Source: Tsukamurella pulmonis (GTDB lineage: Bacteria; Actinomycetota; Actinomycetes; Mycobacteriales; Mycobacteriaceae). From it: DNA of 64,000 bases. This document shows, one piece after another, positions 1 through 64,000 of this stretch. The stretch lies in the NCBI RefSeq assembly GCF_900103175.1, contig NZ_FNLF01000002.1, forward strand, positions 4,106,136-4,170,135, given 5' to 3'. Within the stretch, counting starts at the first letter, position 1. Every line of letters starts with the position of its first letter. Position numbers and translations under genes: made by a program. A model generated the notes under the pieces. It made no database searches and was not told the DNA's origin. It saw only the letters and a list, made by a program, of their open reading frames with translations.

Positions 1-1029
1 GCGCGGCTGTGGCGGCGTCCCGCCGTCTGGGGCGCGGGCGCCCTGCTCGTGCTCGTCGCCCTCGCGATCCCCGTCGCCGGGCTGAAGACGGCGATGCCGT
101 CGATCGCCGTCCTCCCTGACGACGCGAGCGCCCGGCTGGGCTACACCGAGGTGCAGCGCGCCTTCGGCCCCGGCGCGCCGGGCACCCTGCAGATCGTCGT
201 GCCCTCCGAGCACGCGGACGCGGCCGCGGCCACCCTGCGTGAGGACTCCGGGATCGCCGGCGCCATGCCCGCCGTCTCCGCCGGGGACGGCAGCGGCCTG
301 AGCATGATCCAGGCCGTGCCCGCCGTGGGCCCGTCCGATCCGGAGCTGTCCGGCACCGTCGACCGGCTGCGGGCCGCGCTGCCCGACGACGCGCTCCTCG
401 GGGGCGCGGCGGTGGAGAACCTCGATCTCAAGACCCAGCTCGACACCTACGCCCCCATCGTCATCGGCATCATCCTGATCCTCGGCTTCGCGCTGCTGCT
501 GCTCGCGGTGCGCGCCCCGCTGATCGCGCTCCTCGGCACCGCCGTCAGCCTGCTCTCCACCGCGGCGGCGTTCGGCGTGGCGAAGCTGATCTTCCAGGAC
601 GGCCACGGCGCGGGACTGCTGGGCTTCGAGTCGCAGGGCTTCCTCGACGCGTGGGCCCCGGTGTTCTTCTTCGCGATGATCTTCGCCATCGCCATGGACT
701 ACACCGTCTTCCTGCTGTCCTCGGCGAAGGAGCACTGGGAGCGCACCCACGACGCCGAGGAGGCCGCGGTCGGCGCGGTCGCGCACTCGGGCCGGGTCAT
801 CTTCGCCGCCGGCGGGGTGATGGTCGCGGTGTTCTTCACGTTCGCGCTCTCCGGCCCGCTCCCGCCCAAGGAGATGGGCGTGATCCTCGGCGTCGCGGTG
901 CTGCTGGACACCTTCCTCGTGCGGCTGATCCTGCTGCCCGTCGCCCTGCGGCTCACCGGCCGCACGGCGTGGGCGATCCCGGCCCGGCTCGACCGGGTCC
1001 TGCCGAAGATCAGCTTCGCCCACGACTGA
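1..1029 (+). CDS. MMPL/RND-family transporter, C-terminal part (5' truncated by window edge)
   Basis: The frame is open from the first base, so the gene starts outside the window; about 342 C-terminal residues are visible. The segment RLWRRPAVWGAGAL followed by GLKTAMPSIAVLP is the usual start of the second half of MMPL proteins: a transmembrane helix leading into the second extracytoplasmic domain (about residues 30-145 here). It is followed by four to five hydrophobic helices and the motif FAIAMDYTVFLLS, the conserved second-repeat RND segment. MMPL proteins export lipids or small molecules from the inner membrane using the proton gradient. The substrate cannot be told from this half. The next gene on the same strand is a short Cys-rich ORF 82 bp downstream. 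Confidence 0.9.
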   Translation, partial: ARLWRRPAVWGAGALLVLVALAIPVAGLKTAMPSIAVLPDDASARLGYTEVQRAFGPGAPGTLQIVVPSEHADAAAATLREDSGIAGAMPAVSAGDGSGLSMIQAVPAVGPSDPELSGTVDRLRAALPDDALLGGAAVENLDLKTQLDTYAPIVIGIILILGFALLLLAVRAPLIALLGTAVSLLSTAAAFGVAKLIFQDGHGAGLLGFESQGFLDAWAPVFFFAMIFAIAMDYTVFLLSSAKEHWERTHDAEEAAVGAVAHSGRVIFAAGGVMVAVFFTFALSGPLPPKEMGVILGVAVLLDTFLVRLILLPVALRLTGRTAWAIPARLDRVLPKISFAHD

Positions 1030-1111
1030 CGCCCGACCATCGACCCAGGAGCCACCATGACCGAGCCCTTCGGCGGCCTCCTCCCCGGCCCGAGCGCGTA
1101 GGGTCCGCACC

Positions 1112-1279
1112 ATGTGCAGTCCGATCGCGTGCCGCGTGTGCGGCAAGACCACCTGGACCGGGTGCGGCTCCCACGTCGAGGCCGTCCGGGCCACCGTCCG
1201 GCCCGAGGACTGGTGTCCGGGCCACTCCGCACCGTCGGGTGCCGAGCAGCCGGCCAAGCGGGGCTGGTTCCGCCGCTAG
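1112..1279 (+). CDS. Small Cys-rich (zinc-ribbon-like) protein, 55 aa
   Basis: ATG at 1112 gives a 55-residue protein beginning MCSPIACRVCGKTTWTGCG and ending in a basic KRGWFRR tail. Cysteines fall at residues 2, 7, 10, 18 and 35, with a CRVCGK knuckle and a later WCPGH segment, the spacing expected of a small zinc-binding fold. Short proteins starting with a CxxC-GKxTWxGCG pattern are widespread in actinobacteria and have no assigned function as far as I know. It lies in the 256-bp gap between the MMPL gene and the oppositely oriented amidase, ending 6 bp before the amidase stop. No strong ribosome-binding site is visible. Function unknown. Confidence 0.7.
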   Translation: MCSPIACRVCGKTTWTGCGSHVEAVRATVRPEDWCPGHSAPSGAEQPAKRGWFRR

Positions 1280-1285
1280 CCGGCG

Positions 1286-2722
1286 CTACTGATCGATCCG
1301 TGCGAAGGGGCGACGCTCCTCGACCTCGTAAGCGAGCTCGAGGAGCGTCGCCTCCGTTCCGGCCGGACCGGCGAACTGCGCACCCAGCGGGAGCCCGGCA
1401 TCGTCGAACCCGCACGGCACGGAGATCGCCGGGCCGCCCGAGACGTTGTTCAGCGGCGTGATGCCGACCATCTCGATGGTCCGGGCCATGAACTCGTCGA
1501 AGGGCAGGGTCGGGGCGAGGTGGCCGATCCGCGGCGTCGTGCTGGTCATGGTGGGCGAGAGCATCGCGTCCACGCCCCGCTCGACGAACATCCGCTCGTA
1601 GTTCCCGCGCACGCGGCGCAGGCGGGCGATCGCTCCCGGCATCGACGGTGCGCCGCGCACGCCCGACCACAGCAGGCTGCGGGTCACGGGGTCGAGCGCG
1701 GCGAAGGAGCTGCGGCCGCGCGCCGCGACGGCCGTCGCCGCCACCTCCAGCCCGGCCAGCAGGCCCCAGTAGCGCAGGAAGTCGTCGACGAAGCCGCCGT
1801 CGATCCGCAGGTCCGCCATGGTCAGCTCGACGATCTCGTGCCCCTGGTCGGCCAGGTCGTCGGCGAGCGTGCGCACCGGCGCCAGGCACGCCTCGGCGAT
1901 GCCGAAGTCGGTGACCGACTCGGTGACCAGCCCGATCCGGCGCCGCCGCCCGGGCCCGCGCACGTGCCCGACCGGCGGCAGCGCGGGGTTCCGACGGTGC
2001 CGCTCCGCGGCCGCGACGTACCGCGCGGTGTCGCGCACGGTGCGCGTGAGCACGCCCTCGCAGACGATGTCGACCGGCAGCACCGCGAGCTCCGGCATCC
2101 CGGCGAGGCGGCCCCGCGTGCCCTTGAGCCCGACGAGGCCGTTCAGGGCCGCGGGGATGCGGATCGAGCCGCCGCCGTCGTTGCCGTGGGCGATCGGCAG
2201 CGCGCCCGAGGCCACGAGCGCCGCCGCGCCGGACGAGGAGCCGCCGACGGAGTAGTCGGTGTTCCACGGGTTCCGGGCGGGCGCACGGTCGGCGAACTCG
2301 GCGCTCGCCGTCATCCCGAACTCGGGCATGACCGTCGAGGCGAGGACGTTCACGCCCGTCGCGGCGAACTGCGCGCCGACCGGGCCGGAGCGCTTCGCCG
2401 GGGTGGCGGGCAGGGCCGCCGAGCCCATCGTGGTGGGCAGGCCCGCGAAGTCGGTGTTCTCCTTGATCGCCGACGGGACGCCGTGGAACGCCGCGTCCGC
2501 GGGTGCCTGCGGGCCCGCACCGCCCTCGGGCAGCCACCAGCGCACCGCCCGGGTCGCGGGGTCGACGGTGCGGATGCGCGCCGTCGCCGCAGCCGCGGCC
2601 TCGGCGACGCCGAGCGTGCCGGACGCGATCGCCTCGGCGACGCCGGTGGCGTCGAGGGTGCCGAGCGCATCGTCGGTGAAGGCGTTCGCGCGGCCGGCCG
2701 CGCGGGTGATGTCGGTGGTCAT
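1286..2722 (-). CDS. Amidase signature family hydrolase
   Basis: 478 residues, the usual length for amidase signature (AS) enzymes, which hydrolyse C-N amide bonds with a Ser-cisSer-Lys triad. The Lys is in SAIKENTDF (about residue 86). The Gly/Ser-rich core YSVGGSSSGAAALVASG and the nucleophile segment GNDGGGSIRIPA follow at about 155-190. I chose ATG 2722 because GGAGGAG lies about 7 nt upstream; an upstream in-frame start would run through the probable operator. Substrate unknown; the sequence resembles the 6-aminohexanoate-cyclic-dimer hydrolase / aryl-acylamidase end of the family. It is transcribed divergently from a TetR gene across a 110-bp gap with repeated TTTGTACA motifs, so that regulator probably controls it. 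Confidence 0.88.
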   Translation of the reverse strand: MTTDITRAAGRANAFTDDALGTLDATGVAEAIASGTLGVAEAAAAATARIRTVDPATRAVRWWLPEGGAGPQAPADAAFHGVPSAIKENTDFAGLPTTMGSAALPATPAKRSGPVGAQFAATGVNVLASTVMPEFGMTASAEFADRAPARNPWNTDYSVGGSSSGAAALVASGALPIAHGNDGGGSIRIPAALNGLVGLKGTRGRLAGMPELAVLPVDIVCEGVLTRTVRDTARYVAAAERHRRNPALPPVGHVRGPGRRRRIGLVTESVTDFGIAEACLAPVRTLADDLADQGHEIVELTMADLRIDGGFVDDFLRYWGLLAGLEVAATAVAARGRSSFAALDPVTRSLLWSGVRGAPSMPGAIARLRRVRGNYERMFVERGVDAMLSPTMTSTTPRIGHLAPTLPFDEFMARTIEMVGITPLNNVSGGPAISVPCGFDDAGLPLGAQFAGPAGTEATLLELAYEVEERRPFARIDQ

Positions 2723-2751
2723 GGCTGCTCCTCCGGCGGCGGGCCGCCGAG

Positions 2752-2814
2752 TTTGTACAAATTTACAGAAACGGACGATAGCCCGAGTCTGCAACTTTGT
2801 ACAGACTTTCTGTG
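2752..2814. promoter_or_regulatory. Divergent amidase/tetR promoter region with repeated TTTGTACA motifs
   Basis: TTTGTACAAATTTACAGAAA occupies 2752-2771 and TTTGTACAGACTTTCTGTG occupies 2796-2814. Both carry TTTGTACA, and each has an ACAGAAA/TTTCTGT element, in opposite orientations. They lie between the divergent amidase and TetR genes. I infer TetR operators; binding is not shown by sequence alone. Confidence 0.5.
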
Positions 2815-2832
2815 CGGCCTACACTGCGGAGC

Positions 2833-3465
2833 GTGGAGGAGCGCAAACACCGGCGGAGCACCCTCGAGCGCAGGCGGGCGCTCCTGGATGCGACGGTCGA
2901 GATGGTCGGCGAATCGGGGTACGCCTCGGTCACCCACCGCGCGGTGACCGCGCGGGCCGGGCTGCCCACCACGTCGATCGGCTACTTCTTCGCCTCGATC
3001 GACGACCTCACCCACGAGGCGATGCGCACCTTCGTCGCGGAGGAGTTCGAGCGCCTGGACGTGCTCTCCGCCCACCTCGACGACACCTCGGCGCCGCCGG
3101 ATCAGGTGATCGCCGCGTTCGCGCAGTCCACCGAGGCACGGGGCACCGAGTCCCTCGCCCTCATCGAGGCCTACTTGCGCGCGGCCCGCGATCCCGCCTC
3201 CCGCGTGGTGATCGAGGAGTACCTGCGCGCGGCCGACGCCCTGGCCCAGGGCGCCAGCGCACTGGCCGGCGCCGCGATCACCCCCGAGACCGCGCGCGGC
3301 GTGGTCGCGCTCATCAACGGATTCACGGTGATCGACTCCGCCCTTCCCGGCGCCGCCGACATCGAGGTCAAGAAGAAGGCGTTGCGCACCATGCTGATCG
3401 GCGCCCTGTTCGAGCAGGGGCAGGAGGAAGCGGCCCGCGCGCTCCGCGACGAGCACCCCGCCTGA
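2833..3465 (+). CDS. TetR-family transcriptional regulator
   Basis: 210 residues, typical TetR length. The N-terminal helix-turn-helix is clear: RRALLDATVEMVGESGYASV, then HRAVTARAGLPTTSIGYFF (about residues 10-50), where the recognition helix ends in the GYFF variant of the usual YYHF. The rest is an alpha-helical ligand and dimerisation domain with no recognisable signature. GTG 2833 is preferred: the upstream in-frame TTG at 2797 lies inside a TTTGTACA operator-like repeat and would add residues with no homology to the HTH. It is divergent from the amidase and likely represses it and itself through the shared intergenic region. Confidence 0.85.
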   Translation: MEERKHRRSTLERRRALLDATVEMVGESGYASVTHRAVTARAGLPTTSIGYFFASIDDLTHEAMRTFVAEEFERLDVLSAHLDDTSAPPDQVIAAFAQSTEARGTESLALIEAYLRAARDPASRVVIEEYLRAADALAQGASALAGAAITPETARGVVALINGFTVIDSALPGAADIEVKKKALRTMLIGALFEQGQEEAARALRDEHPA

Positions 3466-3482
3466 CGGGGCGCCCCGTCGTC

Positions 3483-3962
3483 TCAGGACGCGGCGGACGG
3501 CCCCATTCGGCCCTCGCGGTCGCCCGCGGCGATCCGGGCCGCCATCGCCTCCTGCGCCTCGCGGATGCCGGTCGCGTAGGAGGGATCGATCGCCGAGTCG
3601 AGCGCGAAGTCGAACTCGCGGCTGGTCTGCAGCCGATCCGCCGCGTCGGCGAAGCGGCCCTGGCGGCGGTAGCCCTCCGCGAGGTTGAGGTGCAGCGAGG
3701 GCATGAACCCGGCCACGCTGAGCGACGGGTGGATGGCCTGCAGTTCCGCGTCCGAGACGTGCGCCGACTCCGCGAGGGAGACCTCGTCCCACTCGACCTC
3801 GGCGTCCAGCTCCTCCTGCACGTCGGCGATGTAGTGCGCCGCGATGCAGCGCGCGGCGTGATCGGACGGATCGATCCGCGCCCACACCGCCTCGAGCTTC
3901 TGCTTGCGCTCCCCCGGCTCACCCGTCATCGCGGCGCCGAGATCGATCATCAGGTTCTCCAT
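3483..3962 (-). CDS. Hypothetical alpha-helical (TPR-like) protein
   Basis: 159 residues from ATG 3962 (MENLMIDLGAAMTGEPGER). The protein looks wholly helical: KQKLEAVWARIDPSDHAARC, ADVQEELDAEVEWDEVSLA, then SLHLNLAEGYRRQGRFADA ADRLQTS near residues 95-120, a good single tetratricopeptide-like helix pair. No signal peptide or membrane segment is visible. Related short proteins occur in actinobacteria as uncharacterised hypotheticals; I assign no function. It is convergent with the TetR gene (17-bp gap) and divergent from the secreted NlpC-like gene. Confidence 0.7.
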   Translation of the reverse strand: MENLMIDLGAAMTGEPGERKQKLEAVWARIDPSDHAARCIAAHYIADVQEELDAEVEWDEVSLAESAHVSDAELQAIHPSLSVAGFMPSLHLNLAEGYRRQGRFADAADRLQTSREFDFALDSAIDPSYATGIREAQEAMAARIAAGDREGRMGPSAAS

Positions 3963-4058
3963 GCCCCGCACCCTAGACGGCGGCACCGACAGGAACGCGG
4001 GCCGCGGGCGCGGCGCGTTCGCGAGATCCCCCGGGTGGGTACTGCTAGAAAGAAACAG

Positions 4059-4520
4059 ATGAAACGCATCCTGGTGGCGGCCTTCTCCGCGCTGTTGCTC
4101 GCCCTGACGATGGCGCCGCCCGTCCACGCCGCCGATGTGGAGGCCGCTATCGCCCGCGGCATGACGCTGGTCGGCACCGACACCTTCGGCGAGTACGGCT
4201 GCGAGGACTTCGTCGACTTCGCCTACGGCAAGACCACGGCGACCGGGATCCCGCGCGACCATGCGCGCTCGTACTACGAGGCGCTGGAGGCGAAGGGCCT
4301 CGGGCACTCCCGGTTGCCCGCGCCGCGCGGCGCGCTGGTCTTCACCGAGAGCGATTACGGCTTCCACGTGGACATCTCACTCGGCGACGGCACCTACCTC
4401 AGCGGCGGCGTCCAGGGCCTCAAGCGCGGCTACGGCGACGGCAGCCAGATCCAGGTGATCCATGCGCCGAACCCGCGCCCCTACCGGCTGCTGGGCTGGG
4501 CCCACGCGCCCTGGAAGTAG
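4059..4520 (+). CDS. Secreted NlpC/P60-like (CHAP-type) protein
   Basis: 153 residues. A signal peptide (MKRILVAAFSALLLALTMAP, cleavage near VHA-AD) is followed by a compact domain. YGCEDFVDFAYG (about residues 46-57) has the Cys of papain-like NlpC/P60 or CHAP hydrolases. LPAPRGALVFTESDYGFHVD and ISLGDGTYLSGG (about 90-120) match the GDLVFF...HVGIYLGDG block carrying the catalytic His. A role in cell-wall peptide hydrolysis or binding is an inference; a third catalytic residue cannot be assigned by eye. RBS AGAAAG precedes ATG 4059. Its last codons and stop are duplicated 46 bp further on. Confidence 0.75.
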   Translation: MKRILVAAFSALLLALTMAPPVHAADVEAAIARGMTLVGTDTFGEYGCEDFVDFAYGKTTATGIPRDHARSYYEALEAKGLGHSRLPAPRGALVFTESDYGFHVDISLGDGTYLSGGVQGLKRGYGDGSQIQVIHAPNPRPYRLLGWAHAPWK

Positions 4521-4580
4521 GGACCGCACCCGCCTGCTGTGCCGGGGCCACGCGCGCTGGAAGTAGGGACCGCACCCGCC
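4498..4580. repeat. 46-bp-period tandem duplication covering the 3' end of the NlpC-like gene
   Basis: A 37-nt segment at 4498-4534 (containing CTGGAAGTAGGGACCGCACC) recurs at 4544-4580 with 35 of 37 bases identical. The first copy contains the stop codon of the secreted protein; the second repeats the last codons and the stop without coding use. Confidence 0.85.
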
Positions 4581-4582
4581 CA

Positions 4583-4656
4583 CTCACGATGTGGGCGTTC
4601 GATGACGCGGAGGCGCGCCCGCGCACCTCCGACGCAGCAGAACACGACATCGTGAG
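4583..4656. repeat. Long-range inverted repeat in the convergent NlpC-like/menC gap
   Basis: CTCACGATGT (4583-4592) is the exact reverse complement of ACATCGTGAG (4647-4656), with 54 nt between, and partial similarity extends inward. It sits between convergent genes, so it could be a terminator-like or REP-like element; there is no T-tract. Confidence 0.5.
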
Positions 4657-4667
4657 CGCCGAACCGA

Positions 4668-5639
4668 CTACAGCAGCGCATGGCAGCGACGCAGGCGGGC
4701 CAGCCACCAGTCCCGGCGCTCCCCGACGACCTCCACCGCCGCCAGTTGTTCCTCGGTCGGCGCGACGGTGCGCACCTGCAGGGCGCCGTCGACGAGCGGG
4801 TGCTCGCCGAGGTCGGCGGTGAAGAAGCCGCCCGTGCCGAGGCCGGCGGCGTTGCCGTCCTCGATGCACGCCGCGGCGACGATGCCCGCCGAGAGCCCGA
4901 CCGCGGTGTCCAGGGCCGAGGAGACGGTGACCCGCACGCCCGCAGCGGCTTTCAGCGCATCGGCGACCTTGAGCACCGCGCGGACGCCACCGAGCGGGGC
5001 CACCTTGACGATCGCGACGTCCGCGGCCCCGAGCTCGGCGACCCGCATCGGATCGCCCGCGCGGCGGATGGATTCGTCGGCGGCGATGTCGCACGCGCCG
5101 TCGAGCCGGCGCCGCACCTCGGCCAACTCCTCGACGGTGGCGCAGGGCTGTTCGGCGTAGTCGAGCGGGCCGTCGGCGACGAGGCGGGACAGCGCCTCCG
5201 TGGCCTCGTCGACCGTCCAGCCGCCGTTGGCATCGACGCGGATCGCGCCGCCGGGCATCGCCGCGCGGACTGCGGCGACCCGTGCCAGGTCGTCGGCGAG
5301 CGACTGCCCCTTCTCGGCGACCTTGATCTTCGCGGTGCGGCAGCCGGGGAAGCGCGCGAGCACGTCGGGCACCTGCTCGGCGGTGACCGCGGGGACCGTC
5401 GCGTTGACGGCGACGCCGGTCCTGCTCGGTTCCGGCAACCCGTCGTACGCGGCCTCGATCCCGGCGCGCAGCCAGTTCGCGGCTTCGGCGTCCTGATACT
5501 CCGGGAACGGCCCGAATTCGCCCCAGCCGGCGGGGCCTTCGAAGACCAGGGCCTCCCGTGCGGTGATCCCGCGGAAGCGCACCCGCATCGGCAGACTCAC
5601 CACGCGTGCTGCCGCGACCAGTTCGTCGACGTCCACCAT
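4668..5639 (-). CDS. menC: o-Succinylbenzoate synthase (MenC)
   Basis: 323 residues. MenC is an enolase-superfamily enzyme dehydrating SHCHC to o-succinylbenzoate in menaquinone synthesis. Visible superfamily elements: substrate lysines in AKIKVAEKG (about 140-150), metal-ligand Asp in RVDANGGW, Glu in YAEQPC, Asp-Glu in AADES, and the second-half lysine in IVKVAPLGG (about 240). The N-terminal capping domain includes WGEFGPFPEYQD, characteristic of actinobacterial MenC. Start ATG 5639 is 24 bp from divergent menB, so the two share a promoter gap. Cytoplasmic. The o-succinylbenzoate product is then activated by MenE, encoded at 14.5 kb. Confidence 0.93.
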   Translation of the reverse strand: MVDVDELVAAARVVSLPMRVRFRGITAREALVFEGPAGWGEFGPFPEYQDAEAANWLRAGIEAAYDGLPEPSRTGVAVNATVPAVTAEQVPDVLARFPGCRTAKIKVAEKGQSLADDLARVAAVRAAMPGGAIRVDANGGWTVDEATEALSRLVADGPLDYAEQPCATVEELAEVRRRLDGACDIAADESIRRAGDPMRVAELGAADVAIVKVAPLGGVRAVLKVADALKAAAGVRVTVSSALDTAVGLSAGIVAAACIEDGNAAGLGTGGFFTADLGEHPLVDGALQVRTVAPTEEQLAAVEVVGERRDWWLARLRRCHALL

Positions 5640-5663
5640 GGCCCCCACAGTAGAGTCGTTTCC

Positions 5664-6590
5664 GTGACTTTCAACCCGGAGCTGTGGCAGCCGATCCCCG
5701 GATTCGAGGACCTGACCGACATCACCTACCACCGGCACGTCACGCAGGGCACCGTCCGCGTGGCGTTCGACCGGCCGGAGGTGCGCAACGCGTTCCGCCC
5801 GCACACCGTCGACGAGCTGTACCGCGCACTCGATCACGCGCGACGGTCCGCCGACGTCGGCGCGGTGCTGCTCACCGGCAACGGCCCGGCGCCGAAGGAC
5901 GGCGTGTGGTCGTTCTGCTCGGGCGGCGATCAGCGCATCCGCGGCCGCTCCGGCTACCAGTACGCGACGAGCCACGACTCCGACGTCGAGGCCGCGACCG
6001 CGGACGGCGTCGACGAGGCGCGGGTGAAGGCCGAGGGCGGCCGCCTGCACATCCTGGAGGTGCAGCGCCTCATCCGGTTCATGCCGAAGGTGGTGATCGC
6101 GCTGGTCAACGGCTGGGCCGCGGGCGGCGGGCACTCGCTGCACGTGACCTGCGACCTGACGCTGGCCTCGCGCGAGCACGCGAAGTTCAAGCAGACCGAC
6201 GCCGATGTGGGCAGCTTCGACGCCGGATACGGCAGCGCCTACCTGGCCAAGCAGGTGGGCAACAAGTTCGCGCGCGAGATCTTCTTCCTCGGCGATGTGT
6301 ACAGCGCCGAGGACATGCACCGCATGGGCGCGGTGAACCGGGTCGTGGATCACGCTGAGCTGGAGAACGTCGCGCTGGAGTGGACCGCGAAGATCCTCGG
6401 CAAGAGCCCGCAGGCGCAGCGCATGCTGAAGTACGCCTTCAACCTCCCCGACGACGGGCTCGTGGGGCAGCAGCTCTTTGCCGGCGAAGCCACGCGGTTG
6501 GCCTACATGACCGACGAGGCCGTGGAGGGCCGAGATTCGTTCCTGGAGAAACGCGCTCCCGACTGGTCCCCGTTCCCGTACTACTACTAG
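5664..6590 (+). CDS. menB: 1,4-Dihydroxy-2-naphthoyl-CoA synthase (MenB)
   Basis: 308 residues, a crotonase-fold enzyme cyclising o-succinylbenzoyl-CoA. Diagnostic segments: FDRPEVRNAFRPHTVDEL, the oxyanion-hole region SFCSGGDQRIRG (about 105-116), the actinobacterial loop GYQYATSHDSD, VNGWAAGGGHSLHVTCDL, and the MenB-typical QTDADVGSFDAGYGSAYLAK with the Asp used for ring closure. The C-terminus EKRAPDWSPFPYYY is a hallmark of MenB. GTG 5664 is the start, 24 bp from divergent menC. This divergence with menC is a compact version of the menB/menC neighbourhood of mycobacteria. Confidence 0.96.
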   Translation: MTFNPELWQPIPGFEDLTDITYHRHVTQGTVRVAFDRPEVRNAFRPHTVDELYRALDHARRSADVGAVLLTGNGPAPKDGVWSFCSGGDQRIRGRSGYQYATSHDSDVEAATADGVDEARVKAEGGRLHILEVQRLIRFMPKVVIALVNGWAAGGGHSLHVTCDLTLASREHAKFKQTDADVGSFDAGYGSAYLAKQVGNKFAREIFFLGDVYSAEDMHRMGAVNRVVDHAELENVALEWTAKILGKSPQAQRMLKYAFNLPDDGLVGQQLFAGEATRLAYMTDEAVEGRDSFLEKRAPDWSPFPYYY

Positions 6591-6685
6591 ACCGCGTCAG
6601 GCGGGGTGAATCAGCCCCCAGTCCACAGCTGGTCCGCACCAGGCGACAGAGCCGCCTTCGTGAGCGCTGGCGGCCGAGCGGGGCC

Positions 6686-6729
6686 ATCGAACCCGGGCAC
6701 CACTTCACATTTCGGCGCCCGGGTTCGAT
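6686..6729 (-). terminator. Strong hairpin, probable terminator between menB and the toxin block
   Basis: ATCGAACCCGGGC (6686-6698) pairs perfectly with GCCCGGGTTCGAT (6717-6729) over 13 bp with an 18-nt loop. It lies just beyond the 3' end of the minus-strand accessory block and downstream of convergent menB. No clear U-tract, so the terminator role is inferred. The 96 bp from menB to the hairpin hold nothing else I can name. Confidence 0.55.
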
Positions 6730-6738
6730 CTGGGGTTT

Positions 6739-7307
6739 CTAGCGATTCGCGATGAGCCCTGACTCCGCCGCGTTGGCCTGCGCGATGCGATCCGCGGCAT
6801 CAAACGGGACAGCTGAAACGAAGTACGTCTGCGGCTTGGTGTTCACGACAACCACATGGAACCGGTCCGCGCCCTACAGGAGCCCCCTGCACCTCGATGC
6901 TCGCTGTAGCACGGGTCGCCGGGACGCCGGGACGCCGGAGATGTTGGTCGGAGTGACAACCAAGCCCACGGCGCGAGCCTTATTCTTCGCGTAACCCGAT
7001 GTATTCGGCGCGTTGAGCACAATCGACCGCGCCACATCCTCGCTTGTCCGACCGTCAGCTCCCGTGATCCCAAGCTCGAGACCGATGCCCAGTTCTTTCC
7101 CGGTAGCTTCACCGAGGCAGCTGTCGTGCTCTCTGCATCGGGACCAGAGACGTTCCACCCCTGCCAGCGCCGCTCGCGGCATCGACAAGGGCCCGGCTGC
7201 GATACGCCCTGGATCGGCGGAAACTGCGCCCGCCGCCAGCGCTGAACCCACTACCGTTGCAATCACCCCCCGGCAAGTCCCCGCCGAACGCTAGCGTCAA
7301 TACTCAT
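6739..7307 (-). pseudogene. Broken exported-protein gene (frameshifts plus in-frame TAG)
   Basis: Reading from ATG 7307 gives MSIDASVRRGLAGG then TGA. Skipping one base in the run of six Gs (7266-7271) restores a signal-peptide-like stretch VIATVVGSALAAGAVSADPG and continues ELGIGLELGITGADGRTSED...IVLNAPNTSGYAKN...LVVTPTNISGVP. Sense is lost again near 6925, in a tandem ccgggacg repeat; the next frame reads TRATASIEVQGAPVG. It returns to the first frame near 6870 and ends FHVVVVNTKPQTYFVSA...AAESGLIANR with TAG at 6739. The unrepaired main frame also contains a TAG at about 6874. Likely a small secreted protein, now inactivated; assembly errors are an alternative. It follows the immunity-type gene by 1 bp. 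I cannot name the family. Confidence 0.55.
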
Positions 7308-7308
7308 T

Positions 7309-7731
7309 TCAAGACCTTTCGGAAAGGTTGCTGGGGAACCATTCAGGAACATCTTCCTGAGAACGCGGAAACTCCTGTAGATCACGCTCGTACTCGTCGT
7401 CGGACGGCATAGGGCCGCCGTCCCACTTCGGCTCTGTATCGTAGTCGAAATTGTAGCCAAACTCGCCCGATGGTGTTAAGGATAGCGTACAGGTGAACCA
7501 TGGTCCGCTCGGAGTCGCCATCTCGGCGCGCAGTTCATACAACCACCCGCCGATATCTATCGGAGCAGAGACGATATTAGGATCACCGTCCACTAGTGTC
7601 GCCTCACTGGCACACCCGCCGACGATTTCGAATATAAACTCCGCGCCCCGCCATTCGTCCAACGAGTTTACAGCCTCGAACAAGCTTCGCGCGGCCTGCT
7701 CCTGCAGGGAAGACACCTTTTCCGAGTCCAT
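7309..7731 (-). CDS. Polymorphic-toxin immunity-type protein (YezG/DUF600-like by eye)
   Basis: 140 residues, intact, from ATG 7731 (MDSEKVSSLQEQAARSLFEA) with AAGG 8 nt upstream. No signal or membrane segment. The centre has alternating strands ending in GPWFTCTLSLTPSGEFGYNF, and the acidic C-terminus DYDTEPKWDGGPMPSDDEY plus DLQEFPRSQEDVPEWF matches the pattern fdYd..W....p..y..DL..fPR....ipeWf that I associate with YezG/DUF600-type immunity proteins; the family name is not certain. It starts 16 nt after the stop of a decayed nuclease-toxin tip on the same strand, the toxin-then-immunity order. GC looks lower than in neighbours, consistent with transfer. Confidence 0.7.
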   Translation of the reverse strand: MDSEKVSSLQEQAARSLFEAVNSLDEWRGAEFIFEIVGGCASEATLVDGDPNIVSAPIDIGGWLYELRAEMATPSGPWFTCTLSLTPSGEFGYNFDYDTEPKWDGGPMPSDDEYERDLQEFPRSQEDVPEWFPSNLSERS

Positions 7732-7747
7732 ATCGCACCTTACTTTG

Positions 7748-8302
7748 CTAGTTGAAGAGTCGGCGGGTGACTGTGTTTCCGGATTCGTTAATCCAGGAGA
7801 CCACGCACGAGGAGGGTCGTACTGAGTCTCCCTTGTAGGCAAGTTTGATTGTAGCATCGACCGGGTTTCCGCCGGCGATTTGCTTCGCCTATTGCCGTTC
7901 AATTTGACGGAAGGAATCTTTGCCTGCTTGGCTGAGTCCTTTCTTCATTGCAGTGATGTTGATTCCTTCTCCTGGGCCTCCGAATTGCGCGCCCCAGAGG
8001 TGTCCACCTTGGTCGCCAGGCAGACGGTCGCCACCACCGGAAATTAACTACTGATGGCCGTTGCGATCAGACTTGTTGAGACCGGAGAGGAGTCCTCGGG
8101 TTCCGGTTACGCGACCCTTAGAGTCTGTGCTGTAAATGAACTTTCCGCCGTCGACAATGTATGTGGTGTCGGACTTTGGCTTGTGAAGTTCCTTAGTCCA
8201 GTTTCCTTTTCCCCCAGAGGTTAGCTCGGCCAGGTTGCGTCCTGACTGGGCGGCTGCGTCACTCTCCGACGGTAGAGCCGCCCACGCCGCGCACGGAACC
8301 CG
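7748..8302 (-). pseudogene. Degenerate DNA/RNA non-specific endonuclease toxin C-terminus
   Basis: One minus-strand frame reads KPKSDTTYIVDGGKFIYSTD, SKGRVTGTRGLLSGLNKSDR, DRLPGDQGGHLWGAQFGGPG, EGINITAMKKGLSQAGKDSF, then YKGDSVRPSSCVVSWIN and a TAG at 7748. This is the Endonuclea_NS_2-type tip of bacterial polymorphic toxins; D.GGH corresponds to the catalytic DRGH-like motif. Two in-frame amber codons interrupt it, at 8048-8050 (after NGHQ) and 7889-7891 (after IERQ, where relatives have Trp). There is no start codon or upstream secretion domain: the frame opens after a TAG at 8303-8305. I read it as an orphaned, inactivated toxin tip upstream of an intact immunity gene. Confidence 0.75.
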
Positions 8303-8388
8303 CTACACGCATCTATCACACGATCTCCACACCGGCACCGCCCGTCCTGAGTCGAGGCCTCAACGGGTCCGCCGCGTAGCCTGACCGC

Positions 8389-8808
8389 ATGCAGAGCTGC
8401 ATCTTCTGCGCGATCGTCGCGGGCGAGGCGCCGGCGGCCGTGGTGCACGAGACCGACGATCTCGTCGCCTTCCTGGACGCCCGGCCGCTCACGCGAGGGC
8501 ACACACTCGTCGTACCGCGCGCGCATGCGGCCGGCCTCCGCGACCTCGACGGCGTCCTCGGCGAGCGGATGTTCGCGCTCGGGCACCGTCTGGCACGGGC
8601 CGCGCGCGAGGGAGGCCTCCGCGCGGACGGCGTCAACCTCGCGCTCAATGACGGCCGCGCCGCCTTCCAGACGGTCGACCACGTTCACCTGCACATGATT
8701 CCGCGGTTCGCGGGAGACAAGCGGGCCGTGCTCGGCCGGGTCCTGCGCCGCGGGCCCCGCTCGTCCGACGATGCCGCCGCCCTCCTGCGCGCGGCCCTTC
8801 CGGACTGA
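8389..8808 (+). CDS. HIT-family nucleotide hydrolase/transferase
   Basis: 139 residues, normal for the histidine-triad family. N-terminal SCIFCAIVAGEAPAAVVHE carries the two Cys often binding zinc in Hint-type proteins. TRGHTLVVPRAHAAGL follows, and the triad HVHLHMIPRF at about residues 101-110 supplies the nucleotidylated His. These proteins cleave phosphoramidates or AP-lysine type nucleotides in the cytoplasm; the substrate is unknown. It starts just after the accessory toxin block, in the opposite direction, and is followed by an SRPBCC gene 33 bp downstream. Confidence 0.92.
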   Translation: MQSCIFCAIVAGEAPAAVVHETDDLVAFLDARPLTRGHTLVVPRAHAAGLRDLDGVLGERMFALGHRLARAAREGGLRADGVNLALNDGRAAFQTVDHVHLHMIPRFAGDKRAVLGRVLRRGPRSSDDAAALLRAALPD

Positions 8809-8841
8809 CGCCCCGCGCGACCACCCGCGTATCGTGCTCGC

Positions 8842-9282
8842 ATGGACGTCGATGTGGTGGTCGAGCGCGTGATTCCCGTTGCGCGCGAGCGAGTCGCGCA
8901 GTTCGCGGGTGACCCGTCGAACGCGCCGCGCTGGTACGGCAACATCCGCTCCGTCGCCTGGCGGACGGAGCCTCCGGTGCGGATCGGCTCGCGGATGGAT
9001 TTCGAGGCGCGCTTCCTCGGCCGCCCGCTCTCGTACACCTACGAGGTGACCGAACTCGTCACCGGTGAGCGGATGGTGATGCGCACCGCCGACGGCCCCT
9101 TCCCCATGGAGACCACGTACACCTGGGAGCCCGTGCCCGACGGCACGCTCATGCGCCTGCGGAACCGCGGCACGCCCAGCGGCTTCGCCCGCGTCGCAGC
9201 GCCGGCCATGGCCCGGGCGATGCGGTCCGCGATGACGAAGGACCTCGACCTCCTGAGCGAGATCCTCGCCGCAGGCGAATAA
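8842..9282 (+). CDS. SRPBCC (polyketide cyclase/START-like) family protein
   Basis: 146 residues from ATG 8842 (MDVDVVVERVIPVARERVAQ). The pattern is that of the helix-grip SRPBCC fold: an N-terminal strand and helix with DPSNAPRWYGNIRSVAWRTE, a central GSRMDFEARFLGRPLSYTYEV sheet, then GPFPMETTYTWEPVPDGT and a long C-terminal helix MARAMRSAMTKDLDLLSEIL. These proteins bind hydrophobic ligands; the role here is unknown. It may be co-transcribed with the HIT gene (33 bp). Confidence 0.8.
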   Translation: MDVDVVVERVIPVARERVAQFAGDPSNAPRWYGNIRSVAWRTEPPVRIGSRMDFEARFLGRPLSYTYEVTELVTGERMVMRTADGPFPMETTYTWEPVPDGTLMRLRNRGTPSGFARVAAPAMARAMRSAMTKDLDLLSEILAAGE

Positions 9283-9373
9283 TTCCCTGCCTTCGGTAAC
9301 GAATCCCTTCGGGGCGACCGATACTCCGGGTGTCAGCGACGACGCACCTTCGACACCGAGGAGCACTGATCAC

Positions 9374-9817
9374 ATGACCGCACGCACCACCCGCACGGCC
9401 CTGGTCGCCGGCACGTGCGCCGCACTCGCGCTGGGCGGGCTGCCCGCCGCTGCGAACGCCGACACCGTCGTCCGATTCGACGGTTGGGTCACCACCCCCG
9501 GATTCGCCGACCCGATGCCCTTCCCGACTGTCCACTACACCGGCACCATCGACGCGAAGGGCTGGATCACCGTGCGCCCCGACTGCATCAAGGGCGCACT
9601 CGGCGGTCCGAACGCGCCCTGCGTCGACAACCCCGCGCTTCGCGCGACCATCGCCACTCGCACGCTGAGCTGGTGGAACGACGGCAAGCGCTACGGCGGC
9701 GAGGTCAAGGCCCGGCCGGACGGCTCCTTCACCACGCTGATCGGCGAGAAGAAGGTGACGTTCACGGTCGGCGGGCCGGGCACCATCGGCAAGGCCGTCG
9801 CGCACTACTCCGCCTGA
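9374..9817 (+). CDS. Secreted hypothetical protein
   Basis: 147 residues with a clear signal peptide: RTTRTALVAGTCAALALGG, cleavage near ANA-DT at about residue 30. The mature part is beta-rich (VVRFDGWVTTPGFADPMPFP, VHYTGTIDAKGWITVRPDC) with two cysteines (DCIKGALGGPNAPCVDN) that could form a disulphide. I do not recognise the family. It has its own 91-bp upstream gap and is convergent with the first VOC gene. Confidence 0.72.
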   Translation: MTARTTRTALVAGTCAALALGGLPAAANADTVVRFDGWVTTPGFADPMPFPTVHYTGTIDAKGWITVRPDCIKGALGGPNAPCVDNPALRATIATRTLSWWNDGKRYGGEVKARPDGSFTTLIGEKKVTFTVGGPGTIGKAVAHYSA

Positions 9818-9862
9818 ACCGCCTGAATCGCCCCGGACAACGGCGGTGCAGCAACGCCGACG

Positions 9863-10207
9863 TCAGCCGTGGGCGCGCCGATGGCGCGGCTGGTACAGGC
9901 CGATCGCGCCGCCGCCCGGGAGCGCCAGCGACGTGAGCAGGCCCCAGCCCTGATCGGTGATCGGCGCCGTTTCGACGCCCTTGGCCCGCAGGGCCGTCAC
10001 TTCGGCCTCGACGTCGTCGCACATCAGATACAGCTCCTGCTTCGGCGGGCCGTCCGTGGGATGCACCGCGATCTCGGACGCGGGCAGCGGCAGGATGAGC
10101 CAGCCCTGCCCGGCGTCCACCCCGTCGACGCCGAGTACGTCGCGCAGGAACGCGCGGTCGGCGTCCGCGTCGGCGGAGTAGTGGATGATATGCGCCCCGT
10201 TGATCAT
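9863..10207 (-). CDS. VOC (glyoxalase/bleomycin-resistance) family protein
   Basis: 114 residues from ATG 10207 (MINGAHIIHYSADADADRAF), one vicinal-oxygen-chelate module pair. Features: N-terminal IHYSADADADRAFLRDVLG, SEIAVHPTDG with a possible metal ligand His, ELYLMCDDVEAEVTALRAKG and a C-terminal GGGAIGLYQPRH. Proteins of this fold act as metal-dependent isomerases or dioxygenases or bind antibiotics; the substrate is unknown. It is upstream on the minus strand of nothing obvious and lies 86 bp after a second VOC gene. Confidence 0.85.
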   Translation of the reverse strand: MINGAHIIHYSADADADRAFLRDVLGVDGVDAGQGWLILPLPASEIAVHPTDGPPKQELYLMCDDVEAEVTALRAKGVETAPITDQGWGLLTSLALPGGGAIGLYQPRHRRAHG

Positions 10208-10293
10208 CCGCTCACGGTAGCGCTCGATCTTCGGTGCGTCTCTGCGACGACACGCCGATGCCCGATCGCAGAAACGCACCGAGGCCGGCGCGA

Positions 10294-10746
10294 CTATCGC
10301 TCGAGAACGTCCGCGGCCGCGTCGTCGGCCGGCCAGTCGGCGTCAACGGCCGCGCGCCGCGTCTCGTCGACTGCCTCGAAGCGGATGCCGAGCGCGTCCG
10401 CTGCGAAATAGGCGAAGGGGCGGCCGTCCTCGCGTCCGTCGTAGGCGAGCCGCAGGCCGTCACACGCGTTCCACCGGTCCACGGTCGAATCCAGCGACTC
10501 CGTCCAGTACCCGAGGTGGTCGAATCGCGGGCCCGATGCGCTGACGTCCCACGGACTTCCGGCCGGGCCCTCGATCAGTTCGATCCGCGGCTCCGCGGTG
10601 CTGAACACGATGCGATAGGTCCAGTCCCGGAGCCTCGCCGTCCGCGGCTCATGCCAGCGAATCCCCACGGCTTCAGCGAACGTCACCATCGCCGCGTCGA
10701 GATCCGGGACGGCGAAGGCGACGTGGTAGAAGGCGTTGGGCTGCAC
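10294..10746 (-). CDS. VOC family protein
   Basis: 150 residues. N-terminal AFYHVAFAVPDLDAAMVTFA carries the first metal-ligand His (HVAF). The mid-protein IELIEGPAGSPWDVSASGPR and DHLGYWTESLDSTVDRW hold the second module, and FEAVDE near the C-terminus gives a Glu ligand, which resembles methylmalonyl-CoA epimerase or glyoxalase-like members. GTG 10746 is the only sensible start; its first base is 2 bp from the stop of the EmbR-like gene on the same strand, so it probably forms the second gene of that operon. Confidence 0.85.
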   Translation of the reverse strand: MQPNAFYHVAFAVPDLDAAMVTFAEAVGIRWHEPRTARLRDWTYRIVFSTAEPRIELIEGPAGSPWDVSASGPRFDHLGYWTESLDSTVDRWNACDGLRLAYDGREDGRPFAYFAADALGIRFEAVDETRRAAVDADWPADDAAADVLER

Positions 10747-10747
10747 G

Positions 10748-11884
10748 CTATTCCTCGATCACCCGGAAGACGTACGTCGTGCGGCCGAGGGTGAGCTCGT
10801 CACCGTCGGAGAGCGGGTGCTGGCCGACGACGCGACGCTCTCCGACGTAGGTCCCGTTGGAGGACTGCAGATCCCGTACGGCGAAGCCGCTCACACTGCC
10901 GGTGATGACGGCGTGCTCGCGGGAGACCTTGGTGTCGTCGATGCTGATGTCGTTGTCGGGCAGGCGTCCGAGCCGCACCTCGCCGTGCACGGGGTGCTCC
11001 GTGCCGTCGGGCGCGGTGAGGGTGCCGCGCGGACCGGCACCGTCGACGGTGACGTCGGTCTCCGTCTTCTCGAAGGCGCGGGCGTCGCCGGGCTGCGCCG
11101 CGGGGCGCGCCGCCGCGAACGCGAGTTGCTCCTGCCGCAGCACCTTGCCCTCCAACTCGACGAGGGCGGGCGTCGGATCGGCGCCGAGCTCGTCGGCGAG
11201 GGTGCGCCGCAGTTCGCGCGCGGCCTCGAGGGCGTCGGCCTGGCGGCCCGTCACGTAGAGCGCTGTGATGAGCTGGCCCCACAGCGGCTCCTGCAGCGGA
11301 TGCTCGGAGACGAGGCGCCGCAGCTCGCCGATGACGGAGGCGGCGCGGCCGGCCGCGATCTCGGAGTCGTACATGGCCGACTGCACGGCCGCCCGCTCCT
11401 CGGCCATGCCGATGGCGAAGTTGTCGGCGAACTGCAGCCCCCGCAGATCCGCGACGGCGTCGCCGCGGAACTCCGAGAGGGCCGTCGCGAACGCCAGCGA
11501 GGCCTGGTCGTACCGGCCGGCGGCGGCGAGCTCGGCGCCCCGTCGACGGGCGGCGTCGAACCGGCCGACGTCGGACTGCTCGGGTTCGAGGTCGAGGCGG
11601 TACGTCGAGCCGGACGTGACCAGCAGCGCGTCGAGCCCGGAACCGGCGGGTCCGCGCAGCGCCTTGCGCAATCCGCTGACGAAGACCTGCAGGCTGGCAC
11701 GGGCCGAGGCCGGCGGATTGCCGTCCCAGACCTGCTCGCTGAGCGAGTCGACGGTGACGGCGCGCCCGCGGTTCATCACCAGCAGCGCGAGCACGGAACG
11801 CGGCTTGACGCCCGAGACCTCGTTGGGTGCGCCGTCCACGGAGAGCGAGACCTGCCCCAGCACGCGGATATCCAAAGACGCCAT
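10748..11884 (-). CDS. EmbR-like SARP regulator with C-terminal FHA domain
   Basis: 378 residues, close to the 388 of M. tuberculosis EmbR and with the same domain order. An OmpR-type winged helix (about 1-95: KPRSVLALLVMNRGRAVTVD, SLSEQVWDGNPPASARASLQ) is followed by a bacterial transcriptional activator domain (about 100-250: FRGDAVADLRGLQFADNFA) and an FHA domain (about 290-375: VRLGRLPDNDISIDDTKVSR, LQSSNGTYVGERRV). In EmbR the FHA domain binds phosphothreonine on Ser/Thr kinases such as PknH, and arabinosyltransferase genes are targets; whether that holds here is inference. ATG 11884 is placed by homology. It is divergent from the phosphate transporter operon. Confidence 0.88.
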   Translation of the reverse strand: MASLDIRVLGQVSLSVDGAPNEVSGVKPRSVLALLVMNRGRAVTVDSLSEQVWDGNPPASARASLQVFVSGLRKALRGPAGSGLDALLVTSGSTYRLDLEPEQSDVGRFDAARRRGAELAAAGRYDQASLAFATALSEFRGDAVADLRGLQFADNFAIGMAEERAAVQSAMYDSEIAAGRAASVIGELRRLVSEHPLQEPLWGQLITALYVTGRQADALEAARELRRTLADELGADPTPALVELEGKVLRQEQLAFAAARPAAQPGDARAFEKTETDVTVDGAGPRGTLTAPDGTEHPVHGEVRLGRLPDNDISIDDTKVSREHAVITGSVSGFAVRDLQSSNGTYVGERRVVGQHPLSDGDELTLGRTTYVFRVIEE

Positions 11885-11989
11885 GCGCAAATAGTAGTCG
11901 GGGCGATCGCACAACCCTTCGGCGCCGAACAACGCACCTGCAAACTCCGGACAAATCCACTCTGTCCGGGGGATTCTGAGAGCGTCCTG

Positions 11990-12007
11990 AATGAACATCT
12001 GGTGAAC
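11990..12007 (-). promoter_or_regulatory. PHO-box-like direct repeat upstream of pit
   Basis: On the minus strand GTTCACC-AGAT-GTTCATT (12007 to 11990) gives two 7-nt direct repeats 11 nt apart, the geometry of actinobacterial PhoP/RegX3-type PHO boxes. The second 11-nt unit, GTTCATTCAGG, fits the G(G/T)TCAYYYRG pattern completely. It lies 96 bp before the phosphate transporter start. Confidence 0.6.
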
Positions 12008-12102
12008 GATGGTCGGAGGATCATGAACCTGCAGGTCAGGAGGATGTCGTACACGTCTCACCCGTTTGGTGGAACGCGCCCTCCGGCCTCACTATTTTCA
12101 TC

Positions 12103-13362
12103 ATGAACAGCGAACTCATCATCCTGCTGTTGGTGATTGTGACGGCGCTCGCCTTCGACTTCACCAACGGCTTCCACGACACGGGCAATGCGATGGCGAC
12201 GTCCATCGCGACCGGCGCCCTGAAGCCGAAGACGGCCGTCAGCCTCTCGGCGATCCTGAACCTGGTCGGCGCCTTCCTGTCCGTCGAGGTCGCTCTCACC
12301 GTCACCAACGCGGTGATCAAGATCCAGAACAAGGACGGCTCCCCCAAGGAGCAGTTCACCGAGAACCACGGGCGCGCGCTGCTCATCATCGTGCTCGCCG
12401 GCCTCATCGGCGGCATCGTGTGGAACCTGCTGACCTGGCTGCTCGGCCTGCCGAGCTCCAGCTCGCACGCACTGTTCGGCGGCATGATCGGTGCCGCCAT
12501 CGCCGCGCTCGGCCTGAGCGGCGTGGTCTGGATCGGCCACGGCAAGCTCGACGGTGTCATCGGCAAGGTGGTCCTCCCGGCGCTGTTCGCCCCGGTCGTC
12601 GCGGGCCTCGTGGCCGCGGCCGGCACGTTCCTCATCTTCAAGATCGTCGCCGGTGTCGCCGAGCGGTTCACCGAGGAGGGCTTCCGCTGGGGCCAGATCG
12701 GCACCGCCTCGCTCGTCTCGCTGGCGCACGGCACCAACGACGCGCAGAAGACCATGGGCGTGATCACCCTCGCCCTCATCGGCTACAGCGCCGGCACCCC
12801 CGAGGCGAGCGGCAGCCTGCTGTTCTGGGACGACACGCACGGCGTCCCGCTCTGGGTGAAGTTCTCCGCCGCCGCCGCGATCGCGCTCGGCACCTTCCTG
12901 GGCGGCTGGCGCATCATCCGCACCCTCGGCAAGGGCCTGATCGAGATCAGCTCGCCGCAGGGCATGGCGGCCGAGGCCTCGTCGGCCACGATCATCCTGA
13001 CCTCGAGCCACCTCGGCTTCGCGCTCTCGACCACCCACGTCGCCACCGGCTCGATCCTCGGCTCGGGCGTCGGCAAGCCGGGAGCCAAGGTGCGCTGGAA
13101 CGTCGCTGTTCGCATGGTCGCCGCCTGGCTGATCACGCTGCCGGCCGCCGCCCTGGTCGGTGCCGTCATGTGGTTCGTCGCCGCGAAGGTCCCCGGCCTG
13201 GCCGGCCCGCTGGTCGCCTTCGCCATCCTCTGCGCGTTGTCGGGCTACATGTACTGGCGCGCGCAGCAGCAGAAGGTCGACTCCAACAACGTCAACGCCG
13301 AGTGGGACGACGAGACCAACGCGGTCGCGCCGACCGCCGACGAGAAGATTGCGAAGGTCTAA
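12103..13362 (+). CDS. pitA: Low-affinity inorganic phosphate transporter (Pit family)
   Basis: 419 residues, about ten hydrophobic helices. Both PiT signatures are present: FDFTNGFHDTGNAMATSIAT (about residues 18-37) and the second-half repeat SLAHGTNDAQKTMGVITLAL (about 208-228), plus GLPSSSSHALFGGMIGAA and SSHLGFALSTTHVATGSILG. PiT proteins import metal-phosphate complexes with protons across the inner membrane. It is followed at 3 bp by a small membrane protein and then a DUF3349 gene, the order of M. tuberculosis pitA-Rv0544c-Rv0543c. A PHO-box-like repeat precedes it. Confidence 0.94.
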   Translation: MNSELIILLLVIVTALAFDFTNGFHDTGNAMATSIATGALKPKTAVSLSAILNLVGAFLSVEVALTVTNAVIKIQNKDGSPKEQFTENHGRALLIIVLAGLIGGIVWNLLTWLLGLPSSSSHALFGGMIGAAIAALGLSGVVWIGHGKLDGVIGKVVLPALFAPVVAGLVAAAGTFLIFKIVAGVAERFTEEGFRWGQIGTASLVSLAHGTNDAQKTMGVITLALIGYSAGTPEASGSLLFWDDTHGVPLWVKFSAAAAIALGTFLGGWRIIRTLGKGLIEISSPQGMAAEASSATIILTSSHLGFALSTTHVATGSILGSGVGKPGAKVRWNVAVRMVAAWLITLPAAALVGAVMWFVAAKVPGLAGPLVAFAILCALSGYMYWRAQQQKVDSNNVNAEWDDETNAVAPTADEKIAKV

Positions 13363-13365
13363 GAC

Positions 13366-13668
13366 ATGGAAACCATCTCCCTCGCCCTCAGCGCGGTCTG
13401 GAAGGTGCTCCTCGTGGGCCTCATCCTCGGCGCCGGCCTGCCCGCCCTGTTCGCCGTCGGTGTCCGCGGTCTCGCCATCGGCAACGGCCACGAGACGGAG
13501 GACGGCTCCGTCCGCCCCCCGAACCCGCTCGGCAACGTCCTCGCGGCGATCGCCTTCGTCATCGTCGTCGCCGCCGTGCTGTTGGGCATCGCGATGATCG
13601 TCGCCTCGGGCTTCAAGTACGAGCTGACCTTCGAGAACATCTACCCGTGGTTCGAGAAGAAGAAGTAG
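13366..13668 (+). CDS. Small membrane protein (Rv0544c-like)
   Basis: 100 residues with two hydrophobic helices: VWKVLLVGLILGAGLPALFA (about 11-31) and NVLAAIAFVIVVAAVLLGIA (about 57-77), separated by a charged loop GNGHETEDGSVRPPNPLG, ending YPWFEKKK. It starts 3 bp after pit, so translation is probably coupled. The position matches the small membrane protein found after pitA in mycobacteria. Function unknown; an accessory role in phosphate uptake is only a contextual guess. Confidence 0.82.
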   Translation: METISLALSAVWKVLLVGLILGAGLPALFAVGVRGLAIGNGHETEDGSVRPPNPLGNVLAAIAFVIVVAAVLLGIAMIVASGFKYELTFENIYPWFEKKK

Positions 13669-13678
13669 GAGTAGGCGA

Positions 13679-13990
13679 ATGACCACCGAGAACACGCAGG
13701 ACAACGTCCTCACCCAGGTCCTCGACTGGCTCCGCGCGGGCTACCCCGAGGGCGTGCCCCCGAAGGACTACTTCCCCCTGCTGGCGCTGCTGCAGCGCCA
13801 GCTCACCGAGACCGAGGTCGACGCGGTCATCGGGCGCCTGCTCGCCGCCCGTCCCGACGAGGTGCACCGCGAGGAGATCGAGGCGGCGATCGCCAAGGTC
13901 ACCCAGACCGAGCCGAGCGAGGACGACCTGCGTCAGGTCGCCGGCAAGCTGGCCGCGGGCGGCTGGCCCCTCACCGGTTTCACCAGCTGA
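13679..13990 (+). CDS. DUF3349 protein, copy 1 (Rv0543c-like)
   Basis: 103 residues, soluble, helical. QVLDWLRAGYPEGVPPKDYF PLLALLQRQLTETEVDAVI (about 12-50) is the DUF3349 core, and the C-terminal AGGWPLTGF closes the domain. Third gene of the pit operon (10 bp after the membrane protein, RBS GGAG before ATG 13679). Structures of the family are small helical bundles; no biochemical role is known to me. A second copy follows 144 bp downstream. Confidence 0.88.
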   Translation: MTTENTQDNVLTQVLDWLRAGYPEGVPPKDYFPLLALLQRQLTETEVDAVIGRLLAARPDEVHREEIEAAIAKVTQTEPSEDDLRQVAGKLAAGGWPLTGFTS

Positions 13991-14134
13991 GATAGTTCGC
14001 TTCTGCACTGTTCACGAGGCGAAGTCGGCCCTCTATCCTGTGTGCGGTAGGACCGCGACGGGATAGGGGGCCCTTCCCTATCGTCCGCACCATCCGCGCC
14101 CCGCCGGGGCGCCCGCACTGGGAGGTGATCGCCG

Positions 14135-14485
14135 ATGAGCTCCAGCCAGGGCTTCATCGCGAGGATCGTCGATTGGCTGCGCGCCGGCTACCCCGACGGC
14201 GTCCCCACCAACGACTACCAGCCCCTGCTCGCCCTGCTCGACCGCCAGCTGACCAAGGACGAGGTCAAGGAGGTCACCCGCGAGCTGATCAACGATGTGC
14301 AGCTGACCCCGGAGGGCGTCGAGCCCATCACGCGCGTGGACGCCGGCGTCGCCATCAGCGGCCACACCCACGAAATGCCGCTCGAGAAGGACATCACCCG
14401 CGTCCGCGAGCGCCTCGAGCGCAAGGGCTGGCCCTTCAGCGACGCCCCGCTCGACCCCGACTTCCACCGCCGGGACGCGCAGTAA
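14135..14485 (+). CDS. DUF3349 protein, copy 2
   Basis: 116 residues, a paralogue of the preceding gene: IVDWLRAGYPDGVPTNDYQP LLALLDRQLTKDEVKEVTRE aligns directly with copy 1. It has an inserted central segment TPEGVEPITRVDAGVAISGH and ends ERLERKGWPFSDAPLDPDF. GGGAGGTGATCGCCG precedes ATG 14135. The 144-bp gap before it includes a GC hairpin around 14056-14085 (GATAGGG pairs with CCCTATC), which may attenuate read-through from copy 1. Function unknown. Confidence 0.87.
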   Translation: MSSSQGFIARIVDWLRAGYPDGVPTNDYQPLLALLDRQLTKDEVKEVTRELINDVQLTPEGVEPITRVDAGVAISGHTHEMPLEKDITRVRERLERKGWPFSDAPLDPDFHRRDAQ

Positions 14486-14495
14486 CCTCGACCGG

Positions 14496-15641
14496 GTGAA
14501 CCTACAGACGCTGCCGATCGACACCGTCGAATCGGCGCTGCCGCAGCTCACGGCCCTCCTGGAGGGCACCGCGCCGGCGTGGTTGCCCGTCCCCGCCCGC
14601 GATCCGCGCGAGGCGGCGCGCCTGGCGGACGCCCTGGCCGCGGGCACCCCGATCGACGAGCGCGCGGCGCTGGTCGTTGCCACCTCCGGCACCACGGGCA
14701 CCCCCAAGGGCGCGATGCTCACCCGCGCCAACCTGCAGGCCAGCGCCGCCGGCACGCACGCGCGGCTGGGCGGGCCCGGGCAGTGGCTGCTCGCGATGCC
14801 GCCGCACCACGTCGCGGGAGTGCAGGTGATGCTGCGCTCCCTCGCCTCCGGGCACGCCCCGGTGGGCCTCGACGTCTCGCGCGGCTTCGATCCCGCCTCC
14901 CTCGCCACCGGCTTCGCCGCGATGACCGCGGACCGTCGGTACGTCTCCCTGGTCCCGACCCAGCTCGTCAAGGTCCTCGCCGACCCCGCCGCGACGGCGG
15001 CGCTCGCCCGGTTCGACGGGGTGCTCATCGGCGGCGCCGCCTGCCCCGCGCCGGTCCGCGAGGCCGCGCTCGCCGCCGGGATCCCGATGGTCCGCACGTA
15101 CGGCATGTCCGAGACCGCCGGCGGCTGCGTGTACGACGGTGCGCCGCTGCCCGGCGTCGAGGTCCGCCTGGACGGCCCGGAGCAGCGGATCGTCCTGGGC
15201 GGCCCGACGGTGGCCCTCGGCTACCGGAACCTGCCCGCGCATCCCGCGTTCGCCGAGCCGGGGCACTTCCGCACCGACGACGCGGGCACGCTCAGCGACG
15301 ACGGCGTCCTCGCGGTCACGGGCCGCCTCGACGAGGCCGTCTCGACCGGCGGCCTGACGGTGCTTCCCCAGGTCGTGGAGGCCGTCCTCGCCCGGGTGCC
15401 AGGGATCGCGGAGGTGGCCGTCTTCGCGCAGCCCGACGCGCGGCTCGGCCAGCGGGTGGCCGCTGCGGTCGTGGCCGTGCCGGGGGCGGAGGTCACCGTC
15501 GAGCTGCTGCGGGCCGCCGTGGAGGCCGAGCTGGACCGGACGGCGGCCCCGCGGGCGCTGTACCTCGTCGACGAGCTGCCGCGGCGCGGGCCGGGCAAGA
15601 TCGACCGTCGCGCGCTCGCCGACCGATTCACCGAATACTGA
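14496..15641 (+). CDS. menE: o-Succinylbenzoate-CoA ligase (MenE)
   Basis: 381 residues, the short form of MenE found in Mycobacteriales. ANL adenylating enzyme: the P-loop-like A3 motif ATSGTTGTPKGAMLTRANLQ at about residues 61-81, A5 VRTYGMSETAGGCVYDG, A7 FRTDDAGTLSDDGVLAVTGR, the A8 hinge, and the A10 catalytic Lys in RRGPGKIDRRAL near the C-terminus. It activates o-succinylbenzoate to the CoA thioester that MenB cyclises. GTG 14496 is 10 bp from the DUF3349 stop, so it is likely in the same transcript. Confidence 0.93.
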   Translation: MNLQTLPIDTVESALPQLTALLEGTAPAWLPVPARDPREAARLADALAAGTPIDERAALVVATSGTTGTPKGAMLTRANLQASAAGTHARLGGPGQWLLAMPPHHVAGVQVMLRSLASGHAPVGLDVSRGFDPASLATGFAAMTADRRYVSLVPTQLVKVLADPAATAALARFDGVLIGGAACPAPVREAALAAGIPMVRTYGMSETAGGCVYDGAPLPGVEVRLDGPEQRIVLGGPTVALGYRNLPAHPAFAEPGHFRTDDAGTLSDDGVLAVTGRLDEAVSTGGLTVLPQVVEAVLARVPGIAEVAVFAQPDARLGQRVAAAVVAVPGAEVTVELLRAAVEAELDRTAAPRALYLVDELPRRGPGKIDRRALADRFTEY

Positions 15642-15675
15642 GAGAATTCCAAAACCTCCGGTATATGGTCGGCGC

Positions 15676-16821
15676 ATGACCTGGCGGCGCACCCTCGGAC
15701 GACTGGCAGCGATATCGACCACCCTCGCGCTCGGCGCGGCACTCGCCGCCGGAGCCGCGCAAGGCGCACCGTCGACCACGTGGATGTGCCGGCCGGGCAC
15801 CGCGAACCCGTGCACCCTGCCCACCGATACCACCGACCTCGGCACCGGGAAGACCACTCCGGCACGGAGGGTGACCGACGCCGAGAAGGCCGTCGACTGT
15901 TTCTACGTCTATCCGACGGTGACCAATCAGGTGGCCTTCAACGCCAATCCGGTGCGGATGCCGGAAGTGGATTCGATCGCCCGTTTCCAGGCGGCGCGGT
16001 TCGGATCGATGTGCCGGGTCTTCGCACCGGTCTACCCGCAGATCACCGTGCTCGGGCTGACGACCACCGCGACACTGCACCTCAAGCCGGTGATCGACAC
16101 CGCCTATGAGTCGGTGCGCACCGCCTGGCGCGAGTACCTGGCCCGGGACAACGGCGGGCGCGGCGTGGTGCTGATCGGGCACTCGCAGGGAACGATGATG
16201 CTGCGCAAGCTGATCCGCGACGAGATCGACCGCGACCCGGCGGTTCGCGACCGCCTGGTGGGCGCCTTCCTGCTGGGCGGCAACGTCACCACGGCCGCGG
16301 GCAGCACGACCGGAGGCGACTTCGCGAACATCCCGCTGTGCACCCGTCGCGGCGAGTTCGGCTGCGTCGTCGCGTATTCCACCGACATCGTGCCGCCCGT
16401 GCTCTCCCTGTTCGGCAACACCGATCTCGACCTGCTCTCGCACACCATGGAGCTGCCCTTCGGCGCCGGGAAGCACATCGCCTGCACCGATCCCGCACCG
16501 CTGTCCGGGGAGCGGGGCCCGGTGGGCGTGACCGTGCCGAGCGCGCCGTTCTCCTTCGGGATCATCTCGGTGCTCATGGACTACACCACCTTTCCGGACG
16601 GGATGCCGACGTCGGCGAGCACGTGGACGGTCAGCAAGGGACGGGGCGTGGGCCGCTGCGAGGACGTCAACCGCCACAGCATGTACCGCATCAGCATGAC
16701 GGTGCCGCAGGCGATCAACGAGTTGCCACTGTTCAGTACGCATCTGCTGGACATGAACTTCGGCCTGGACCGGCTGGTGTCGATCGCGGCACAGCAGTCC
16801 GCGGCGTGGCGAGCCAGGTGA
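15676..16821 (+). CDS. Exported DUF3089-family lipase/esterase-like protein
   Basis: 381 residues. A signal peptide (RTLGRLAAISTTLALGAALA, cleavage near AQG-AP at about 33) precedes an alpha/beta-hydrolase-like domain: VDCFYVYPTVTNQ, RVFAPVYPQITVLGL, and the nucleophile elbow GVVLIGHSQGTMMLRKLI (GHSQG, Ser about 165). DCFYVYPT and GHSQG together are typical of DUF3089 proteins of Mycobacteriales. Six or more cysteines suggest disulphides outside the membrane. Lipid or cell-wall ester substrate likely, not determined. ATG 15676 follows menE by 34 bp. Confidence 0.85.
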   Translation: MTWRRTLGRLAAISTTLALGAALAAGAAQGAPSTTWMCRPGTANPCTLPTDTTDLGTGKTTPARRVTDAEKAVDCFYVYPTVTNQVAFNANPVRMPEVDSIARFQAARFGSMCRVFAPVYPQITVLGLTTTATLHLKPVIDTAYESVRTAWREYLARDNGGRGVVLIGHSQGTMMLRKLIRDEIDRDPAVRDRLVGAFLLGGNVTTAAGSTTGGDFANIPLCTRRGEFGCVVAYSTDIVPPVLSLFGNTDLDLLSHTMELPFGAGKHIACTDPAPLSGERGPVGVTVPSAPFSFGIISVLMDYTTFPDGMPTSASTWTVSKGRGVGRCEDVNRHSMYRISMTVPQAINELPLFSTHLLDMNFGLDRLVSIAAQQSAAWRAR

Positions 16822-16833
16822 GCCGAGCAAAAG

Positions 16834-16877
16834 CTACAACCGTGTAGAATTCCGTCTGGACCGATGCCCGAACGGAA
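16834..16877. promoter_or_regulatory. Two palindromes upstream of the acyl-CoA dehydrogenase gene
   Basis: CTACA-ACCG-TGTAG (16834-16847) is immediately followed by TTCCGT (16850-16855) pairing with ACGGAA (16872-16877). Both lie within 60 bp upstream of the start at 16893 and could be operator sites. No adjacent regulator gene is present. Confidence 0.4.
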
Positions 16878-16892
16878 ACCTAGGATGCCCCC

Positions 16893-18686
16893 GTGAAGCA
16901 GAACATCGCAGCGCAGACCCCGCTGCTCAGCCCCCGCGACGTCGACTTCCTGCTCTACGAGTGGCTGAACGCGGAGGAGCTGACCAAGCGCGACGCCTTC
17001 GCGGATCATTCGAAGGAGACCTTCGACGCCGCTCTCGACCTGGCCGCCGACATCGCGGTGCAGAAGCTGTCGAACCACTACAAGCTCGCCGACGCGAACG
17101 AGCCGACGATCCAGCCGGACGGCACCGCGAAGACGCTGCCGGAGACCAAGGCCGGGCTCGACGCGATCAACGAGGCCGGGTTCACCTTCGCCGAGCTGCC
17201 CGCCGAGGAGGGCGGCATCGGCCTGCCGTCGCTGATCAGCAAGGCCGCGTTCGCGTGGATGCAGGCCGCGAACGTCTCCACCACCGTCTACTCGGGCCTG
17301 ACCCTGGGCAACGGCAACGTGATCCGCTCCTTCGGCACCGACGAGCAGAAGCGCCTCTTCCTCGAGCCGATGATCGAGGGCCGCTTCACCGGCACCATGT
17401 GCCTCTCGGAGCCCGACGCCGGTTCCGCGCTCGCCGACATCAGCGCGAAGGCCGAGCCCCGCGAGGACGGCAGCTACGCCATCACCGGTACGAAGATGTG
17501 GATCACCGGCGGCGACCACGAGATGACAGAGAACATCGTGCACCTGGTGCTCGCGAAGGTCCCCGGCGCGCCGGACGGCGTCAAGGGCATCTCGCTGTTC
17601 ATCGTGCCGAAGTACCTGGTGAACGACGATCAGTCGGTGGGCGAGCGCAACGCCGTGAACCTGGTGAGCCTGAACCACAAGATGGGCAACAAGGGCACCA
17701 CCAACTGCCTGCTCTCGCTCGACGGTGCGACCGGCTACCTGGTCGGCGCGGAGAACCGCGGCCTCGTGCAGATGTTCCAGATGATGAACGAGGCGCGCGT
17801 CGCCGTCGGCCTCGCCTCGTCGGCGATCGGCTACACGGGCTACCTGCAGTCGCTGGAGTACGCCAAGACCCGCGTGCAGGGTCGGCCGGTCACCGCGCCG
17901 ACGGGGCCGCAGGTCCCGATCATCGAGCACCCCGACGTGCGCCGGATGCTCCTCGCGCAGAAGAGCTACGTCGAGGGTGGGCTGGCGCTCGCGCTCTTCG
18001 GGGCGCGCCTGGTCGACGACGCCGCGACGGCACCGTCGGAGGAGGAGCGGACCGCGGCGGCGCAGCTGCTCGACCTGCTGACCCCGATCATCAAGAGCTG
18101 GCCCAGCGAGTGGGCCACCCGCGCCAACGACTACGCGCTCCAGATCCACGGCGGCTACGGCTACACGCGCGAGTTCAACGTCGAGCAGCTCTACCGGGAC
18201 AACCGGCTCAACGCGATCCACGAGGGCGCCAAGGCGATCCACGGCCTGGACCTGCTGGGCCGCAAGGTGCCGCAGCACGGCGGCGCCGCGTTCGGTGCGC
18301 TGCTCGGGCGGATCGAGGCGACGGCGGCGCGCGCGGAGAAGCACGAGGAACTGGCGGCGCACGCCGCGGCGCTGCGGGCGGCGTCGCAGCGGGCCGTCGA
18401 GGTCACGATGACGCTCGGCGGGTCTGGCGATCCGTCGCTCTCGCTGGCGAACGCCACCTCCTACCTCGACGGCCTCGGCCACGTCGTGGTGGCGTGGCTG
18501 TGGCTCGATCAGGCGCTGGCGACCTACCGCGAGGACGGCACCGCGCAGTCGGAGGCCTTCTACCGCGGCAAGCGGGCGGCCACGCAGTACTTCTTCGTCT
18601 ACGAGCTGCCGAAGGCGCACACCGAGTTCGACCTGCTCGCGAAGCTCGATCGCACCACGCTCGACCTGGACACCTCCGTCCTGTAG
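16893..18686 (+). CDS. Large acyl-CoA dehydrogenase (FadE5-like)
   Basis: 597 residues, the long class (about 600) rather than the 380-residue class, so it carries the extra C-terminal helical domain. Dehydrogenase body: GTMCLSEPDAGSALADISA (FAD/acyl binding, about 167-186), ITGTKMWITGGDHEMTENI, NEARVAVGLASSAIGYTGYL, then WATRANDYALQIHGGYGYTR and NAIHEGAKAIHG. The IHEGA segment is at the IYEGT position carrying the catalytic Glu in many members. Oxidises acyl-CoA to enoyl-CoA in beta-oxidation, passing electrons to ETF. Stand-alone, with two palindromes upstream; menA starts 20 bp after it. Confidence 0.92.
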   Translation: MKQNIAAQTPLLSPRDVDFLLYEWLNAEELTKRDAFADHSKETFDAALDLAADIAVQKLSNHYKLADANEPTIQPDGTAKTLPETKAGLDAINEAGFTFAELPAEEGGIGLPSLISKAAFAWMQAANVSTTVYSGLTLGNGNVIRSFGTDEQKRLFLEPMIEGRFTGTMCLSEPDAGSALADISAKAEPREDGSYAITGTKMWITGGDHEMTENIVHLVLAKVPGAPDGVKGISLFIVPKYLVNDDQSVGERNAVNLVSLNHKMGNKGTTNCLLSLDGATGYLVGAENRGLVQMFQMMNEARVAVGLASSAIGYTGYLQSLEYAKTRVQGRPVTAPTGPQVPIIEHPDVRRMLLAQKSYVEGGLALALFGARLVDDAATAPSEEERTAAAQLLDLLTPIIKSWPSEWATRANDYALQIHGGYGYTREFNVEQLYRDNRLNAIHEGAKAIHGLDLLGRKVPQHGGAAFGALLGRIEATAARAEKHEELAAHAAALRAASQRAVEVTMTLGGSGDPSLSLANATSYLDGLGHVVVAWLWLDQALATYREDGTAQSEAFYRGKRAATQYFFVYELPKAHTEFDLLAKLDRTTLDLDTSVL

Positions 18687-18706
18687 CGACTGCATAGGCT
18701 GGGTGC

Positions 18707-19582
18707 ATGGCAACCGCAGCGCAGTGGCTCGAAGGGGCCCGGCCCCGTACGCTCCCGAACGCGATCGCCCCGGTGATCGCGGGCACGGGGGCCGCGGGCT
18801 TCCTCGGTGAGGCGGTCTGGTGGAAGGCGCTGCTTGCGCTGGTGGTGTCGTTGTCGCTGATCATCGGCGTCAACTTCGCCAACGACTACTCCGACGGGAT
18901 CCGCGGCACCGACGACGACCGCGTCGGGCCGCTGCGGCTCGTCGGCTCCGGGCTCGCCTCCCCCGCCGCCGTGAAGCGGGCCGCCTTCGCGTGCTTCGGG
19001 ATCGGCGGCATCGCGGGTATCGCGCTGTCGCTGACCTCGGCGCCGTGGCTGATCCTCGTCGGCCTGGCGTGCGTGGCCGGGGCCTGGTTCTACACCGGCG
19101 GCTCCAAGCCGTACGGATACCTGGGCTTCGGCGAGATCGCGGTGTTCGTCTTCTTCGGCCTCGTCGCGGTGCTGGGCACCGAGTTCGTGCAGGCCGGGCG
19201 GGTGGACGTGGCCGGCGCTCTCGCGGCCTGCGCCGTGGGCTCCTACAGCTCGGCGGTGCTCGTCGCCAACAACCTGCGCGACATCCCCACCGACCGCGAG
19301 TCCGGCAAGATCACCCTCGCCGTCCGGCTCGGGGACTCCCGCACCCGCGTGCTGTTCGCCGTCCTCGTCGCCGTGCCGACGGTGCTGGGCCTGGCCCTCG
19401 CGGCCGTCGCCACCCCGTGGGCGCTGCTCTCCCTCGCCTCCGCGCCGCTCGCCGTGCGCGCCGCGCTGCCGGTGCTCCGCGGCGGCCAGGGCCCGGCCCT
19501 GATCCCCGCTCTCGCCCAGACCGGCCTCGCCATGCTCGTCTGGTCCATCGGCGCCGCGATCGGCCTGTTCCTGGGCGCGTAA
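18707..19582 (+). CDS. menA: 1,4-Dihydroxy-2-naphthoate polyprenyltransferase (MenA)
   Basis: 291 residues with eight to nine hydrophobic helices of the UbiA fold. The first Asp-rich motif is in [20 protein letters not shown] (about residues 64-83), binding Mg-polyprenyl diphosphate. The second is [20 protein letters not shown] (about 185-204). [20 protein letters not shown] at the N-terminus is a MenA hallmark. It joins the isoprenoid chain to DHNA to make demethylmenaquinone at the inner membrane. Convergent with the cysteine synthase-family gene; the lysR cassette sits in the gap. Confidence 0.95.
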
Positions 19583-19620
19583 CGCTCCCGATCCGCACTG
19601 GTACGCGCGCGACCTGATCA

Positions 19621-19719
19621 CGTAGTCGATCGGGCGAGCCATGCGCGCCGCGCATACCCTCGATAATCGCAGTTCAAAGCACATTTTCGGCTTCGAGTCC
19701 ATGCGTGGGACGCATGGCC
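19621..19719. repeat. Left inverted repeat of the lysR cassette (two palindromes, 60 bp apart)
   Basis: Contains ATGCGCGCCGCGCAT (19641-19655) and ATGCGTGGGACGCAT (19701-19715), both ATGCG-N5-CGCAT. Read outward to inward, GTAGTCG-x-TCGG...GCC-ATGCGCGCC matches the reverse complement of the right copy at 20366-20468, with shared inner islands GTTCA and TTTTCG. Confidence 0.7.
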
Positions 19720-19789
19720 TGCCATCCGCAGGGAGACCGCCGCCGCCATCGCCACCATTCTCGTCAGTGGGCGGCGGTACCGTCCCGGC

Positions 19790-20341
19790 ATGTCGGACAT
19801 CGAACGTTTGCGGGTGGTGGCGACGGTGGCCCGCACGCACAGCATCAGCGAGGCGGCCCGGGCGCACGGCGTCGCGCAGTCGACGGTCACGCGGTCGGTG
19901 GCGAAGACGGAGGAGCTCGTGGGCTTCCCCCTGTTTCGGCGCACCGCGGAAGGCGCGCATCCGACCACGGGCGCACGGTCCGCGATCACCCTGATCGAGT
20001 GCATCGTCGGCGGTTTCGACGAGCTGCGGGCGCTCGGCGCGAACCGCCCCGCAGCGTTCCGCCTCGCCCACCGCGCGGACCTGCCGGTCCCCGCCCGCCT
20101 CGAGGACACCGTCGCCCTGTGGAACCGCGACAACACTCCCACAGTGGAGCCGATCGTCGTCGAAGATCCGGTGGCGGCGGTCCGTGCCGGCGACGCCTCG
20201 TTCGCACTCGTGACCAACAGCGGTCCGCTGCTCCCCGGCCTGGAGACGGTGATGGTGCGGGTGACGCGCCTCGAACGCATCGAGCTACTGCACCTTTCCG
20301 AGCCGCCCACCGAGGCGGCCGCGTTCCTCGCCCGCGTCTGA
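19790..20341 (+). CDS. Short LysR-type regulator
   Basis: 183 residues; LysR proteins are usually about 300. The N-terminal winged HTH is clear: RLRVVATVARTHSISEAARA, HGVAQSTVTRSVAKTEELVG, FPLFRRTAEGAHPT (about 5-62). The remainder (about 90-183) is a single periplasmic-binding-like lobe ending PPTEAAAFLARV, so the second co-inducer lobe is missing or shortened. Flanked on both sides by ATGCG-N5-CGCAT palindromes, which fit the LysR box T-N11-A; one ends 74 bp before the start, consistent with autoregulation. The gene fills the gap between convergent menA and the cysteine synthase-family gene. No target gene is adjacent. Confidence 0.8.
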   Translation: MSDIERLRVVATVARTHSISEAARAHGVAQSTVTRSVAKTEELVGFPLFRRTAEGAHPTTGARSAITLIECIVGGFDELRALGANRPAAFRLAHRADLPVPARLEDTVALWNRDNTPTVEPIVVEDPVAAVRAGDASFALVTNSGPLLPGLETVMVRVTRLERIELLHLSEPPTEAAAFLARV

Positions 20342-20365
20342 TGTGCGCACGAGCGCTCTCCCATC

Positions 20366-20468
20366 GGGCCATGCATCCGACGCATGGCCCGATCGCACGA
20401 AAACCGCCACTGAACAGGGAGGATTCAAGCCATGCGTGGCGCGCATGGCCTTCCGAACCGACTACACG
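20366..20468. repeat. Right inverted repeat of the lysR cassette (two palindromes, 61 bp apart)
   Basis: Contains ATGCATCCGACGCAT (20371-20385) and ATGCGTGGCGCGCAT (20432-20446), flanked by GCC/GGC. The reverse complement aligns with the left repeat at 19621-19719 at equal palindrome spacing within 1 bp. Confidence 0.7.
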
Positions 20469-20516
20469 CCCCGGCCCGGCTCGCCCGGTCCGGAGCCCCC
20501 GGACCCGAGGTGCGGC

Positions 20517-21623
20517 CTACTCCCGCCAGGTCCCGTCGGCGAGGAAGCGCTCGACGGTGAGCGTGGGCGGGAGGAGGTCGAAGCCCTTGGACTCGACCCA
20601 GGCGTCGTCGAAGTAGGTGTCGAGGTAGCGATCGCCGCCGTCGGCGAGCAGGGTGACGACGCTGCCCGAGCGCCCCTGCCGCACCATCTCCGCGATCACC
20701 CCGAAGGCGCCCCACAGGTTGGTGCCGGTGGAGCCGCCCACGCGGCGGCCGAGCAGCGCGGAGGCGATGCGGGCCGCGGCGATCGAGCCCGCATCGGGCA
20801 CGCCCACCATGCGGTCGACGATGTCCGGGATGAACGAGGGCTCCACGCGCGGGCGGCCGATGCCCTCGATGCGCGACGACTGTCCCGTCTCCACCGTGCA
20901 GTCGGCGGACTCGAAGCCCGGCAGGAAGCTGGAGTTCTCGGGGTCGACGACGCACAGCCGCGTCGCATGCCGGCGGTAGCGGATGTAGCGGCCGATGGTC
21001 GCCGAGGTGCCGCCGGTGCCGGCGCCGACCACGATCCACGCCGGCTCCGGGTGCTCCTCGAGCGAGAGCTGCGAGAAGATCGACTCGGCGATGTTGTTGT
21101 TGCCGCGCCAGTCCGTCGCGCGCTCGGCGTGGGTGAACTGATCCATGTAATGGCCGCCGCTGTCGCGGGCCAGGCGCGCGGCCTCGGTGTAGACCTCGTC
21201 CGCGCGGTCCACGAAGTGGCAGGTGCCGCCCTCACGCTCGATGAGCGCGACCTTGGCGGGCGAGGTGCTCCGCGTCATCACCGCGACGAAGGGCAGTCCG
21301 AGCAGCTTGGCGAAGTAGGCCTCGGAGACGGCGGTCGAGCCCGACGACGCCTCGATCACCGTGGTGCCCTCGCGCACCCAGCCGTTGCACAGGGAGTACA
21401 GGAACAGGGACCGGGCCAGACGGTGCTTCAGGCTGCCCGTGATGTGCGTGGTCTCGTCCTTGAGATACAGGTCGATCCCCGGAACGCCCGCACCGTGCGC
21501 CCACTCCCCCAGCGGGAAGCGCAGCAGGTGCGTATCGGCGCTGCGCCGCGCGTCGGCCTCGATGAGGCGCACGGCGTTGTCGACCCACGACCGGTCCGAG
21601 GACCGGTCGCAGACCACCGTCAT
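20517..21623 (-). CDS. PLP-dependent cysteine synthase-family enzyme (Cds1-like)
   Basis: 368 residues, fold-type II PLP enzyme. The Schiff-base Lys is in [20 protein letters not shown] (about residue 66). The substrate loop [20 protein letters not shown] and the PLP-phosphate glycine loop [16 protein letters not shown] are present, with [18 protein letters not shown] at the C-terminus. The [12 protein letters not shown] end and N-terminal [20 protein letters not shown] resemble the mycobacterial L-cysteine desulfhydrase Cds1 group rather than CysK. Cytoplasmic; releases or assimilates sulphide. Its ATG overlaps the stop of the upstream DUF4229 gene by 4 bp, so the two are coupled. Confidence 0.87.
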
Positions 21624-21919
21624 TCGTCCACGCCCTGCAGGCGCCGGCGGAAGTCGTCGCGCTTCTCCTTGCGGGCCTCGTCGATCACCGCCGCGCTCTC
21701 GTTCACGCTCGTGCGCAGCTTCTTGCCGAGCACCATCGACAGCGGCAGGGAGATCACGAGCGCGAACAGGAACACCGGGATCGGGGGCACCTCGTCGAGG
21801 AAGAGCATGCCGATTCCGTAGAGCAGGGCGAACACGACGACGACCAGCCCCAGGCGGAACGCCGTATACAAAACAAGGGCGCGCGCGAGGGTCCGCTTCG
21901 CGGTACTCGTATCGGTCAT
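21620..21919 (-). CDS. DUF4229 small membrane protein
   Basis: 99 residues from ATG 21919; a GTG two codons upstream (21925) is also possible. Two hydrophobic helices, [20 protein letters not shown] and [20 protein letters not shown], are followed by a charged cytoplasmic tail [20 protein letters not shown]. The ...LGKKLR...D..R..KRDDFR pattern is that of DUF4229 proteins found near ccsA and menaquinone genes in Mycobacteriales. Function unknown. It overlaps the cysteine synthase-family gene by 4 bp. Confidence 0.82.
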
Positions 21920-22017
21920 GAACACGAGCCTACCCTCGTCCGAAATACGACTTTACCAATTCTTGGCACTCGGATAGAGGTTCGAGTACTCGGGCAAATC
22001 GCTGCATACTGGGCATC

Positions 22018-22257
22018 ATGACCACCGCACATCCGAACCTCGCCCAGCGCGCAGCGGACCCGCGGGCCGCTGCGCCCCGTCAGCCCGAGCGCCTCATGAC
22101 CCCAGGCCAGGTGGCTGCACTGTTCAACGTGAACCCGAAGACGGTCACCCGGTGGGCCGGCGCGGGCCTGCTCGGCTCCGTCCGGACGCCCGGCGGGCAC
22201 CGTCGCTTCCGCGCGTCGGAGGTCTTTGCTCTCCTGAACCAGAACACGACGGCCTAG
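22018..22257 (+). CDS. bldC: BldC-family MerR-like DNA-binding protein
   Basis: 79 residues. A variable N-terminal arm is followed by a single winged HTH of the BldC type: LMTPGQVAALFNVNPKTVTR, WAGAGLLGSVRTPGGHRRFR, ASEVFALLNQ (about 26-76). Streptomyces BldC (68 aa) binds DNA cooperatively as head-to-tail oligomers on direct repeats and controls development. In non-sporulating actinobacteria the role is open. Short leader, with TTGGCA at 21963 as a possible -35. A strong hairpin terminator follows 12 bp after the stop. Confidence 0.88.
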   Translation: MTTAHPNLAQRAADPRAAAPRQPERLMTPGQVAALFNVNPKTVTRWAGAGLLGSVRTPGGHRRFRASEVFALLNQNTTA

Positions 22258-22269
22258 GCACGGTCGGAC

Positions 22270-22312
22270 AAGGGCGCCGCCCCACCGAGATGATCGGTGG
22301 GGCGGCGCCCTT
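22270..22312. terminator. Bidirectional intrinsic terminator between bldC and ccsA
   Basis: A 19-bp perfect stem, AAGGGCGCCGCCCCACCGA (22270-22288) with TCGGTGGGGCGGCGCCCTT (22294-22312), and a 5-nt loop, followed by TT. It serves both convergent genes. Confidence 0.92.
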
Positions 22313-22339
22313 TTCCGTACGCGACGTTCCTGCGCGGAC

Positions 22340-23344
22340 TCAGCCGGCGTAGGAGTGCAGGCTGCCCGTCGCGAAGTAGTTGATGATGAACAGGTTGAAG
22401 ACGATCACCGCGAAGCCGAGGATGTTCAGGTAGGGCGCGGCCTTGCGCCACACCGACGTCGCCCGCGCATGCAGGTACGCCGCGTAGAGGACCCAGGCGA
22501 TGAACGAGGTGGTCTCCTTCGGGTCCCAGCCCCACGGCCGGCCCCACGCCGCCTCGGCCCAGACCGCGCCGCAGATGACGCCCGCGCTGAACAGCGGGAA
22601 GGCGACGATCACGGTGCCGTACGCCACGCGGTCGAGCACCTGCGTGTTCGGAATGGCCTGCAGCAGCCGGCCGCCGATGCCGGAGGTGACGCTCACGGAG
22701 CCGTCGGGCAGCTCGAACCGGCGGCGGATCAGATACAGCAGGCTGGCGACGCCGGAGACCAGGAAGATGCCGGCACCGATCGAGACGATCGAGACGTGGA
22801 TCGCGAGCCAGTACGACTTCAGCGAGGGCACCACCGGGCCGGCCGTGGTGTACAGCACGCCCTCCGCGACGAACATGAAGATCAGGATCGGGACCAGCAC
22901 GAAGCCGAGGATCGGCCGGGCCTCGGGCTTGCGCAGCAGCACCAGCGAGGCCAGGACCGCGCCCGCGCACATGATGGACATGAACTCGTACATGTTGCCC
23001 CAGGGCATGCGGCCGGTGGCGACGCCGCGCAGCACGATCGAGGTGACGTGCACGAGCAGTCCCGCCACCACGAGCGCGTAGCCCATGCGGCCGATCCGTT
23101 CGGACTTCGAGCGGCGGGGCCCGTCGTCGACGACCCGGCCCGGGGTGGAGTCGGTGGCGATCGGGCCGCCCCCGGCGGCGACGAGCTCGCGCTTGCGGTC
23201 GCGCGCGGCCGTGGCGTCCACCCGCGACGTCGCGAGCTCGATGACCATCAGGACCAGCGCGAGCGCGTAGATCCCGGTGGCGCTGGTGAACAGCACGTCG
23301 GCGAAGTTCGCCAGGTCGACGTTCGTCTCGGTTCCCATGCTCAC
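22340..23344 (-). CDS. ccsA: Cytochrome c biogenesis protein CcsA (CcsB-type), heme handling
   Basis: 334 residues, about eight membrane helices. The heme-handling signature WAEAAWGRPWGWDPKETTSF (about residues 268-287) is intact, with flanking His in YWLAIHVSIVSIG and HARATSVW. With ResB it delivers heme to apocytochrome c outside the membrane (System II). GTG 23344 overlaps the resB stop in GTGA, suggesting coupling; ATG 23338 is an alternative. Last gene of the hemL-ccsA run, with a terminator beyond it. Confidence 0.94.
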   Translation of the reverse strand: MSMGTETNVDLANFADVLFTSATGIYALALVLMVIELATSRVDATAARDRKRELVAAGGGPIATDSTPGRVVDDGPRRSKSERIGRMGYALVVAGLLVHVTSIVLRGVATGRMPWGNMYEFMSIMCAGAVLASLVLLRKPEARPILGFVLVPILIFMFVAEGVLYTTAGPVVPSLKSYWLAIHVSIVSIGAGIFLVSGVASLLYLIRRRFELPDGSVSVTSGIGGRLLQAIPNTQVLDRVAYGTVIVAFPLFSAGVICGAVWAEAAWGRPWGWDPKETTSFIAWVLYAAYLHARATSVWRKAAPYLNILGFAVIVFNLFIINYFATGSLHSYAG

Positions 23345-24933
23345 GCCACTTTCTCACCGTCGGGACCGACCAGGCGGTCGGCCAGTGCTTCGAAGTCCTC
23401 GGTCCATCCGGCCTGGTCGGTGCGCGCCAGTCCGGCGATCTCCATCACGGTACCGCCGCCCTCGCGCGGGGTCAGCCGCACGAACACCCGCCGCCGCTTG
23501 ACGGTGAGCGAGACGATGAGCCCGCCCAGCATGCCGATCGCGAAGATCAGGGTCCAGTTCTGCGCCGGGTTGTGGCTCACCTGCAGGGCCGCGAAGTTCG
23601 TCACGCCGTCGAAGCGCACCTGGGTGCCGTCCTCGAGAGTCGTGGATTGGCCCACCGACAGGTTCACGCGCGCCTTCTTCTCCAGCCGCTTCGAGTCGAT
23701 CTGATCGCGGCTGAGCGAGAAGATGTTCTGCGGCTTGCCGGTGTCCAGGCCCGTGTCGCCCTGGTAGATGTCCACGGCGACGGCCGGATCGTTCGGCGCG
23801 GGGAAGCGGGAGGTGAGCAGCGTCCCGTCGAGCTGCTTGGTGGGGGCGAGCAGCCCCTCGATCCCGATCTGCTTGGTGCGACGCTCGTCCTCGGTCCGGT
23901 ACAGATCGGCCGGCGGGTCGAAGCGCAGCGCGCCCGAGGAGAGGAAGTTGATCTTGTCCTGCGGCGCGAACTGCATGGTCTGCTTCCGCACGGCGCCGTT
24001 CGGGTAGGTCACCGAGAAGGTGCCCGCGTAGCCGTGGCCCAGCATGTAGACGCGCACGCCCTCCATGCGGAGCGGCTTGTTGACCTCGATGGCGTAGTTC
24101 TTCCAGGTGCCGTCGCGCAGGCCCTCACGGTCCTGGTACGAGGCCATCGTCCGGAACATGTCCGGCTGCGCGTTCGGCAGGAACGTGGCCTGCACCTCGT
24201 CGGCCTTGAGGCAGAAGGGCGCGAGCCCGGTCCCGTCGACGAGGTTGCCGGCGCGGAAGTTGTCGTAGTTCGACGAGGTGTTGCAGAAACCCTCGTCGCC
24301 GGCGATCACGATGCGCGAACCCTCGTAGGAGAACTGCTGGCCCACGCCGATCGCGATGAGTATCCCCACCAGCGAGATGTGGAAGACCAGGTTGCCGGCC
24401 TCGCGCAGGTAGCCCTTCTCGGCGGAGACGGTGACGGCGCCTTCCGCCTCGCCCCTGCCCCCCGTGCGGCTGATCTTTCGCCAGCCGCGCAGGCCGCCCA
24501 GCACCGTCTGCGCCGCGGCCTCGGGGTCCTGGTCGCTCTCGCGGGTGGTGTGCCGCGGCAGGCGCGACAGGTTGCGCGGGGTGGCGACGGGCGGCGTGCG
24601 CAGGGCGCGGAAGTGCTCGAAGCAGCGGGGCACGATGCAGCCGACGAGGGAGACGAACAGCAGCGCGTAGATCGCGGTGAACCACACCGATTTGAAGACG
24701 CCGAAGAACTGCAGCTTGTCCAGGAGTTCACCGAGAGTGCCGTGATCGTCGATCCACTTCGCGGTGGCGGCCGAGTCGACGTCGCGCTGCGGCAGCAGCG
24801 CGCCGGGCATGGCCGCGACGGCGAGCAGGAACAGCAGCACCAGCGCGGTCTTCATCGACGTGAGCGAGCGCCACGTGTTGCGGACCGCGGCGAGGGCGCG
24901 GCGCGGGAGGGATTGCTTGACAGGAGTAGTCAT
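23341..24933 (-). CDS. resB: Cytochrome c biogenesis protein ResB
   Basis: 530 residues. Three N-terminal membrane helices (WRSLTSMKTALVLLFLLAVA, then VWFTAIYALLFVSLVGCIVP near 75-95, and REAGNLVFHISLVGILIAIG near 165-185), a large extracytoplasmic domain, and a last helix NWTLIFAIGMLGGLIVSLTV before the cytoplasmic end. LPQRDVD and CIVPRCFEH are typical ResB segments. It forms the System II heme lyase with CcsA. ATG 24933 overlaps the ccdA stop (TGATG), so the operon is translationally coupled. Confidence 0.94.
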   Translation of the reverse strand: MTTPVKQSLPRRALAAVRNTWRSLTSMKTALVLLFLLAVAAMPGALLPQRDVDSAATAKWIDDHGTLGELLDKLQFFGVFKSVWFTAIYALLFVSLVGCIVPRCFEHFRALRTPPVATPRNLSRLPRHTTRESDQDPEAAAQTVLGGLRGWRKISRTGGRGEAEGAVTVSAEKGYLREAGNLVFHISLVGILIAIGVGQQFSYEGSRIVIAGDEGFCNTSSNYDNFRAGNLVDGTGLAPFCLKADEVQATFLPNAQPDMFRTMASYQDREGLRDGTWKNYAIEVNKPLRMEGVRVYMLGHGYAGTFSVTYPNGAVRKQTMQFAPQDKINFLSSGALRFDPPADLYRTEDERRTKQIGIEGLLAPTKQLDGTLLTSRFPAPNDPAVAVDIYQGDTGLDTGKPQNIFSLSRDQIDSKRLEKKARVNLSVGQSTTLEDGTQVRFDGVTNFAALQVSHNPAQNWTLIFAIGMLGGLIVSLTVKRRRVFVRLTPREGGGTVMEIAGLARTDQAGWTEDFEALADRLVGPDGEKVA

Positions 24934-25718
24934 CAGATCGGCATCACCGTGTTGGAGACGAACAGGCGGCGCACCAGGTCGATGAACTCGGCCCAGTACC
25001 CGGTGACCAGCGCGACGCCGACCACGATCATCAGCACGCCGCCGAAGATCTGGATGCGGCGCGAGTTGCGGCGCAGCCACCCGACGGCGCGGACGGCCAC
25101 CGTCGACCCGAGGGCCAGGACGATGAACGGCAGGCCCAGCCCGGCGCAGTAGGCGACGATGAGGACCGCGCCGCGGGCGGGCTCGGCGTCGGTGCCCACC
25201 ACGATCGACAGGATCCCGGCGAGCGTGGGTCCGATGCACGGGGTCCAGCCCAGCGCGAAGACACCGCCGAGCAGCGGCGCGCCGGCGAGGGTGGTCCACT
25301 GCCGCGGCGCGAACCGCACGTCGCGCTCGAGCATCGGGACCAGGCCGATGAAGGCCAGGCCCATGACGATGGTGATCACGCCGCCGATCCGCATGAGCGT
25401 CTCGGCGTTGAGCCGGATCGACGTGGCGAGCCCGAAGACCGACATCGTCATCAGCAGGAAGACGGCGGTGAAGCCGGCGACGAACAGGATCGCCGCGCCC
25501 ATGACGCGCCAGCGCCCGGCGCGCACGCCCGCCTTCGCCTCGTCGACGGTGGCGGCCGGCGCCTCGGCCCCGACGAGCCCGGCGAGGTAGGACAGGTAGC
25601 CCGGGACGAGCGGGACGATGCACGGCGACGCGAACGAGACGAGCCCCGCGAGCAGGCACGCGCCGAGCGCGAGCAGCAGCGGGCCCGAGACGGCCGCGGT
25701 GGCGAAGGCCTCTCCCAT
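24933..25718 (-). CDS. ccdA: Thiol-disulphide interchange membrane protein CcdA
   Basis: 261 residues, six helices. The first Cys is in [20 protein letters not shown] (about residue 33) and the partner Cys in [19 protein letters not shown] (about 155), the pair that carries electrons from cytoplasmic thioredoxin across the membrane. It keeps apocytochrome c cysteines reduced through the TlpA-like lipoprotein encoded just upstream. Start ATG 25718 overlaps that gene's stop. Confidence 0.94.
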
Positions 25719-26308
25719 CAGCCCTCCCCCAGCACCTTGTCGATGGTGTCGGTGAGTTCCTTCTCGCCGACGGTCGTGAGGTAGGAGGCGGCCACGCGGT
25801 GCTGCCGGTCGAGCACGAAGGTCATCGGCACGACGGTGGTCGGGTACTGCTCACCGATGGCCAGCAGGGTCTTGCCCGGCGGGTCGTAGATCGACGGGTA
25901 GGTCAGGCCCTGCGAGCCGATGAAGTCGCGGGCCGCGTCGTCGCCGGCGGTCTCGCGCACGTTGATGCCGAGGAACTGCACGCCCCGGTCCTTCGTGGCG
26001 ACGAAAGTCCGCTCCAGTTCGGGCGATTCGATGCGGCACGGCGCGCACCAGCTGCCCCAGACGTTGATGACCACGACCTTGCCCGCGTAGTCGGCGAGGG
26101 TGATGGTGGTGTTCTCGTCGGTCACGCTGCGGCCGGACAGGTTCTCGACGGTGCTGCGCTGCCCGGGCTCGTAGAACTGCCGGACCTTGCCGCCGGGGGC
26201 GATCACGCCGCCCTTGGCGGCCTGGTCGGAGAGTTGGACGCACCCCGAGGCGCCGAAGGCGACCGCGCCGGCCACGAGCAGCGCGGCGACGCGGCGGGCG
26301 GGCCTCAC
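25718..26308 (-). CDS. TlpA/ResA-like thioredoxin lipoprotein
   Basis: 196 residues. N-terminal basic region, hydrophobic stretch [17 protein letters not shown] with a lipobox (ASGC, Cys about 23), then a thioredoxin fold: [20 protein letters not shown] with the WCAPC active site (about residues 92-96), and cis-Pro in [12 protein letters not shown]. It acts outside the membrane to reduce apocytochrome c, receiving electrons from CcdA. GTG 26308 overlaps the preceding stop as GTGA, which fixes the start. Confidence 0.92.
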
Positions 26309-26946
26309 GCGCCGCGCACCAGCGGGTCGGTGGCGCCCGCCGGCTCGGAGTACACGATGTCCACGAGCTCGTCGCCGTCGTAGACGAGGCTGGTGAGCGA
26401 AGCGAGGGAGCACTGCCGGTTGCGCGGATCGTGCCAGAGGCGCTTGCCCTCGAGGTGGCGGCGCAGGGTCACGACGGGCAGCTGATGGCTGACCAGCACG
26501 GCCTCGTGGCCGCGGGCCCGCTCGCGGGCGATGTCGACGACGCCGACCATGCGGTGCGCGATCTGCAGGTAGGGCTCGCCCCACGACGGGGTGAAGGGAT
26601 CGCGCAGCTTGGCCCAGTGCTTGGGCTGGCGCAGGGCGCCGTCGCCGACGGCCACCTTGAGGCCCTCGAACCGATTGCCCGCCTCGATGAGCTCCTCGTC
26701 GGTGATGATCGGCAGCCCGTGCGAGGCGGCGATGGGGGTCGCGGTCTCCTGGGCGCGCTGCAGCGGCGAGGCGAAGACGGCGGTGACGTCGTGGTCGGCG
26801 AGCGCGTCGGCCACCGTCTGCGCCTGGGCCCGGCCCTTCTCGGACAGGCGGAACCCGGGCAGGCGGCCGTAGAGGATGCCGTCGGGGTTGTGCACCTCGC
26901 CGTGCCGCATGACGTGCACGATCGTCGTCTCGGGGTGAGCGGTCAT
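26305..26946 (-). CDS. Histidine phosphatase (phosphoglycerate mutase-like)
   Basis: 213 residues. The phosphohistidine motif VHVMRHGEVHNP (His about 15) and the second catalytic His in HEAVLVSHQLPVVTLRRHL (about 155) define the branch-1 histidine phosphatase fold; FASPLQRAQETATPIA is the middle signature. The M. tuberculosis counterpart (Rv0525) sits in the same place, between hemL and the thioredoxin lipoprotein. The substrate is unknown; true glycolytic mutase activity is unlikely. It starts 9 bp after hemL. Confidence 0.92.
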   Translation of the reverse strand: MTAHPETTIVHVMRHGEVHNPDGILYGRLPGFRLSEKGRAQAQTVADALADHDVTAVFASPLQRAQETATPIAASHGLPIITDEELIEAGNRFEGLKVAVGDGALRQPKHWAKLRDPFTPSWGEPYLQIAHRMVGVVDIARERARGHEAVLVSHQLPVVTLRRHLEGKRLWHDPRNRQCSLASLTSLVYDGDELVDIVYSEPAGATDPLVRGA

Positions 26947-26955
26947 CGGGGCCTT

Positions 26956-28260
26956 CTATTCTGTCGCCGCGGCGGCCGCGCGGGCGGCGGCGGGCAGTGC
27001 CGCCTCGATGGATGCGAAATCGTCGTCGCTGAGCGCGGCGGAGACGAACCAGGCCTCGAAGGCGCTGGGCGGCGGGTAGACCCCCTGCTCGAGCAGGGCG
27101 TGGAAGAACGGCGCGAAGCGGAAGGTCTCGGCGGCCTTGGCCTGCGCGTAGTCGGTGACGGGTCCGTCGGTGAAGAAGACGGAGACCAGGTTGCCCGCGT
27201 ACTGGACGTGGTGCCGCACGCCCTCCGCGGTGAGCGCGTCGCCGATGAGCCCGCCGAGGCGGATCGAGTTGGCGTTGAGCTTGGCGTACACCTCGTCGGT
27301 CGCGTGCTGCAGCGTCGCGAGGCCCGCCGCGACGGCGACGGGGTTCCCCGACAGCGTGCCGGCCTGGTAGACGGGGCCGAGCGGGGCGAGATGCCCCATG
27401 ACCTCGGCCGATCCGCCGAACGCCGCGGCCGGGAGCCCGCCCGACATGACCTTGCCGAAGGTGAACAGGTCGGCGTCCACGGGGTCGAGGCCGTACCAGC
27501 CGGCCTTGCTCACGCGGAAGCCCGTCATGACCTCGTCGAGGATGAGGAGGGCACCGTCGGCCCGGGTGATCTCGCGCAGGCCCTCGTTGAAGCCCGGGAG
27601 CGGCGGGACGGCACCCATGTTGCCGGCGGCGGCCTCGGTGATGACGGCGGCGATCTGCCCGGGGTACTGGGCGAAGGTCGCGCGCACCGCGTCGAGGTCG
27701 TTGTAGGGCAGGACGAGCGTGTCCTGCGCCTGCGCGCCGGTCACGCCGGGGCTCGTGGGCAGGCCCAGGGTCGCGACGCCGGAACCGGCGTCGGCGAGCA
27801 GCGCGTCGACGTGGCCGTGGTAACAGCCGGCGAACTTGATGATCTTGGCGCGACCGGTGACGCCGCGGGCCAGGCGCACCGCGCTCATGGTGGCCTCGGT
27901 GCCGGAGTTGACCAGGCGCACCCGCTCGACGGGGGCGACGCGGGCGATGATCTCCTCGGCGAGCGCGATCTCCGCCTCGGTGGGAGCGCCGAAGCTCAGG
28001 CCCGTGCCGGCGGCGCGCTGCACGGCCTCGACCACGGCGGGGTGGGCGTGGCCCAGGATCATCGGGCCCCAGCTGGAGACGAGGTCGACGTAGGTGTTGC
28101 CGTCGGCGTCGGTGAGCTGCGAGCCCGTGGCGCTGGTGATGAAGCGCGGGGTGCCGCCGACGGCCGAGAAGGCGCGTACCGGGGAGTTCACCCCGCCGGG
28201 GATGGAGCGGGCGGCGCGATCGAACAGGGCCGCACTGGCCTGGGTCTGGGGAGAACTCAC
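26956..28260 (-). CDS. hemL: Glutamate-1-semialdehyde 2,1-aminomutase (HemL)
   Basis: 434 residues, fold-type I PLP aminomutase making 5-aminolevulinate from glutamate-1-semialdehyde, the second C5-pathway step after HemA (encoded at 50 kb). Signatures: [30 protein letters not shown]-type [38 protein letters not shown], and the PLP Lys in [20 protein letters not shown] (about residue 270). GTG 28260 has GGAGG at good spacing; an upstream in-frame start lacks an RBS. First gene of the operon leading into cytochrome c maturation. Confidence 0.95.
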
Positions 28261-28373
28261 GACCTCCAGTGTCCCAGGCCGGTGCAAATCGTCAACTACA
28301 GGGTGTAGGAGACCGCCGCCGGACCCCGGATCGCCGCGCCCGATCAGGGGGACCCCACCTCCTGCTGCAGGGT

Positions 28374-28449
28374 GTGCGTCTCGCGCATACCTCCACTCAT
28401 CCCAGGTCAGAGCGTCTTATCAACGCCACAGGGTATGCACGGGACGCAT
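28374..28449. repeat. Solitary paired palindrome, same family as the lysR cassette ends
   Basis: GTGCGTCTCGCGCAT (28374-28388) and ATGCACGGGACGCAT (28435-28449) lie 61 bp apart, as in the lysR cassette repeats. There is no gene inside. It is in the 283-bp gap between divergent hemL and the WS/DGAT gene; the rest of that gap holds the promoter below and nothing else I can name. Confidence 0.65.
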
Positions 28450-28487
28450 AACCTCGCCGACCGTGCGTCACCGCCTCCCACCCCCTC

Positions 28488-28508
28488 TATAGTGGAACAG
28501 GTTCCACT
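28488..28508 (+). promoter_or_regulatory. Operator-like palindrome overlapping a -10 box before the WS/DGAT gene
   Basis: AGTGGAACAGGTTCCACT (28491-28508) is a perfect 8+2+8 palindrome and overlaps TATAGT (28488-28493), a plausible -10. The core TGGAACAGGTTCCA fits the TNNAAC-N2-GTTNNA form of KstR-type TetR operators. Repression by such a regulator is inferred. Confidence 0.6.
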
Positions 28509-28543
28509 TCCGGGGCCGCGCCGCGCACGGTAGGAGTAGAGCC

Positions 28544-29959
28544 ATGGAACGCCTCAGCGGATTGGACGCCTCGTTCCTGTACCTCGAGTCCCGCTCCCAG
28601 CTGATGCACGTGAGCGGCATCCTGGAGCTGGACCCCGGCACCGTCGAGGGCGGGTACCGGTTCGAGGACCTGCGCAGTGAGCTCGCGCGGCGGATCACCG
28701 CGATGCCGGCGTTCCGGCGCAAGCTGCACGACTCCGTCGCGAATCTGGATCACCCGGTGTGGGTGGAGGACGAGTCCTTCGACATCGAGGCGCACGTGCA
28801 CCGCATCGCGGTCCCCGCGCCCGGCGGCGAGCAGGAGCTCGCGGAGTTGTGCGCGCACATCGCCGGCCAGGCGCTGGACCGCAGCAAGCCGCTGTGGGAG
28901 ATGTGGGTCATCGAGGGCCTCGCCGACGGCCGGATCGCGATCATGATGCGCATGCACCACGCGGGCGTCGACGGGGTGACCGGCGCGGGCCTGATGGCCC
29001 AGCTGTGCTCGCTGACCCCGGAGCCGCCCGCGCTCGACCCGTCGATGGTGGACAAGTCGACCGGCGGGGCGCCGCTGCTGGCGCTCGCCGCCGACGGCGC
29101 CAAGAACGTCCTACTGCGGCCGCTGTCGCTGGTCTCGCTCCTGCCGCGCACCCTCCCGGTGCCCGTCCGCTGGTGGACCCGCTCGCGCCGCGGCGCCGCG
29201 ATGCCCGCACCGTTCAGCGCGCCCCGCACCTCGCTCAACAGCTCGATCACCGGCCACCGCTCCATCGCGTTCGCCGCGGTGCCGCTCGCCGACGTGAAGA
29301 AGGTCAAGGACCACTTCGGCGTCAAGGTCAACGACGTGGTGCTCGCGGCCTGCTCCGGCGCGATGCGCGAGTTCCTGCACGACCGCGGCGAGCTCCCCGG
29401 GCAGCCGCTGGTCGCGATGATCCCCGTCTCCGTGCACGAGGCCGAGATCGGCGCGACCCTCACCGAGGGCACCAACAAGGTCACGGGCATGTTCACCCGG
29501 ATGACCACCGATGTCGACGGCCCCGTCGCGCGGCTGGAGGCGATCCGCGAGCGGGTCGCGACGAGCAAGGAGCACCACGGCGAGCTCGACGACAACCTGC
29601 TGCGCTCATGGGCGCAGTTCGCGCCGGCGTCCATCATGCAGGTGGGCGCGCGGATCTACGGCGACAAGAACCTGCCCGAGCTGCATCCGGTGGTCTACAA
29701 CCTGGTGATCTCCAACGTGCCCGGCCCGGACATCCCGCTCTACTTCCTGGGCGCACGCATCCACTCGATGTACCCGCTCGGCCCGGTCTTCCACGGCGCG
29801 GGCCTCAACGTGACGGTCTTCTCACAGGAGGGCACACTGAACATCGGTGTGATCGCCTGCAAGAAGCAGGTGCCCGATCCGTGGCCCATCGTGCGCGCCT
29901 TCGAGCGCGACATCGCGGCGCTGGTCGCGGCGGTGGACGAGGAGAGCGAAGAGCGATGA
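28544..29959 (+). CDS. Wax ester synthase/diacylglycerol acyltransferase (WS/DGAT)
   Basis: 471 residues, full length for the family. N-terminal ERLSGLDASFLYLESRSQLM is typical. The catalytic motif is RMHHAGVDGVTGAG (HHxxxDG, about residues 138-144). The C-terminal half has VKVNDVVLAACSGAMREFLH and VYNLVISNVPGPDIPLYFLG (the PLW/ND-type motifs). It esterifies fatty alcohols or diacylglycerol with acyl-CoA to make storage lipid at the membrane. Overlaps the following carboxylesterase by 4 bp (ATGA), suggesting a joint synthesis/turnover operon under the palindromic promoter. Confidence 0.93.
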   Translation: MERLSGLDASFLYLESRSQLMHVSGILELDPGTVEGGYRFEDLRSELARRITAMPAFRRKLHDSVANLDHPVWVEDESFDIEAHVHRIAVPAPGGEQELAELCAHIAGQALDRSKPLWEMWVIEGLADGRIAIMMRMHHAGVDGVTGAGLMAQLCSLTPEPPALDPSMVDKSTGGAPLLALAADGAKNVLLRPLSLVSLLPRTLPVPVRWWTRSRRGAAMPAPFSAPRTSLNSSITGHRSIAFAAVPLADVKKVKDHFGVKVNDVVLAACSGAMREFLHDRGELPGQPLVAMIPVSVHEAEIGATLTEGTNKVTGMFTRMTTDVDGPVARLEAIRERVATSKEHHGELDDNLLRSWAQFAPASIMQVGARIYGDKNLPELHPVVYNLVISNVPGPDIPLYFLGARIHSMYPLGPVFHGAGLNVTVFSQEGTLNIGVIACKKQVPDPWPIVRAFERDIAALVAAVDEESEER

Positions 29960-31452
29960 CGACCGACGGCCCGCGGGTGCGTATCGACAGCGGCGAGATC
30001 GCCGGACGCGATCAGGGGACGGTGCACGCCTACCGCGGCATCCCGTACGCGCAGCCGCCCGTCGGGCCGCTGCGCTACCGCGCCCCGCAGCCGGTCGAGC
30101 CGTGGGACGGCGTGCGCGCGGCCACCGAATTCAGTGCCGCCGCACCGCAGAACAAGAAGTACACCCTCGTCGGGTTCCGCGAGTACCAGCCCACCAGCGA
30201 GGACTCGCTCACGCTCAACGTGGTCGCCCCCGCCGGCCCGGCGACCGCTCCGCGCCCGGTGATGGTCTTCCTGCACGGCGGCGCCTACCTGATGGGCAGC
30301 TCGGCGACCCCGCTGTACTACGGCAATTCGCTCGTCGAGCGCGGCGACGTCGTCTTCGTCTCGATCAACTACCGGCTCGGCGCGCTGGGCTACCTGGACC
30401 TGACCGAGTTCTCCACCGACGAACGCCCGCTCGACGGCAACCTCGGCCTGCGCGATCAGGTCACGGCCCTGCAGTGGGTGCAGCGCAACATCGCCGTCTT
30501 CGGCGGCGATCCGGGCAACGTCACGATCTTCGGCGAGAGCGCGGGCGGCAACGCCGTGACGACCCTGCTCGCCACGCCCGCCGCCCACGGCCTGTTCCAT
30601 CGCGCCATCGCGCAGAGCTCCGCGCCCGGCCTCACGGTCGACGCGGTCACCGCCCGCGGGTGGGGCAAACGCTTCGTCGAGGTGCTCGGCGGGCCGGAGA
30701 AGATCGACGAGGCGACCTCGGAGGATCTGGGCCGCGCCGGCAATCGCCTGATGGGCGAGCTGAACCGGGAGCAGCTCGGGGTCATCCCGTACGGCCCCAC
30801 GGTCGACGGTGACTTCCTGCCGGAGGATCCCGAGGTCGCGATCGCCGCCGGACGAGGCGCGAACGTGCCGCTCATCATCGGCACCAACCGCGCCGAGGCC
30901 ACGCTGTTCACGAAGATGCCCGGCATGGGCAAGCCCACAGCGGATCGGGCCGCGCACACCCTCGGCGCCGATCCCCAGCGCTTCGCGCCGCTGACCGCCG
31001 CGTACCCGGGGTTCCCCGGCGTGGCCTCGCTCAACCGGATCATCGGCGACTTCATGTTCTGGGCGCCGTCGCTGCGGATCGCGCAGGCGCACGCCAAGCA
31101 CGCGCCCACGTACTTCTACCGTTACGACTTCGCCCCGAAGACGTTGGACCTGTTGGGATACGGCGCCACGCACGCGAGCGAGCTGATGGCGGTCTTCGGC
31201 GTCTACCACGGCACCACGGGGTGGGTGCTCGGCGCGCTGGGCGATCGACGCGTCGCCATGCGCGTCTCCGACGGGATGCAGCGCGACTGGATCACCTTCG
31301 CCCGCACCGGCCATCCCGCGAGCGAGTGGCCGACGTACAACGGCACCTCCCGCGCGACGCTGGTGATCGACGACCGCAATCGCGTCGTCTACGACCCCTC
31401 CCCCGAGATCCGCAGGGCCTGGGAGGAATTCAGCTCCGCATCAGCGCGATGA
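29956..31452 (+). CDS. Type B carboxylesterase
   Basis: 498 residues. Carboxylesterase type B signatures: YRGIPYAQPPVGPLRYRAPQ, EDSLTLNVVAPA, oxyanion hole MVFLHGGAYLMGS, nucleophile elbow VTIFGESAGGNAVTTLLATP (Ser about 195), acid around GTNRAEATLF, and His in YGATHASELMAVFGVYH. No signal peptide. Its final codons (FSSASAR, TGA) lie inside the left 51-bp repeat of the downstream island, so the native C-terminus may depend on that repeat. Coupled to the WS/DGAT gene by ATGA overlap. Confidence 0.93.
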   Translation: MTTDGPRVRIDSGEIAGRDQGTVHAYRGIPYAQPPVGPLRYRAPQPVEPWDGVRAATEFSAAAPQNKKYTLVGFREYQPTSEDSLTLNVVAPAGPATAPRPVMVFLHGGAYLMGSSATPLYYGNSLVERGDVVFVSINYRLGALGYLDLTEFSTDERPLDGNLGLRDQVTALQWVQRNIAVFGGDPGNVTIFGESAGGNAVTTLLATPAAHGLFHRAIAQSSAPGLTVDAVTARGWGKRFVEVLGGPEKIDEATSEDLGRAGNRLMGELNREQLGVIPYGPTVDGDFLPEDPEVAIAAGRGANVPLIIGTNRAEATLFTKMPGMGKPTADRAAHTLGADPQRFAPLTAAYPGFPGVASLNRIIGDFMFWAPSLRIAQAHAKHAPTYFYRYDFAPKTLDLLGYGATHASELMAVFGVYHGTTGWVLGALGDRRVAMRVSDGMQRDWITFARTGHPASEWPTYNGTSRATLVIDDRNRVVYDPSPEIRRAWEEFSSASAR

Positions 31453-31479
31453 TCGCGTCCGCGCGGGTCTGGGGATCAG
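31429..31479. repeat. Left copy of the 51-bp direct repeat bounding the ABC/two-component island
   Basis: Identical for the first 42 nt (starting TTCAGCTCCGCATCAGCGCG) to 35398-35439, then one C is missing and GGGGATCAG follows, as in the right copy. It contains the 3' end of the carboxylesterase gene. Confidence 0.92.
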
Positions 31480-31536
31480 AGGAACTTCAAGCCCCACGGT
31501 CACCGCGAAGCCGCGCGGCTGACGTACACGATCACA

Positions 31537-32253
31537 TCACCGCGCATCGGTCCGCCGAAACCTCCAGACGCCCAGGAACGCGATCCCTACGCACCACGCC
31601 GCGAGCACGAGCGCACCCAACGTGATCTCTGACGTAGAACGACCAGGAAAAGCAATGGAGTATCCGGCGGAGTCCGGCAGGAACTGAGCGATGGAGTACC
31701 GATCACGGACCAACGGCCCCACGATGAAGTAGTACACCAACACCACACACAGCGTCGGCAAGGTGCGCCGCATCAGAAGCGCCACCGACGCGGAGATGAG
31801 ACAAATGCTCGCCAGATAGATCGCTCCCCCTAACCCCCACGAAACTCCGCGCACCAGCCCGACTGCCGTCGCGCCGGACAACACCGCGACCAGCACGCTC
31901 ACAGCGACCGCAACGACCCCCACCGCCACACCGACCGAACCGACGACAACCAATTTCGTCGAACAGAACGTGACGCGACGCGGAACTCCAGCGAGAGAGG
32001 TAGCGAGCTGTCCGCCGGAGAACTCACTCGTCACCAGCAATGTTCCGATTGCCACGAACCCTGCCTGGATGTACCCGATGGGAGCCAGGCCAATGTCGAG
32101 AGCAGTCATCTGGTCATCGCCACCCCGAGACACAGCGAACGCAATGGAGAGTATTGCGCCGACCGCCAGGATCGCCAGGGAGGCCATCGGCACAGCAGGC
32201 AGGCTCGCCGCCTTGATGCGCTCAGAGTGCAACGACCGCCCGAACTCGCTCAT
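31537..32253 (-). CDS. ABC-2-type permease subunit 2
   Basis: 238 residues, about six hydrophobic helices. N-terminal RSLHSERIKAASLPAVPMAS resembles the start of ABC-2 permeases that couple to a small ATPase; LLVTSEFSGGQLATSLAGVP is the coupling segment seen in lantibiotic or bacitracin-type exporters; helices continue to CVGIAFLGVWRF. It is paired with the next permease, so the exporter is likely a heterodimer. Overlaps the upstream gene by 4 bp. It lies inside the repeat-bounded island. Confidence 0.85.
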   Translation of the reverse strand: MSEFGRSLHSERIKAASLPAVPMASLAILAVGAILSIAFAVSRGGDDQMTALDIGLAPIGYIQAGFVAIGTLLVTSEFSGGQLATSLAGVPRRVTFCSTKLVVVGSVGVAVGVVAVAVSVLVAVLSGATAVGLVRGVSWGLGGAIYLASICLISASVALLMRRTLPTLCVVLVYYFIVGPLVRDRYSIAQFLPDSAGYSIAFPGRSTSEITLGALVLAAWCVGIAFLGVWRFRRTDAR

Positions 32254-32987
32254 GCGTCTCTCCTCGCGAACACTGAAACCGCCACCACCCCGATGACGAC
32301 GACCCAGGCAGCCATCACTGCACCACCCGCGGCCGGAGACAGCGCCACCTTCGAATCAACGTCGCGCAGGAACATTCGCATACCCGCCATGTCAGGAAAG
32401 AAGCTCCCCGCGGCAACGATCCTCGAGAGTAAATAGGTCACCGTCACCACCGATGTGTTCAGCACGAGAACGATCAGCGGAAGCACGCCGTTCCGGGTTA
32501 TCCACGTGATCACACAGGCGAGCTCCGCCATCAGGATCCAGTACACGACGACGCCGAGCACCCTCCCGGGAGCGCCGCCTTCGAATGCGGGCGACACCGT
32601 CGAGGCGACAGTCAGGGTCACCAGGCTCGAGACCACGGCGAGCAGCGCCACCAACACCGCCACAGCGATGCCCTTCGCAACGAACACCGCATAGCGGTTC
32701 GGCTGAGCCGCGAGCGTCGTCGATATCTGGCTGGTGTCGCCGTTGTCACCTTCAGAGCTGTACTCACTGCTCACAGCGACGACGCCGACGACAATCGCTC
32801 CCACCACTCCGAAGGCCAGCTCTTGATACCCGAGATCGCGGTTGGGCGACGAGGAAGACGGGGCACTGATGTACGTGACCACCGGTGCCACCACAAGCGC
32901 CAACACCGAGCCTGCCCACACGGCGGGCAGCGACGCCAGTTTGAGCAGTTCTGCACGCGTGGCGCGCGCCGCCGCACCGAGATTCAT
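32250..32987 (-). CDS. ABC-2-type permease subunit 1
   Basis: 245 residues, six helices. It begins RATRAELLKLASLPAVWAGS, similar to the partner permease (ERIKAASLPAV), so the two are paralogues. VGVVAVSSEYSSEGDNGDTS corresponds to the EF/EYS-G coupling motif. Helices follow (VLVALLAVVSSLVTLTVAST, VVVYWILMAELACVITWITR). Its stop overlaps the next start, and its own ATG overlaps the ATPase stop (ATGA). Confidence 0.85.
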   Translation of the reverse strand: MNLGAAARATRAELLKLASLPAVWAGSVLALVVAPVVTYISAPSSSSPNRDLGYQELAFGVVGAIVVGVVAVSSEYSSEGDNGDTSQISTTLAAQPNRYAVFVAKGIAVAVLVALLAVVSSLVTLTVASTVSPAFEGGAPGRVLGVVVYWILMAELACVITWITRNGVLPLIVLVLNTSVVTVTYLLSRIVAAGSFFPDMAGMRMFLRDVDSKVALSPAAGGAVMAAWVVVIGVVAVSVFARRDA

Positions 32988-33682
32988 CGCTCTCCGATCC
33001 GCGCGAAGAACGCCTCTTCGAGACTCCCGTGATCACCGACGACTTGTCGCAGCGACCCAGAATCAACTATCCGACCATCGTTAATAATCACTATGTCGTC
33101 AACCGTTTCTGCAAGTTCACGCATCATGTGACTCGACAGAAGTACGGTGCGTCCTTCGTCAGCTCGCTTTCTTAGGAAGTTTCTCACCCATCGAATGCCT
33201 TCTGGATCGAGCCCGTTGATCGGCTCGTCCAGGATGAGCACCTCCGGATCGCCGATCAACGCCGCAGCGATCCCCAGTCTCCGGCTCATCCCCAGAGAGA
33301 ACGTTCCGACGCGCCGCTGTGCTGCATTCGCTATCCCGGCGAGCTCGAGTACTTCCTGAATACGCCCCGAATCCACTCCGGCCGAAGCGGCGACCCACCG
33401 CAGATGAGCGTGAGCAGTCCGGGTTCTGTTCGCTCCCGATCCGTCGAGAACTGCGCCGATCTTGCGCAGAGGATTCGTCACGTCTCCGTAGCGGAGCCCG
33501 TTGAACGTCGCGTTCCCACCGTCAGCGAAGTCCAACCCGAGAAGAATACGCAATGTCGTCGTTTTTCCGGCGCCGTTGGGACCCACAAAGCCGGTAACCC
33601 TCCCGGACCTTGCTTCGAAACTGACATCGCTCAGCACCTTGGAACCGCGACGAACCTTCGTCACTCGATCGATCGAAATCAT
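32984..33682 (-). CDS. ABC transporter ATP-binding protein
   Basis: 232 residues, single nucleotide-binding domain. Walker A GFVGPNGAGKTTTLRILLGL (about 32-51), Q-loop region GAVLDGSG, ABC signature FSLGMSRRLGIAAALIGDPE (LGMSR in place of LSGGQ, as in many ABC-2 exporters), Walker B VLILDEPINGLDPEGI, H-loop LSSHMMRELA. The group resembles bacitracin/lantibiotic-immunity ATPases. ATG 33682 has GAGGGGG upstream. It powers the two permeases encoded in the same operon. Confidence 0.93.
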   Translation of the reverse strand: MISIDRVTKVRRGSKVLSDVSFEARSGRVTGFVGPNGAGKTTTLRILLGLDFADGGNATFNGLRYGDVTNPLRKIGAVLDGSGANRTRTAHAHLRWVAASAGVDSGRIQEVLELAGIANAAQRRVGTFSLGMSRRLGIAAALIGDPEVLILDEPINGLDPEGIRWVRNFLRKRADEGRTVLLSSHMMRELAETVDDIVIINDGRIVDSGSLRQVVGDHGSLEEAFFARIGER

Positions 33683-33846
33683 GCGCAACCCCCTCGAACG
33701 CGGAACACAACGCCCTCCAGTCAATAGCGTGCGTCCGGCTCCTGCATCCGGCCACGGTCTGCAATCAGCGCATCGGCATCGGACCGTGGTCTGAATTCGT
33801 CGCTCGCGCAGATGCCGGAGTGTCGCGCCGCTGCTACCTTGGGCAG

Positions 33847-34695
33847 ATGAACGCCACGAACCGACCTCGGTGGCGCTCAGGCTCTTGGGCACCGGGCGTC
33901 GTGGCGGTGCTGAGCCTGCTGGGAATCGCTATGGCGTTCGGGGTGGCTATGCCGTACGCGCGGCTCGCAGCATCGTCCATGGTGACCCTAGCGGTGGCCG
34001 TCGCCATCTGGACCTGGTGGCGCGCAAAGCAGATGCGTGTCGACTTCGAGGCGCGATTGGCAGCGTGGTCTGCTCACGAAGCACGAAGAGCCGAGCAGAT
34101 CAGAATCGCCCGCGAGCTGCACGACGGCGTGTCGAACAGTCTCGCACTGATACTCATGCGTGCGGCTGTGGACCGCGACCGTGGATCGGACACGCAGCGC
34201 CGGGCGCTGGCCGCGATCGAATCGAGCGCGCGGACCACGATCGCTCAGCTGCGCGAGATGCTCCTGCTGCTGCGCGGCGACGGCGAGGCACCACGTGGGT
34301 CAGTCGATTTAGAAGCGCTGGTGTCGAATTCGCGCGCGGCAGGCATGCATGTCGCCGTCACCAAGAACCTCGGAAGCCGCATCACCCCCGAGGTCGCAGA
34401 GATGATTCACGCAGTAGTCGGCGAAGGTCTGTCCAACGCCGCTCGGCATTGCGGCCCCTGTCGCGCTGAGGTGCATGTCGATGACAGCGCAGCAGGCGGC
34501 CTCGCAGTCGAGGTCCGAGATAGCGGGGCGGTTCCCGGTTGGGTGCCTGCACCTGGGAGCGGGTCCGGCTTATCGAGCCTGGAGACCCGGATCGCGAACG
34601 TTCACGGAGTGCTGACATTCGACCACTGCGACGAAGGCTCGACCCTGGCGGCGTGGATACCGCGACGCGACCGGTCGGAGAGCGAGTCGGCGTGA
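33847..34695 (+). CDS. Sensor histidine kinase (NarL-type partner, HisKA_3)
   Basis: 282 residues. Two adjacent N-terminal membrane helices (VVAVLSLLGIAMAFGVAMPY, ASSMVTLAVAVAIWTWW) with almost no extracytoplasmic loop, as in intramembrane sensors of cell-envelope stress. Phospho-acceptor ARELHDGVSNSLALILMRAA (HDGVSN, about residue 95) is the HisKA_3 form. N-box EGLSNAARHCG, G-box GSGSGLSSLETRIANVHG. ATG 33847 chosen; GTG 33820 is possible. It is divergent from the ABC operon across 164 bp, which must hold both promoters, and overlaps the regulator gene by 4 bp. Confidence 0.9.
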   Translation: MNATNRPRWRSGSWAPGVVAVLSLLGIAMAFGVAMPYARLAASSMVTLAVAVAIWTWWRAKQMRVDFEARLAAWSAHEARRAEQIRIARELHDGVSNSLALILMRAAVDRDRGSDTQRRALAAIESSARTTIAQLREMLLLLRGDGEAPRGSVDLEALVSNSRAAGMHVAVTKNLGSRITPEVAEMIHAVVGEGLSNAARHCGPCRAEVHVDDSAAGGLAVEVRDSGAVPGWVPAPGSGSGLSSLETRIANVHGVLTFDHCDEGSTLAAWIPRRDRSESESA

Positions 34696-35366
34696 CGACT
34701 TCCGGGAGAATCGGCAGGTCCACGGTGTCCGTCCTCATCGCCGACGATCAAGAACTACTCCGAGAGACTCTCGCGGACTACGTATCTCGACATGCCGACA
34801 TGGTGGTCGTTGGCCAGTGCGGATCGGGGCGTGAGGCGGTCTCGATGGCGGCCGCCCTCAGTCCCGATGTCGTACTCATGGACGTGCAGATGCCCGACAT
34901 GGACGGCCTCGAAGCTACGGAGAAGATTCTCTCGATGCCGTTCGATACCGCACCTCCCCTGGTGATCGTGCTGACCATGTACGACATGGAGGAGTACGTG
35001 GACCGAGCACTCCGAGCCGGGGTTTCAGGTTTTCTCCTCAAGGACGCACTCCCGGCTGAGGTCATCGCGGCGATCCACGAAAGCATGGGCGGGCGCGCGC
35101 GGTATTCACCGTCCGTCCAATCCAGGATCATCGACGGATATCTCCGTCGCCGCGAGACATCGCACAACACGCCGCCCGACTTGACGCCCCGAGAGGTCGA
35201 TGTGCTCACGCTGATAGCGAGGGGGCAATCGAATCACGAGATAGCGGCCTGTCTGCACATCTCCGTGAAGACCGTGAAGACTCACATCACACATCTACTG
35301 CGGAAGCTCTCGGCTCGCGATCGAGCTCAGCTCGTCATTGCAGCGTTCCGCGCGGGAATCACGTAG
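34692..35366 (+). CDS. LuxR/NarL-family response regulator
   Basis: 224 residues. Receiver domain with acidic pocket VLIADDQELLRE (Asp18-Asp19), phospho-acceptor Asp64 in VVLMDVQMPDMDG, Thr in VIVLTMYD, and Lys in GFLLKDALP. C-terminal GerE-type HTH: LTPREVDVLTLIARGQSNHE, IAACLHISVKTVKTHITHLL. GTG 34692 overlaps the kinase stop (GTGA). By position it should control the divergent exporter operon, forming a detection-and-efflux module. GC lower than neighbours. Confidence 0.92.
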   Translation: MTTSGRIGRSTVSVLIADDQELLRETLADYVSRHADMVVVGQCGSGREAVSMAAALSPDVVLMDVQMPDMDGLEATEKILSMPFDTAPPLVIVLTMYDMEEYVDRALRAGVSGFLLKDALPAEVIAAIHESMGGRARYSPSVQSRIIDGYLRRRETSHNTPPDLTPREVDVLTLIARGQSNHEIAACLHISVKTVKTHITHLLRKLSARDRAQLVIAAFRAGIT

Positions 35367-35397
35367 AGCCACCGCCTGCGCCGCGGAGTCGAATGAT

Positions 35398-35449
35398 TTC
35401 AGCTCCGCATCAGCGCGATGATCGCGTCCGCGCGGGTCTCGGGGATCAG
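35398..35449. repeat. Right copy of the island-bounding direct repeat
   Basis: 52 nt matching 31429-31479 except for one extra C at 35440. It encodes the last residues of the MocR-type regulator (DAIIALMRS and stop) on the minus strand, so this copy is probably the original one. Confidence 0.92.
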
Positions 35450-36775
35450 CGCGTAGGACAGCAGCATCGCCGTGTCGGCGACGTCGCCGTCGGTCAGCGC
35501 GTGGCCGGCGAGCGTGGAGACGCGGTAGTCGTTGCGGCCCAGCGCCGCTACCGCGGCGGCGAGCGCCGTCTCCGATCCCAGATCGACGGTCAGGTGCAGC
35601 CCGGCGTCGGCGCCGAGGACGAGCGCGTCGGGCAGGTGCCGCGCGAGTGCCCGCCGGACCGCGGCGCGGCGCGCGCCGTAGGTGCGGGCCGCCCGCGCGA
35701 CATGGGCGTCCCAGGCCCCCGACGTGAGGAAGTGGGCGAGCATCGACGCGGCCGTCCCGTCGACGCCCGCACTCGATCCGTGCCCCGCGTGCGGGAGCCC
35801 GCGCAGCACCGGCGGGATCGCCGCCCACGCGAGCCGCAGTTGCGGGCTCAGCGCCTTCGAGGCGGTGCCGAGGTAGACGACGTGATCGGGTGCGAGCGTC
35901 TGCAGGGCGGGCAGCGGGGCGACGTCGTAGGAGAACTCGCCGTCGTAGTCGTCCTCCACGATCACGCTCCCCGTCGCCCGCGCCCAGTCGACGAGGGCGA
36001 GCCTGCGCTCCATCGACAGGCGCACGCCCGTGGGGTACTGGTGCGCCGGGGTCGTGTAGACCAGGCACCGTCGGCGGGGCAGGCGCGCGACGAGCAGGCC
36101 CTCGGCGTCCACGGGCACGCCGAGGACCTCGCGGCCGGTGGCGCGGAAGGCGTCGAAGGCGCGGCGGTACCCGGGCGTCTCCACCGCGATCGGCCCGCCG
36201 ACGTGCCCGGCGATCGCCGTCAGGGCCGGGTTGACGCCGGGGAACAGGCGCAGGTCCTCGGGGGCGGCACGGACGGCCCGGCGCCGCCGCAGGTGCACGG
36301 CGAGGGCCTCCTGCAGGGCGGCGACGTGCGGCGCGGCCGACGCGGTGGGCGCGAGCGCGGTGGCGTGCCGCCAGGAGCGGCGCCACCGGCGCTCGTCGAT
36401 GAGGGCGACGTCGGGGACGCCCGGCTCCAGGCTCACCACCCGCGGGTCCGACGGTGCCGTCGCCGCACGTCGGGGTGCGGGCGCGGCGTGCAGCGCGTGC
36501 GCGAAGCGGTCCGTGCCCGGCGCGATCCGGGTGCCGCTGCCGGGCACCGCGGTCGTGATGCCCATCGCGGCGAGTGTGTCGTAGGCGGCGACCACGGTGT
36601 TGCGCGCGACGCCGAGCCCGGCGGCGAGGACGCGCGAGGACGGCAGCACGTCGCCGGGGTGCAGGGCGCCGCGGTCGAGCCCGTCCAGGACGGCCTCGAC
36701 GATGCCGGCGCTGGCCAGCGGCGCACCGGCGCGGGTGGCCCAGAAGTCGGGCAGCGACGCGGGTGGGCGGGGCAC
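35399..36775 (-). CDS. MocR/PdxR-type GntR regulator with aminotransferase domain
   Basis: 458 residues. N-terminal GntR winged helix (about 20-80: IVEAVLDGLDRGALHPGDVL, PSSRVLAAGLGVARNTVVAA) fused to a fold-type I aminotransferase-like domain with LFPGVNPALTAIAGHVGGPI, VYTTPAHQYPTG, VIVEDDYDGEFSYD and the PLP Lys in VVYLGTASKALSPQLRLAW (about 295). MocR proteins sense PLP and often activate pyridoxine genes or divergent neighbours. GTG 36775 is a best guess. A PPOX gene lies divergently 77 bp away, the usual target arrangement. The 3' end lies in the island repeat. Confidence 0.9.
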   Translation of the reverse strand: MPRPPASLPDFWATRAGAPLASAGIVEAVLDGLDRGALHPGDVLPSSRVLAAGLGVARNTVVAAYDTLAAMGITTAVPGSGTRIAPGTDRFAHALHAAPAPRRAATAPSDPRVVSLEPGVPDVALIDERRWRRSWRHATALAPTASAAPHVAALQEALAVHLRRRRAVRAAPEDLRLFPGVNPALTAIAGHVGGPIAVETPGYRRAFDAFRATGREVLGVPVDAEGLLVARLPRRRCLVYTTPAHQYPTGVRLSMERRLALVDWARATGSVIVEDDYDGEFSYDVAPLPALQTLAPDHVVYLGTASKALSPQLRLAWAAIPPVLRGLPHAGHGSSAGVDGTAASMLAHFLTSGAWDAHVARAARTYGARRAAVRRALARHLPDALVLGADAGLHLTVDLGSETALAAAVAALGRNDYRVSTLAGHALTDGDVADTAMLLSYALIPETRADAIIALMRS

Positions 36776-36852
36776 CGTCCCAGAATAGTGGTTCTCAGAA
36801 TGAGATCGTTGTGGATCTTCTACAGGTTCCAGTATTCGCGGACACTGAACGT

Positions 36853-37479
36853 ATGGACACACTCACCCGCTACCCCGACCGCGGCGGCGACCGCCGCCTC
36901 CTCGACGAGGTCCTGGACGAGGGCGTCGTCGCCGTGCTCTCGACGGTGCGCGACGGCCTGCCCTGGTCGATCCCGATCGCCTACGCGCGGATCGGCGAGC
37001 GCATCGTCCTGCACGGTTCGACGGGGGCCGGTGCCCTGCGGCACGTCGCCGCGGGCGCCCCGGTCACGCTGACCATCACCCACCTCGACGCCCTCGTCGT
37101 GGCCGACACGGCCTTCGACCACTCGATGAACTACCGCTCCGCGGTGCTGCGCGGGGTGCTCGAGTCCGTGTCGGCCGACGCGGAGGAGCTGCTGGACGCC
37201 TTCGTCGACGCGCTGCTGCCGGGCCGCAGCACGGAGCTGCGCCGCAACACCCGCAAGGAGCTCGCGGCGACCGTCGTGCTGACCCTGCCGATCGTCGCGG
37301 ACAACTGGATCGTCAAGGCGCGCAACGGCGGAGCGTCGTCGAGCGAGGGCGGATGGTCCGGCGTGCTGCCGCTGCGCACGGGCTACGCGCGCGTCGAGCC
37401 GTCCCCCGGCCAGGACCTCCCCGTCCCCGCGTCGGTCCGCGCGGCGCTGCGGGCCGGCGATCCCGCGACGTGCTCGTGA
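36853..37479 (+). CDS. Pyridoxamine 5'-phosphate oxidase-like (PPOX) flavoprotein
   Basis: 208 residues. RGGDRRLLDEVLDEGVVAVL, STVRDGLPWSIPIAYARIGE and IVLHGSTGAGALRHVAAGAP form the split-barrel FMN-binding fold of PPOX-class proteins (Nim-like subgroup); VADTAFDHSMNYRSAVLRG is the middle signature. Divergent from a MocR-type regulator, whose cofactor logic suggests a link to vitamin B6 or flavin metabolism; the reaction is unknown. The gap holds AGTGGTTCTCAG and ACAGGTTCCAGT, a possible direct-repeat operator. Confidence 0.86.
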   Translation: MDTLTRYPDRGGDRRLLDEVLDEGVVAVLSTVRDGLPWSIPIAYARIGERIVLHGSTGAGALRHVAAGAPVTLTITHLDALVVADTAFDHSMNYRSAVLRGVLESVSADAEELLDAFVDALLPGRSTELRRNTRKELAATVVLTLPIVADNWIVKARNGGASSSEGGWSGVLPLRTGYARVEPSPGQDLPVPASVRAALRAGDPATCS

Positions 37480-37530
37480 TTCCGCTCTCGGAACCGGCAT
37501 GAATCGCCCGTGCTGGGTACGGTTGAGGCC

Positions 37531-39504
37531 ATGAGTGATCCCACCTCGCCGGCATCGTCGCCCGAACTGACCGCAGCGCTGCGCGCCATCCTCGACGGCC
37601 GGTGGGCCGCCACGAGGGACGTCGTGCGCGAGCAGATCCAGGAGGGGAACGTGGTACCCCAGGCCGGGCTGAGCCTGGACGAGTACCGCGAGCTCATGCT
37701 GGGGCAGATGAAGGCGATGGTGCCGCTCGGCTTCCCGGCCGACGGTTTCAAGACCGAGCACGGCGGCACGGGCGACGTGGGCGCCGCGGTCACCGCGATC
37801 GAGACCCTCGGCTACGGTGATCTCTCGCTCATGGTCAAGGCGGGCGTCCAGTGGGGCCTGTTCGGCGGCGCGGTCGAGAACCTGGGCACGCAGTACCACC
37901 ACGACACGTACGTCAAGGGCCTCATCGACCTCGACGTGCTCGGCTGCTTCGCCATGACCGAGACCGGCCACGGCTCCAACGTGCAGGAGCTCGAGACCAC
38001 CGCCACGTACCTGCCGGAGACCGACGAGTTCGAGATCCACTCCCCCACCTCCAGCGCCCGCAAGGACTACATCGGCGGCGCCGGGAAGCACGCGCGCTGG
38101 GCGTCGGTCTTCGCGCAGCTCATCACCGGCGGCCCCGGCGAGGAGCCGACGGGCCGCGGTGTGCACTGCTTCGTGGTGCCGATCCGCGACGAGAACGGCG
38201 ACGACCTGCCCGGCGTCACCACCTCCGACTGCGGCTACAAGGGCGGCCTGCCCGGCGTGGACAACGGCCGCATCGTCTTCGATCATGTGCGCATCCCGCG
38301 GCGCGAGCTGCTCAACCGCTACGCCGACGTGGAGGAGGACGGGACCTACTCCAGCCCCATCGAATCCGACAACAAGCGCTTCTTCACCATGCTCGGCACG
38401 CTGATCCGCGGCCGCGTCACCGTGGGCGCCGCGGCGGGTGCCGCCGGCCGCCTGGGCATCACGCTGGCCACCAAGTACGCCCTGGTGCGCCGCCAGTTCG
38501 ACGCGCCGGGCGGCGAGGACGAGCTGCTGCTGCTGGACTACCGCACCCACCAGCGCCGCCTGCTGCCGCTGGTGGCGCGGGCCTACGCCTTCGCCCTCGC
38601 GCAGAACGAGCTCACCGCCGAGCTGCACGAGCTGCAGACCGGCGACCCCGACGCCGTCGACCCCGCCTACGCCCGCGAGATCGAGGGCAAGGCCGCGGCG
38701 ATCAAGGCCGGCCACACCCGACTGGCCTCCGACGCGATCAGCGCGGCCCGCGAGGCCTGCGGCGGCGCCGGCTACCTCTCGGAGAACCGGCTTCCGCTGC
38801 TGCGCGGCGACATCGACGTCTTCACCACCTTCGAGGGCGACAACCTCGTGCTCACCCAGCTGGTCGCCAAGGAGCAGCTGACCGCGTACGCCGGCGACGT
38901 CCAGGGCCTCGACGCCGTGGGCTGGGTGCGTTTCGTGGCCGAGATGGCCCGCGACGTGGTGCTGGAGAAGACCGCCGCCCGCCAGGTGGTGCAGACGCTG
39001 CTCGACGACTCGAACGAGGACACCGAGGAGAGCGAGCTCACGCACCCCGGCACCCAGCTGCGGCTGCTGCGCAACCGCGAGGACCACCTGCTGCGCACCG
39101 CAGCCGCCCGCATGCGCCGCGCGAAGGAGCCCGATGAGGACGCCCTGGAGGTGTTCACCGAGACGCAGGACCACCTGATCAAGGTGGGCGAGGCGCACAT
39201 CGAGCGGATCGTGCTGGAGGCCTTCGTCGATGTGATCACCGACGTGAAGGACCGCGCGACGCGCGACGCCCTCAAGCTCATGCGCAACCTGTACGTCTAC
39301 TCGCTGCTCGAGCGCGACCTGGGCTGGTACCTCATGCACCGGCACGTCTCGGTGGAGCGCGCCAAGGCGATCCGTCGCGGCGTCAACGAGCTGTGCGGCA
39401 AGGCCCGCCCGCTGGCAGACTCGCTGGTCGACGCCTTCGGCGTCCCCGCCGCCGCGCTCGATGTCCCGATGCTCGACCCGGCCAACAGCGTCGCGGTCCG
39501 CTGA
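37531..39504 (+). CDS. Acyl-CoA oxidase
   Basis: 657 residues, the acyl-CoA oxidase length (about 650-700) with the two C-terminal helical domains. FAD-binding segment GCFAMTETGHGSNVQELETT (about 145-165), SPTSSARKDYIGGAGKHARW, GRVTVGAAAGAAGRLGITLA and the catalytic Glu in FTTFEGDNLVLTQLVAKEQL (about residue 430). It oxidises acyl-CoA to 2-enoyl-CoA with direct transfer of electrons to O2. Stand-alone; RBS not obvious but ATG 37531 is the first in-frame start beyond a short leader. Ends 3 bp from the convergent TetR gene. Confidence 0.94.
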   Translation: MSDPTSPASSPELTAALRAILDGRWAATRDVVREQIQEGNVVPQAGLSLDEYRELMLGQMKAMVPLGFPADGFKTEHGGTGDVGAAVTAIETLGYGDLSLMVKAGVQWGLFGGAVENLGTQYHHDTYVKGLIDLDVLGCFAMTETGHGSNVQELETTATYLPETDEFEIHSPTSSARKDYIGGAGKHARWASVFAQLITGGPGEEPTGRGVHCFVVPIRDENGDDLPGVTTSDCGYKGGLPGVDNGRIVFDHVRIPRRELLNRYADVEEDGTYSSPIESDNKRFFTMLGTLIRGRVTVGAAAGAAGRLGITLATKYALVRRQFDAPGGEDELLLLDYRTHQRRLLPLVARAYAFALAQNELTAELHELQTGDPDAVDPAYAREIEGKAAAIKAGHTRLASDAISAAREACGGAGYLSENRLPLLRGDIDVFTTFEGDNLVLTQLVAKEQLTAYAGDVQGLDAVGWVRFVAEMARDVVLEKTAARQVVQTLLDDSNEDTEESELTHPGTQLRLLRNREDHLLRTAAARMRRAKEPDEDALEVFTETQDHLIKVGEAHIERIVLEAFVDVITDVKDRATRDALKLMRNLYVYSLLERDLGWYLMHRHVSVERAKAIRRGVNELCGKARPLADSLVDAFGVPAAALDVPMLDPANSVAVR

Positions 39505-39507
39505 CCC

Positions 39508-40203
39508 TCAGCGCTGCTCCGGCGGTAGTGCCTCGCGCACCCGCCGGACCAGCGCGAGGGCGGCGGCACCGTCGGGCGGCTCGGGCAGGCCCGCGGTGAG
39601 GGCGATCCCGAGGCAGGCGCCGGCGATCACGGTGTCGGCGTACTCCATCGGGTCGCCCCACGGCAGGAACGGCTTGGCCACGAGCAGCGAGGCCACTCCG
39701 TGCACCACCGTGAGCATCCGCAGCGCGATCGGCCGCGGGTCACCCGGCGGGTAGTAGCCCACCGCCTGCAGCTCGCGCACGTTCTGCTCGAGGTGCGCGA
39801 ACGCCGCGGTGCCGAGCACGACGTCCACGTCGGAGGCGTAGTCCGACGGGGTCATCACCGCGAGCCGGTACAGCTCGGGCGTGGCGAGCGCGAAGCGCAC
39901 GAAGGCCAGCCCCTGCGCCCGCGCCGCGTCGAGCGGGTCCGGCGCACCCGCCTCGGCTTCGGTCAGGGCGTCGTCGAGCTGGCCGAGGTAGCGGGCGACG
40001 ACGGCGGTGAGCAGCGCGTTCTTATCGGGGTAGTGCAGGTAGATGGACGGCGGCGTCACCCCGGCGCGCTGCGCCACCCCGCGGATCGAGACCGCCTCGG
40101 CGCTGCCGGTCTCGATCAGCAGATCGGTGGCGGCGTCGAGGATCTCGGCGGCCAGCCGCTCTCCGTCGCCGCGCTTGTTGCGCCGTCGTCTCCCCTGTTC
40201 CAT
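39508..40203 (-). CDS. TetR-family regulator of the adjacent MMPL gene
   Basis: 231 residues. Basic N-terminus EQGRRRRNKRGDGERLAAEI, HTH SIRGVAQRAGVTPPSIYLHY (about 40-60), then a TetR C-terminal domain with PELYRLAVMTPSDY. It starts 4 bp after the MMPL stop, on the same strand, so both are co-transcribed from the MMPL promoter, which carries a long palindrome. I infer autorepression of the exporter-regulator operon. Confidence 0.9.
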   Translation of the reverse strand: MEQGRRRRNKRGDGERLAAEILDAATDLLIETGSAEAVSIRGVAQRAGVTPPSIYLHYPDKNALLTAVVARYLGQLDDALTEAEAGAPDPLDAARAQGLAFVRFALATPELYRLAVMTPSDYASDVDVVLGTAAFAHLEQNVRELQAVGYYPPGDPRPIALRMLTVVHGVASLLVAKPFLPWGDPMEYADTVIAGACLGIALTAGLPEPPDGAAALALVRRVREALPPEQR

Positions 40204-40207
40204 AGCC

Positions 40208-42373
40208 CTACGATTCTCGCAGACCGACGCGGTCGTACAGCCGTTTCATCGGCGCGGGCGCCCACCAGTTCCACACCCCTGCCACCCGCATGAACGCGGG
40301 GACCAGCAGCATGCGGATCAGGGTGGCGTCCAGCAGCACTGCGATCATCATTCCCACGCCGAACATCTTCATGAACGAGACGCCCGCGAATCCGATGGCG
40401 GCGAACACGATCGCCATCAGCAGCGCCGCGGCGGTCACCACCCGGCCGGTGCGGGTGATGCCCATCGCGACGGCCTCGTCGTTGGCGGCGTGGTCCTTGG
40501 TCTCCGAATGGTCCCAGAACTCCTTGATCCGGGAGAGCAGGAAGACCTCGTAGTCCATCGACAGGCCGAAGGCGATGCAGAACATCAGCACCGGCATGTT
40601 CGCGATGATCGCGCCGGTCACTGTGGTGTCGAGGCCGCCGAGCCAGCCCCACTGGAAGATCGCGACGAGCGCGCCGAACACCGCCGAGAGCGAGATCACG
40701 TTCATCACCAGGGCTTTCAGCGGAAGCACCAGGCTGCCCGTGAGCAGGAACAGCAGGATGAACGTAGTCACCGCGATCACGATGAGCACGGTCGGCAGGG
40801 TGTCGAGGATCGACTCGACCGAGTCCCGGTTGAGCTGCGCCGAGCCGCCGAAGCTCGCGGGTGCGGGCGCGGGCGTCTCGTGCAGCCGGTCGAGCTGGTC
40901 CGAGGCGTCCTGCGAGAGCGGGTCGAGCTTCGACGAGACCAGCAGCAGCACTGTGCCGTTCGCCGCCCGGGCGGTCGGGTCACCGTCGGCCACCCGCTGC
41001 CCCGCGAGGTAGGTGCCCGTCGGCGCGACGACGGTGCCGGTCTCCTCGACCGTCGACAGGCGGGTGGCGTAGTCGGCCACGGCACCGTCGTCCGTGGACT
41101 CGGTGAGCACCACGCTGACCTGTCCCGCGGCGTCCTCGGTGAAATCGGAGCGGATGGTGTCGCCCACCTGGTGCGAGCTCGACGAGGCCGGCAGCACCCG
41201 GTCGTCGGGGAAGCCGAAATGGATGCTCAGGAACGGGGTTCCGAGGATCAGCAGGAGCGCGATCAGGGCGAGCCCGATGGGCACCGCGCGGCGCAGCACG
41301 CCGCGGGTGAAGCGGTAGAACAGGCTCTCCTGCGGGGCGGGCTCGGCGCGGCGGCGGCCGATCTTCAGGGCGTCGACGCGGTCGCCGAGCACGGTGAGGA
41401 TCGCCGGCGTGAGGATCAGCGTGGCGAGCGCGGCGAAGACCACCACCGCGACACCGGCGTAGGCGAAGGAGCGCAGGAAGTACATCGGGAAGATCGCCAT
41501 CGCCGCCAGCGAGAGGCCGACGATGATCGCCGAGAAGAGCACGGTACGCCCGGCGGTGTTCATGGTGCGGCGCAGGGCTTCCGGGCGATCACTCCCCGCC
41601 GCCACCTCCTCGCGGTAGCGCGAGATCACGAGCAGCGTGTAGTCGATCGCGAGCGCGAGCCCCATCGCGGTGGTGAGGTTGAGCGCGAAGATCGAGACGT
41701 CCGTGAACGTGGTGAAGGCGCGCAGGATGCCGGTGGTCGCGATGATCGCGGCGATGCCGATGAGCACCGGGATCGCCGCGGCGACCAGGCCGCCGAAGAC
41801 CCACACCAGCACGAGGAAGGTGATGGGGATGGCGACGGCCTCGGCGATCAGCAGGTCGCGCGAGGACTGATCGTTGATCTGCGCGTAGCTGTAGGCCTGG
41901 CCGCCCGGCGTCATCGTGACCGACGGCGGCGGCTGCGGCAGGTCGCCGACGATGGCCTTCGCGTTGAGCGGCGCCTGCGATTCGCCGCCGGCGATCGCCG
42001 CCACGATGAGCGCGGTGCGCTTGTCCTCGCTGAGCAGCATCGGCGTGGGGGTGCTGAACCCGTCCACGACGCTCTCGACGCGGTCATCGGCGCGCAGGCG
42101 CTCGACCAGGCGGCGGCCGTAGTCGCCCGCCGAGACCTCCTGGCCCGGCGGCACCGAGACGGCCAGCACCAGCGGCAGGCCGCCGCGGTCGAAGTCGTCT
42201 GCCATGCGATCGTAGGTCTGCATCGCCTCGGCCTGCGGATCGACGTAGCCGCCGGCCTGCAGTTTGTCGGCGACACCGGCGCCCGCGAGGCCCAGACCCG
42301 CCAGCAGGATCACGGCCAGCAGCAGCACGGCCTTCGCGCGGCGCGCGACGAAGCGGGTGAGTGCGTCGATCAT
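40208..42373 (-). CDS. MMPL-family RND transporter
   Basis: 721 residues, two repeats of one plus five helices separated by large extracytoplasmic domains. N-terminal RFVARRAKAVLLLAVILLAG, first-half motif MGLALAIDYTLLVISRYREE, second-half motif CIAFGLSMDYEVFLLSRIKE, and the C-terminal WNWWAPAPMKRLYDRVG. In this family the Asp-Tyr pairs (IDYT, MDYE) line the proton path. Exported substrate unknown; length and lack of a C-terminal extension suit the YdfJ/DrrC-like MMPL group. Upstream lies a perfect 11+11 palindrome, and TetR follows at 4 bp. Confidence 0.93.
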   Translation of the reverse strand: MIDALTRFVARRAKAVLLLAVILLAGLGLAGAGVADKLQAGGYVDPQAEAMQTYDRMADDFDRGGLPLVLAVSVPPGQEVSAGDYGRRLVERLRADDRVESVVDGFSTPTPMLLSEDKRTALIVAAIAGGESQAPLNAKAIVGDLPQPPPSVTMTPGGQAYSYAQINDQSSRDLLIAEAVAIPITFLVLVWVFGGLVAAAIPVLIGIAAIIATTGILRAFTTFTDVSIFALNLTTAMGLALAIDYTLLVISRYREEVAAGSDRPEALRRTMNTAGRTVLFSAIIVGLSLAAMAIFPMYFLRSFAYAGVAVVVFAALATLILTPAILTVLGDRVDALKIGRRRAEPAPQESLFYRFTRGVLRRAVPIGLALIALLLILGTPFLSIHFGFPDDRVLPASSSSHQVGDTIRSDFTEDAAGQVSVVLTESTDDGAVADYATRLSTVEETGTVVAPTGTYLAGQRVADGDPTARAANGTVLLLVSSKLDPLSQDASDQLDRLHETPAPAPASFGGSAQLNRDSVESILDTLPTVLIVIAVTTFILLFLLTGSLVLPLKALVMNVISLSAVFGALVAIFQWGWLGGLDTTVTGAIIANMPVLMFCIAFGLSMDYEVFLLSRIKEFWDHSETKDHAANDEAVAMGITRTGRVVTAAALLMAIVFAAIGFAGVSFMKMFGVGMMIAVLLDATLIRMLLVPAFMRVAGVWNWWAPAPMKRLYDRVGLRES

Positions 42374-43094
42374 CGGGCGTCCCTTCCAGTTGTAATAACG
42401 ACGTTAAGTTAACAGCGTTATTACAAGGCGCGTCAACCGCCCAGGGGAGGAGGTGTTCCGGCGCGGAGGTTGAGACGCCGCCGAGGCGGTTCTCGCCCAG
42501 CGTGTGCACGAAGCGCGGGCCGAGCAGCGCGAGCTCTCGCGTGTAGGCCTCGGACCAGCCGCCGAAGGGGACGTGCGCGAGGTACTCGTTGCGGAAGCGG
42601 TCGTCCTCGGAGACCTCGGTGGCACAGAAATCGGGGATGGCGAGGTCGACGACGGGGCCGCCGCGTTCGACCTCCGCCATCACGAGCGGGGCGTTGCCGC
42701 CGAGGAATTCGTCGATGACCCAGCCGTCCTCGCCGAGCCACATAGAGTAGCGCACCTTGGCGACGACGTGTTCGGCGCGGCGGACGATCTGCCCGGCGAC
42801 GAGCGCGTCGAGCTCGCGCTCGGCCTCGTAGCGGGTGCCGCTCACGGCAGGTCCCTTGGCCGTCATGGTCCCGGTGGTCACACCGTCGAGGGCGTCGACG
42901 AGCGCACCGGGATCGTCGATCAGCTCCGACGGCGCCGGCCCCTGCACCCGCACGCGCACGGCGTAGCCGTCGGCGGCGAACAGGTAGGCCTGGACGATCA
43001 GCGTCGGAGCGGGGTCGAGCGCAGCGGCTTCGGGGACCTCGCGCACGAAGAACTTGCGCTCGAACTCGAAGTCCCCGAAACCCTGCTCAGACAT
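42084..43094 (-). CDS. CYTH-domain protein whose frame runs on into the MMPL gene
   Basis: From ATG 43094 (MSEQGFGDFEFERKFFVREV). CYTH signature ExExK at FEFERKFFV, then YAVRVRVQG, AKGPAVSGTRYEAEREL, VAKVRYSMW, and WVIDEFLGGNAPLVMAEVER. The domain binds triphosphates through basic and acidic tunnel residues (inorganic triphosphatase/CyaB family). A normal end would be expected near LGENRLGG (about residue 205), but no stop occurs until 42084, so the frame crosses the MMPL operator and overlaps the MMPL gene by about 290 bp in another frame. The tail (residues 210-336) is low-complexity Arg/Gly/Ala and probably not native. Confidence 0.75.
   Translation of the reverse strand: MSEQGFGDFEFERKFFVREVPEAAALDPAPTLIVQAYLFAADGYAVRVRVQGPAPSELIDDPGALVDALDGVTTGTMTAKGPAVSGTRYEAERELDALVAGQIVRRAEHVVAKVRYSMWLGEDGWVIDEFLGGNAPLVMAEVERGGPVVDLAIPDFCATEVSEDDRFRNEYLAHVPFGGWSEAYTRELALLGPRFVHTLGENRLGGVSTSAPEHLLPWAVDAPCNNAVNLTSLLQLEGTPDDRRTHPLRRAPREGRAAAGRDPAGGSGPRGRRCRRQTAGRRLRRSAGRGDADLRSHGRRLRPRRPAAGAGRLGAAGPGGLGGRLRPPPGRAPARR
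42390..42426 (-). promoter_or_regulatory. Palindromic operator upstream of the MMPL-tetR operon
   Basis: TTGTAATAACG (42390-42400) and CGTTATTACAA (42416-42426) are perfect inverted repeats 15 bp apart, with a second palindromic GTTAAGTTAAC between them. The block ends 16 bp before the MMPL start, and is the only AT-rich patch for kilobases. Likely TetR binding site overlapping the promoter. Confidence 0.8.
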
Positions 43095-43143
43095 GTCCCC
43101 ACCGTAACCGGTCGGGACGGCGATCCGCGCGAGGCGGGACCGC

Positions 43144-43350
43144 TCAGACCAGCGTGTAGCCGGCCTCCTTGACGGCGGCCTCCACGGCGTCACGGGTCAG
43201 CTCGGCCTCGCTGGAGACGGTGACCGCGCCGGTCTCGACGTTCACGTCGACGCCGGTGACGCCGCCGATCTCCGAGATCTCCTCGCGCACCGAGGACGCG
43301 CAGTGCCCGCAGGTCATGCCGGTCACGGTGTAAGTGCTCTCCACTGCCAT
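43144..43350 (-). CDS. Heavy-metal-associated copper chaperone (CopZ-like)
   Basis: 68 residues, one HMA domain: STYTVTGMTCGHCASSVREE with the metal-binding MTCGHC (about residues 12-17), and the rest of the ferredoxin-like fold GVTGVDVNVETGAVTVSS, AVEAAVKEAGYTLV. It carries Cu(I) to partner ATPases or regulators. A CsoR-type palindrome lies 63 bp upstream, but no csoR or copper ATPase gene is nearby. Confidence 0.93.
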   Translation of the reverse strand: MAVESTYTVTGMTCGHCASSVREEISEIGGVTGVDVNVETGAVTVSSEAELTRDAVEAAVKEAGYTLV

Positions 43351-43412
43351 TTCCCACTCCTTCTCTCGGACGGCCGATGACCTCCATGGTCGCGCGCACC
43401 GTCCACTTCACC

Positions 43413-43429
43413 ATACCCCCTGGGGGTAT
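43413..43429. promoter_or_regulatory. CsoR-type copper operator
   Basis: ATACCCCCTGGGGGTAT (43413-43429) is a perfect palindrome of the C-rich/G-rich type bound by CsoR-family repressors. It lies between the copper chaperone gene (minus) and the NUDIX gene (plus), 22 bp from the latter start. Confidence 0.75.
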
Positions 43430-43450
43430 TAAGACGCTAGGCTGGGTGCC

Positions 43451-43927
43451 ATGCCCATCCCCGAGTACGTGCGCAGCATCCGAGAGAAGGTCGGCACCGA
43501 TCTGTTGTGGCTGCCCGGCGTCGCCGCCGTGGTGGTGAACGACGCGGGCGAGGTCCTGCTCGGTCGCCGCGCCGACACCGGCGAGTGGGCGTCGATCGCC
43601 GGCATCCTCGAACCCGGGGAGCAGCCCGCGGCGGCGATCGTCCGCGAGATCCGGGAGGAGGCGGGCGTCGAGGCGCAGGTGCTGGACCTGCTGGCGGTCC
43701 GCACCGACGAGCCCGTCCGCTATCCGAACGGCGATGCGGCGCAGTACCTCACGCTCCTGTTCCTGTGCCGCTACGTCTCCGGCGAGGCGCACGTCGCCGA
43801 CGACGAATCCCTCGAGATCGCCTGGTTCCGCCCCGACGCCCTGCCGGCCATGTCCGTCCGGCAGACCGAGCGCGTGCACCGCGGCCTCGCCGCCCTGCGC
43901 GGTGACACCCACCCCGCCTGGCTCTGA
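43451..43927 (+). CDS. NUDIX hydrolase
   Basis: 158 residues. The Nudix box GILEPGEQPAAAIVREIREE plus AGV (about residues 51-73) matches Gx5Ex7REUxEExGU exactly. Preceding VAAVVVNDAGEVLLGRRADT is the usual strand. It hydrolyses a nucleoside diphosphate linked to another moiety; the ADP-ribose/8-oxo-dGTP type cannot be resolved. It shares the copper-type operator region with the chaperone gene, possibly by chance. Ends 15 bp before the left repeat of an AbiEi/DUF559 cassette. Confidence 0.92.
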   Translation: MPIPEYVRSIREKVGTDLLWLPGVAAVVVNDAGEVLLGRRADTGEWASIAGILEPGEQPAAAIVREIREEAGVEAQVLDLLAVRTDEPVRYPNGDAAQYLTLLFLCRYVSGEAHVADDESLEIAWFRPDALPAMSVRQTERVHRGLAALRGDTHPAWL

Positions 43928-43941
43928 CCGCGTCGCGAAAA

Positions 43942-44002
43942 TCGGGTCCTGCCGGCGTCGGCGGCATGAATCGCCTGCGTAGGGCAGGAGAACCCGACGT
44001 TC
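43942..44002. repeat. Left inverted repeat of cassette 1
   Basis: Also internally palindromic: TCGGGT-CCTGCC at the left pairs with GGCAGG and ACCCGA at the right. 102 bp upstream of the gene start. Confidence 0.65.
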
Positions 44003-44104
44003 GGGAGCTGCTTCCTCCACAACTTCGCGTACATAACCTGTTTTCTCCACAGGCGGCCCTCCGGCGCGGGCCGACGGACGGTGCCGCGAAGCAGGATCGA
44101 CGGC

Positions 44105-44959
44105 ATGGACCCACTGATCCCGATCGCCGCGGCGGAGAACGGCGGCGTGCTCTCCCGGCGCCACCTGCTGCGGATCGGCGCGGACCCGGCCGAGATCGAC
44201 GCCCTGCGCCGGCACGGGACTCTCGCACCCGTGCGCCGCGGCTGGTACGCCACCGCCACCGCTGACCCCGCGGTCGTCGCCGCGGTCCGCTCCGGCGCCG
44301 CGGTCACCTGCGTCTCGGCGCTCGAGTACACCCCGGGCGTGTGGGTACCGCCGGGTGAGCGGCGGACGCATCTGCGGTGGCCGGAGCACAGGCCGGTCAC
44401 GCTCCGACCGGCGCGCTCGTGCCGCGGGCACCGGCCATTGCGCACGCCGGCGCGGGCCGTCGATCCGCTCCCGATCGCTCTGCAGTGCGCGGCGAACTGC
44501 GTGAGCGCCGAACAACTCGTCGCGGTGCTCGACTCGACGTTGCGTATGCCCCACCCGTACACCGTCGACGTGCTGGCCGAGGTCTTCGACGGCGCACCGC
44601 AGCGCGTGCTGCGCGTTCTCGGGCTGGTGGATCCGCTCGCGGGCTCCGGGACGGAGTCGCTGGTCCGCTACCGCCTCGTGTGCGCCGGCATCCGCGTGCG
44701 CAGCCAGGTGATGGTCCGGGGCGTCGGCCGCGTCGACCTGCTCGTCGGCGACAAGCTCATCATCGAGTGCGACAGCGCGAGCCATCACAGCGGCGCGCAG
44801 CGCAGAGCCGACTACCGTCGCGACCGCGCGGCGGTCATCGGCGACTACCGGGTTCTGCGCCTGGACTACGCCGACGTGCTCTTCGACTGGGACGCGGTGT
44901 ACGGCGACATCCTGGCGATCGTGCGCAGTGGCCGGCACCGCGGACGCACGCGATTCTGA
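44105..44959 (+). CDS. AbiEi-type HTH plus DUF559 (Vsr-like) protein, cassette 1
   Basis: 284 residues from ATG 44105 (GTG 44081 also possible). The N-terminal winged HTH of the AbiEi antitoxin type (about 1-60: AAENGGVLSRRHLLRIGADP, DALRRHGTLAPVRRGWYATA) is followed by a middle region and a C-terminal DUF559/Vsr-like domain with VRGVGRVDLLVGDKLIIECD (about 207-226), where VD...ECD is the PD-(D/E)xK-like metal site, then YRVLRLDYADVLFDW. Usual members have EVDG; here it is ECDS. No partner AbiEii toxin gene. The stop codon lies inside the right inverted repeat. Confidence 0.82.
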   Translation: MDPLIPIAAAENGGVLSRRHLLRIGADPAEIDALRRHGTLAPVRRGWYATATADPAVVAAVRSGAAVTCVSALEYTPGVWVPPGERRTHLRWPEHRPVTLRPARSCRGHRPLRTPARAVDPLPIALQCAANCVSAEQLVAVLDSTLRMPHPYTVDVLAEVFDGAPQRVLRVLGLVDPLAGSGTESLVRYRLVCAGIRVRSQVMVRGVGRVDLLVGDKLIIECDSASHHSGAQRRADYRRDRAAVIGDYRVLRLDYADVLFDWDAVYGDILAIVRSGRHRGRTRF

Positions 44960-45018
44960 ACGTCGGGTCCCGGAGGCGTCGGGTGCCGAATCCGGCCGCG
45001 AGGCCCCGCAGAACCCGA
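44958..45018. repeat. Right inverted repeat of cassette 1
   Basis: Begins GAACGTCGGGTCC, overlapping the cassette gene's stop codon, and ends GAACCCGA. 14 bp from the stop of the convergent membrane-protein gene. Confidence 0.65.
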
Positions 45019-45031
45019 AACTCGGGAGCCG

Positions 45032-45505
45032 CTAGCGGGTGAGCAGGGGCTCGAGGGCGGCGCGCAGGGCGTAGTCGTTGCGGGCCCAGGCCTGCACGGT
45101 CGAGCCGTCGGCCAGTTGCAGGCCCATGCCGTAGCGGCGGCGCGGCACCGTCTTGAGCCGCCCCATCGCGCGCGCCGACGACCACGCGGGGAAGTCCTCC
45201 GGCTTCGCCTTGCGCGGGTGATCGGGCGCCTTGCCCGGCAGGATCCGGGCGATCTCGGCGACGGGGATCGTCTCCTCGCCGCAACGCAGTTCCTCGGCGG
45301 TCAGCGCCATCGAGACGTGGGTCCGGCCGGCGGTGACCTGCAGCCACACGAAGCCCTGCGTCGCCAGGCCCAGGAGCACCCAGATCCACCAGTCGGAGGT
45401 GCGGCCGGCGAGCAGCCACTGGGTGAGGATCATCGCGACCGTCGCGGCGGGCACGAGCAGCAGCCAGACACGGGACAGGCCCCGCTCCGCGTACAGCGGG
45501 CTCAC
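45032..45505 (-). CDS. Membrane protein with PH-like domain, hypothetical
   Basis: 157 residues. Two helices (LSRVWLLLVPAATVAMILTQ, SDWWIWVLLGLATQGFVWLQ), then a soluble domain TAEELRCGEETIPVAEIARI resembling a bacterial PH-like (bPH/DUF3093-type) barrel, ending ALRAALEPLLTR. GTG 45505 overlaps the upstream stop (GTGA), so it is coupled to the preceding gene. Function unknown; position corresponds to the membrane proteins after hemB in mycobacteria (Rv0513/Rv0514 area). Confidence 0.78.
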   Translation of the reverse strand: MSPLYAERGLSRVWLLLVPAATVAMILTQWLLAGRTSDWWIWVLLGLATQGFVWLQVTAGRTHVSMALTAEELRCGEETIPVAEIARILPGKAPDHPRKAKPEDFPAWSSARAMGRLKTVPRRRYGMGLQLADGSTVQAWARNDYALRAALEPLLTR

Positions 45506-46080
45506 CGGCCGGCCGCCGTGGAACCCGGCTTGAAGTACTCCATCGACTCGCGGCTGTTGGCGGTGATCATCGCGCCCACCACGGCGACCGCCGCGAGAAT
45601 CGCGGGCACCGCGATCGTGGCGTTGCCGGTGGTGAAGGCGAACACGCCCTGCACCAGGACGAAGGCCGCGACGAACTGCAGCACCAGGCGGGCCCAGGAC
45701 TGGCCGCGCCACAGGAAGTACACGAGGACGGAGGCCACCACGACACCGATGACCACCGTCGCGATGGCCATGACGAACATGGTCGTGTCGTACTGCTCGA
45801 AGGTCTTGAACTGCTCGACCGACGACTTCGCGAACGAGCTGTCGCTCTCCTTGAGCATCGTGTACTGCTCGCGCGACTCGTCGGAGCCGCGGGTGGAGAA
45901 GGCCTGCGCGAGTCGGGAGATCGCCGAGGTGATGATGACGAAGATCCACAACTGCACGGAGAGCTTCACGTCGTCGGGCCGGGGGCCGCGCTCGGGCTTG
46001 GGGACGGGCGGCGGCGCGGGCCACGTGGGTGGCTGCGGGCCGGGCCCGGGCCACACGGGGCCCTGGTGCTGCATGTTCAC
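45502..46080 (-). CDS. Proline-rich N-terminus membrane protein, hypothetical
   Basis: 192 residues from GTG 46080, chosen because AAGGAG ends 7 nt upstream. A Pro-rich cytoplasmic arm (VWPGPGPQPPTWPAPPPVPK) precedes four helices: VQLWIFVIITSAISRLAQAF, MFVMAIATVVIGVVVASVLV, ARLVLQFVAAFVLVQGVFAF, TIAVPAILAAVAVVGAMITA. The layout resembles the mycobacterial membrane protein next to hemB. Function unknown. Probably co-transcribed after hemB (55-bp gap). Confidence 0.8.
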   Translation of the reverse strand: MNMQHQGPVWPGPGPQPPTWPAPPPVPKPERGPRPDDVKLSVQLWIFVIITSAISRLAQAFSTRGSDESREQYTMLKESDSSFAKSSVEQFKTFEQYDTTMFVMAIATVVIGVVVASVLVYFLWRGQSWARLVLQFVAAFVLVQGVFAFTTGNATIAVPAILAAVAVVGAMITANSRESMEYFKPGSTAAGR

Positions 46081-46135
46081 CACTGCGCTCCTTCTGCCCG
46101 ACCGCGTGCCGAATCGCCGTGGAGGCGACGTGCGT

Positions 46136-47128
46136 TCACCACGTTCCCCTGTTCAACCACTGTGCGGCCTCGGTGGCCCAGTAGGTCAGCACGATGTCCG
46201 CGCCCGCGCGACGGATCGACAGCAGCGACTCGCGGATCGCGGCGTCCCGGTCGATCCAGCCGTTCTGCGCCGCGGCGGTGATCATCGAGTACTCCCCCGA
46301 GATCTGGTACGCCGCGACGGGCACCGGCGAGGCGGCCGCGATGTCGGCGAGCACGTCGAGGTAGCTCATCGCGGGCTTGACCATCACGATGTCGGCGCCC
46401 TCGTCGAGGTCGAGATCCAACTCGCGCAGCGACTCCCGGCGGTTCGCGGCGTCCTGCTGGTACGTCCGCCGGTCGCCCTGCAACGACGAGCCGACGGCCT
46501 CGCGGAACGGCCCGTAGAACGGCGATGCGTACTTCGCGGTGTACGCGAGCAGTGAGACGTCCTGGTGCCCAGCGGAATCCAGCGCGGAGCGCAGCACACC
46601 GATCTGTCCGTCCATCATCCCCGACGGTCCGAGCATGTGCGCCCCGGCGTCCGCCTGCGCGACGCCCATGCGGGCGTACCGCTCCAGCGTGGCGTCGTTG
46701 TCCACCCGGCCGTGCGCGTCGAGCACGCCGCAGTGCCCGTGCGAGGTGAACTCGTCCAGGCAGGTGTCGGCCATGATCACCGTGGCATCGCCCAGGTCCT
46801 CACGCAGGGCACGCAGGCCGCGGTTGAGCACCCCGTCGGGATTCCACGACGCGCTGCCCTCGGCGTCCTTGTCGGCGTCGTCGGGGACACCGAAGAGCAT
46901 GAGCCCGCCGACGCCCTCCCGGACCGCCTCCTCGGCCGCGGCCCGCAGCGAGTCGACGGTGTGCTGGAACACGCCCGGCATCGACGAGATCTCCAGCGGG
47001 GAGTCGATCCCGTCGCGCACGAACATCGGCAGCACGAGCTGCCGCGGCTCCACCGAGACCTCGGCGACGAGGCGGCGGACGGCCGGCGTGGTACGCAGCC
47101 GGCGGGGACGGACGTGAGGAAAACTCAT
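46136..47128 (-). CDS. hemB: Delta-aminolevulinic acid dehydratase (HemB)
   Basis: 330 residues, condensing two ALA to porphobilinogen. Segments: [51 protein letters not shown] (metal-binding region: Cys, then HGHCG), the Schiff-base lysines in [20 protein letters not shown] (about 205) and [19 protein letters not shown] (about 255), and the C-terminal [20 protein letters not shown]. Next-to-last of the heme gene run. Confidence 0.96.
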
Positions 47129-47165
47129 ACTTCCAGCCTACGGACGGCGCAGGGAGCGGGCCGCA

Positions 47166-48878
47166 TCAGCTCCGCGAGCGGCGCGGCTTCTTCCGCGGCG
47201 GGGGCAGGGCGCCCTCCGCGCGCAGCCGGGAGGCGTGCGCGGCCAGGGCCTCGACGAGGTCCTCCACCGACGCGGTCTCCGGCTGCACGTCCACCCGCAG
47301 GCCGAACTCGATCGCGGTCTCGGCCGTCTTCGGGCCGATGCACGCGACGATGGTGCGGGCGTGCGGCTTGCCGGCGATGCCGACCAGGTTGCGCACCGTC
47401 GAGCTGGAGGTGAAGCAGACCGCGTCGAAGTCGCCGGACTTGATCATCTCGCGGGTCGAGGCGGGCGGCGGCGCGGCGCGCACCGTGCGGTACGCGGTCA
47501 CGTCGTCGATCTCCCAGCCGCGGTCGCGCAGGCCCTCGGCGAGGGTCTCGGTGGCGATGTCGGCGCGCGGCAGCAGGACCCGGTTGACCGGGTCGAAGAC
47601 GTCGTCGAAGGGCGGGAAGACCTCGAGCATGCCGAGGCTGGACTGCTCGCCCGTGGGCAGCAGCTCCGGCTCGATGCCGAAGGCGCGGACCTTGGCGGCG
47701 GTCTGCTCGCCGACGCAGGCGATCTTCACGCCGGAGAAGGCGCGGGCGTCCAGGCCGAACTCGATGAACTTCTCCCACACGGCGCGCACGGCGTTCGTGG
47801 AGGTGAAGACCACCCACTGGTAGCGGCCGTCGACGAGGCCCTTGACCGCGCGCTCCATCTGGGCGGGGCTGCGGGGCGGCTCGACCGCGATGGTCGGGAC
47901 CTCCATGGGGATGGACCCGTGGGCGCGCAGCCGGTTCGACATCTCGGCGGCCTGGTCCTTGGTGCGGGGCACGAGCACGGTCCAGCCGTACAGCGCGCGC
48001 GACTCCCACCAGGAGAGCTTGTTGCGCTGGCCCACCACCTTGCCGACGGTGACCACGAGCGGCCCGGGCAGGCCCGCCCCGGCCTCGTTGAGCGTGGCGA
48101 GGGTGGCCTCGACGGTCTTCTGCTTGCAGGTCGAGCCCTGCGCGGTGACGGCGACCGGGGTCTGCGGCGCGAGGCCGTTCTCGACCAGCGCGGAGGCGGT
48201 GTCGGCGAGGTGCTCGGCGGTGGCGCTCAGCACCAGGGGCGACGGGGCCGCGGCCAGCGCCGCCCAGTCGACCTCGCCGCGCACGTCGGCCTCGGTGTGC
48301 GCCGAGCCCAGCGCCATGCCGGCGTAGGTGGGGACGGCGGTCGCGGGCGCGAGGCCCGGGACGATCTCGAAGGCGATCTGCGTGCGGGCGACGGCGTTGA
48401 CCTCGGCCAGCACGGCGTCGGAGGACAGCGGGTCGCCGGCGACGAGGCGCACCACGTCGTGCCCGTGGCGGGCCTGCGCGAGCAGGGTCTTGGCGACCTC
48501 GGCGGGCTCGCCGAGTGCGGGCGCGACGCTGGCGGGGTTGCGCACGGCGGGCTCGCCCTTGCGGCCCTTCGCCGGGGCCGCGTCCGCCGCGTCGGCGGCG
48601 TCCTCGATCGGCTCGGCCGGGAGCGCGGTGCCCACCATGTCGAGGACGGTCTGCGGAACGTCGGGGTCGGTGTAGACCGTCCGGGCGCCCGCGATAGTCT
48701 GCTCAGCACGCAGGGTCAGCAGCCCCGGATCGCCCGGACCGGATCCCACGAAGGTGATGCGGCCCGGTGCCACCGCCCGGCCTCGGGCGGGCTTGGTGGT
48801 CTTCGCGGCGACGCGGGTGGACACCGTGTCGGTGTCGGCTGCCGTGTCGGCCTTCGCGGACTGTGCAGTGCGGCTCAT
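47166..48878 (-). CDS. hemD: Fused uroporphyrinogen-III methyltransferase / uroporphyrinogen-III synthase (HemD)
   Basis: 570 residues, similar to the 565 of the M. tuberculosis two-domain HemD. The N-terminal half is a CobA/SUMT-like tetrapyrrole methylase: GRITFVGSGPGDPGLLTLRA, VVRLVAGDPLSSDAVLAEVN, FEIVPGLAPATAVPTYAGMA, and GPLVVTVGKVVGQRNKLSWW (about 30-285). The C-terminal half is the HemD cyclase: YGWTVLVPRTKDQAAEMSNR, WVVFTSTNAVRAVWEKFIEF, ACVGEQTAAKVRAFG, VCFTSSSTVRNLVGIAGKP. It makes uroporphyrinogen III and may lead to siroheme or corrin. A KKPRRSRS tail ends the protein. 26 bp after hemC. Confidence 0.95.
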   Translation of the reverse strand: MSRTAQSAKADTAADTDTVSTRVAAKTTKPARGRAVAPGRITFVGSGPGDPGLLTLRAEQTIAGARTVYTDPDVPQTVLDMVGTALPAEPIEDAADAADAAPAKGRKGEPAVRNPASVAPALGEPAEVAKTLLAQARHGHDVVRLVAGDPLSSDAVLAEVNAVARTQIAFEIVPGLAPATAVPTYAGMALGSAHTEADVRGEVDWAALAAAPSPLVLSATAEHLADTASALVENGLAPQTPVAVTAQGSTCKQKTVEATLATLNEAGAGLPGPLVVTVGKVVGQRNKLSWWESRALYGWTVLVPRTKDQAAEMSNRLRAHGSIPMEVPTIAVEPPRSPAQMERAVKGLVDGRYQWVVFTSTNAVRAVWEKFIEFGLDARAFSGVKIACVGEQTAAKVRAFGIEPELLPTGEQSSLGMLEVFPPFDDVFDPVNRVLLPRADIATETLAEGLRDRGWEIDDVTAYRTVRAAPPPASTREMIKSGDFDAVCFTSSSTVRNLVGIAGKPHARTIVACIGPKTAETAIEFGLRVDVQPETASVEDLVEALAAHASRLRAEGALPPPRKKPRRSRS

Positions 48879-48904
48879 GTATCGGCTCCCAGTAGTTGCG
48901 GGTG

Positions 48905-49846
48905 CTACGCGAGCAGGTCGCGTGCGCCCAGGTCGAGCAGCTCCCGTGCCAGCGCGATGCCCAACGCGCCGGCCTCGCCCACCGGACCGACCACGGAGGC
49001 CCGGACCGAGTCGGAGCCGTCCGCCGCCAGCGCGATGCCGCGCAACGACAGCTCCTCGAAGATCCGACCGTCGTCGTCGAGGGACTCGACGACTTCCGCG
49101 ATCGCACCGACGGGCGCGGTACATCCGGCTTCCAGCTCGGCGAGGAGGGCGCGCTCGGCGGTGACCGCCGCACGCGTGACCGGATCGTCCAGGCCGGAGA
49201 GCACGGAATGCAGTTCCGCATCGTCGCGTCGGCACTCCACTGCGAGTGCGCCCTGCGCGGGCGCCGGCAGCATCTGCACCGGGTCGAGCGCCTCCGTCAC
49301 CTCGTTGTGGCGACCGATCCGCTTGAGTCCGGCGAGGGCGACCACGATCGCGTCGAGTTCACCGTCCGCTACTTTGCGTAACCGAGAGTCAAGGTTGCCT
49401 CGTAGGGGGCGGATTTCCAAACCCAGACCCAGTGCAGTAAGCTGGCTGGCCCGCCGCGGGCTCGAGGTGCCGATCACGGACCCCGCCGGCAGCTCCCCCA
49501 GCACCAGTCCGTCGCGCGCCACGAGCGCGTCGCGGGCGTCCTCGCGGGGCGGCACGGCGGGCATGGACAGGCGCTCGTCGGGCGCGGTCGGCAGGTCCTT
49601 GAAGGAGTGCACGGCCACGTCGACCTCGTCGTTCGCCAGCGCATCGCGCAGCGCGGAGGTGAAGACGCCGACGCCGATCGTCTCGACCGGCGCGGCGCTC
49701 AGATCGCCCGGCGTGGTCACGATGACGAGCTCGGCGGGGTGGCCCGCCGCGATCAGCGCGTCGCGCACGGTGCCGGCCTGGGTGGTGGCCAGCAACGAGC
49801 CGCGGGTGCCGATGCGGATCGGGTTCGGGAGGGAGTGCGTGGTCAC
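48905..49846 (-). CDS. hemC: Porphobilinogen deaminase (HemC)
   Basis: 313 residues. [40 protein letters not shown] (Lys and Asp of the active site), [53 protein letters not shown] and the dipyrromethane cofactor Cys in [19 protein letters not shown] (about residue 240). GTG 49846 lies 1 bp after the hemA stop, so it is coupled. It polymerises four porphobilinogens to hydroxymethylbilane. Confidence 0.96.
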
Positions 49847-49847
49847 T

Positions 49848-51185
49848 TCAGACACTTCGGTCGTCGGATCCTTCGGTCGCGGAGACGGCGCCCGTGGCGC
49901 CGGGCTTGAGTTCGAAGAGCTCGCGCAGCGCCTCCGCGTAGGAGTCGCCCCCCGGGGTGGCGGCCAGTTGCTTGACGCGCACCGTCGGGGCGTGCAGGAG
50001 CTTGTCGACGACGCGGCGCACCGTCTGCGCCACCTCGTCGCGGTCCGTGCCCTCGAGGCTCGGAAGACGTGAATCCAGGCGCAGCAGTTCGGCTTCCACC
50101 ACCTCGGCGGCACGGCGCCGCAGCGCCGTCACCGTCGGGGTGACCTCGGCGGAGCGCTGCGCGGAGAGGTACTCGGCGAGCTCGTCGGAGACGATGCGGC
50201 GCGCCTTCTCCGCGTCCTCCTCGGCGGCCTGCGTGCCCGGCTCGCGCGAGAGCGCGTCGATATCGATGACGGTGACGCCCGGCAGCCCCGCCACGGCCGG
50301 GTCGACGTCGCGGGGCAGGCCCAGATCGCACACCACGAGATCGGTGTCGACGGTCCGCTGCGCCAGCGCGGAGTGCACGTCGGCGAGGCTGACGACGCTG
50401 CCGACGGCGCCGGTGCAGGCGATGAGCACGTCGGCGTCGGCGAGGGCGGCGACCACGCCGTCCATCGGGACGGACCGCGCACCGTCGACCCCGGCGTCGA
50501 GGGCGGCCTGCGCGAGCCGCTGCGCCTTGTCCTGGGTGCGGTTGGCGACGGTGACGTCGGTCGCGCCCGCGCGGGCGAGGTGCGCGACGCCGAGGCCGCC
50601 CATGGCGCCCGCGCCGACGACGACGGCGCGCCGCAGCGAGCCGCCCTGCGCGCCGAGGATCTCCTGGGCGCGGTCGAGGGCGACGGAGACGACGGAGGCG
50701 CCGGCCTTGTCGATGCCGGTGTCGGTGTGCACGCGCTTGCCCACGTGCAGGGCGCGCTGCGCGAGGTCGTGGACCACGCGGCCGGCGACCTGGTGCTCGT
50801 CGGAGGCGGCGTAGGCGCCGCGGATCTGCCCGAGGATCTGCTGCTCGCCCACGACCATGGAATCCAGGCCCGAGGCCACGGAGAACAGGTGCTGGACGGC
50901 GGCCTCGGAGTAGCGCACGAAGGCGTGCTTGCTCAGATCGTTGATGGTGAGCCCGGAGCGGGCGCTCAGGACGTCGGAGACGGCTTCCAGAGCGGGGTGG
51001 AAGGCCTCGACGACGGCGTAGATCTCGACGCGGTTGCAGGTGGTGACGACCATGACCTCGTCGATGTGGGGCGACTCCATGAGCTGCGCCAGCACCTTGG
51101 GACGATCGGTCTCGGTGATCGCCAGTTTCTCGAGAACCGACACCGGCGCGCTGCGGTGCGACGCGCCGAACAGCAGAACCGACAC
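49848..51185 (-). CDS. hemA: Glutamyl-tRNA reductase (HemA)
   Basis: 445 residues. [20 protein letters not shown], catalytic Cys in [19 protein letters not shown] (about residue 50), [25 protein letters not shown]-binding [20 protein letters not shown], and the C-terminal dimerisation helices. It converts glutamyl-tRNA to glutamate-1-semialdehyde, the committed step; HemL at 27 kb completes ALA. GTG 51185 start. Heads the hemA-hemC-hemD-hemB run; a short palindrome lies 33 bp upstream. Confidence 0.96.
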
Positions 51186-51217
51186 CCTCGCTGCTCCTTC
51201 GAAGATCTTGACGGGTG

Positions 51218-51234
51218 AACTACAGTCCGTAGTT
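51218..51234 (-). promoter_or_regulatory. Palindrome in the hemA upstream region
   Basis: AACTAC-AGTCC-GTAGTT is a 6+5+6 inverted repeat 33 bp upstream of the hemA start, in the 147-bp gap after the glutaredoxin gene. Possible operator; the cognate protein is unknown. Confidence 0.4.
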
Positions 51235-51332
51235 TCCCGTTAAGGCACGGTACCCCGCATCCCCTGAAATGGGAAAACGCGCACAGCCTCACCTCACCCG
51301 CGCAGGCGACGGCTGTCACCCGTCAGGGTCGT

Positions 51333-51590
51333 TCAGCCCAGGATATCCGCCCGCAGCTGCGGAATGTCCGCTTCCCAGTAGCTGTGCTGCTCCCCGTCGA
51401 GCAGGACCACGGGCAGCATGTCGCCGTACTCGCCCCGGTACTCGGTGTTACCGGGCGCGTCGACGTCCAGTTGCCGGTACTCGACGGTGCGCTCGGCGGC
51501 GTGGAGTTCGGCGACGAGCGCGGTGAGCTCGTCGTGGGCGCGGGCGCACATCCCGCACCCCTCCCTGGTGAGCAGAGTGATCACGGCCAT
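51333..51590 (-). CDS. Glutaredoxin-like protein
   Basis: 85 residues of thioredoxin fold: [20 protein letters not shown] with CGMC (about residues 12-15), then [20 protein letters not shown] and cis-Pro in [19 protein letters not shown]. Corresponds in position to M. tuberculosis Rv0508 next to hemA. Likely reduces disulphides in the cytoplasm; substrate unknown. Confidence 0.88.
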
Positions 51591-51664
51591 GTGCCGAGTG
51601 TCCCACCCCGGTGTCGGCGCGCGCCGCTAAGGTTGAGGGGAATCACGCGAGCGGGGAGGTGCCC

Positions 51665-52552
51665 TTGTCCGACCAGGCCAACGCCGACGAACGTCGGCAG
51701 AGTGCGGCGGGCGAAGCGAGCGCGGACGCCGCTCACTCGCTGCTGCTCGAGAAGGAGGGCCGCGAGGACGGGCAGGTGCCGCCGGATCTCACCGCGGCCG
51801 CGTTCTTCGACGTCGACAACACGATGGTGCAGGGCGCGTCGATCGTGCACTTCGCCCGCGGCCTCGCCGCGCGCAACTACTTCTCCTACTCCGACCTCGC
51901 CTCCGCGGCGTGGGCACAGGCCAAGTTCCGGCTCACGGGCAAGGAGAACAGCGACGACGTGGCCGCCGGCCGGGAGAAGGCGCTCTCCTTCATCGCGGGC
52001 CGCTCCACCGAGGAGCTGAAGGCCGTCGGCGAGGAGATCTACGACGAGATCATCGCCGACAAGATCTGGCCGGGCACCCGCGCGCTCGCGCAGATGCACC
52101 TCGACGCCGGCCAGCAGGTGTGGCTGGTGACGGCCACCCCCGTCGAGCTGGCGCAGACCATCGCCGACCGGCTCGGCCTCACCGGCGCGCTGGGCACCGT
52201 CGCCGAATCGCAGGACGGGGTGTTCACCGGCAAGCTGGTCGGCGACATCCTGCACGGCCTGGGCAAGGCGCACGCCGTCCGGTCGCTGGCGATCCGCGAG
52301 GGCCTGAACCTCAAGCGCTGCACCGCGTACAGCGATTCGCACAACGACGTGCCGATGCTCTCCCTGGTGGGCACGGCCGTCGCGATCAACCCCGATTCGG
52401 ACCTGCGCGACGTCGCGCGGGTGCGGGGCTGGGAGATCCGCGACTACCGCACCGGCCGCAAGGCCGCCAAGATCGGCGTCCCCACGGCCATCGGCGTGGG
52501 CGCCGCGATCGGCGGCGCCGCCGCGCTGATCAAGCACTTCAGCGACGACTAG
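51665..52552 (+). CDS. HAD-family phosphatase, SerB1-like (haloacid dehalogenase IB)
   Basis: 295 residues from TTG 51665, with GGGGAGG 5 nt upstream; GTG 51659 is an alternative. HAD motif [21 protein letters not shown] (DVDNT, about residue 47), motif [22 protein letters not shown], motif III Lys in GKAHAVRSL, and motif [22 protein letters not shown]. The family is the PSPase-like group called SerB1 in mycobacteria. The C-terminal hydrophobic [20 protein letters not shown] suggests membrane association. The substrate is a phosphomonoester, not certain to be phosphoserine. Its 3' end abuts an AbiEi/DUF559 cassette. Confidence 0.9.
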
Positions 52553-52554
52553 AT

Positions 52555-52573
52555 CCTCGGGCCCGACGGTGCC
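52555..52573. repeat. Extra outer copy of the cassette-2 terminal sequence, next to the phosphatase stop
   Basis: CCTCGGGCCCGACGGTGCC here is the exact reverse complement of GGCACCGTCGGGCCCGAGG at 53821-53839. A further partial copy begins cassette 2 at 52606. The pair could be a bidirectional terminator that was split by the cassette. Confidence 0.7.
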
Positions 52574-52605
52574 GTCCCCGCCCCGGCGCTCTCGTCTCGT
52601 CGCCC

Positions 52606-52725
52606 GGGCCCGACGGTGCCGCACCCTCCGACGGCCGTCGCGCGGCGCGGACCACAGTCCACAGATCGATCCCGCTTCTTCATAGCGTTGCAGCGTTATG
52701 AAGAGTCAGGACCGATAGCGAGAGG
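52606..52725. repeat. Left terminal inverted repeat of cassette 2
   Basis: Includes CTTCTTCATAGCGTTGCAGC at 52674-52693 and GACCGATAGCG near 52710-52720. Its inner end overlaps the last 20 bp of the cassette gene (stop at 52706). Confidence 0.85.
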
Positions 52726-53629
52726 AGCCGTCGAGGAGCAGCCCGAACGGATTGAGGGCGTCGTGGAGCTTGTTCCGGAGACGATCCGGCTCTTCGCAGT
52801 CGTTCCAGTCCCAGTGCGTCGGGTACAGATTCCGCCCCATCAGCAGGCTGTCGCGTTGAATCCGCCGCTCCGAGGTGAAGCCGTCCCTCTGCTTGCCCTT
52901 GCCGTCGAACTCGCCCACCACGCGTTCGGCCCACAGGAAGTCGACGCGCGCCTCGAGCGCGCCCGCCTCGTTGAAGAATTCCCGCTGCAGCTCCGGGCGC
53001 GGGATCTCGGGCCATTTCAGCATCAGCGCCCTGCTGCGGGATTCGCCGACCGATTCCGACAGCGGCGACGCCTCCCCCATCGCTGCGAGTAGATTCGCGG
53101 CACCACGCCGCCGGCCGAGCCGGTCGATCGCCGCCTCCAGCTCCTCCCGCGTGACACCCATCCGCAACGCCGCGTCCAGCGCGCAGACGGCCGCCACGAA
53201 GTCGCCGGCCAGCGCGAGGTCGAGCGCCGTTCGCGCGATCGACGTCACCGTCACTCCGTCGACCACGACGACGTCCTCCGCGTCGAGCCGCCGCACGTGC
53301 AGCCGTCGGCGCCCGCGCTTCGTCCCGCCACGCGCGCCGTCACACGTGAAATCGACGGTCTGCCAGTCGGAGTTCAGCACCTTCATGCCCAACACCGCCG
53401 CAGCCGCCGCATGACTGAGCACCACGGAGTCCCCCGATCGCTGCGCCGCCGCCAGCGCGCTGATCCGCAACTCGTCCCACGGCGGAAGCCTCGCCCCCAG
53501 GTGGTAGGCCCCGCGCCACACGCGGGTCACCGCGTTCTTCTGCTGCCAGAAGCGGATCTGCCGGTCCGTCGCCCCCAGCGCCACCAGTTCCTCGCGATGC
53601 CGGAACTCGACCGGCTCGTCGTCCGCCAT
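52706..53629 (-). CDS. AbiEi-type HTH plus DUF559 (Vsr-like) protein, cassette 2
   Basis: 307 residues. N-terminal winged HTH of AbiEi type (about 8-55: REELVALGATDRQIRFWQQK, NAVTRVWRGAYHLGARLPPW), middle domain with SGDSVVLSHAAAAAVLGM and DGVTVTSIARTALDLALAGD, and C-terminal DUF559/Vsr-like segment EARVDFLWAERVVGEFDGKG (about 232-251), with the VD...E-x-D-G-K arrangement of PD-(D/E)xK-like nucleases. Same architecture as the cassette 1 protein but weakly similar, so the two are distant relatives. No AbiEii partner. The stop lies inside the left inverted repeat. Function as restriction, repair or mobility nuclease is unknown. Confidence 0.85.
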   Translation of the reverse strand: MADDEPVEFRHREELVALGATDRQIRFWQQKNAVTRVWRGAYHLGARLPPWDELRISALAAAQRSGDSVVLSHAAAAAVLGMKVLNSDWQTVDFTCDGARGGTKRGRRRLHVRRLDAEDVVVVDGVTVTSIARTALDLALAGDFVAAVCALDAALRMGVTREELEAAIDRLGRRRGAANLLAAMGEASPLSESVGESRSRALMLKWPEIPRPELQREFFNEAGALEARVDFLWAERVVGEFDGKGKQRDGFTSERRIQRDSLLMGRNLYPTHWDWNDCEEPDRLRNKLHDALNPFGLLLDGSSRYRS

Positions 53630-53715
53630 ATGAACACCCCCGTCGGCGCCCCCACGCCGTCCACTGCATTCTGGCTCAACGGTGGGAATCCCGATGCGGT
53701 TCCCCGACTCTCCGG

Positions 53716-53835
53716 CCTCCCGCTATCGGTTCCGCTTCTTCATAACGCTGCAGCGCTATGAAGAAGTAGGACCGATCTGTGGACCGCGGTCCGCCCGGAC
53801 GGCGGCTGCCGGCAGGCGAAGGCACCGTCGGGCCC
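53716..53835. repeat. Right terminal inverted repeat of cassette 2
   Basis: Reverse complement of the left repeat; contains TTCATAACGCTGCAGCGCTA at 53738-53757. It starts 87 bp upstream of the gene start, so it probably includes or precedes its promoter. Confidence 0.85.
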
Positions 53836-53853
53836 GAGGACGCAACCGTCGGG

Positions 53854-54921
53854 CTAGAAGTCCTGGAAGATGTTCTTCCGGCGCGCGAGGATGCGGTAGA
53901 GCGACTGCTGGATGGTCTCGCGGACGTTGTCGGTGAGCTCGAAGACCACCATCGGGTCGTCGGCGTCGGCCTCGGTGAAGCGGTCGGTGGCGATGGGCTC
54001 GCCGAACTCGATGTGCCACTTGGACGGCAGCGGCACCATGCCCAGCGGGCCCAGCCACGGGAACAGCGGCGTGATCGGCGCGTAGGGCAGGCCGAGCAGC
54101 CGCGCGACGGGCTTGACGTCGGCGAGCATCGGGTAGGTCTCCTCCGCGCCCACGATCGACACGGGGATGATCGGCACCTGCGCGCGGATCGCGGCCGTCA
54201 CGAAACCGCCGCGCCCGAAGCGCTGCAGCTTGTACCGGTCGCGGTAGAGCTTGCCGATGCCCTTGAAGCCCTCGGGCCACACGGCGACGAGCTCACCGCG
54301 GGTGAGCAGCGCCTCGGCGTCGGCGTTGCAGGCGACGGTGGCGCCCAGCTTGCGCGCGACCTCGCCGATGAACGGGTACTCGAAGGCCAGATCGGCGGCG
54401 AGCAGCCGCAGATGCCGCTGCTCGGGATGGTTGTCGTGCACCGCGACGGCGGACATGAGCCCGTCGAGCGGGATGACGCCGGAGTGGTTCGCCACCAGCA
54501 GCGCGCCGCCCTCGACGGGGAGATTCTCGGCGCCGGTGGTGTCCACGCGGAACCACTTGTCGTAGACGGGCCGCAGCGCCGGCAGGAAGACCGCGTCGGT
54601 CAGGTGCGGATCGAAGCCGAACGGGTCGATGTCGTAGTCGCCGGTGAGGCGCTCGCGGACGAAGGCGGCACCGTCGACCACCGATTCCGCGGCGCGCTCG
54701 CGCCAGCCCGGACCGGGCTCCCCCGGCTGGGCGGCGGCGATGTAGTCGGGGTTGAGGGCGTGCACCGTGGCCTCGCGGCGCGGGGCCGACGATGCCGGCG
54801 TGCCGGTCAGCGCGGACGGGTGCCGCTGCTGGGCGCGCTCGCGCCCCTCGGTGCGCGCGGTGTCGATGGACACGGGCAACTGCAGCACCTTCGCGTGCTG
54901 AGAGCCTGATGGGTTGGTCAT
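53854..54921 (-). CDS. Lysophospholipid acyltransferase (PlsC family)
   Basis: 355 residues. A long charged N-terminus is followed by a PlsC domain: motif I LLVANHSGVIPLDGLMSAVA (NHSGVIPLD, a HX4D variant, about residues 147-155), motif III VAVWPEGFKGIGKLYRDRYK (EG), and PIIPVSIVGAEETYPMLADV. It transfers acyl groups to lysophospholipid or similar acceptors at the membrane. Corresponds to M. tuberculosis Rv0502; overlaps the epimerase gene by 4 bp (ATGA), so the two are coupled. Confidence 0.9.
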   Translation of the reverse strand: MTNPSGSQHAKVLQLPVSIDTARTEGRERAQQRHPSALTGTPASSAPRREATVHALNPDYIAAAQPGEPGPGWRERAAESVVDGAAFVRERLTGDYDIDPFGFDPHLTDAVFLPALRPVYDKWFRVDTTGAENLPVEGGALLVANHSGVIPLDGLMSAVAVHDNHPEQRHLRLLAADLAFEYPFIGEVARKLGATVACNADAEALLTRGELVAVWPEGFKGIGKLYRDRYKLQRFGRGGFVTAAIRAQVPIIPVSIVGAEETYPMLADVKPVARLLGLPYAPITPLFPWLGPLGMVPLPSKWHIEFGEPIATDRFTEADADDPMVVFELTDNVRETIQQSLYRILARRKNIFQDF

Positions 54922-56009
54922 AGATCTACCGTCCAGCCGTGCCGTCCTGAAGAACCGATTCCCGCGAACCGCCGGGCGAGCGAGGCGACCCGCTGCTCGA
55001 CGCCCACGAAGGAATCCACACCGATTGTAGGTTCTGCGCGACCGTGGCGGGCGGTGTCCTCCATGACCTGCCGCGTGCTCAGACGCGGTTCGAAGCCGAA
55101 CTCGCGCCGCATCCGGGTGGTGTCGAAGGCGTTGCCGAACCGCAGGTAGGCGAGCTGCACCCGGTCCGTCTGACCTCGGCCGCGGCCGCGGATCGCGGCG
55201 ACGGCCGGCCCGAACGCGGGCCCCACGACGGGCAGCGGTACCCGGCCGGACAGGCGGATGGCCTGCGACATGGAGATGGCACCGTCGCCGGCGATGTTGT
55301 AGGTGCCCGGCCTGCCCGCCACCACGGCGTGCTCGAGCGCACCGAGGGCGTCGTCCTCGTGCAGCAGTTGCAGGCGGGCGTCGCGGCCCACGATCGAGGG
55401 CACGACGGGGCGCTCGAACAGCGAGCCGAGCAGGGTCTCGATGTTGGGGCCGAGGATCGGTGCCAGGCGCAGGATCGTCAGGTCCAGATCGGTGCGGCGA
55501 CGGGCCATGCTGCGGGCGTAGGCCTCCGCGTCGAGGAGATCGCGCGGGTGGCCGATCGCGGCGGAGCCGCCGCCGAGGTCCTCGGTGATCAGGGCGGGAT
55601 TGCGCGAGCGCGAGCCGTAGACCTGGGTGGACGAGCGCATGACGACCCGCTTGACCGTCTCCGACTTCTGGCACGCGGCGAAGACCCGCATGGAGCCGAA
55701 GACGATGGCGTCCTTGGTGGACGCGGACGGGAAGTGGTTGTCGGTGACCGAGGTGGAGCAGTGGACCACCGTGTCGACCTCGTTGGTGGCCATGATCTTG
55801 CCGAAGATGTGGCTGCGGTAGTCGACGCGGATGAACTCGGCCGGCTCCATCCGGCGGTGCATCGTCTTGGTGGGCGGGACGGCGTCCACGCCGATCACGC
55901 GCTCGATGTCCGGACGCTGCGCGAGCCGGCGCACGAGGTAGCCGCCCACGAACGTGGAGGCCCCCGTCACCATGACGACGCGCGGCGCGCTGACGACCGA
56001 CTCACTCAT
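54918..56009 (-). CDS. galE2: NAD-dependent epimerase/dehydratase (GalE2-like, SDR)
   Basis: 363 residues, extended SDR. Rossmann motif VVMVTGASTFVGGYLVRRLA (about 11-30; GxxxxxG type), Asp in RVIGVDAVPP, VVHCSTSVTDNHF, catalytic YxxxK replaced by RSSTQVYGSRSRNPA with Ser-Thr and no clear Lys, then YNIAGDGAISMSQAIRLSGR. The missing canonical YxxxK suggests a non-classical reaction. Named by M. tuberculosis Rv0501 position. Precedes the PlsC gene. Confidence 0.85.
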   Translation of the reverse strand: MSESVVSAPRVVMVTGASTFVGGYLVRRLAQRPDIERVIGVDAVPPTKTMHRRMEPAEFIRVDYRSHIFGKIMATNEVDTVVHCSTSVTDNHFPSASTKDAIVFGSMRVFAACQKSETVKRVVMRSSTQVYGSRSRNPALITEDLGGGSAAIGHPRDLLDAEAYARSMARRRTDLDLTILRLAPILGPNIETLLGSLFERPVVPSIVGRDARLQLLHEDDALGALEHAVVAGRPGTYNIAGDGAISMSQAIRLSGRVPLPVVGPAFGPAVAAIRGRGRGQTDRVQLAYLRFGNAFDTTRMRREFGFEPRLSTRQVMEDTARHGRAEPTIGVDSFVGVEQRVASLARRFAGIGSSGRHGWTVDL

Positions 56010-56034
56010 TACTGCAGGGTATCGGGAAACACGA

Positions 56035-56061
56035 GAGCCCGCCCATGTCCTGGGCGGGCTC
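56035..56061 (-). terminator. Intrinsic terminator after the bS22-like gene
   Basis: GAGCCCGCCCA (56035-56045) and TGGGCGGGCTC (56051-56061) form an 11-bp stem with a 5-nt loop, between the bS22-type gene and the epimerase gene. Confidence 0.8.
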
Positions 56062-56084
56062 TTGCGAAAGTGTGACCAGAAGGC

Positions 56085-56186
56085 CTACTTGCCGAGTTTC
56101 CTACGCTGCACGCGAGTGCGACGGAGCAGCTTGCGGTGCTTCTTCTTCGACATGCGCTTGCGGCGCTTCTTGATCACTGAACCCAT
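56085..56186 (-). CDS. Small ribosomal subunit protein bS22/AURKAIP1-type
   Basis: 33 residues: [20 protein letters not shown] then [13 protein letters not shown]. Nearly all Lys/Arg, identical in layout to the tiny mycobacterial ribosomal protein Rv0500B (bS22). It binds the small subunit near the decoding/subunit interface in actinobacterial ribosome structures. GAGG precedes ATG 56186. It lies between the HTH protein and the epimerase as in mycobacteria, and ends 24 bp from a hairpin terminator. Confidence 0.95.
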
Positions 56187-56348
56187 GGGTTCCTCACGTC
56201 TCTCTATCGAATTGCCATGTTCGGTGCGCGGCGGCCGGGTACGGATGAAGCCCCCGCGTCCACGCAGCAGGCTTCTACTTTACCCGGCGCGACGGCCCAG
56301 GCGAAATCCGCCCGTGCCGCGGCCGCGACTGACGTCCTCCGGGCGGGC

Positions 56349-56594
56349 CTAGCCCGCGTCGAAGAACGAGGTCTGCAGGTAGTCGTGGACGGCCTTCTCG
56401 TGGACCCGGAAGGACCGGCCCACGCGCACCGCGGGGAGCTCCCCGTTGTGCACCAGGCGGTAGACCGTCATCTTCGACACCCGCATGAGGGTGGCGACCT
56501 CGGCCACCGTCAGGAACGACGAGCCGGCTGCCTGGGGAGCCTGGGCTCCGGCACCGATCTCGGCGGGCTTGGTGTTCTTGTTTGCAGACGCCAT
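56349..56594 (-). CDS. Excisionase-type helix-turn-helix protein (Rv0500A-like)
   Basis: 81 residues from ATG 56594 (MASANKNTKPAEIGAGAQAP), after a disordered arm. MerR/excisionase-like HTH: SSFLTVAEVATLMRVSKMTV, YRLVHNGELPAVRVGRSFRV, HEKAVHDYLQTSFFDAG (about 25-80). GGAGG lies 10 nt upstream. Conserved in actinobacteria next to proC and bS22; the DNA target is unknown. The gap to proC is 128 bp. Confidence 0.9.
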   Translation of the reverse strand: MASANKNTKPAEIGAGAQAPQAAGSSFLTVAEVATLMRVSKMTVYRLVHNGELPAVRVGRSFRVHEKAVHDYLQTSFFDAG

Positions 56595-56722
56595 GTAATC
56601 CCTAACCTCCGGCACATGTCGCGCCGCCGGCTTCCCCTCCGGCGGACCTGACACGCACGTGCTTCGAGCAGCTTAGCGGTACCAATGGGAATAATGCGAC
56701 GGGAGTGAGCTAAACGAAGGTT

Positions 56723-57532
56723 CTACGCGAGCTTCCCGAGCTCGGCCGAACGCTCCGCACACGCCCGGGTCGCCGCATAAAACGCAGGTCGCAGGCCGTT
56801 TTTCTCCAGCTCGCGGATCGCCGCCGCCGTCGTTCCGCCCGGCGAAGTCACCGCCGCCCGGAGCTCGACGGGGGACGAGGAAGTCTCAACCATTAGTGCA
56901 CCCGCGCCCGCGATCGTGTGCGTCGCGAGGGTGCTCGCCTGGTCGCGCGTGAGCCCCAGATCGACCCCCGCGTCGATCATCGCCTCGGCGACGAGAAAGG
57001 CGTAGGCGGGCCCGGAGCCCGACAGTGCGGTGAGCGCGTCGAGCTTGGACTCCGGCACGACGAGGGTCTGCCCTACCGCCTCCATCACCTCGCGCACGAG
57101 CGCCACGTGCGGCTCGCCGGCGTCGCGCCCGCCCGCGATCCCGCTCATCGACTTCCCGACGAGCATCGCCGTGTTGGGCATGACCCGCACGACGGGCGTC
57201 CCGTCGGGCAGAGCGGCCTCGTAGACCCCCGTGGGGACACCCGCCGCGACCGAGGCGACGACGGCGCCCGGCTGCAGCGCGGAGGCCACGTCGGGCAGGA
57301 TCGCGGAGACCACGTCGGGCTTGACGGCGATCACCACGAGATCGGCCCCGTCGACCGCCTCCGCGACGGTGGTCACCGTCGACACCCCGTAGCGCTCCGC
57401 GAGCTCCCCGCCGCGGCCCGCGTTGGGCTCCGCCACCGTGAGCGCCGACGGGGCGTGCCCGGCCGCCACGAGGCCGCCGAGCAGGGCCTCCCCGATCCGT
57501 CCGCCGCCGATCAGCGCGATACGACCATCCAT
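56723..57532 (-). CDS. proC: Pyrroline-5-carboxylate reductase (ProC)
   Basis: 269 residues. NAD(P) Rossmann GGGRIGEALLGGLVAAGHAP (about 7-26), DLVVIAVKPDVVSAILPDVA, VVRVMPNTAMLVGKSMSGI and the C-terminal ALTALSGSGPAYAFLVAEAM, LAEGARRLG-type region SSPVELRAAVTSPGGTTAAA (the P5CR signature). Last step of proline synthesis. Same place as M. tuberculosis Rv0500. Confidence 0.95.
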   Translation of the reverse strand: MDGRIALIGGGRIGEALLGGLVAAGHAPSALTVAEPNAGRGGELAERYGVSTVTTVAEAVDGADLVVIAVKPDVVSAILPDVASALQPGAVVASVAAGVPTGVYEAALPDGTPVVRVMPNTAMLVGKSMSGIAGGRDAGEPHVALVREVMEAVGQTLVVPESKLDALTALSGSGPAYAFLVAEAMIDAGVDLGLTRDQASTLATHTIAGAGALMVETSSSPVELRAAVTSPGGTTAAAIRELEKNGLRPAFYAATRACAERSAELGKLA

Positions 57533-57548
57533 GTCAGTGCCTCCTCGA

Positions 57549-58376
57549 TCAGTTCTTCTCGGGCTTGGGGGCCGGCATCATCGCCAGCTGCCGGGACGTC
57601 GCGACGACGTGCCCGGACTCGTCGACCAGCACGTGGTCCTCCTCGAACCACCGCTGCCCGACGACGGGCGCGGACGCGCGGAAGCGCAGCCAGCCGTTCA
57701 CGGGCTCGCGGCGCACCGACGCGGTCAGCGTGATCGTCGGCGCCCAGCCGACGCCGCCGAGGTTGGCGACCACGGGCAGCGAGATGTCGGTGGCGAGCAG
57801 CGCGAACAGCCCGGACAGGGGCTCCTCGCGCAGCCGCACCCAGCCGCGGGTCTCGGCGGCGCCGATGCGGCCCTCGATCACCGGCAGGGTGTCGGCGTCG
57901 TAGTGCACCTCGGCCACGCGGCCGACCTTGAAGATCTTGGCCGCGGGGTGCTCGGGATCCCAGGCCAGCGCGGTGGGCGGCGGGGTCGGCGGCATCGCGT
58001 CGAGCGGCGTCGGCTCGGCGTAGCGCTCCTCGCCCTCGTCGCGGCGGGCCAGCGTCACGGCCGCCTGGACGTAGACGCGCTCGCCCTGCACGGCCTCGAC
58101 GTTGACGAACGAGGTGGTGCGGCCGCGCTTGCGCACGTCGGTGCGCAGCTCGAGAGGGCCGGCGTCGGGGGCGCCGAGGTACTCCGCGGAGATCACCACG
58201 GGCTCGACGTCCGGGTCTCCCCCGTCGTCGCGGTAGGCGGCCCGCGCCGCCGCCGCGACGACGGCGAGCAGCGCACCGCCGTGCACCTTGCTGCCCACCG
58301 TCCATGTGGGGTCGATCTCGGCGGTGTACCCGCCGGGGGCCTTCGTGACGGACACCAGATCCGCGAACAAAGCCAT
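57549..58376 (-). CDS. Thioesterase-superfamily protein (Rv0499-like)
   Basis: 275 residues, two hot-dog folds (acyl-CoA thioesterase TesB/YbaW-like double): WTVGSKVHGGALLAVVAAAA (GG in the first fold), SAEYLGAPDAGPLELRTDV, RVYVQAAVTLARRDEGEER, and a second half APTITLTASVRREPVNGWLR, SAPVVGQRWFEEDHVLVDES, GHVVATSRQLAM. Probably hydrolyses acyl-CoA; substrate unknown. ATG 58376 chosen by context. Runs 16 bp upstream of proC. Confidence 0.85.
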   Translation of the reverse strand: MALFADLVSVTKAPGGYTAEIDPTWTVGSKVHGGALLAVVAAAARAAYRDDGGDPDVEPVVISAEYLGAPDAGPLELRTDVRKRGRTTSFVNVEAVQGERVYVQAAVTLARRDEGEERYAEPTPLDAMPPTPPPTALAWDPEHPAAKIFKVGRVAEVHYDADTLPVIEGRIGAAETRGWVRLREEPLSGLFALLATDISLPVVANLGGVGWAPTITLTASVRREPVNGWLRFRASAPVVGQRWFEEDHVLVDESGHVVATSRQLAMMPAPKPEKN

Positions 58377-58419
58377 CTGTGCGCTCTCCTTACCGGGGCA
58401 CCCGCGCGGGTGCTCGACG

Positions 58420-59265
58420 TCAGGCTGCCGGGTCGGCGCGCAGGTGCTCCCGCGCGAATTCCAGCGCCTCCGTGAGCATGGCACGCCGCTCCTCGGGCGT
58501 CTTCGCCGAGCCCGTCGCGATCTCGAGGATCACGTGCCCGTCGAAGCCGGAGGTCGCGAGCCGCCGGCACACCTCCGCGGCCGGCTGGGTGCCGTGACCG
58601 GGCACGAGGTGCTCGTCGACGGCGGCACCGAGGCCGTCCGTCAGGTGCAGGTGCCGCAGCCCGTCGCCCATGCGGTCCATGAGCGCGAGCGCGTCCACGC
58701 CGGCGGTGGCGGTGTGCGAGAGGTCCAACGTGTAGTGCGCGTAGCCGACGTCCGTCGGGTCGATCGACGGGGAGAACGCGGAGACCGCGGCGCCCGGGTT
58801 GCCGCGCCGCCTCAGCCGCTCGACGGACTCGTTGCGCCGCAGCACGTCGAACCGCAGCGGGAACATGTTCTCCACCGCGACCGCGACGTGACTGCCGTCC
58901 TCGAGCTCGTGGACCAGGTCGACGAAGTGCTCGGCGTAGCGCCGCTGCCACCGGAACGGCGGGTGCACCACGACGGTGTCGGCGCCCAGGTCCTCCGCCG
59001 CCGTCACCGCGCGGCCGAGCTTGGCCAGCGGGTCCGGACCCCACACGCGCTGGCTGATCAGCAGGCACGGCGCGTGCACGGAGAGCACCGGCACGTCGTA
59101 GCGCATCGACAGCCCGGCGACGTTCGCGATGTCCTGGCTGGCGGTCTCGTGCCAGACCATGAGCTCGACACCGTCGTAGCCGGTCTCGGCGGCGTACCGG
59201 AAGGCGTCCTCGAGCTTCTCGGGGTAGACCGAGGCCGTCGACAGTCCGACCGCGATCCCGCTCAC
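58420..59265 (-). CDS. Sugar phosphate isomerase/epimerase-family TIM-barrel protein (Rv0498-like)
   Basis: 281 residues, AP-endonuclease-2-type TIM barrel. [35 protein letters not shown] (Glu metal ligand), [90 protein letters not shown] and [20 protein letters not shown] contain the His/Asp/Glu residues of a divalent metal site. The reaction is unknown. GTG 59265 fits the frame. Between the thioesterase and a membrane protein, as in mycobacteria. Confidence 0.88.
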
Positions 59266-59279
59266 CCCGCCGAGGGTAC

Positions 59280-60533
59280 TCAGTTCGAGCCGAGCGCCAT
59301 CAGCAGCGGGCCGAAGGTGATCACCAGGCCCACGAACAGCGCGAGCCCCAGCGTCAGGTAGTCGGTGGTCTTGCGCAGGTAGTGCGTGAAGGTCACGATG
59401 CCGATGATCACGATGAACGCCAGCACGACGGTCAGCGCGATCGTCGCCTTGCCGCCGCCCCAGTTCCACAGCTTGAAGAAGCCGTAGAACAGGCCGGCAC
59501 CCGCCGCGAGGCCGAGCACGACCTCGGCGGCCAGCACGAGCCAGCCGCGCCCGGTGCCGCCGGACTTCTCGGCGGCGTCCTCGCCGGCGTCGTCGGCATC
59601 CGCGTCGGTCTTCTTGGCCAGGAAGCCGGAGGGCTCCTCGGTGCGCGCCTCGCCGATCTGCTGGGCGCTCAGCGCAGCGGTATCGGGGGTCGACGGTGCC
59701 TCACCCTCGCCGTCCGGCACGGCGACCGGCGCCACGTCGACGGTGTCGTCCGCCGGCGCGTCGGCGAAGCGGGACTGCCGCTCGCGGACCTGCGCGGTGT
59801 TGAAGTCGGCGGTCGCCATGATCGGCGTCTCGGCCTGATCCCACCGCGACCACGCGTAGTCGGTGCCGTCCTCGGCCTGCGCGGCGGCCTCCTGCGGGGC
59901 CTCGGCCGGCGCGTCCTGCGCGTCGTCCTGCGCGGGCGCGGTGTCGGCCTCGGGCTGCGCCGGCTCGGCGCTCGCGCCGCGGTTCCAGCGGAGCAGGCCG
60001 GAGCGCCGGGGCTCGCGCTCGGCCGGAGCCTCGGGCTCCGCCGGTGCCTGCTCGACCTGCGCCTGCTCGGCGGGCTCCGGGGCCTCGGCGAGGCCGGGGT
60101 CGGCCACGGCGGCGGCGAGGAACGACGAGGTGATCGGCTCGTCGTCGGACTGCTCGGAGCCGGCCTGCTCGGCGGCGGGCGCCGGCGGCTCGACGATCTC
60201 GGGCTCGACGACCTCCGGCTCGACGGCCTCGGGGGCCGGGGTCCGGTGCTCCGGGGCGGGCTGCTGCGGCGCCTGCGCGGCGGTGGCCTGCTCGGGCGCG
60301 CCACCGGCCTCCGGCGCGGCGGGCTCCGCCGGGGCGGCGGCCTGCGCCGCGGGGTCGGAGCCCGGCGCGGGCTGGTCATCGCGGACGACCGGGATCTCAC
60401 CGGTCAGCTCGGCGACGGTGATCGAGTTCTCGCCCCCGCGGTGGCGCCGCCGGCGTCCGCCCGTGGGTGCGGGTGCGGTCCCACCTTCCCTGGCGAGCAG
60501 CTCCGCCAGCGAAATCCTTCGCTCCTCGCTCAT
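59280..60533 (-). CDS. Low-complexity Ala/Glu/Pro-rich membrane protein (Rv0497-like)
   Basis: 417 residues. N-terminal [20 protein letters not shown] and [20 protein letters not shown] give short conserved motifs; residues 60-330 are an acidic Ala/Pro/Glu-rich stretch with many repeats ([13 protein letters not shown]). Three C-terminal membrane helices follow: [60 protein letters not shown]. Position matches Rv0497. Function unknown; the disordered cytoplasmic tail could be a kinase or partner platform, inference only. The Ala/Glu bias raises GC locally. Confidence 0.82.
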
Positions 60534-60695
60534 GCACGTCACCGTCCTGTGGCTCGTCGGCCTCGTGGGCCGCGCGCGTGCCGGAATTGTCACAACCGCC
60601 ACCCACGCCTGTGTGGTCTTCTCGCAGATTCTACTGGTACACCGCGGCACTACCGTGACGGCACACGCGGCGGCACACGATGTTACTTCGTGCCC

Positions 60696-61655
60696 TTAAT
60701 GGGACTTCGCGCCGTTCTCCGGCGTGAAACCGGCCTGGGTGTCGAGGTAGCGCAGGATCACGCCCTCGCGCAGCGCCCACGGGCAGATGTCGAGCGCCTC
60801 GACGTTCATCGCCCGCATCGCGGCCTCCGCGACCAGCGCGCCGGCCACGATCTGGCCCGCACGATCGGAGCTCAGCCCCTCGAGCTCCTTGCGGTCGGCC
60901 GCCGTCATCCGGCTGATGAACGCGATCAGCTGGCGCAGTCCGCTGGCCGTCAGGGTGCGCTTGACGCGCGGTCCCGCGGAGGACGGTGCCGCACCGGTCA
61001 GGCGCGCGAGCGTGCGCATCGTCTTCGACGTGCCCGCCACGAGGTCGGGCGTGCCCGCGGCCTCGAGTCGGGCGGCGGCGGGGGCGATCTCGGCGTCGAG
61101 CCAGTCGCGCAGCATGCCCACGCGACGGCGGCCGGGCGGGTCGTCGGGCAGCCACTCGCGGGTGAGCCGGCCCGCGCCCAGCGGCAGCGAGAGCGCGACG
61201 TCCGGCTCCTCGTCGACGCCGTTGCTCAGCTCCAGGGAGCCGCCGCCGATGTCGATGTTGAGCACGCGGCCGACGCTCCAGCCGTACCAGCGGCGCACCG
61301 CGAGCGCTGTGAGACGCGACTCGTCCACGCCGGAGAGCACCTCGACGTCGACGCCGGTGGCCTGCTTGACGTGGGCGAGCACCGTGTCGGTGTTGCTGGC
61401 GTCGCGGACCGCGGAGGTGGCGAAGGCCATGACCTCGGAGCAGCCGGAGCTACGTGCGATCTTCGTGAACTCCTCGACGGACTCCACGAGCGCGTCCTCG
61501 CCGGCCTGGCTGAGCCGGCCGCTGGGTTCGATCTTCTCGGCCAGCCGCAGCGTGGCCTTGGTCGAGCTCATCGGTGTCGGATGCGCGCCCCAGTGGGCAT
61601 CGACCACGAGGAGATGCACCGTATTGGACCCGATGTCGAGGACTCCCAATCTCAC
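60696..61655 (-). CDS. ppx: Exopolyphosphatase/guanosine pentaphosphatase family protein (Ppx1-like)
   Basis: 319 residues, the shorter actinobacterial type. ASKHA fold: [20 protein letters not shown] (phosphate 1, about 1-20), [40 protein letters not shown] (phosphate 2), [11 protein letters not shown] and [20 protein letters not shown]. It hydrolyses polyphosphate or pppGpp. Divergent from Rv0495c-type gene, 33 bp apart. The 162-bp gap to the membrane protein gene holds nothing I can name. Confidence 0.94.
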
Positions 61656-61688
61656 CCCGCCAATCTAGACCCGACTACGGTGGCCCCT

Positions 61689-62519
61689 GTGACCGACCTT
61701 CCGATGCCCGGCCTGCGACGTCCCGTCCCGGAGGTCCCGTTGGACTTCCCGCGGGAGTGGCTGGAGTTCGCGGATCCCGCGGATCCGCAGCACCTGATCG
61801 CCGCGGACATGACGTGGCTGCTCTCGCATTGGACCTGCATGTTCGGCACGGCGTCCTGCCACGGGATCGAGCCGGGCCGCGAGACCGACGGCTGCTGCAG
61901 CCACGGCGCCTTCCTCTCGGACAAGGACGACAAGAAGCGGCTCAAGAAGGCCGTGGCGAAGCTCACGGACGCCGACTGGCAGTTCCGCGGCAAGGGGCTC
62001 GGTACGAAGGGCTACCTCGAGGAGGACGACCTCGACGACGAGCCGGCCCTGCGCACCCGCCGCTACGAGGGCGCCTGCATCTTCCTCAACCGGCCGGGCT
62101 TCCCCGGCGGCGAGGGCTGCGCGCTGCACGCCATGGCGCTGCGGACCGGCGTGGAGCCGCTCACCGTCAAGCCCGACGTGTGCTGGCAGCTGCCCGTCCG
62201 GCGCACCCAGGAGTGGATCGAGCGGCCCGACGGCGAGCAGATCCTGCGCACGACCATCGGCGAGTACGACCGGCGCGGGTGGGGCGCGGGCGGCCTGGAC
62301 CTGCAGTGGTACTGCTCGGGCTCGCCGGAGGCGCACGTCGGCGCGCAGCAGGTGTGGCAGAGCTATGCCCCGGAGTTGACGGAGATGCTCGGCGAGCAGG
62401 CCTACGCCGCGCTGGCCCGCGAGTGCGAGGCGCGCAAGGACCGCCTGGTCGCCGTACACCCCGCCACCGCCGCCGCCACCGAGCGGCAGAGCTTCGACAT
62501 GAAGTACGTCGAGCTCTGA
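61689..62519 (+). CDS. Conserved Cys-rich protein (Rv0495c-like)
   Basis: 276 residues from GTG 61689; GTG 61680 is possible. Cysteines group in [72 protein letters not shown] and [16 protein letters not shown], nine or more in conserved blocks, consistent with a metal cluster or zinc site; the pattern CxxxC-CC-C-C is unlike a simple zinc finger. Soluble, no signal peptide. Counterpart of Rv0495c beside ppx. No function known to me. Confidence 0.85.
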
Positions 62520-62646
62520 TCCGACGCGGACGGCGTCAGGCCACCACGGCTCCCCGCCGGACTTACCAGCATTACCCCAGAAGCCTTCCTGGCAGAACGT
62601 CTGAATCGGCTGCTACCTACCTGGGGATAGCCGCACCGGCCGCCAT

Positions 62647-63663
62647 CTACTCGGACGGCGCGCGCCCGGCAACGGACCCGCACAGCCCGTCGAGCAGGTC
62701 CCTCTCCTCGTCCCGCGAGATTCCCGTCACCACGGCCGCGGGGTTCCCACGGAGCCATGCAGCCGTGTCCCGCGCGGTGTCCACCAGGCTCCGGGCCCGC
62801 AGCCCCGCGGCCGCGGAGAACGACGCGTCGTGATCGAGCATGCCGCCGTAGGCGGGCCGCGGCAGCCACAGCGGGAGCGAGCGCGGTCCCGTCCACGGTT
62901 GGACTCCGTGGCCGGATAGGAAGTCATCGGTCGCCCAGCACCATTTCGGCGCCACTCCGACGCCGGCTGCCGTCTGATCGAGGAACGCCCGCATCGGCGT
63001 CGCGGCGGCGACCGCGTCGAAGGTTCCTGCGGTGCGCCGCTCCGCGAGGAGGACGAGCCACTGCGCCAGGTCCCGCACGTCGATCACTTGGACCCGCGCA
63101 TCAGGAGCGCCGGGTGCGAGCACGCGGTCACCGTCGGCCAGCGGTGCGAGTCGCGCCGGCCAGTAGGAGAACCGCCCCGTCGGGTCGCCGGGGCCCACGA
63201 TCAGGCCCGGCCGCACCACCACCGCGCCGGGGTACCGGGCCCGCACGATGGCCTCGCACGCCACCTTCGTCGCGCCGTACGCCTCCGCGCTCGAGATCGG
63301 GTCGAGGTCCGTCTCGGCGGCGTTCAGGAGGGGCAGTGTCGCGGGTGTTCCGCCCGGCGTCGCAGAATCTGCGTACACGCTGATAGTGGAGACGAACACC
63401 CAGTGCGCGGCGGGCAGCGCCGCGACGGCCGACCGTACCCATGTCGGCGTTCCGGCCACGTCCACGACGGCGTCGAAAGCACCGTCGGACAGTGCGGACG
63501 GAACCGGCCCAGAGGATCGGTCCCACCGGACGAGCTGTGCACCGTCCGGCACGCACCCGGATGCGCCCCGCGCTGCGCAGACCACCTCGTGACCGGCCCA
63601 CAGCGCGGCGACCGCCACCTCGCGGGACAAGAAGGCCGTGCCGCCGAGTACGAGCAGTCTCAT
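62647..63663 (-). CDS. NAD-dependent epimerase/reductase (atypical SDR)
   Basis: 338 residues. Rossmann LLVLGGTAFLSREVAVAALW (GGTxFLS: atypical SDR), FVSTISVYADSATPGGT, YGATKVACEAIVRARYPGAV with YxxxK (Tyr-Gly-Ala-Thr-Lys), VVRPGLIVGPGDPTGRFSYW, RVQVIDVRDLAQWLVLLAER. Likely an NAD(P)-linked oxidoreductase or epimerase of nucleotide sugars or isoflavone-type substrates. Not in the mycobacterial regX3-ppx order as I recall, so an added gene. The 128 bp to the Rv0495c-like gene (which converges here) hold only a CTGGGG/CCCCAG pair. Confidence 0.85.
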   Translation of the reverse strand: MRLLVLGGTAFLSREVAVAALWAGHEVVCAARGASGCVPDGAQLVRWDRSSGPVPSALSDGAFDAVVDVAGTPTWVRSAVAALPAAHWVFVSTISVYADSATPGGTPATLPLLNAAETDLDPISSAEAYGATKVACEAIVRARYPGAVVVRPGLIVGPGDPTGRFSYWPARLAPLADGDRVLAPGAPDARVQVIDVRDLAQWLVLLAERRTAGTFDAVAAATPMRAFLDQTAAGVGVAPKWCWATDDFLSGHGVQPWTGPRSLPLWLPRPAYGGMLDHDASFSAAAGLRARSLVDTARDTAAWLRGNPAAVVTGISRDEERDLLDGLCGSVAGRAPSE

Positions 63664-63721
63664 ACCCACACGCTGCACCGGCCGGCGGCTCCGCGCGAGC
63701 CGGCGCTGCTCACAGCAGTGT

Positions 63722-64000
63722 CTACGGCTCCAGCTTGTAGCCCAGCCCGCGGACGGTGACCAGGTGCTTCGGGTTGGCGGGGTCGGCCTCGATCTTGCTG
63801 CGCAGGCGCTTGACGTGCACGTCGAGGGTCTTGGTGTCGCCCACGTAGTCGGCGCCCCAGACCCGGTCGATGAGCTGCCCGCGGGTGAGCACGCGGCCGC
63901 TGTTGCGCAGCAGGTACTCGAGCAGGTCGAACTCCTTGAGCGGCAGGGTCACGGCCTCGCCGGCGACGGTCACGACGTGCCGCTCGACGTCCATCCGCAC
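63722..64000 (-). CDS. regX3: RegX3-type response regulator, C-terminal DNA-binding domain (5' truncated by window edge)
   Basis: 92 visible residues of the OmpR/PhoB winged helix: TLPLKEFDLLEYLLRNSGRV, LTRGQLIDRVWGADYVGDTK, TLDVHVKRLRSKIEADPANP, KHLVTVRGLGYKLEP. The sequence is nearly that of mycobacterial RegX3, the regulator activated by SenX3 under phosphate starvation. The receiver domain lies beyond the window. RegX3 box binding could include the PHO-box-like repeat before pit at 12.0 kb. Confidence 0.95.
   Translation of the reverse strand: MRMDVERHVVTVAGEAVTLPLKEFDLLEYLLRNSGRVLTRGQLIDRVWGADYVGDTKTLDVHVKRLRSKIEADPANPKHLVTVRGLGYKLEP

Follow-up and report, generated by a model that had tools for sequence, protein, structure and literature searches.

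A gene for an AbiEi-like protein with a predicted Vsr-type nuclease fold, bracketed by palindromes, points to a small and possibly selfish genetic unit in Actinomycetes

Between two converging genes of Tsukamurella pulmonis lies a gene whose ends are marked by inverted copies of a palindromic sequence. Inspection of a 64,000 nt stretch of this genome (hereafter the window) led to the original prediction that this locus is a small mobile or selfish unit whose own nuclease could act on the palindromes. Do the gene and its repeats belong together, and could the encoded protein be what holds them together?

The two arms of the locus (Table 1) form an ungapped inverted pair of 79 nt that is 86% complementary. 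The repeats had been described as 120 bp long, with an identical outer 15 nt and a nearly identical inner 77 nt, and both the length and the degree of identity prove too generous. A BLAST alignment of 52606-52725 with 53835-53716 extends over 121 columns at 82% identity, and its outer 15 nt (GGGCCCGACGGTGCC) represent a motif common in the genome rather than the end of a unit. Specifically, a count over both strands of the window gives 34 instances of CGACGGTGC (about 2 expected from base composition), and a CGACGGTGC/GCACCGTCG pair is present in the 92 nt gap of a relative (G002) whose junction is without the unit. We therefore place the limits of the unit near 52647 and 53794. The word CGACGGTGC itself looks like a piece of a widespread terminator or intergenic motif.

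Table 1. Features of the palindrome-bracketed unit and its surroundings (window coordinates).
Feature	Position	Strand	Basis
Flanking HAD-family phosphatase	51611-52552	plus	TIGR01490, 3.9e-57
Common intergenic motif, external to unit	52606-52620		CGACGGTGC count in window; G002 gap
Downstream-end repeat, overlaps stop codon	52647-52725		79-nt inverted repeat, 86%
Outer tag GGACCACAGTCC, downstream end	52649-52660		sequence
Main palindrome, downstream end (TGCA centre 52689-52692)	52665-52716		palindrome scan
Gene, AbiEi-like/Vsr-fold protein, 307 aa	52706-53629	minus	
Upstream-end repeat, about 90 nt ahead of start codon	53716-53794		79-nt inverted repeat, 86%
Main palindrome, upstream end (TGCA centre 53749-53752)	53725-53776		palindrome scan
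Outer tag GGACCGCGGTCC, upstream end	53781-53792		sequence
Inverted partner of intergenic motif, external to unit	53821-53835		inverted pair; G002 gap
Flanking acyltransferase (start inferred from adjoining gene)	53854-54909	minus	PF01553, 9.1e-17 on enclosing ORF

Within these narrower limits, the other predicted features of the layout hold. The inverted match between the flanks of the gene scores 75, compared with a maximum of 32 and a 99th percentile of 28 for 390 sliding windows across the rest of the 64 kb. A near-palindrome is found in each arm, and single-stranded DNA corresponding to these regions folds with z scores of -3.6 (52660-52725) and -5.5 (53716-53780). The only credible gene between the arms encodes a 307 aa protein, its stop codon falls within the left arm, and the neighboring phosphatase and acyltransferase genes converge upon it. 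In the order palindrome, gene, palindrome, the whole cassette takes up only about 1.15 kb. Elsewhere in the window, whose GC content is 71%, an operator-like, AT-rich and near-perfect palindrome (TTGTAATAACG...CGTTATTACAA) is located at 42390-42426, and a second AT-rich palindrome with TTTGTACAAA-like arms at 2750-2807.

The protein was originally described as a winged helix-turn-helix joined to a Vsr-like nuclease and named AbiEi/DUF559. Pfam and NCBIfam return no match to it, which leaves the DUF559 name without a basis; among 12 relatives, Pfam finds AbiEi_4 in three, AbiEi_3_N in one and nothing else. Both parts of the structural description fare better. PADLOC AbiEi models match the protein (up to 8.4e-17), and the N-terminal two thirds of its predicted structure (pLDDT 92) align by Foldseek with AbiEi (6y8q, E 1.2e-4) and Rv2827c (1zel, E 3.1e-4), with low TM-scores of 0.30-0.43. 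The predicted structure also matches the Vsr/I-Bth0305I nuclease fold, and residues E196, D230, E240, D242 and K246, which are active-site-like by sequence, are invariant among relatives. The model thus supports a protein composed of an AbiEi-like winged-helix part and a nuclease fold of the Vsr or I-Bth0305I homing-endonuclease type. The five gene copies found at the window junction are under purifying selection. No transposase was found in the unit among its ORFs or Pfam matches, as had been predicted.

The type IV antitoxin AbiEi (6y8q) and Rv2827c (1zel) share the fold of the N-terminal two thirds, and members of the AbiEi family bind inverted repeats (PMC7319586). The unit differs from them in having an additional Vsr-fold nuclease, a repeat downstream as well as upstream, and no adjoining toxin gene. 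No AbiEii nucleotidyltransferase toxin gene lies next to the window gene, whose immediate neighbors are the phosphatase and the acyltransferase, and for this reason we rejected assignment to the AbiE toxin-antitoxin pairs.

Of 246 genomes sampled from the class Actinomycetes, 176 carry a relative of the gene. For each homologous gene, we scored the best inverted match between its upstream and downstream flanks and accepted scores of at least 27; six of 142 loci were left out as too short. A matching flank pair is present at 127 of 176 tested loci, compared with three of 172 far-flank controls, and such repeats therefore accompany other genes of this kind, a point on which the predicted mobility had been made to depend. 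The pair is recovered in each set of loci, namely protein searches of the same genome and its relatives (24/32), class-wide best loci per genome (24/28), named genomes (48/76) and further class-wide loci (31/40). Retaining one member per cluster gives 117/161 at 95% identity, 89/122 at 70% and 49/64 at 50%. The 49 loci below the cut-off include 18 with scores of 22-26 and 31 with lower scores. When flanks of different genes are compared, 17 of 690 match, and 12 of these come from the class-wide best set, which contains many same-site relatives. A stricter ungapped score is reached by 116 of the 176 loci, none of the 172 far flanks and 15 of the 690 different-gene flanks; in earlier controls, the rates were 1.2% (347 shifted windows) and 1.4% (812 cross pairs). 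Direct flank matches reach the cut-off about as often as inverted ones (70% versus 71%) because the repeats are palindromic, and the inverted layout is consequently firm mainly for asymmetric arms such as those of the window unit.

The anatomy of the repeats was derived from 119 non-redundant left arms of loci with a pair. Strongly palindromic sequences are found in 70 of these (median length 62 nt; none after shuffling), with TGCA at the center in 22 of the 70. Furthermore, a 9 nt word recurs at a distance of 19 nt in 36 of the 119 arms and at 20 nt in 26, compared with none at either distance after shuffling. By eye, units at four loci of class genomes (L131, L126, L255, L259) differ in their inner palindromes and have in common an outer TGATCACGTTCA-like stretch that is found across genera.

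Throughout the family, the upstream repeat ends a median of 100 nt before the start codon and the downstream repeat lies a median of 4 nt past the stop. These positions are also what one would expect of a resident, autoregulated gene without mobility, in which the upstream palindrome serves solely as operator and the downstream palindrome as a bidirectional terminator. Autoregulation of AbiEi and Rv2827c does rely on promoter-located inverted repeats (PMC7319586), and long residence and purifying selection fit this explanation as well. It accounts for the upstream repeat, but not for the downstream copy, whose sequence is gene-specific in a manner unlike general terminators (the 17/690 matches between flanks of different genes), nor for several solo copies in convergent gaps, a setting in which one would not look for a promoter (L013, L015, L292, L293), nor for the opposite orientations at shared sites and the second junction described below. 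We consider this explanation unlikely.

In 98 of 112 cases, the two arms of a unit are closer to each other than to those of the nearest relative. Between units, similar repeats (at the cut used) occur in none of the pairs with less than 60% protein identity, in 21% of pairs at 60-70% and in 74% of pairs at 70-97%. These data suggest that both ends change together, and that they do so fast. Across all pairs, the correlation between protein identity and palindrome similarity is weak (Spearman 0.09 for the whole protein, a value reached by none of 300 permutations; 0.15 for approximately the first 65 residues).

Inverted repeats that lie about 1 kb apart recombine readily. It is conceivable, therefore, that RecA-dependent recombination and template switching at hairpins keep the ends alike and flip the unit, with a passive gene whose nuclease has another job such as repair or defense. 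Changes that occur symmetrically in solo palindromes, as judged by eye, could also stem from template switching. However, this process leaves unexplained the family-specific palindrome found at the two ends of each gene, the 19-20 nt register of the words and the existence of solo copies at unlinked places, and we regard it as improbable.

The original prediction held that mobility would be unlikely if related genomes always carried the gene at this position with the same flanks. At the phosphatase-acyltransferase junction, the unit is present in five of 16 Tsukamurella genomes, in each case at the same site and in the same orientation. Among the genomes without it, eight show a gap of 15-198 nt; in the remaining three, the junction is filled differently or lacks an acyltransferase within reach. 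The gene is also not confined to this position. A second junction (junction B, beside a protein kinase gene) carries relatives that are 66-68% identical and have different palindromes in G004, G005 and G006; the relative in G002 is broken. Inspection of this junction by eye in eight of the 16 genomes reveals one palindrome of that type without the gene in G015 and another in G014, one palindrome resembling the family of a paralogue in G000, G001 and G012 (with a search match in G000), about 34 nt only in G011, and no clear palindrome in G003. At two loci, L089 (G014) and L090 (G002), the gene is split into several fragments that lie in different frames, as would be seen if an element were decaying. 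The convergent gap between the HAD phosphatase and acyltransferase genes contains about 1.36 kb of other DNA in G004 (L105), 462 nt in G005 and also differs in G006, and this junction may collect inserts.

Carriers of the window junction and of the second junction are interleaved on a tree of a neighboring locus, and each of the nine carriers has the gene at only one of the two junctions. This distribution could result either from movement or from repeated loss. Among homologous loci with both flanks matching, the orientation of the gene is the same in 122 pairs and opposite in 42. These pairs are not independent: as we read them, the 42 fall into nine sites, at some of which the repeat pair goes undetected in certain members. 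No fresh insertion was caught among the loci compared, and no target duplication was seen by eye at the second junction.

Copies of the palindromes are also found apart from the gene, in the same and in related genomes, where a search for the repeat had been proposed as a check. The window family has two solo places in its own genome, and 13 solo copies of it were read across eight Tsukamurella genomes. In that genome, two paralogues of the gene are each associated with a separate palindrome family, with one and seven solo places. The solo copies in L290-L293 start or finish 2-26 nt from a stop codon according to a simple ORF call, with L292 and L293 in convergent gaps, and the copy in L289 is farther from a stop codon. 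Two solo copies fold less well than the unit ends (z of -2.3 and -1.4). One solo site is common to six species, and one solo palindrome lies at a site that is taken by the gene in relatives. A gene-flanking pair coexists with several solo copies in Rhodococcoides kyotonense (G286) and in G299, G308, G309 and G312, and two of the solo sites are common to five genomes. One solo palindrome is absent from G300, where the flanks of the site are 95-97% identical to those in G308, and no target duplication was seen by eye at this site. In L288 of the host genome, a paralogue's family is represented by two closely similar palindromes (1461-1568 and 2318-2389) about 0.8 kb apart, and no relative of the gene was detected in the intervening DNA.

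The outer tag faces outward at all ten unit ends examined in the window family and is present on one side only in 11 of the 13 solo copies. Retention of the polarity of one end is what would be seen if the palindromes were miniature elements spread by another enzyme, with the gene as cargo trapped between two of them. A search of the host genome for one transposase family, Y1_Tnp, gave no match at E <= 0.001, whereas the same search was positive in five of 14 control genomes, and three gene families of one genome each have their own palindrome. Both observations make this explanation very improbable.

The closest known plan is that of REPtrons and TIRtrons, in which a Y1 transposase gene lies between REPs or terminal repeats (PMC3733652, PMC8266576). 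As in those systems, a single gene is enclosed by inverted palindromic ends (in the window and at 127/176 family loci), related palindromes occur elsewhere in the genome, often near the 3' ends of genes, and ends and protein appear to co-evolve. The differences are that the window protein is AbiEi-like with a Vsr fold, not HUH/Y1, and that the palindromes are about 62 nt long and contain a word repeated at intervals of 19-20 nt. The three families of the genome have a small number of solo copies (2, 1 and 7 places), whereas typical REPs reach a higher copy number. The proposed likeness to REP/RAYT pairs with a different protein is thus borne out by the palindromic bracket and solo copies in a host genome without a Y1_Tnp match. 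Membership of the REPtron or RAYT group was rejected on the enzyme: Y1_Tnp is absent from the genome in the search above and from the protein at E <= 1 in Pfam.

EDxHD homing endonucleases such as I-Bth0305I share the predicted nuclease fold, and the unit differs from them in its AbiEi-type DNA-binding part. A classical homing gene interrupts its target, whereas the unit has a whole palindrome at each end. At junction B, G005 has the gene and G015 a lone palindrome. A Vsr-like domain is likewise present in VsrA, a DUF559 nuclease of Caulobacter investigated in the context of host fitness and DNA damage (PMC12907096); in the text covered, neither 'palindrom' nor 'inverted repeat' appears. The literature searched, mainly open-access papers, contained no description of an AbiEi/Vsr-type gene paired with bracketing palindromes, in line with the earlier statement that no described element of this form was known to its author.

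Taken with the predicted fold, these observations incline us slightly towards a REPtron/TIRtron-like cassette whose protein would read and nick or cut its own border palindromes, and which host repair would then copy, flip and homogenize. By analogy with AbiEi proteins, which recognize inverted repeats and control their own expression (PMC7319586), the N-terminal part is likely to bind the palindromes. The protein would most likely bind as a dimer or tetramer, with four words in two inverted pairs over about 62 bp, and the upstream palindrome is probably also the operator of the gene. The nuclease would act at both ends. The EDxHD nuclease I-Bth0305I acts as a dimer on a target of nearly 60 bp (PMC3943268), and the closeness of this length to the 62 nt median favors, again by analogy, a protein that nicks or cuts its own palindromes. 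After such a nick or cut, host repair or recombination could copy the cassette, flip it or, on rare occasions, move it to a new site, and would keep its two ends alike. It could also leave single palindromes with the outer/inner polarity of one end scattered elsewhere, often at the 3' ends of genes. The cassette would then be a REPtron or TIRtron with an unrelated nuclease, or a free-standing homing gene that targets its own border.

The age of most sites, the failure to catch an insertion or a target duplication, the weak correlation between protein and palindrome, the small number of solo copies, the weaker folding of two of them, the restriction of strong palindromes to 70 of 119 arms and the 49 of 176 loci below the cut-off count against this cassette reading. 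Much of the pattern reflects old residence, given the constant site and orientation, the purifying selection and the solo site common to six species, and many copies look like old residents. Judged from sequence, there is somewhat less than an even chance that these units form a new class of mobile elements, widespread in Actinomycetes, in which an AbiEi-type reader joined to a homing-type nuclease spreads, flips and homogenizes itself through palindromes of about 60 bp and seeds solo copies at gene ends. We regard the pairing of this enzyme type with these repeats as new, and its standing as a mobile-element class hangs on the predicted activity.

The evidence points to a small, possibly selfish and previously undescribed genetic unit. 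The AbiEi-like gene is very common, with relatives in the 176 genomes noted above, and the window member goes unnamed by Pfam and NCBIfam. If each such gene comes with its cognate palindromes, the unit would be a selfish or domesticated element that uses an unrelated nuclease to solve the REP/RAYT problem. It would also offer many natural protein-palindrome pairs from which a DNA-recognition code could be read out, and a direct test of the relationship between homing nucleases and transposon ends.
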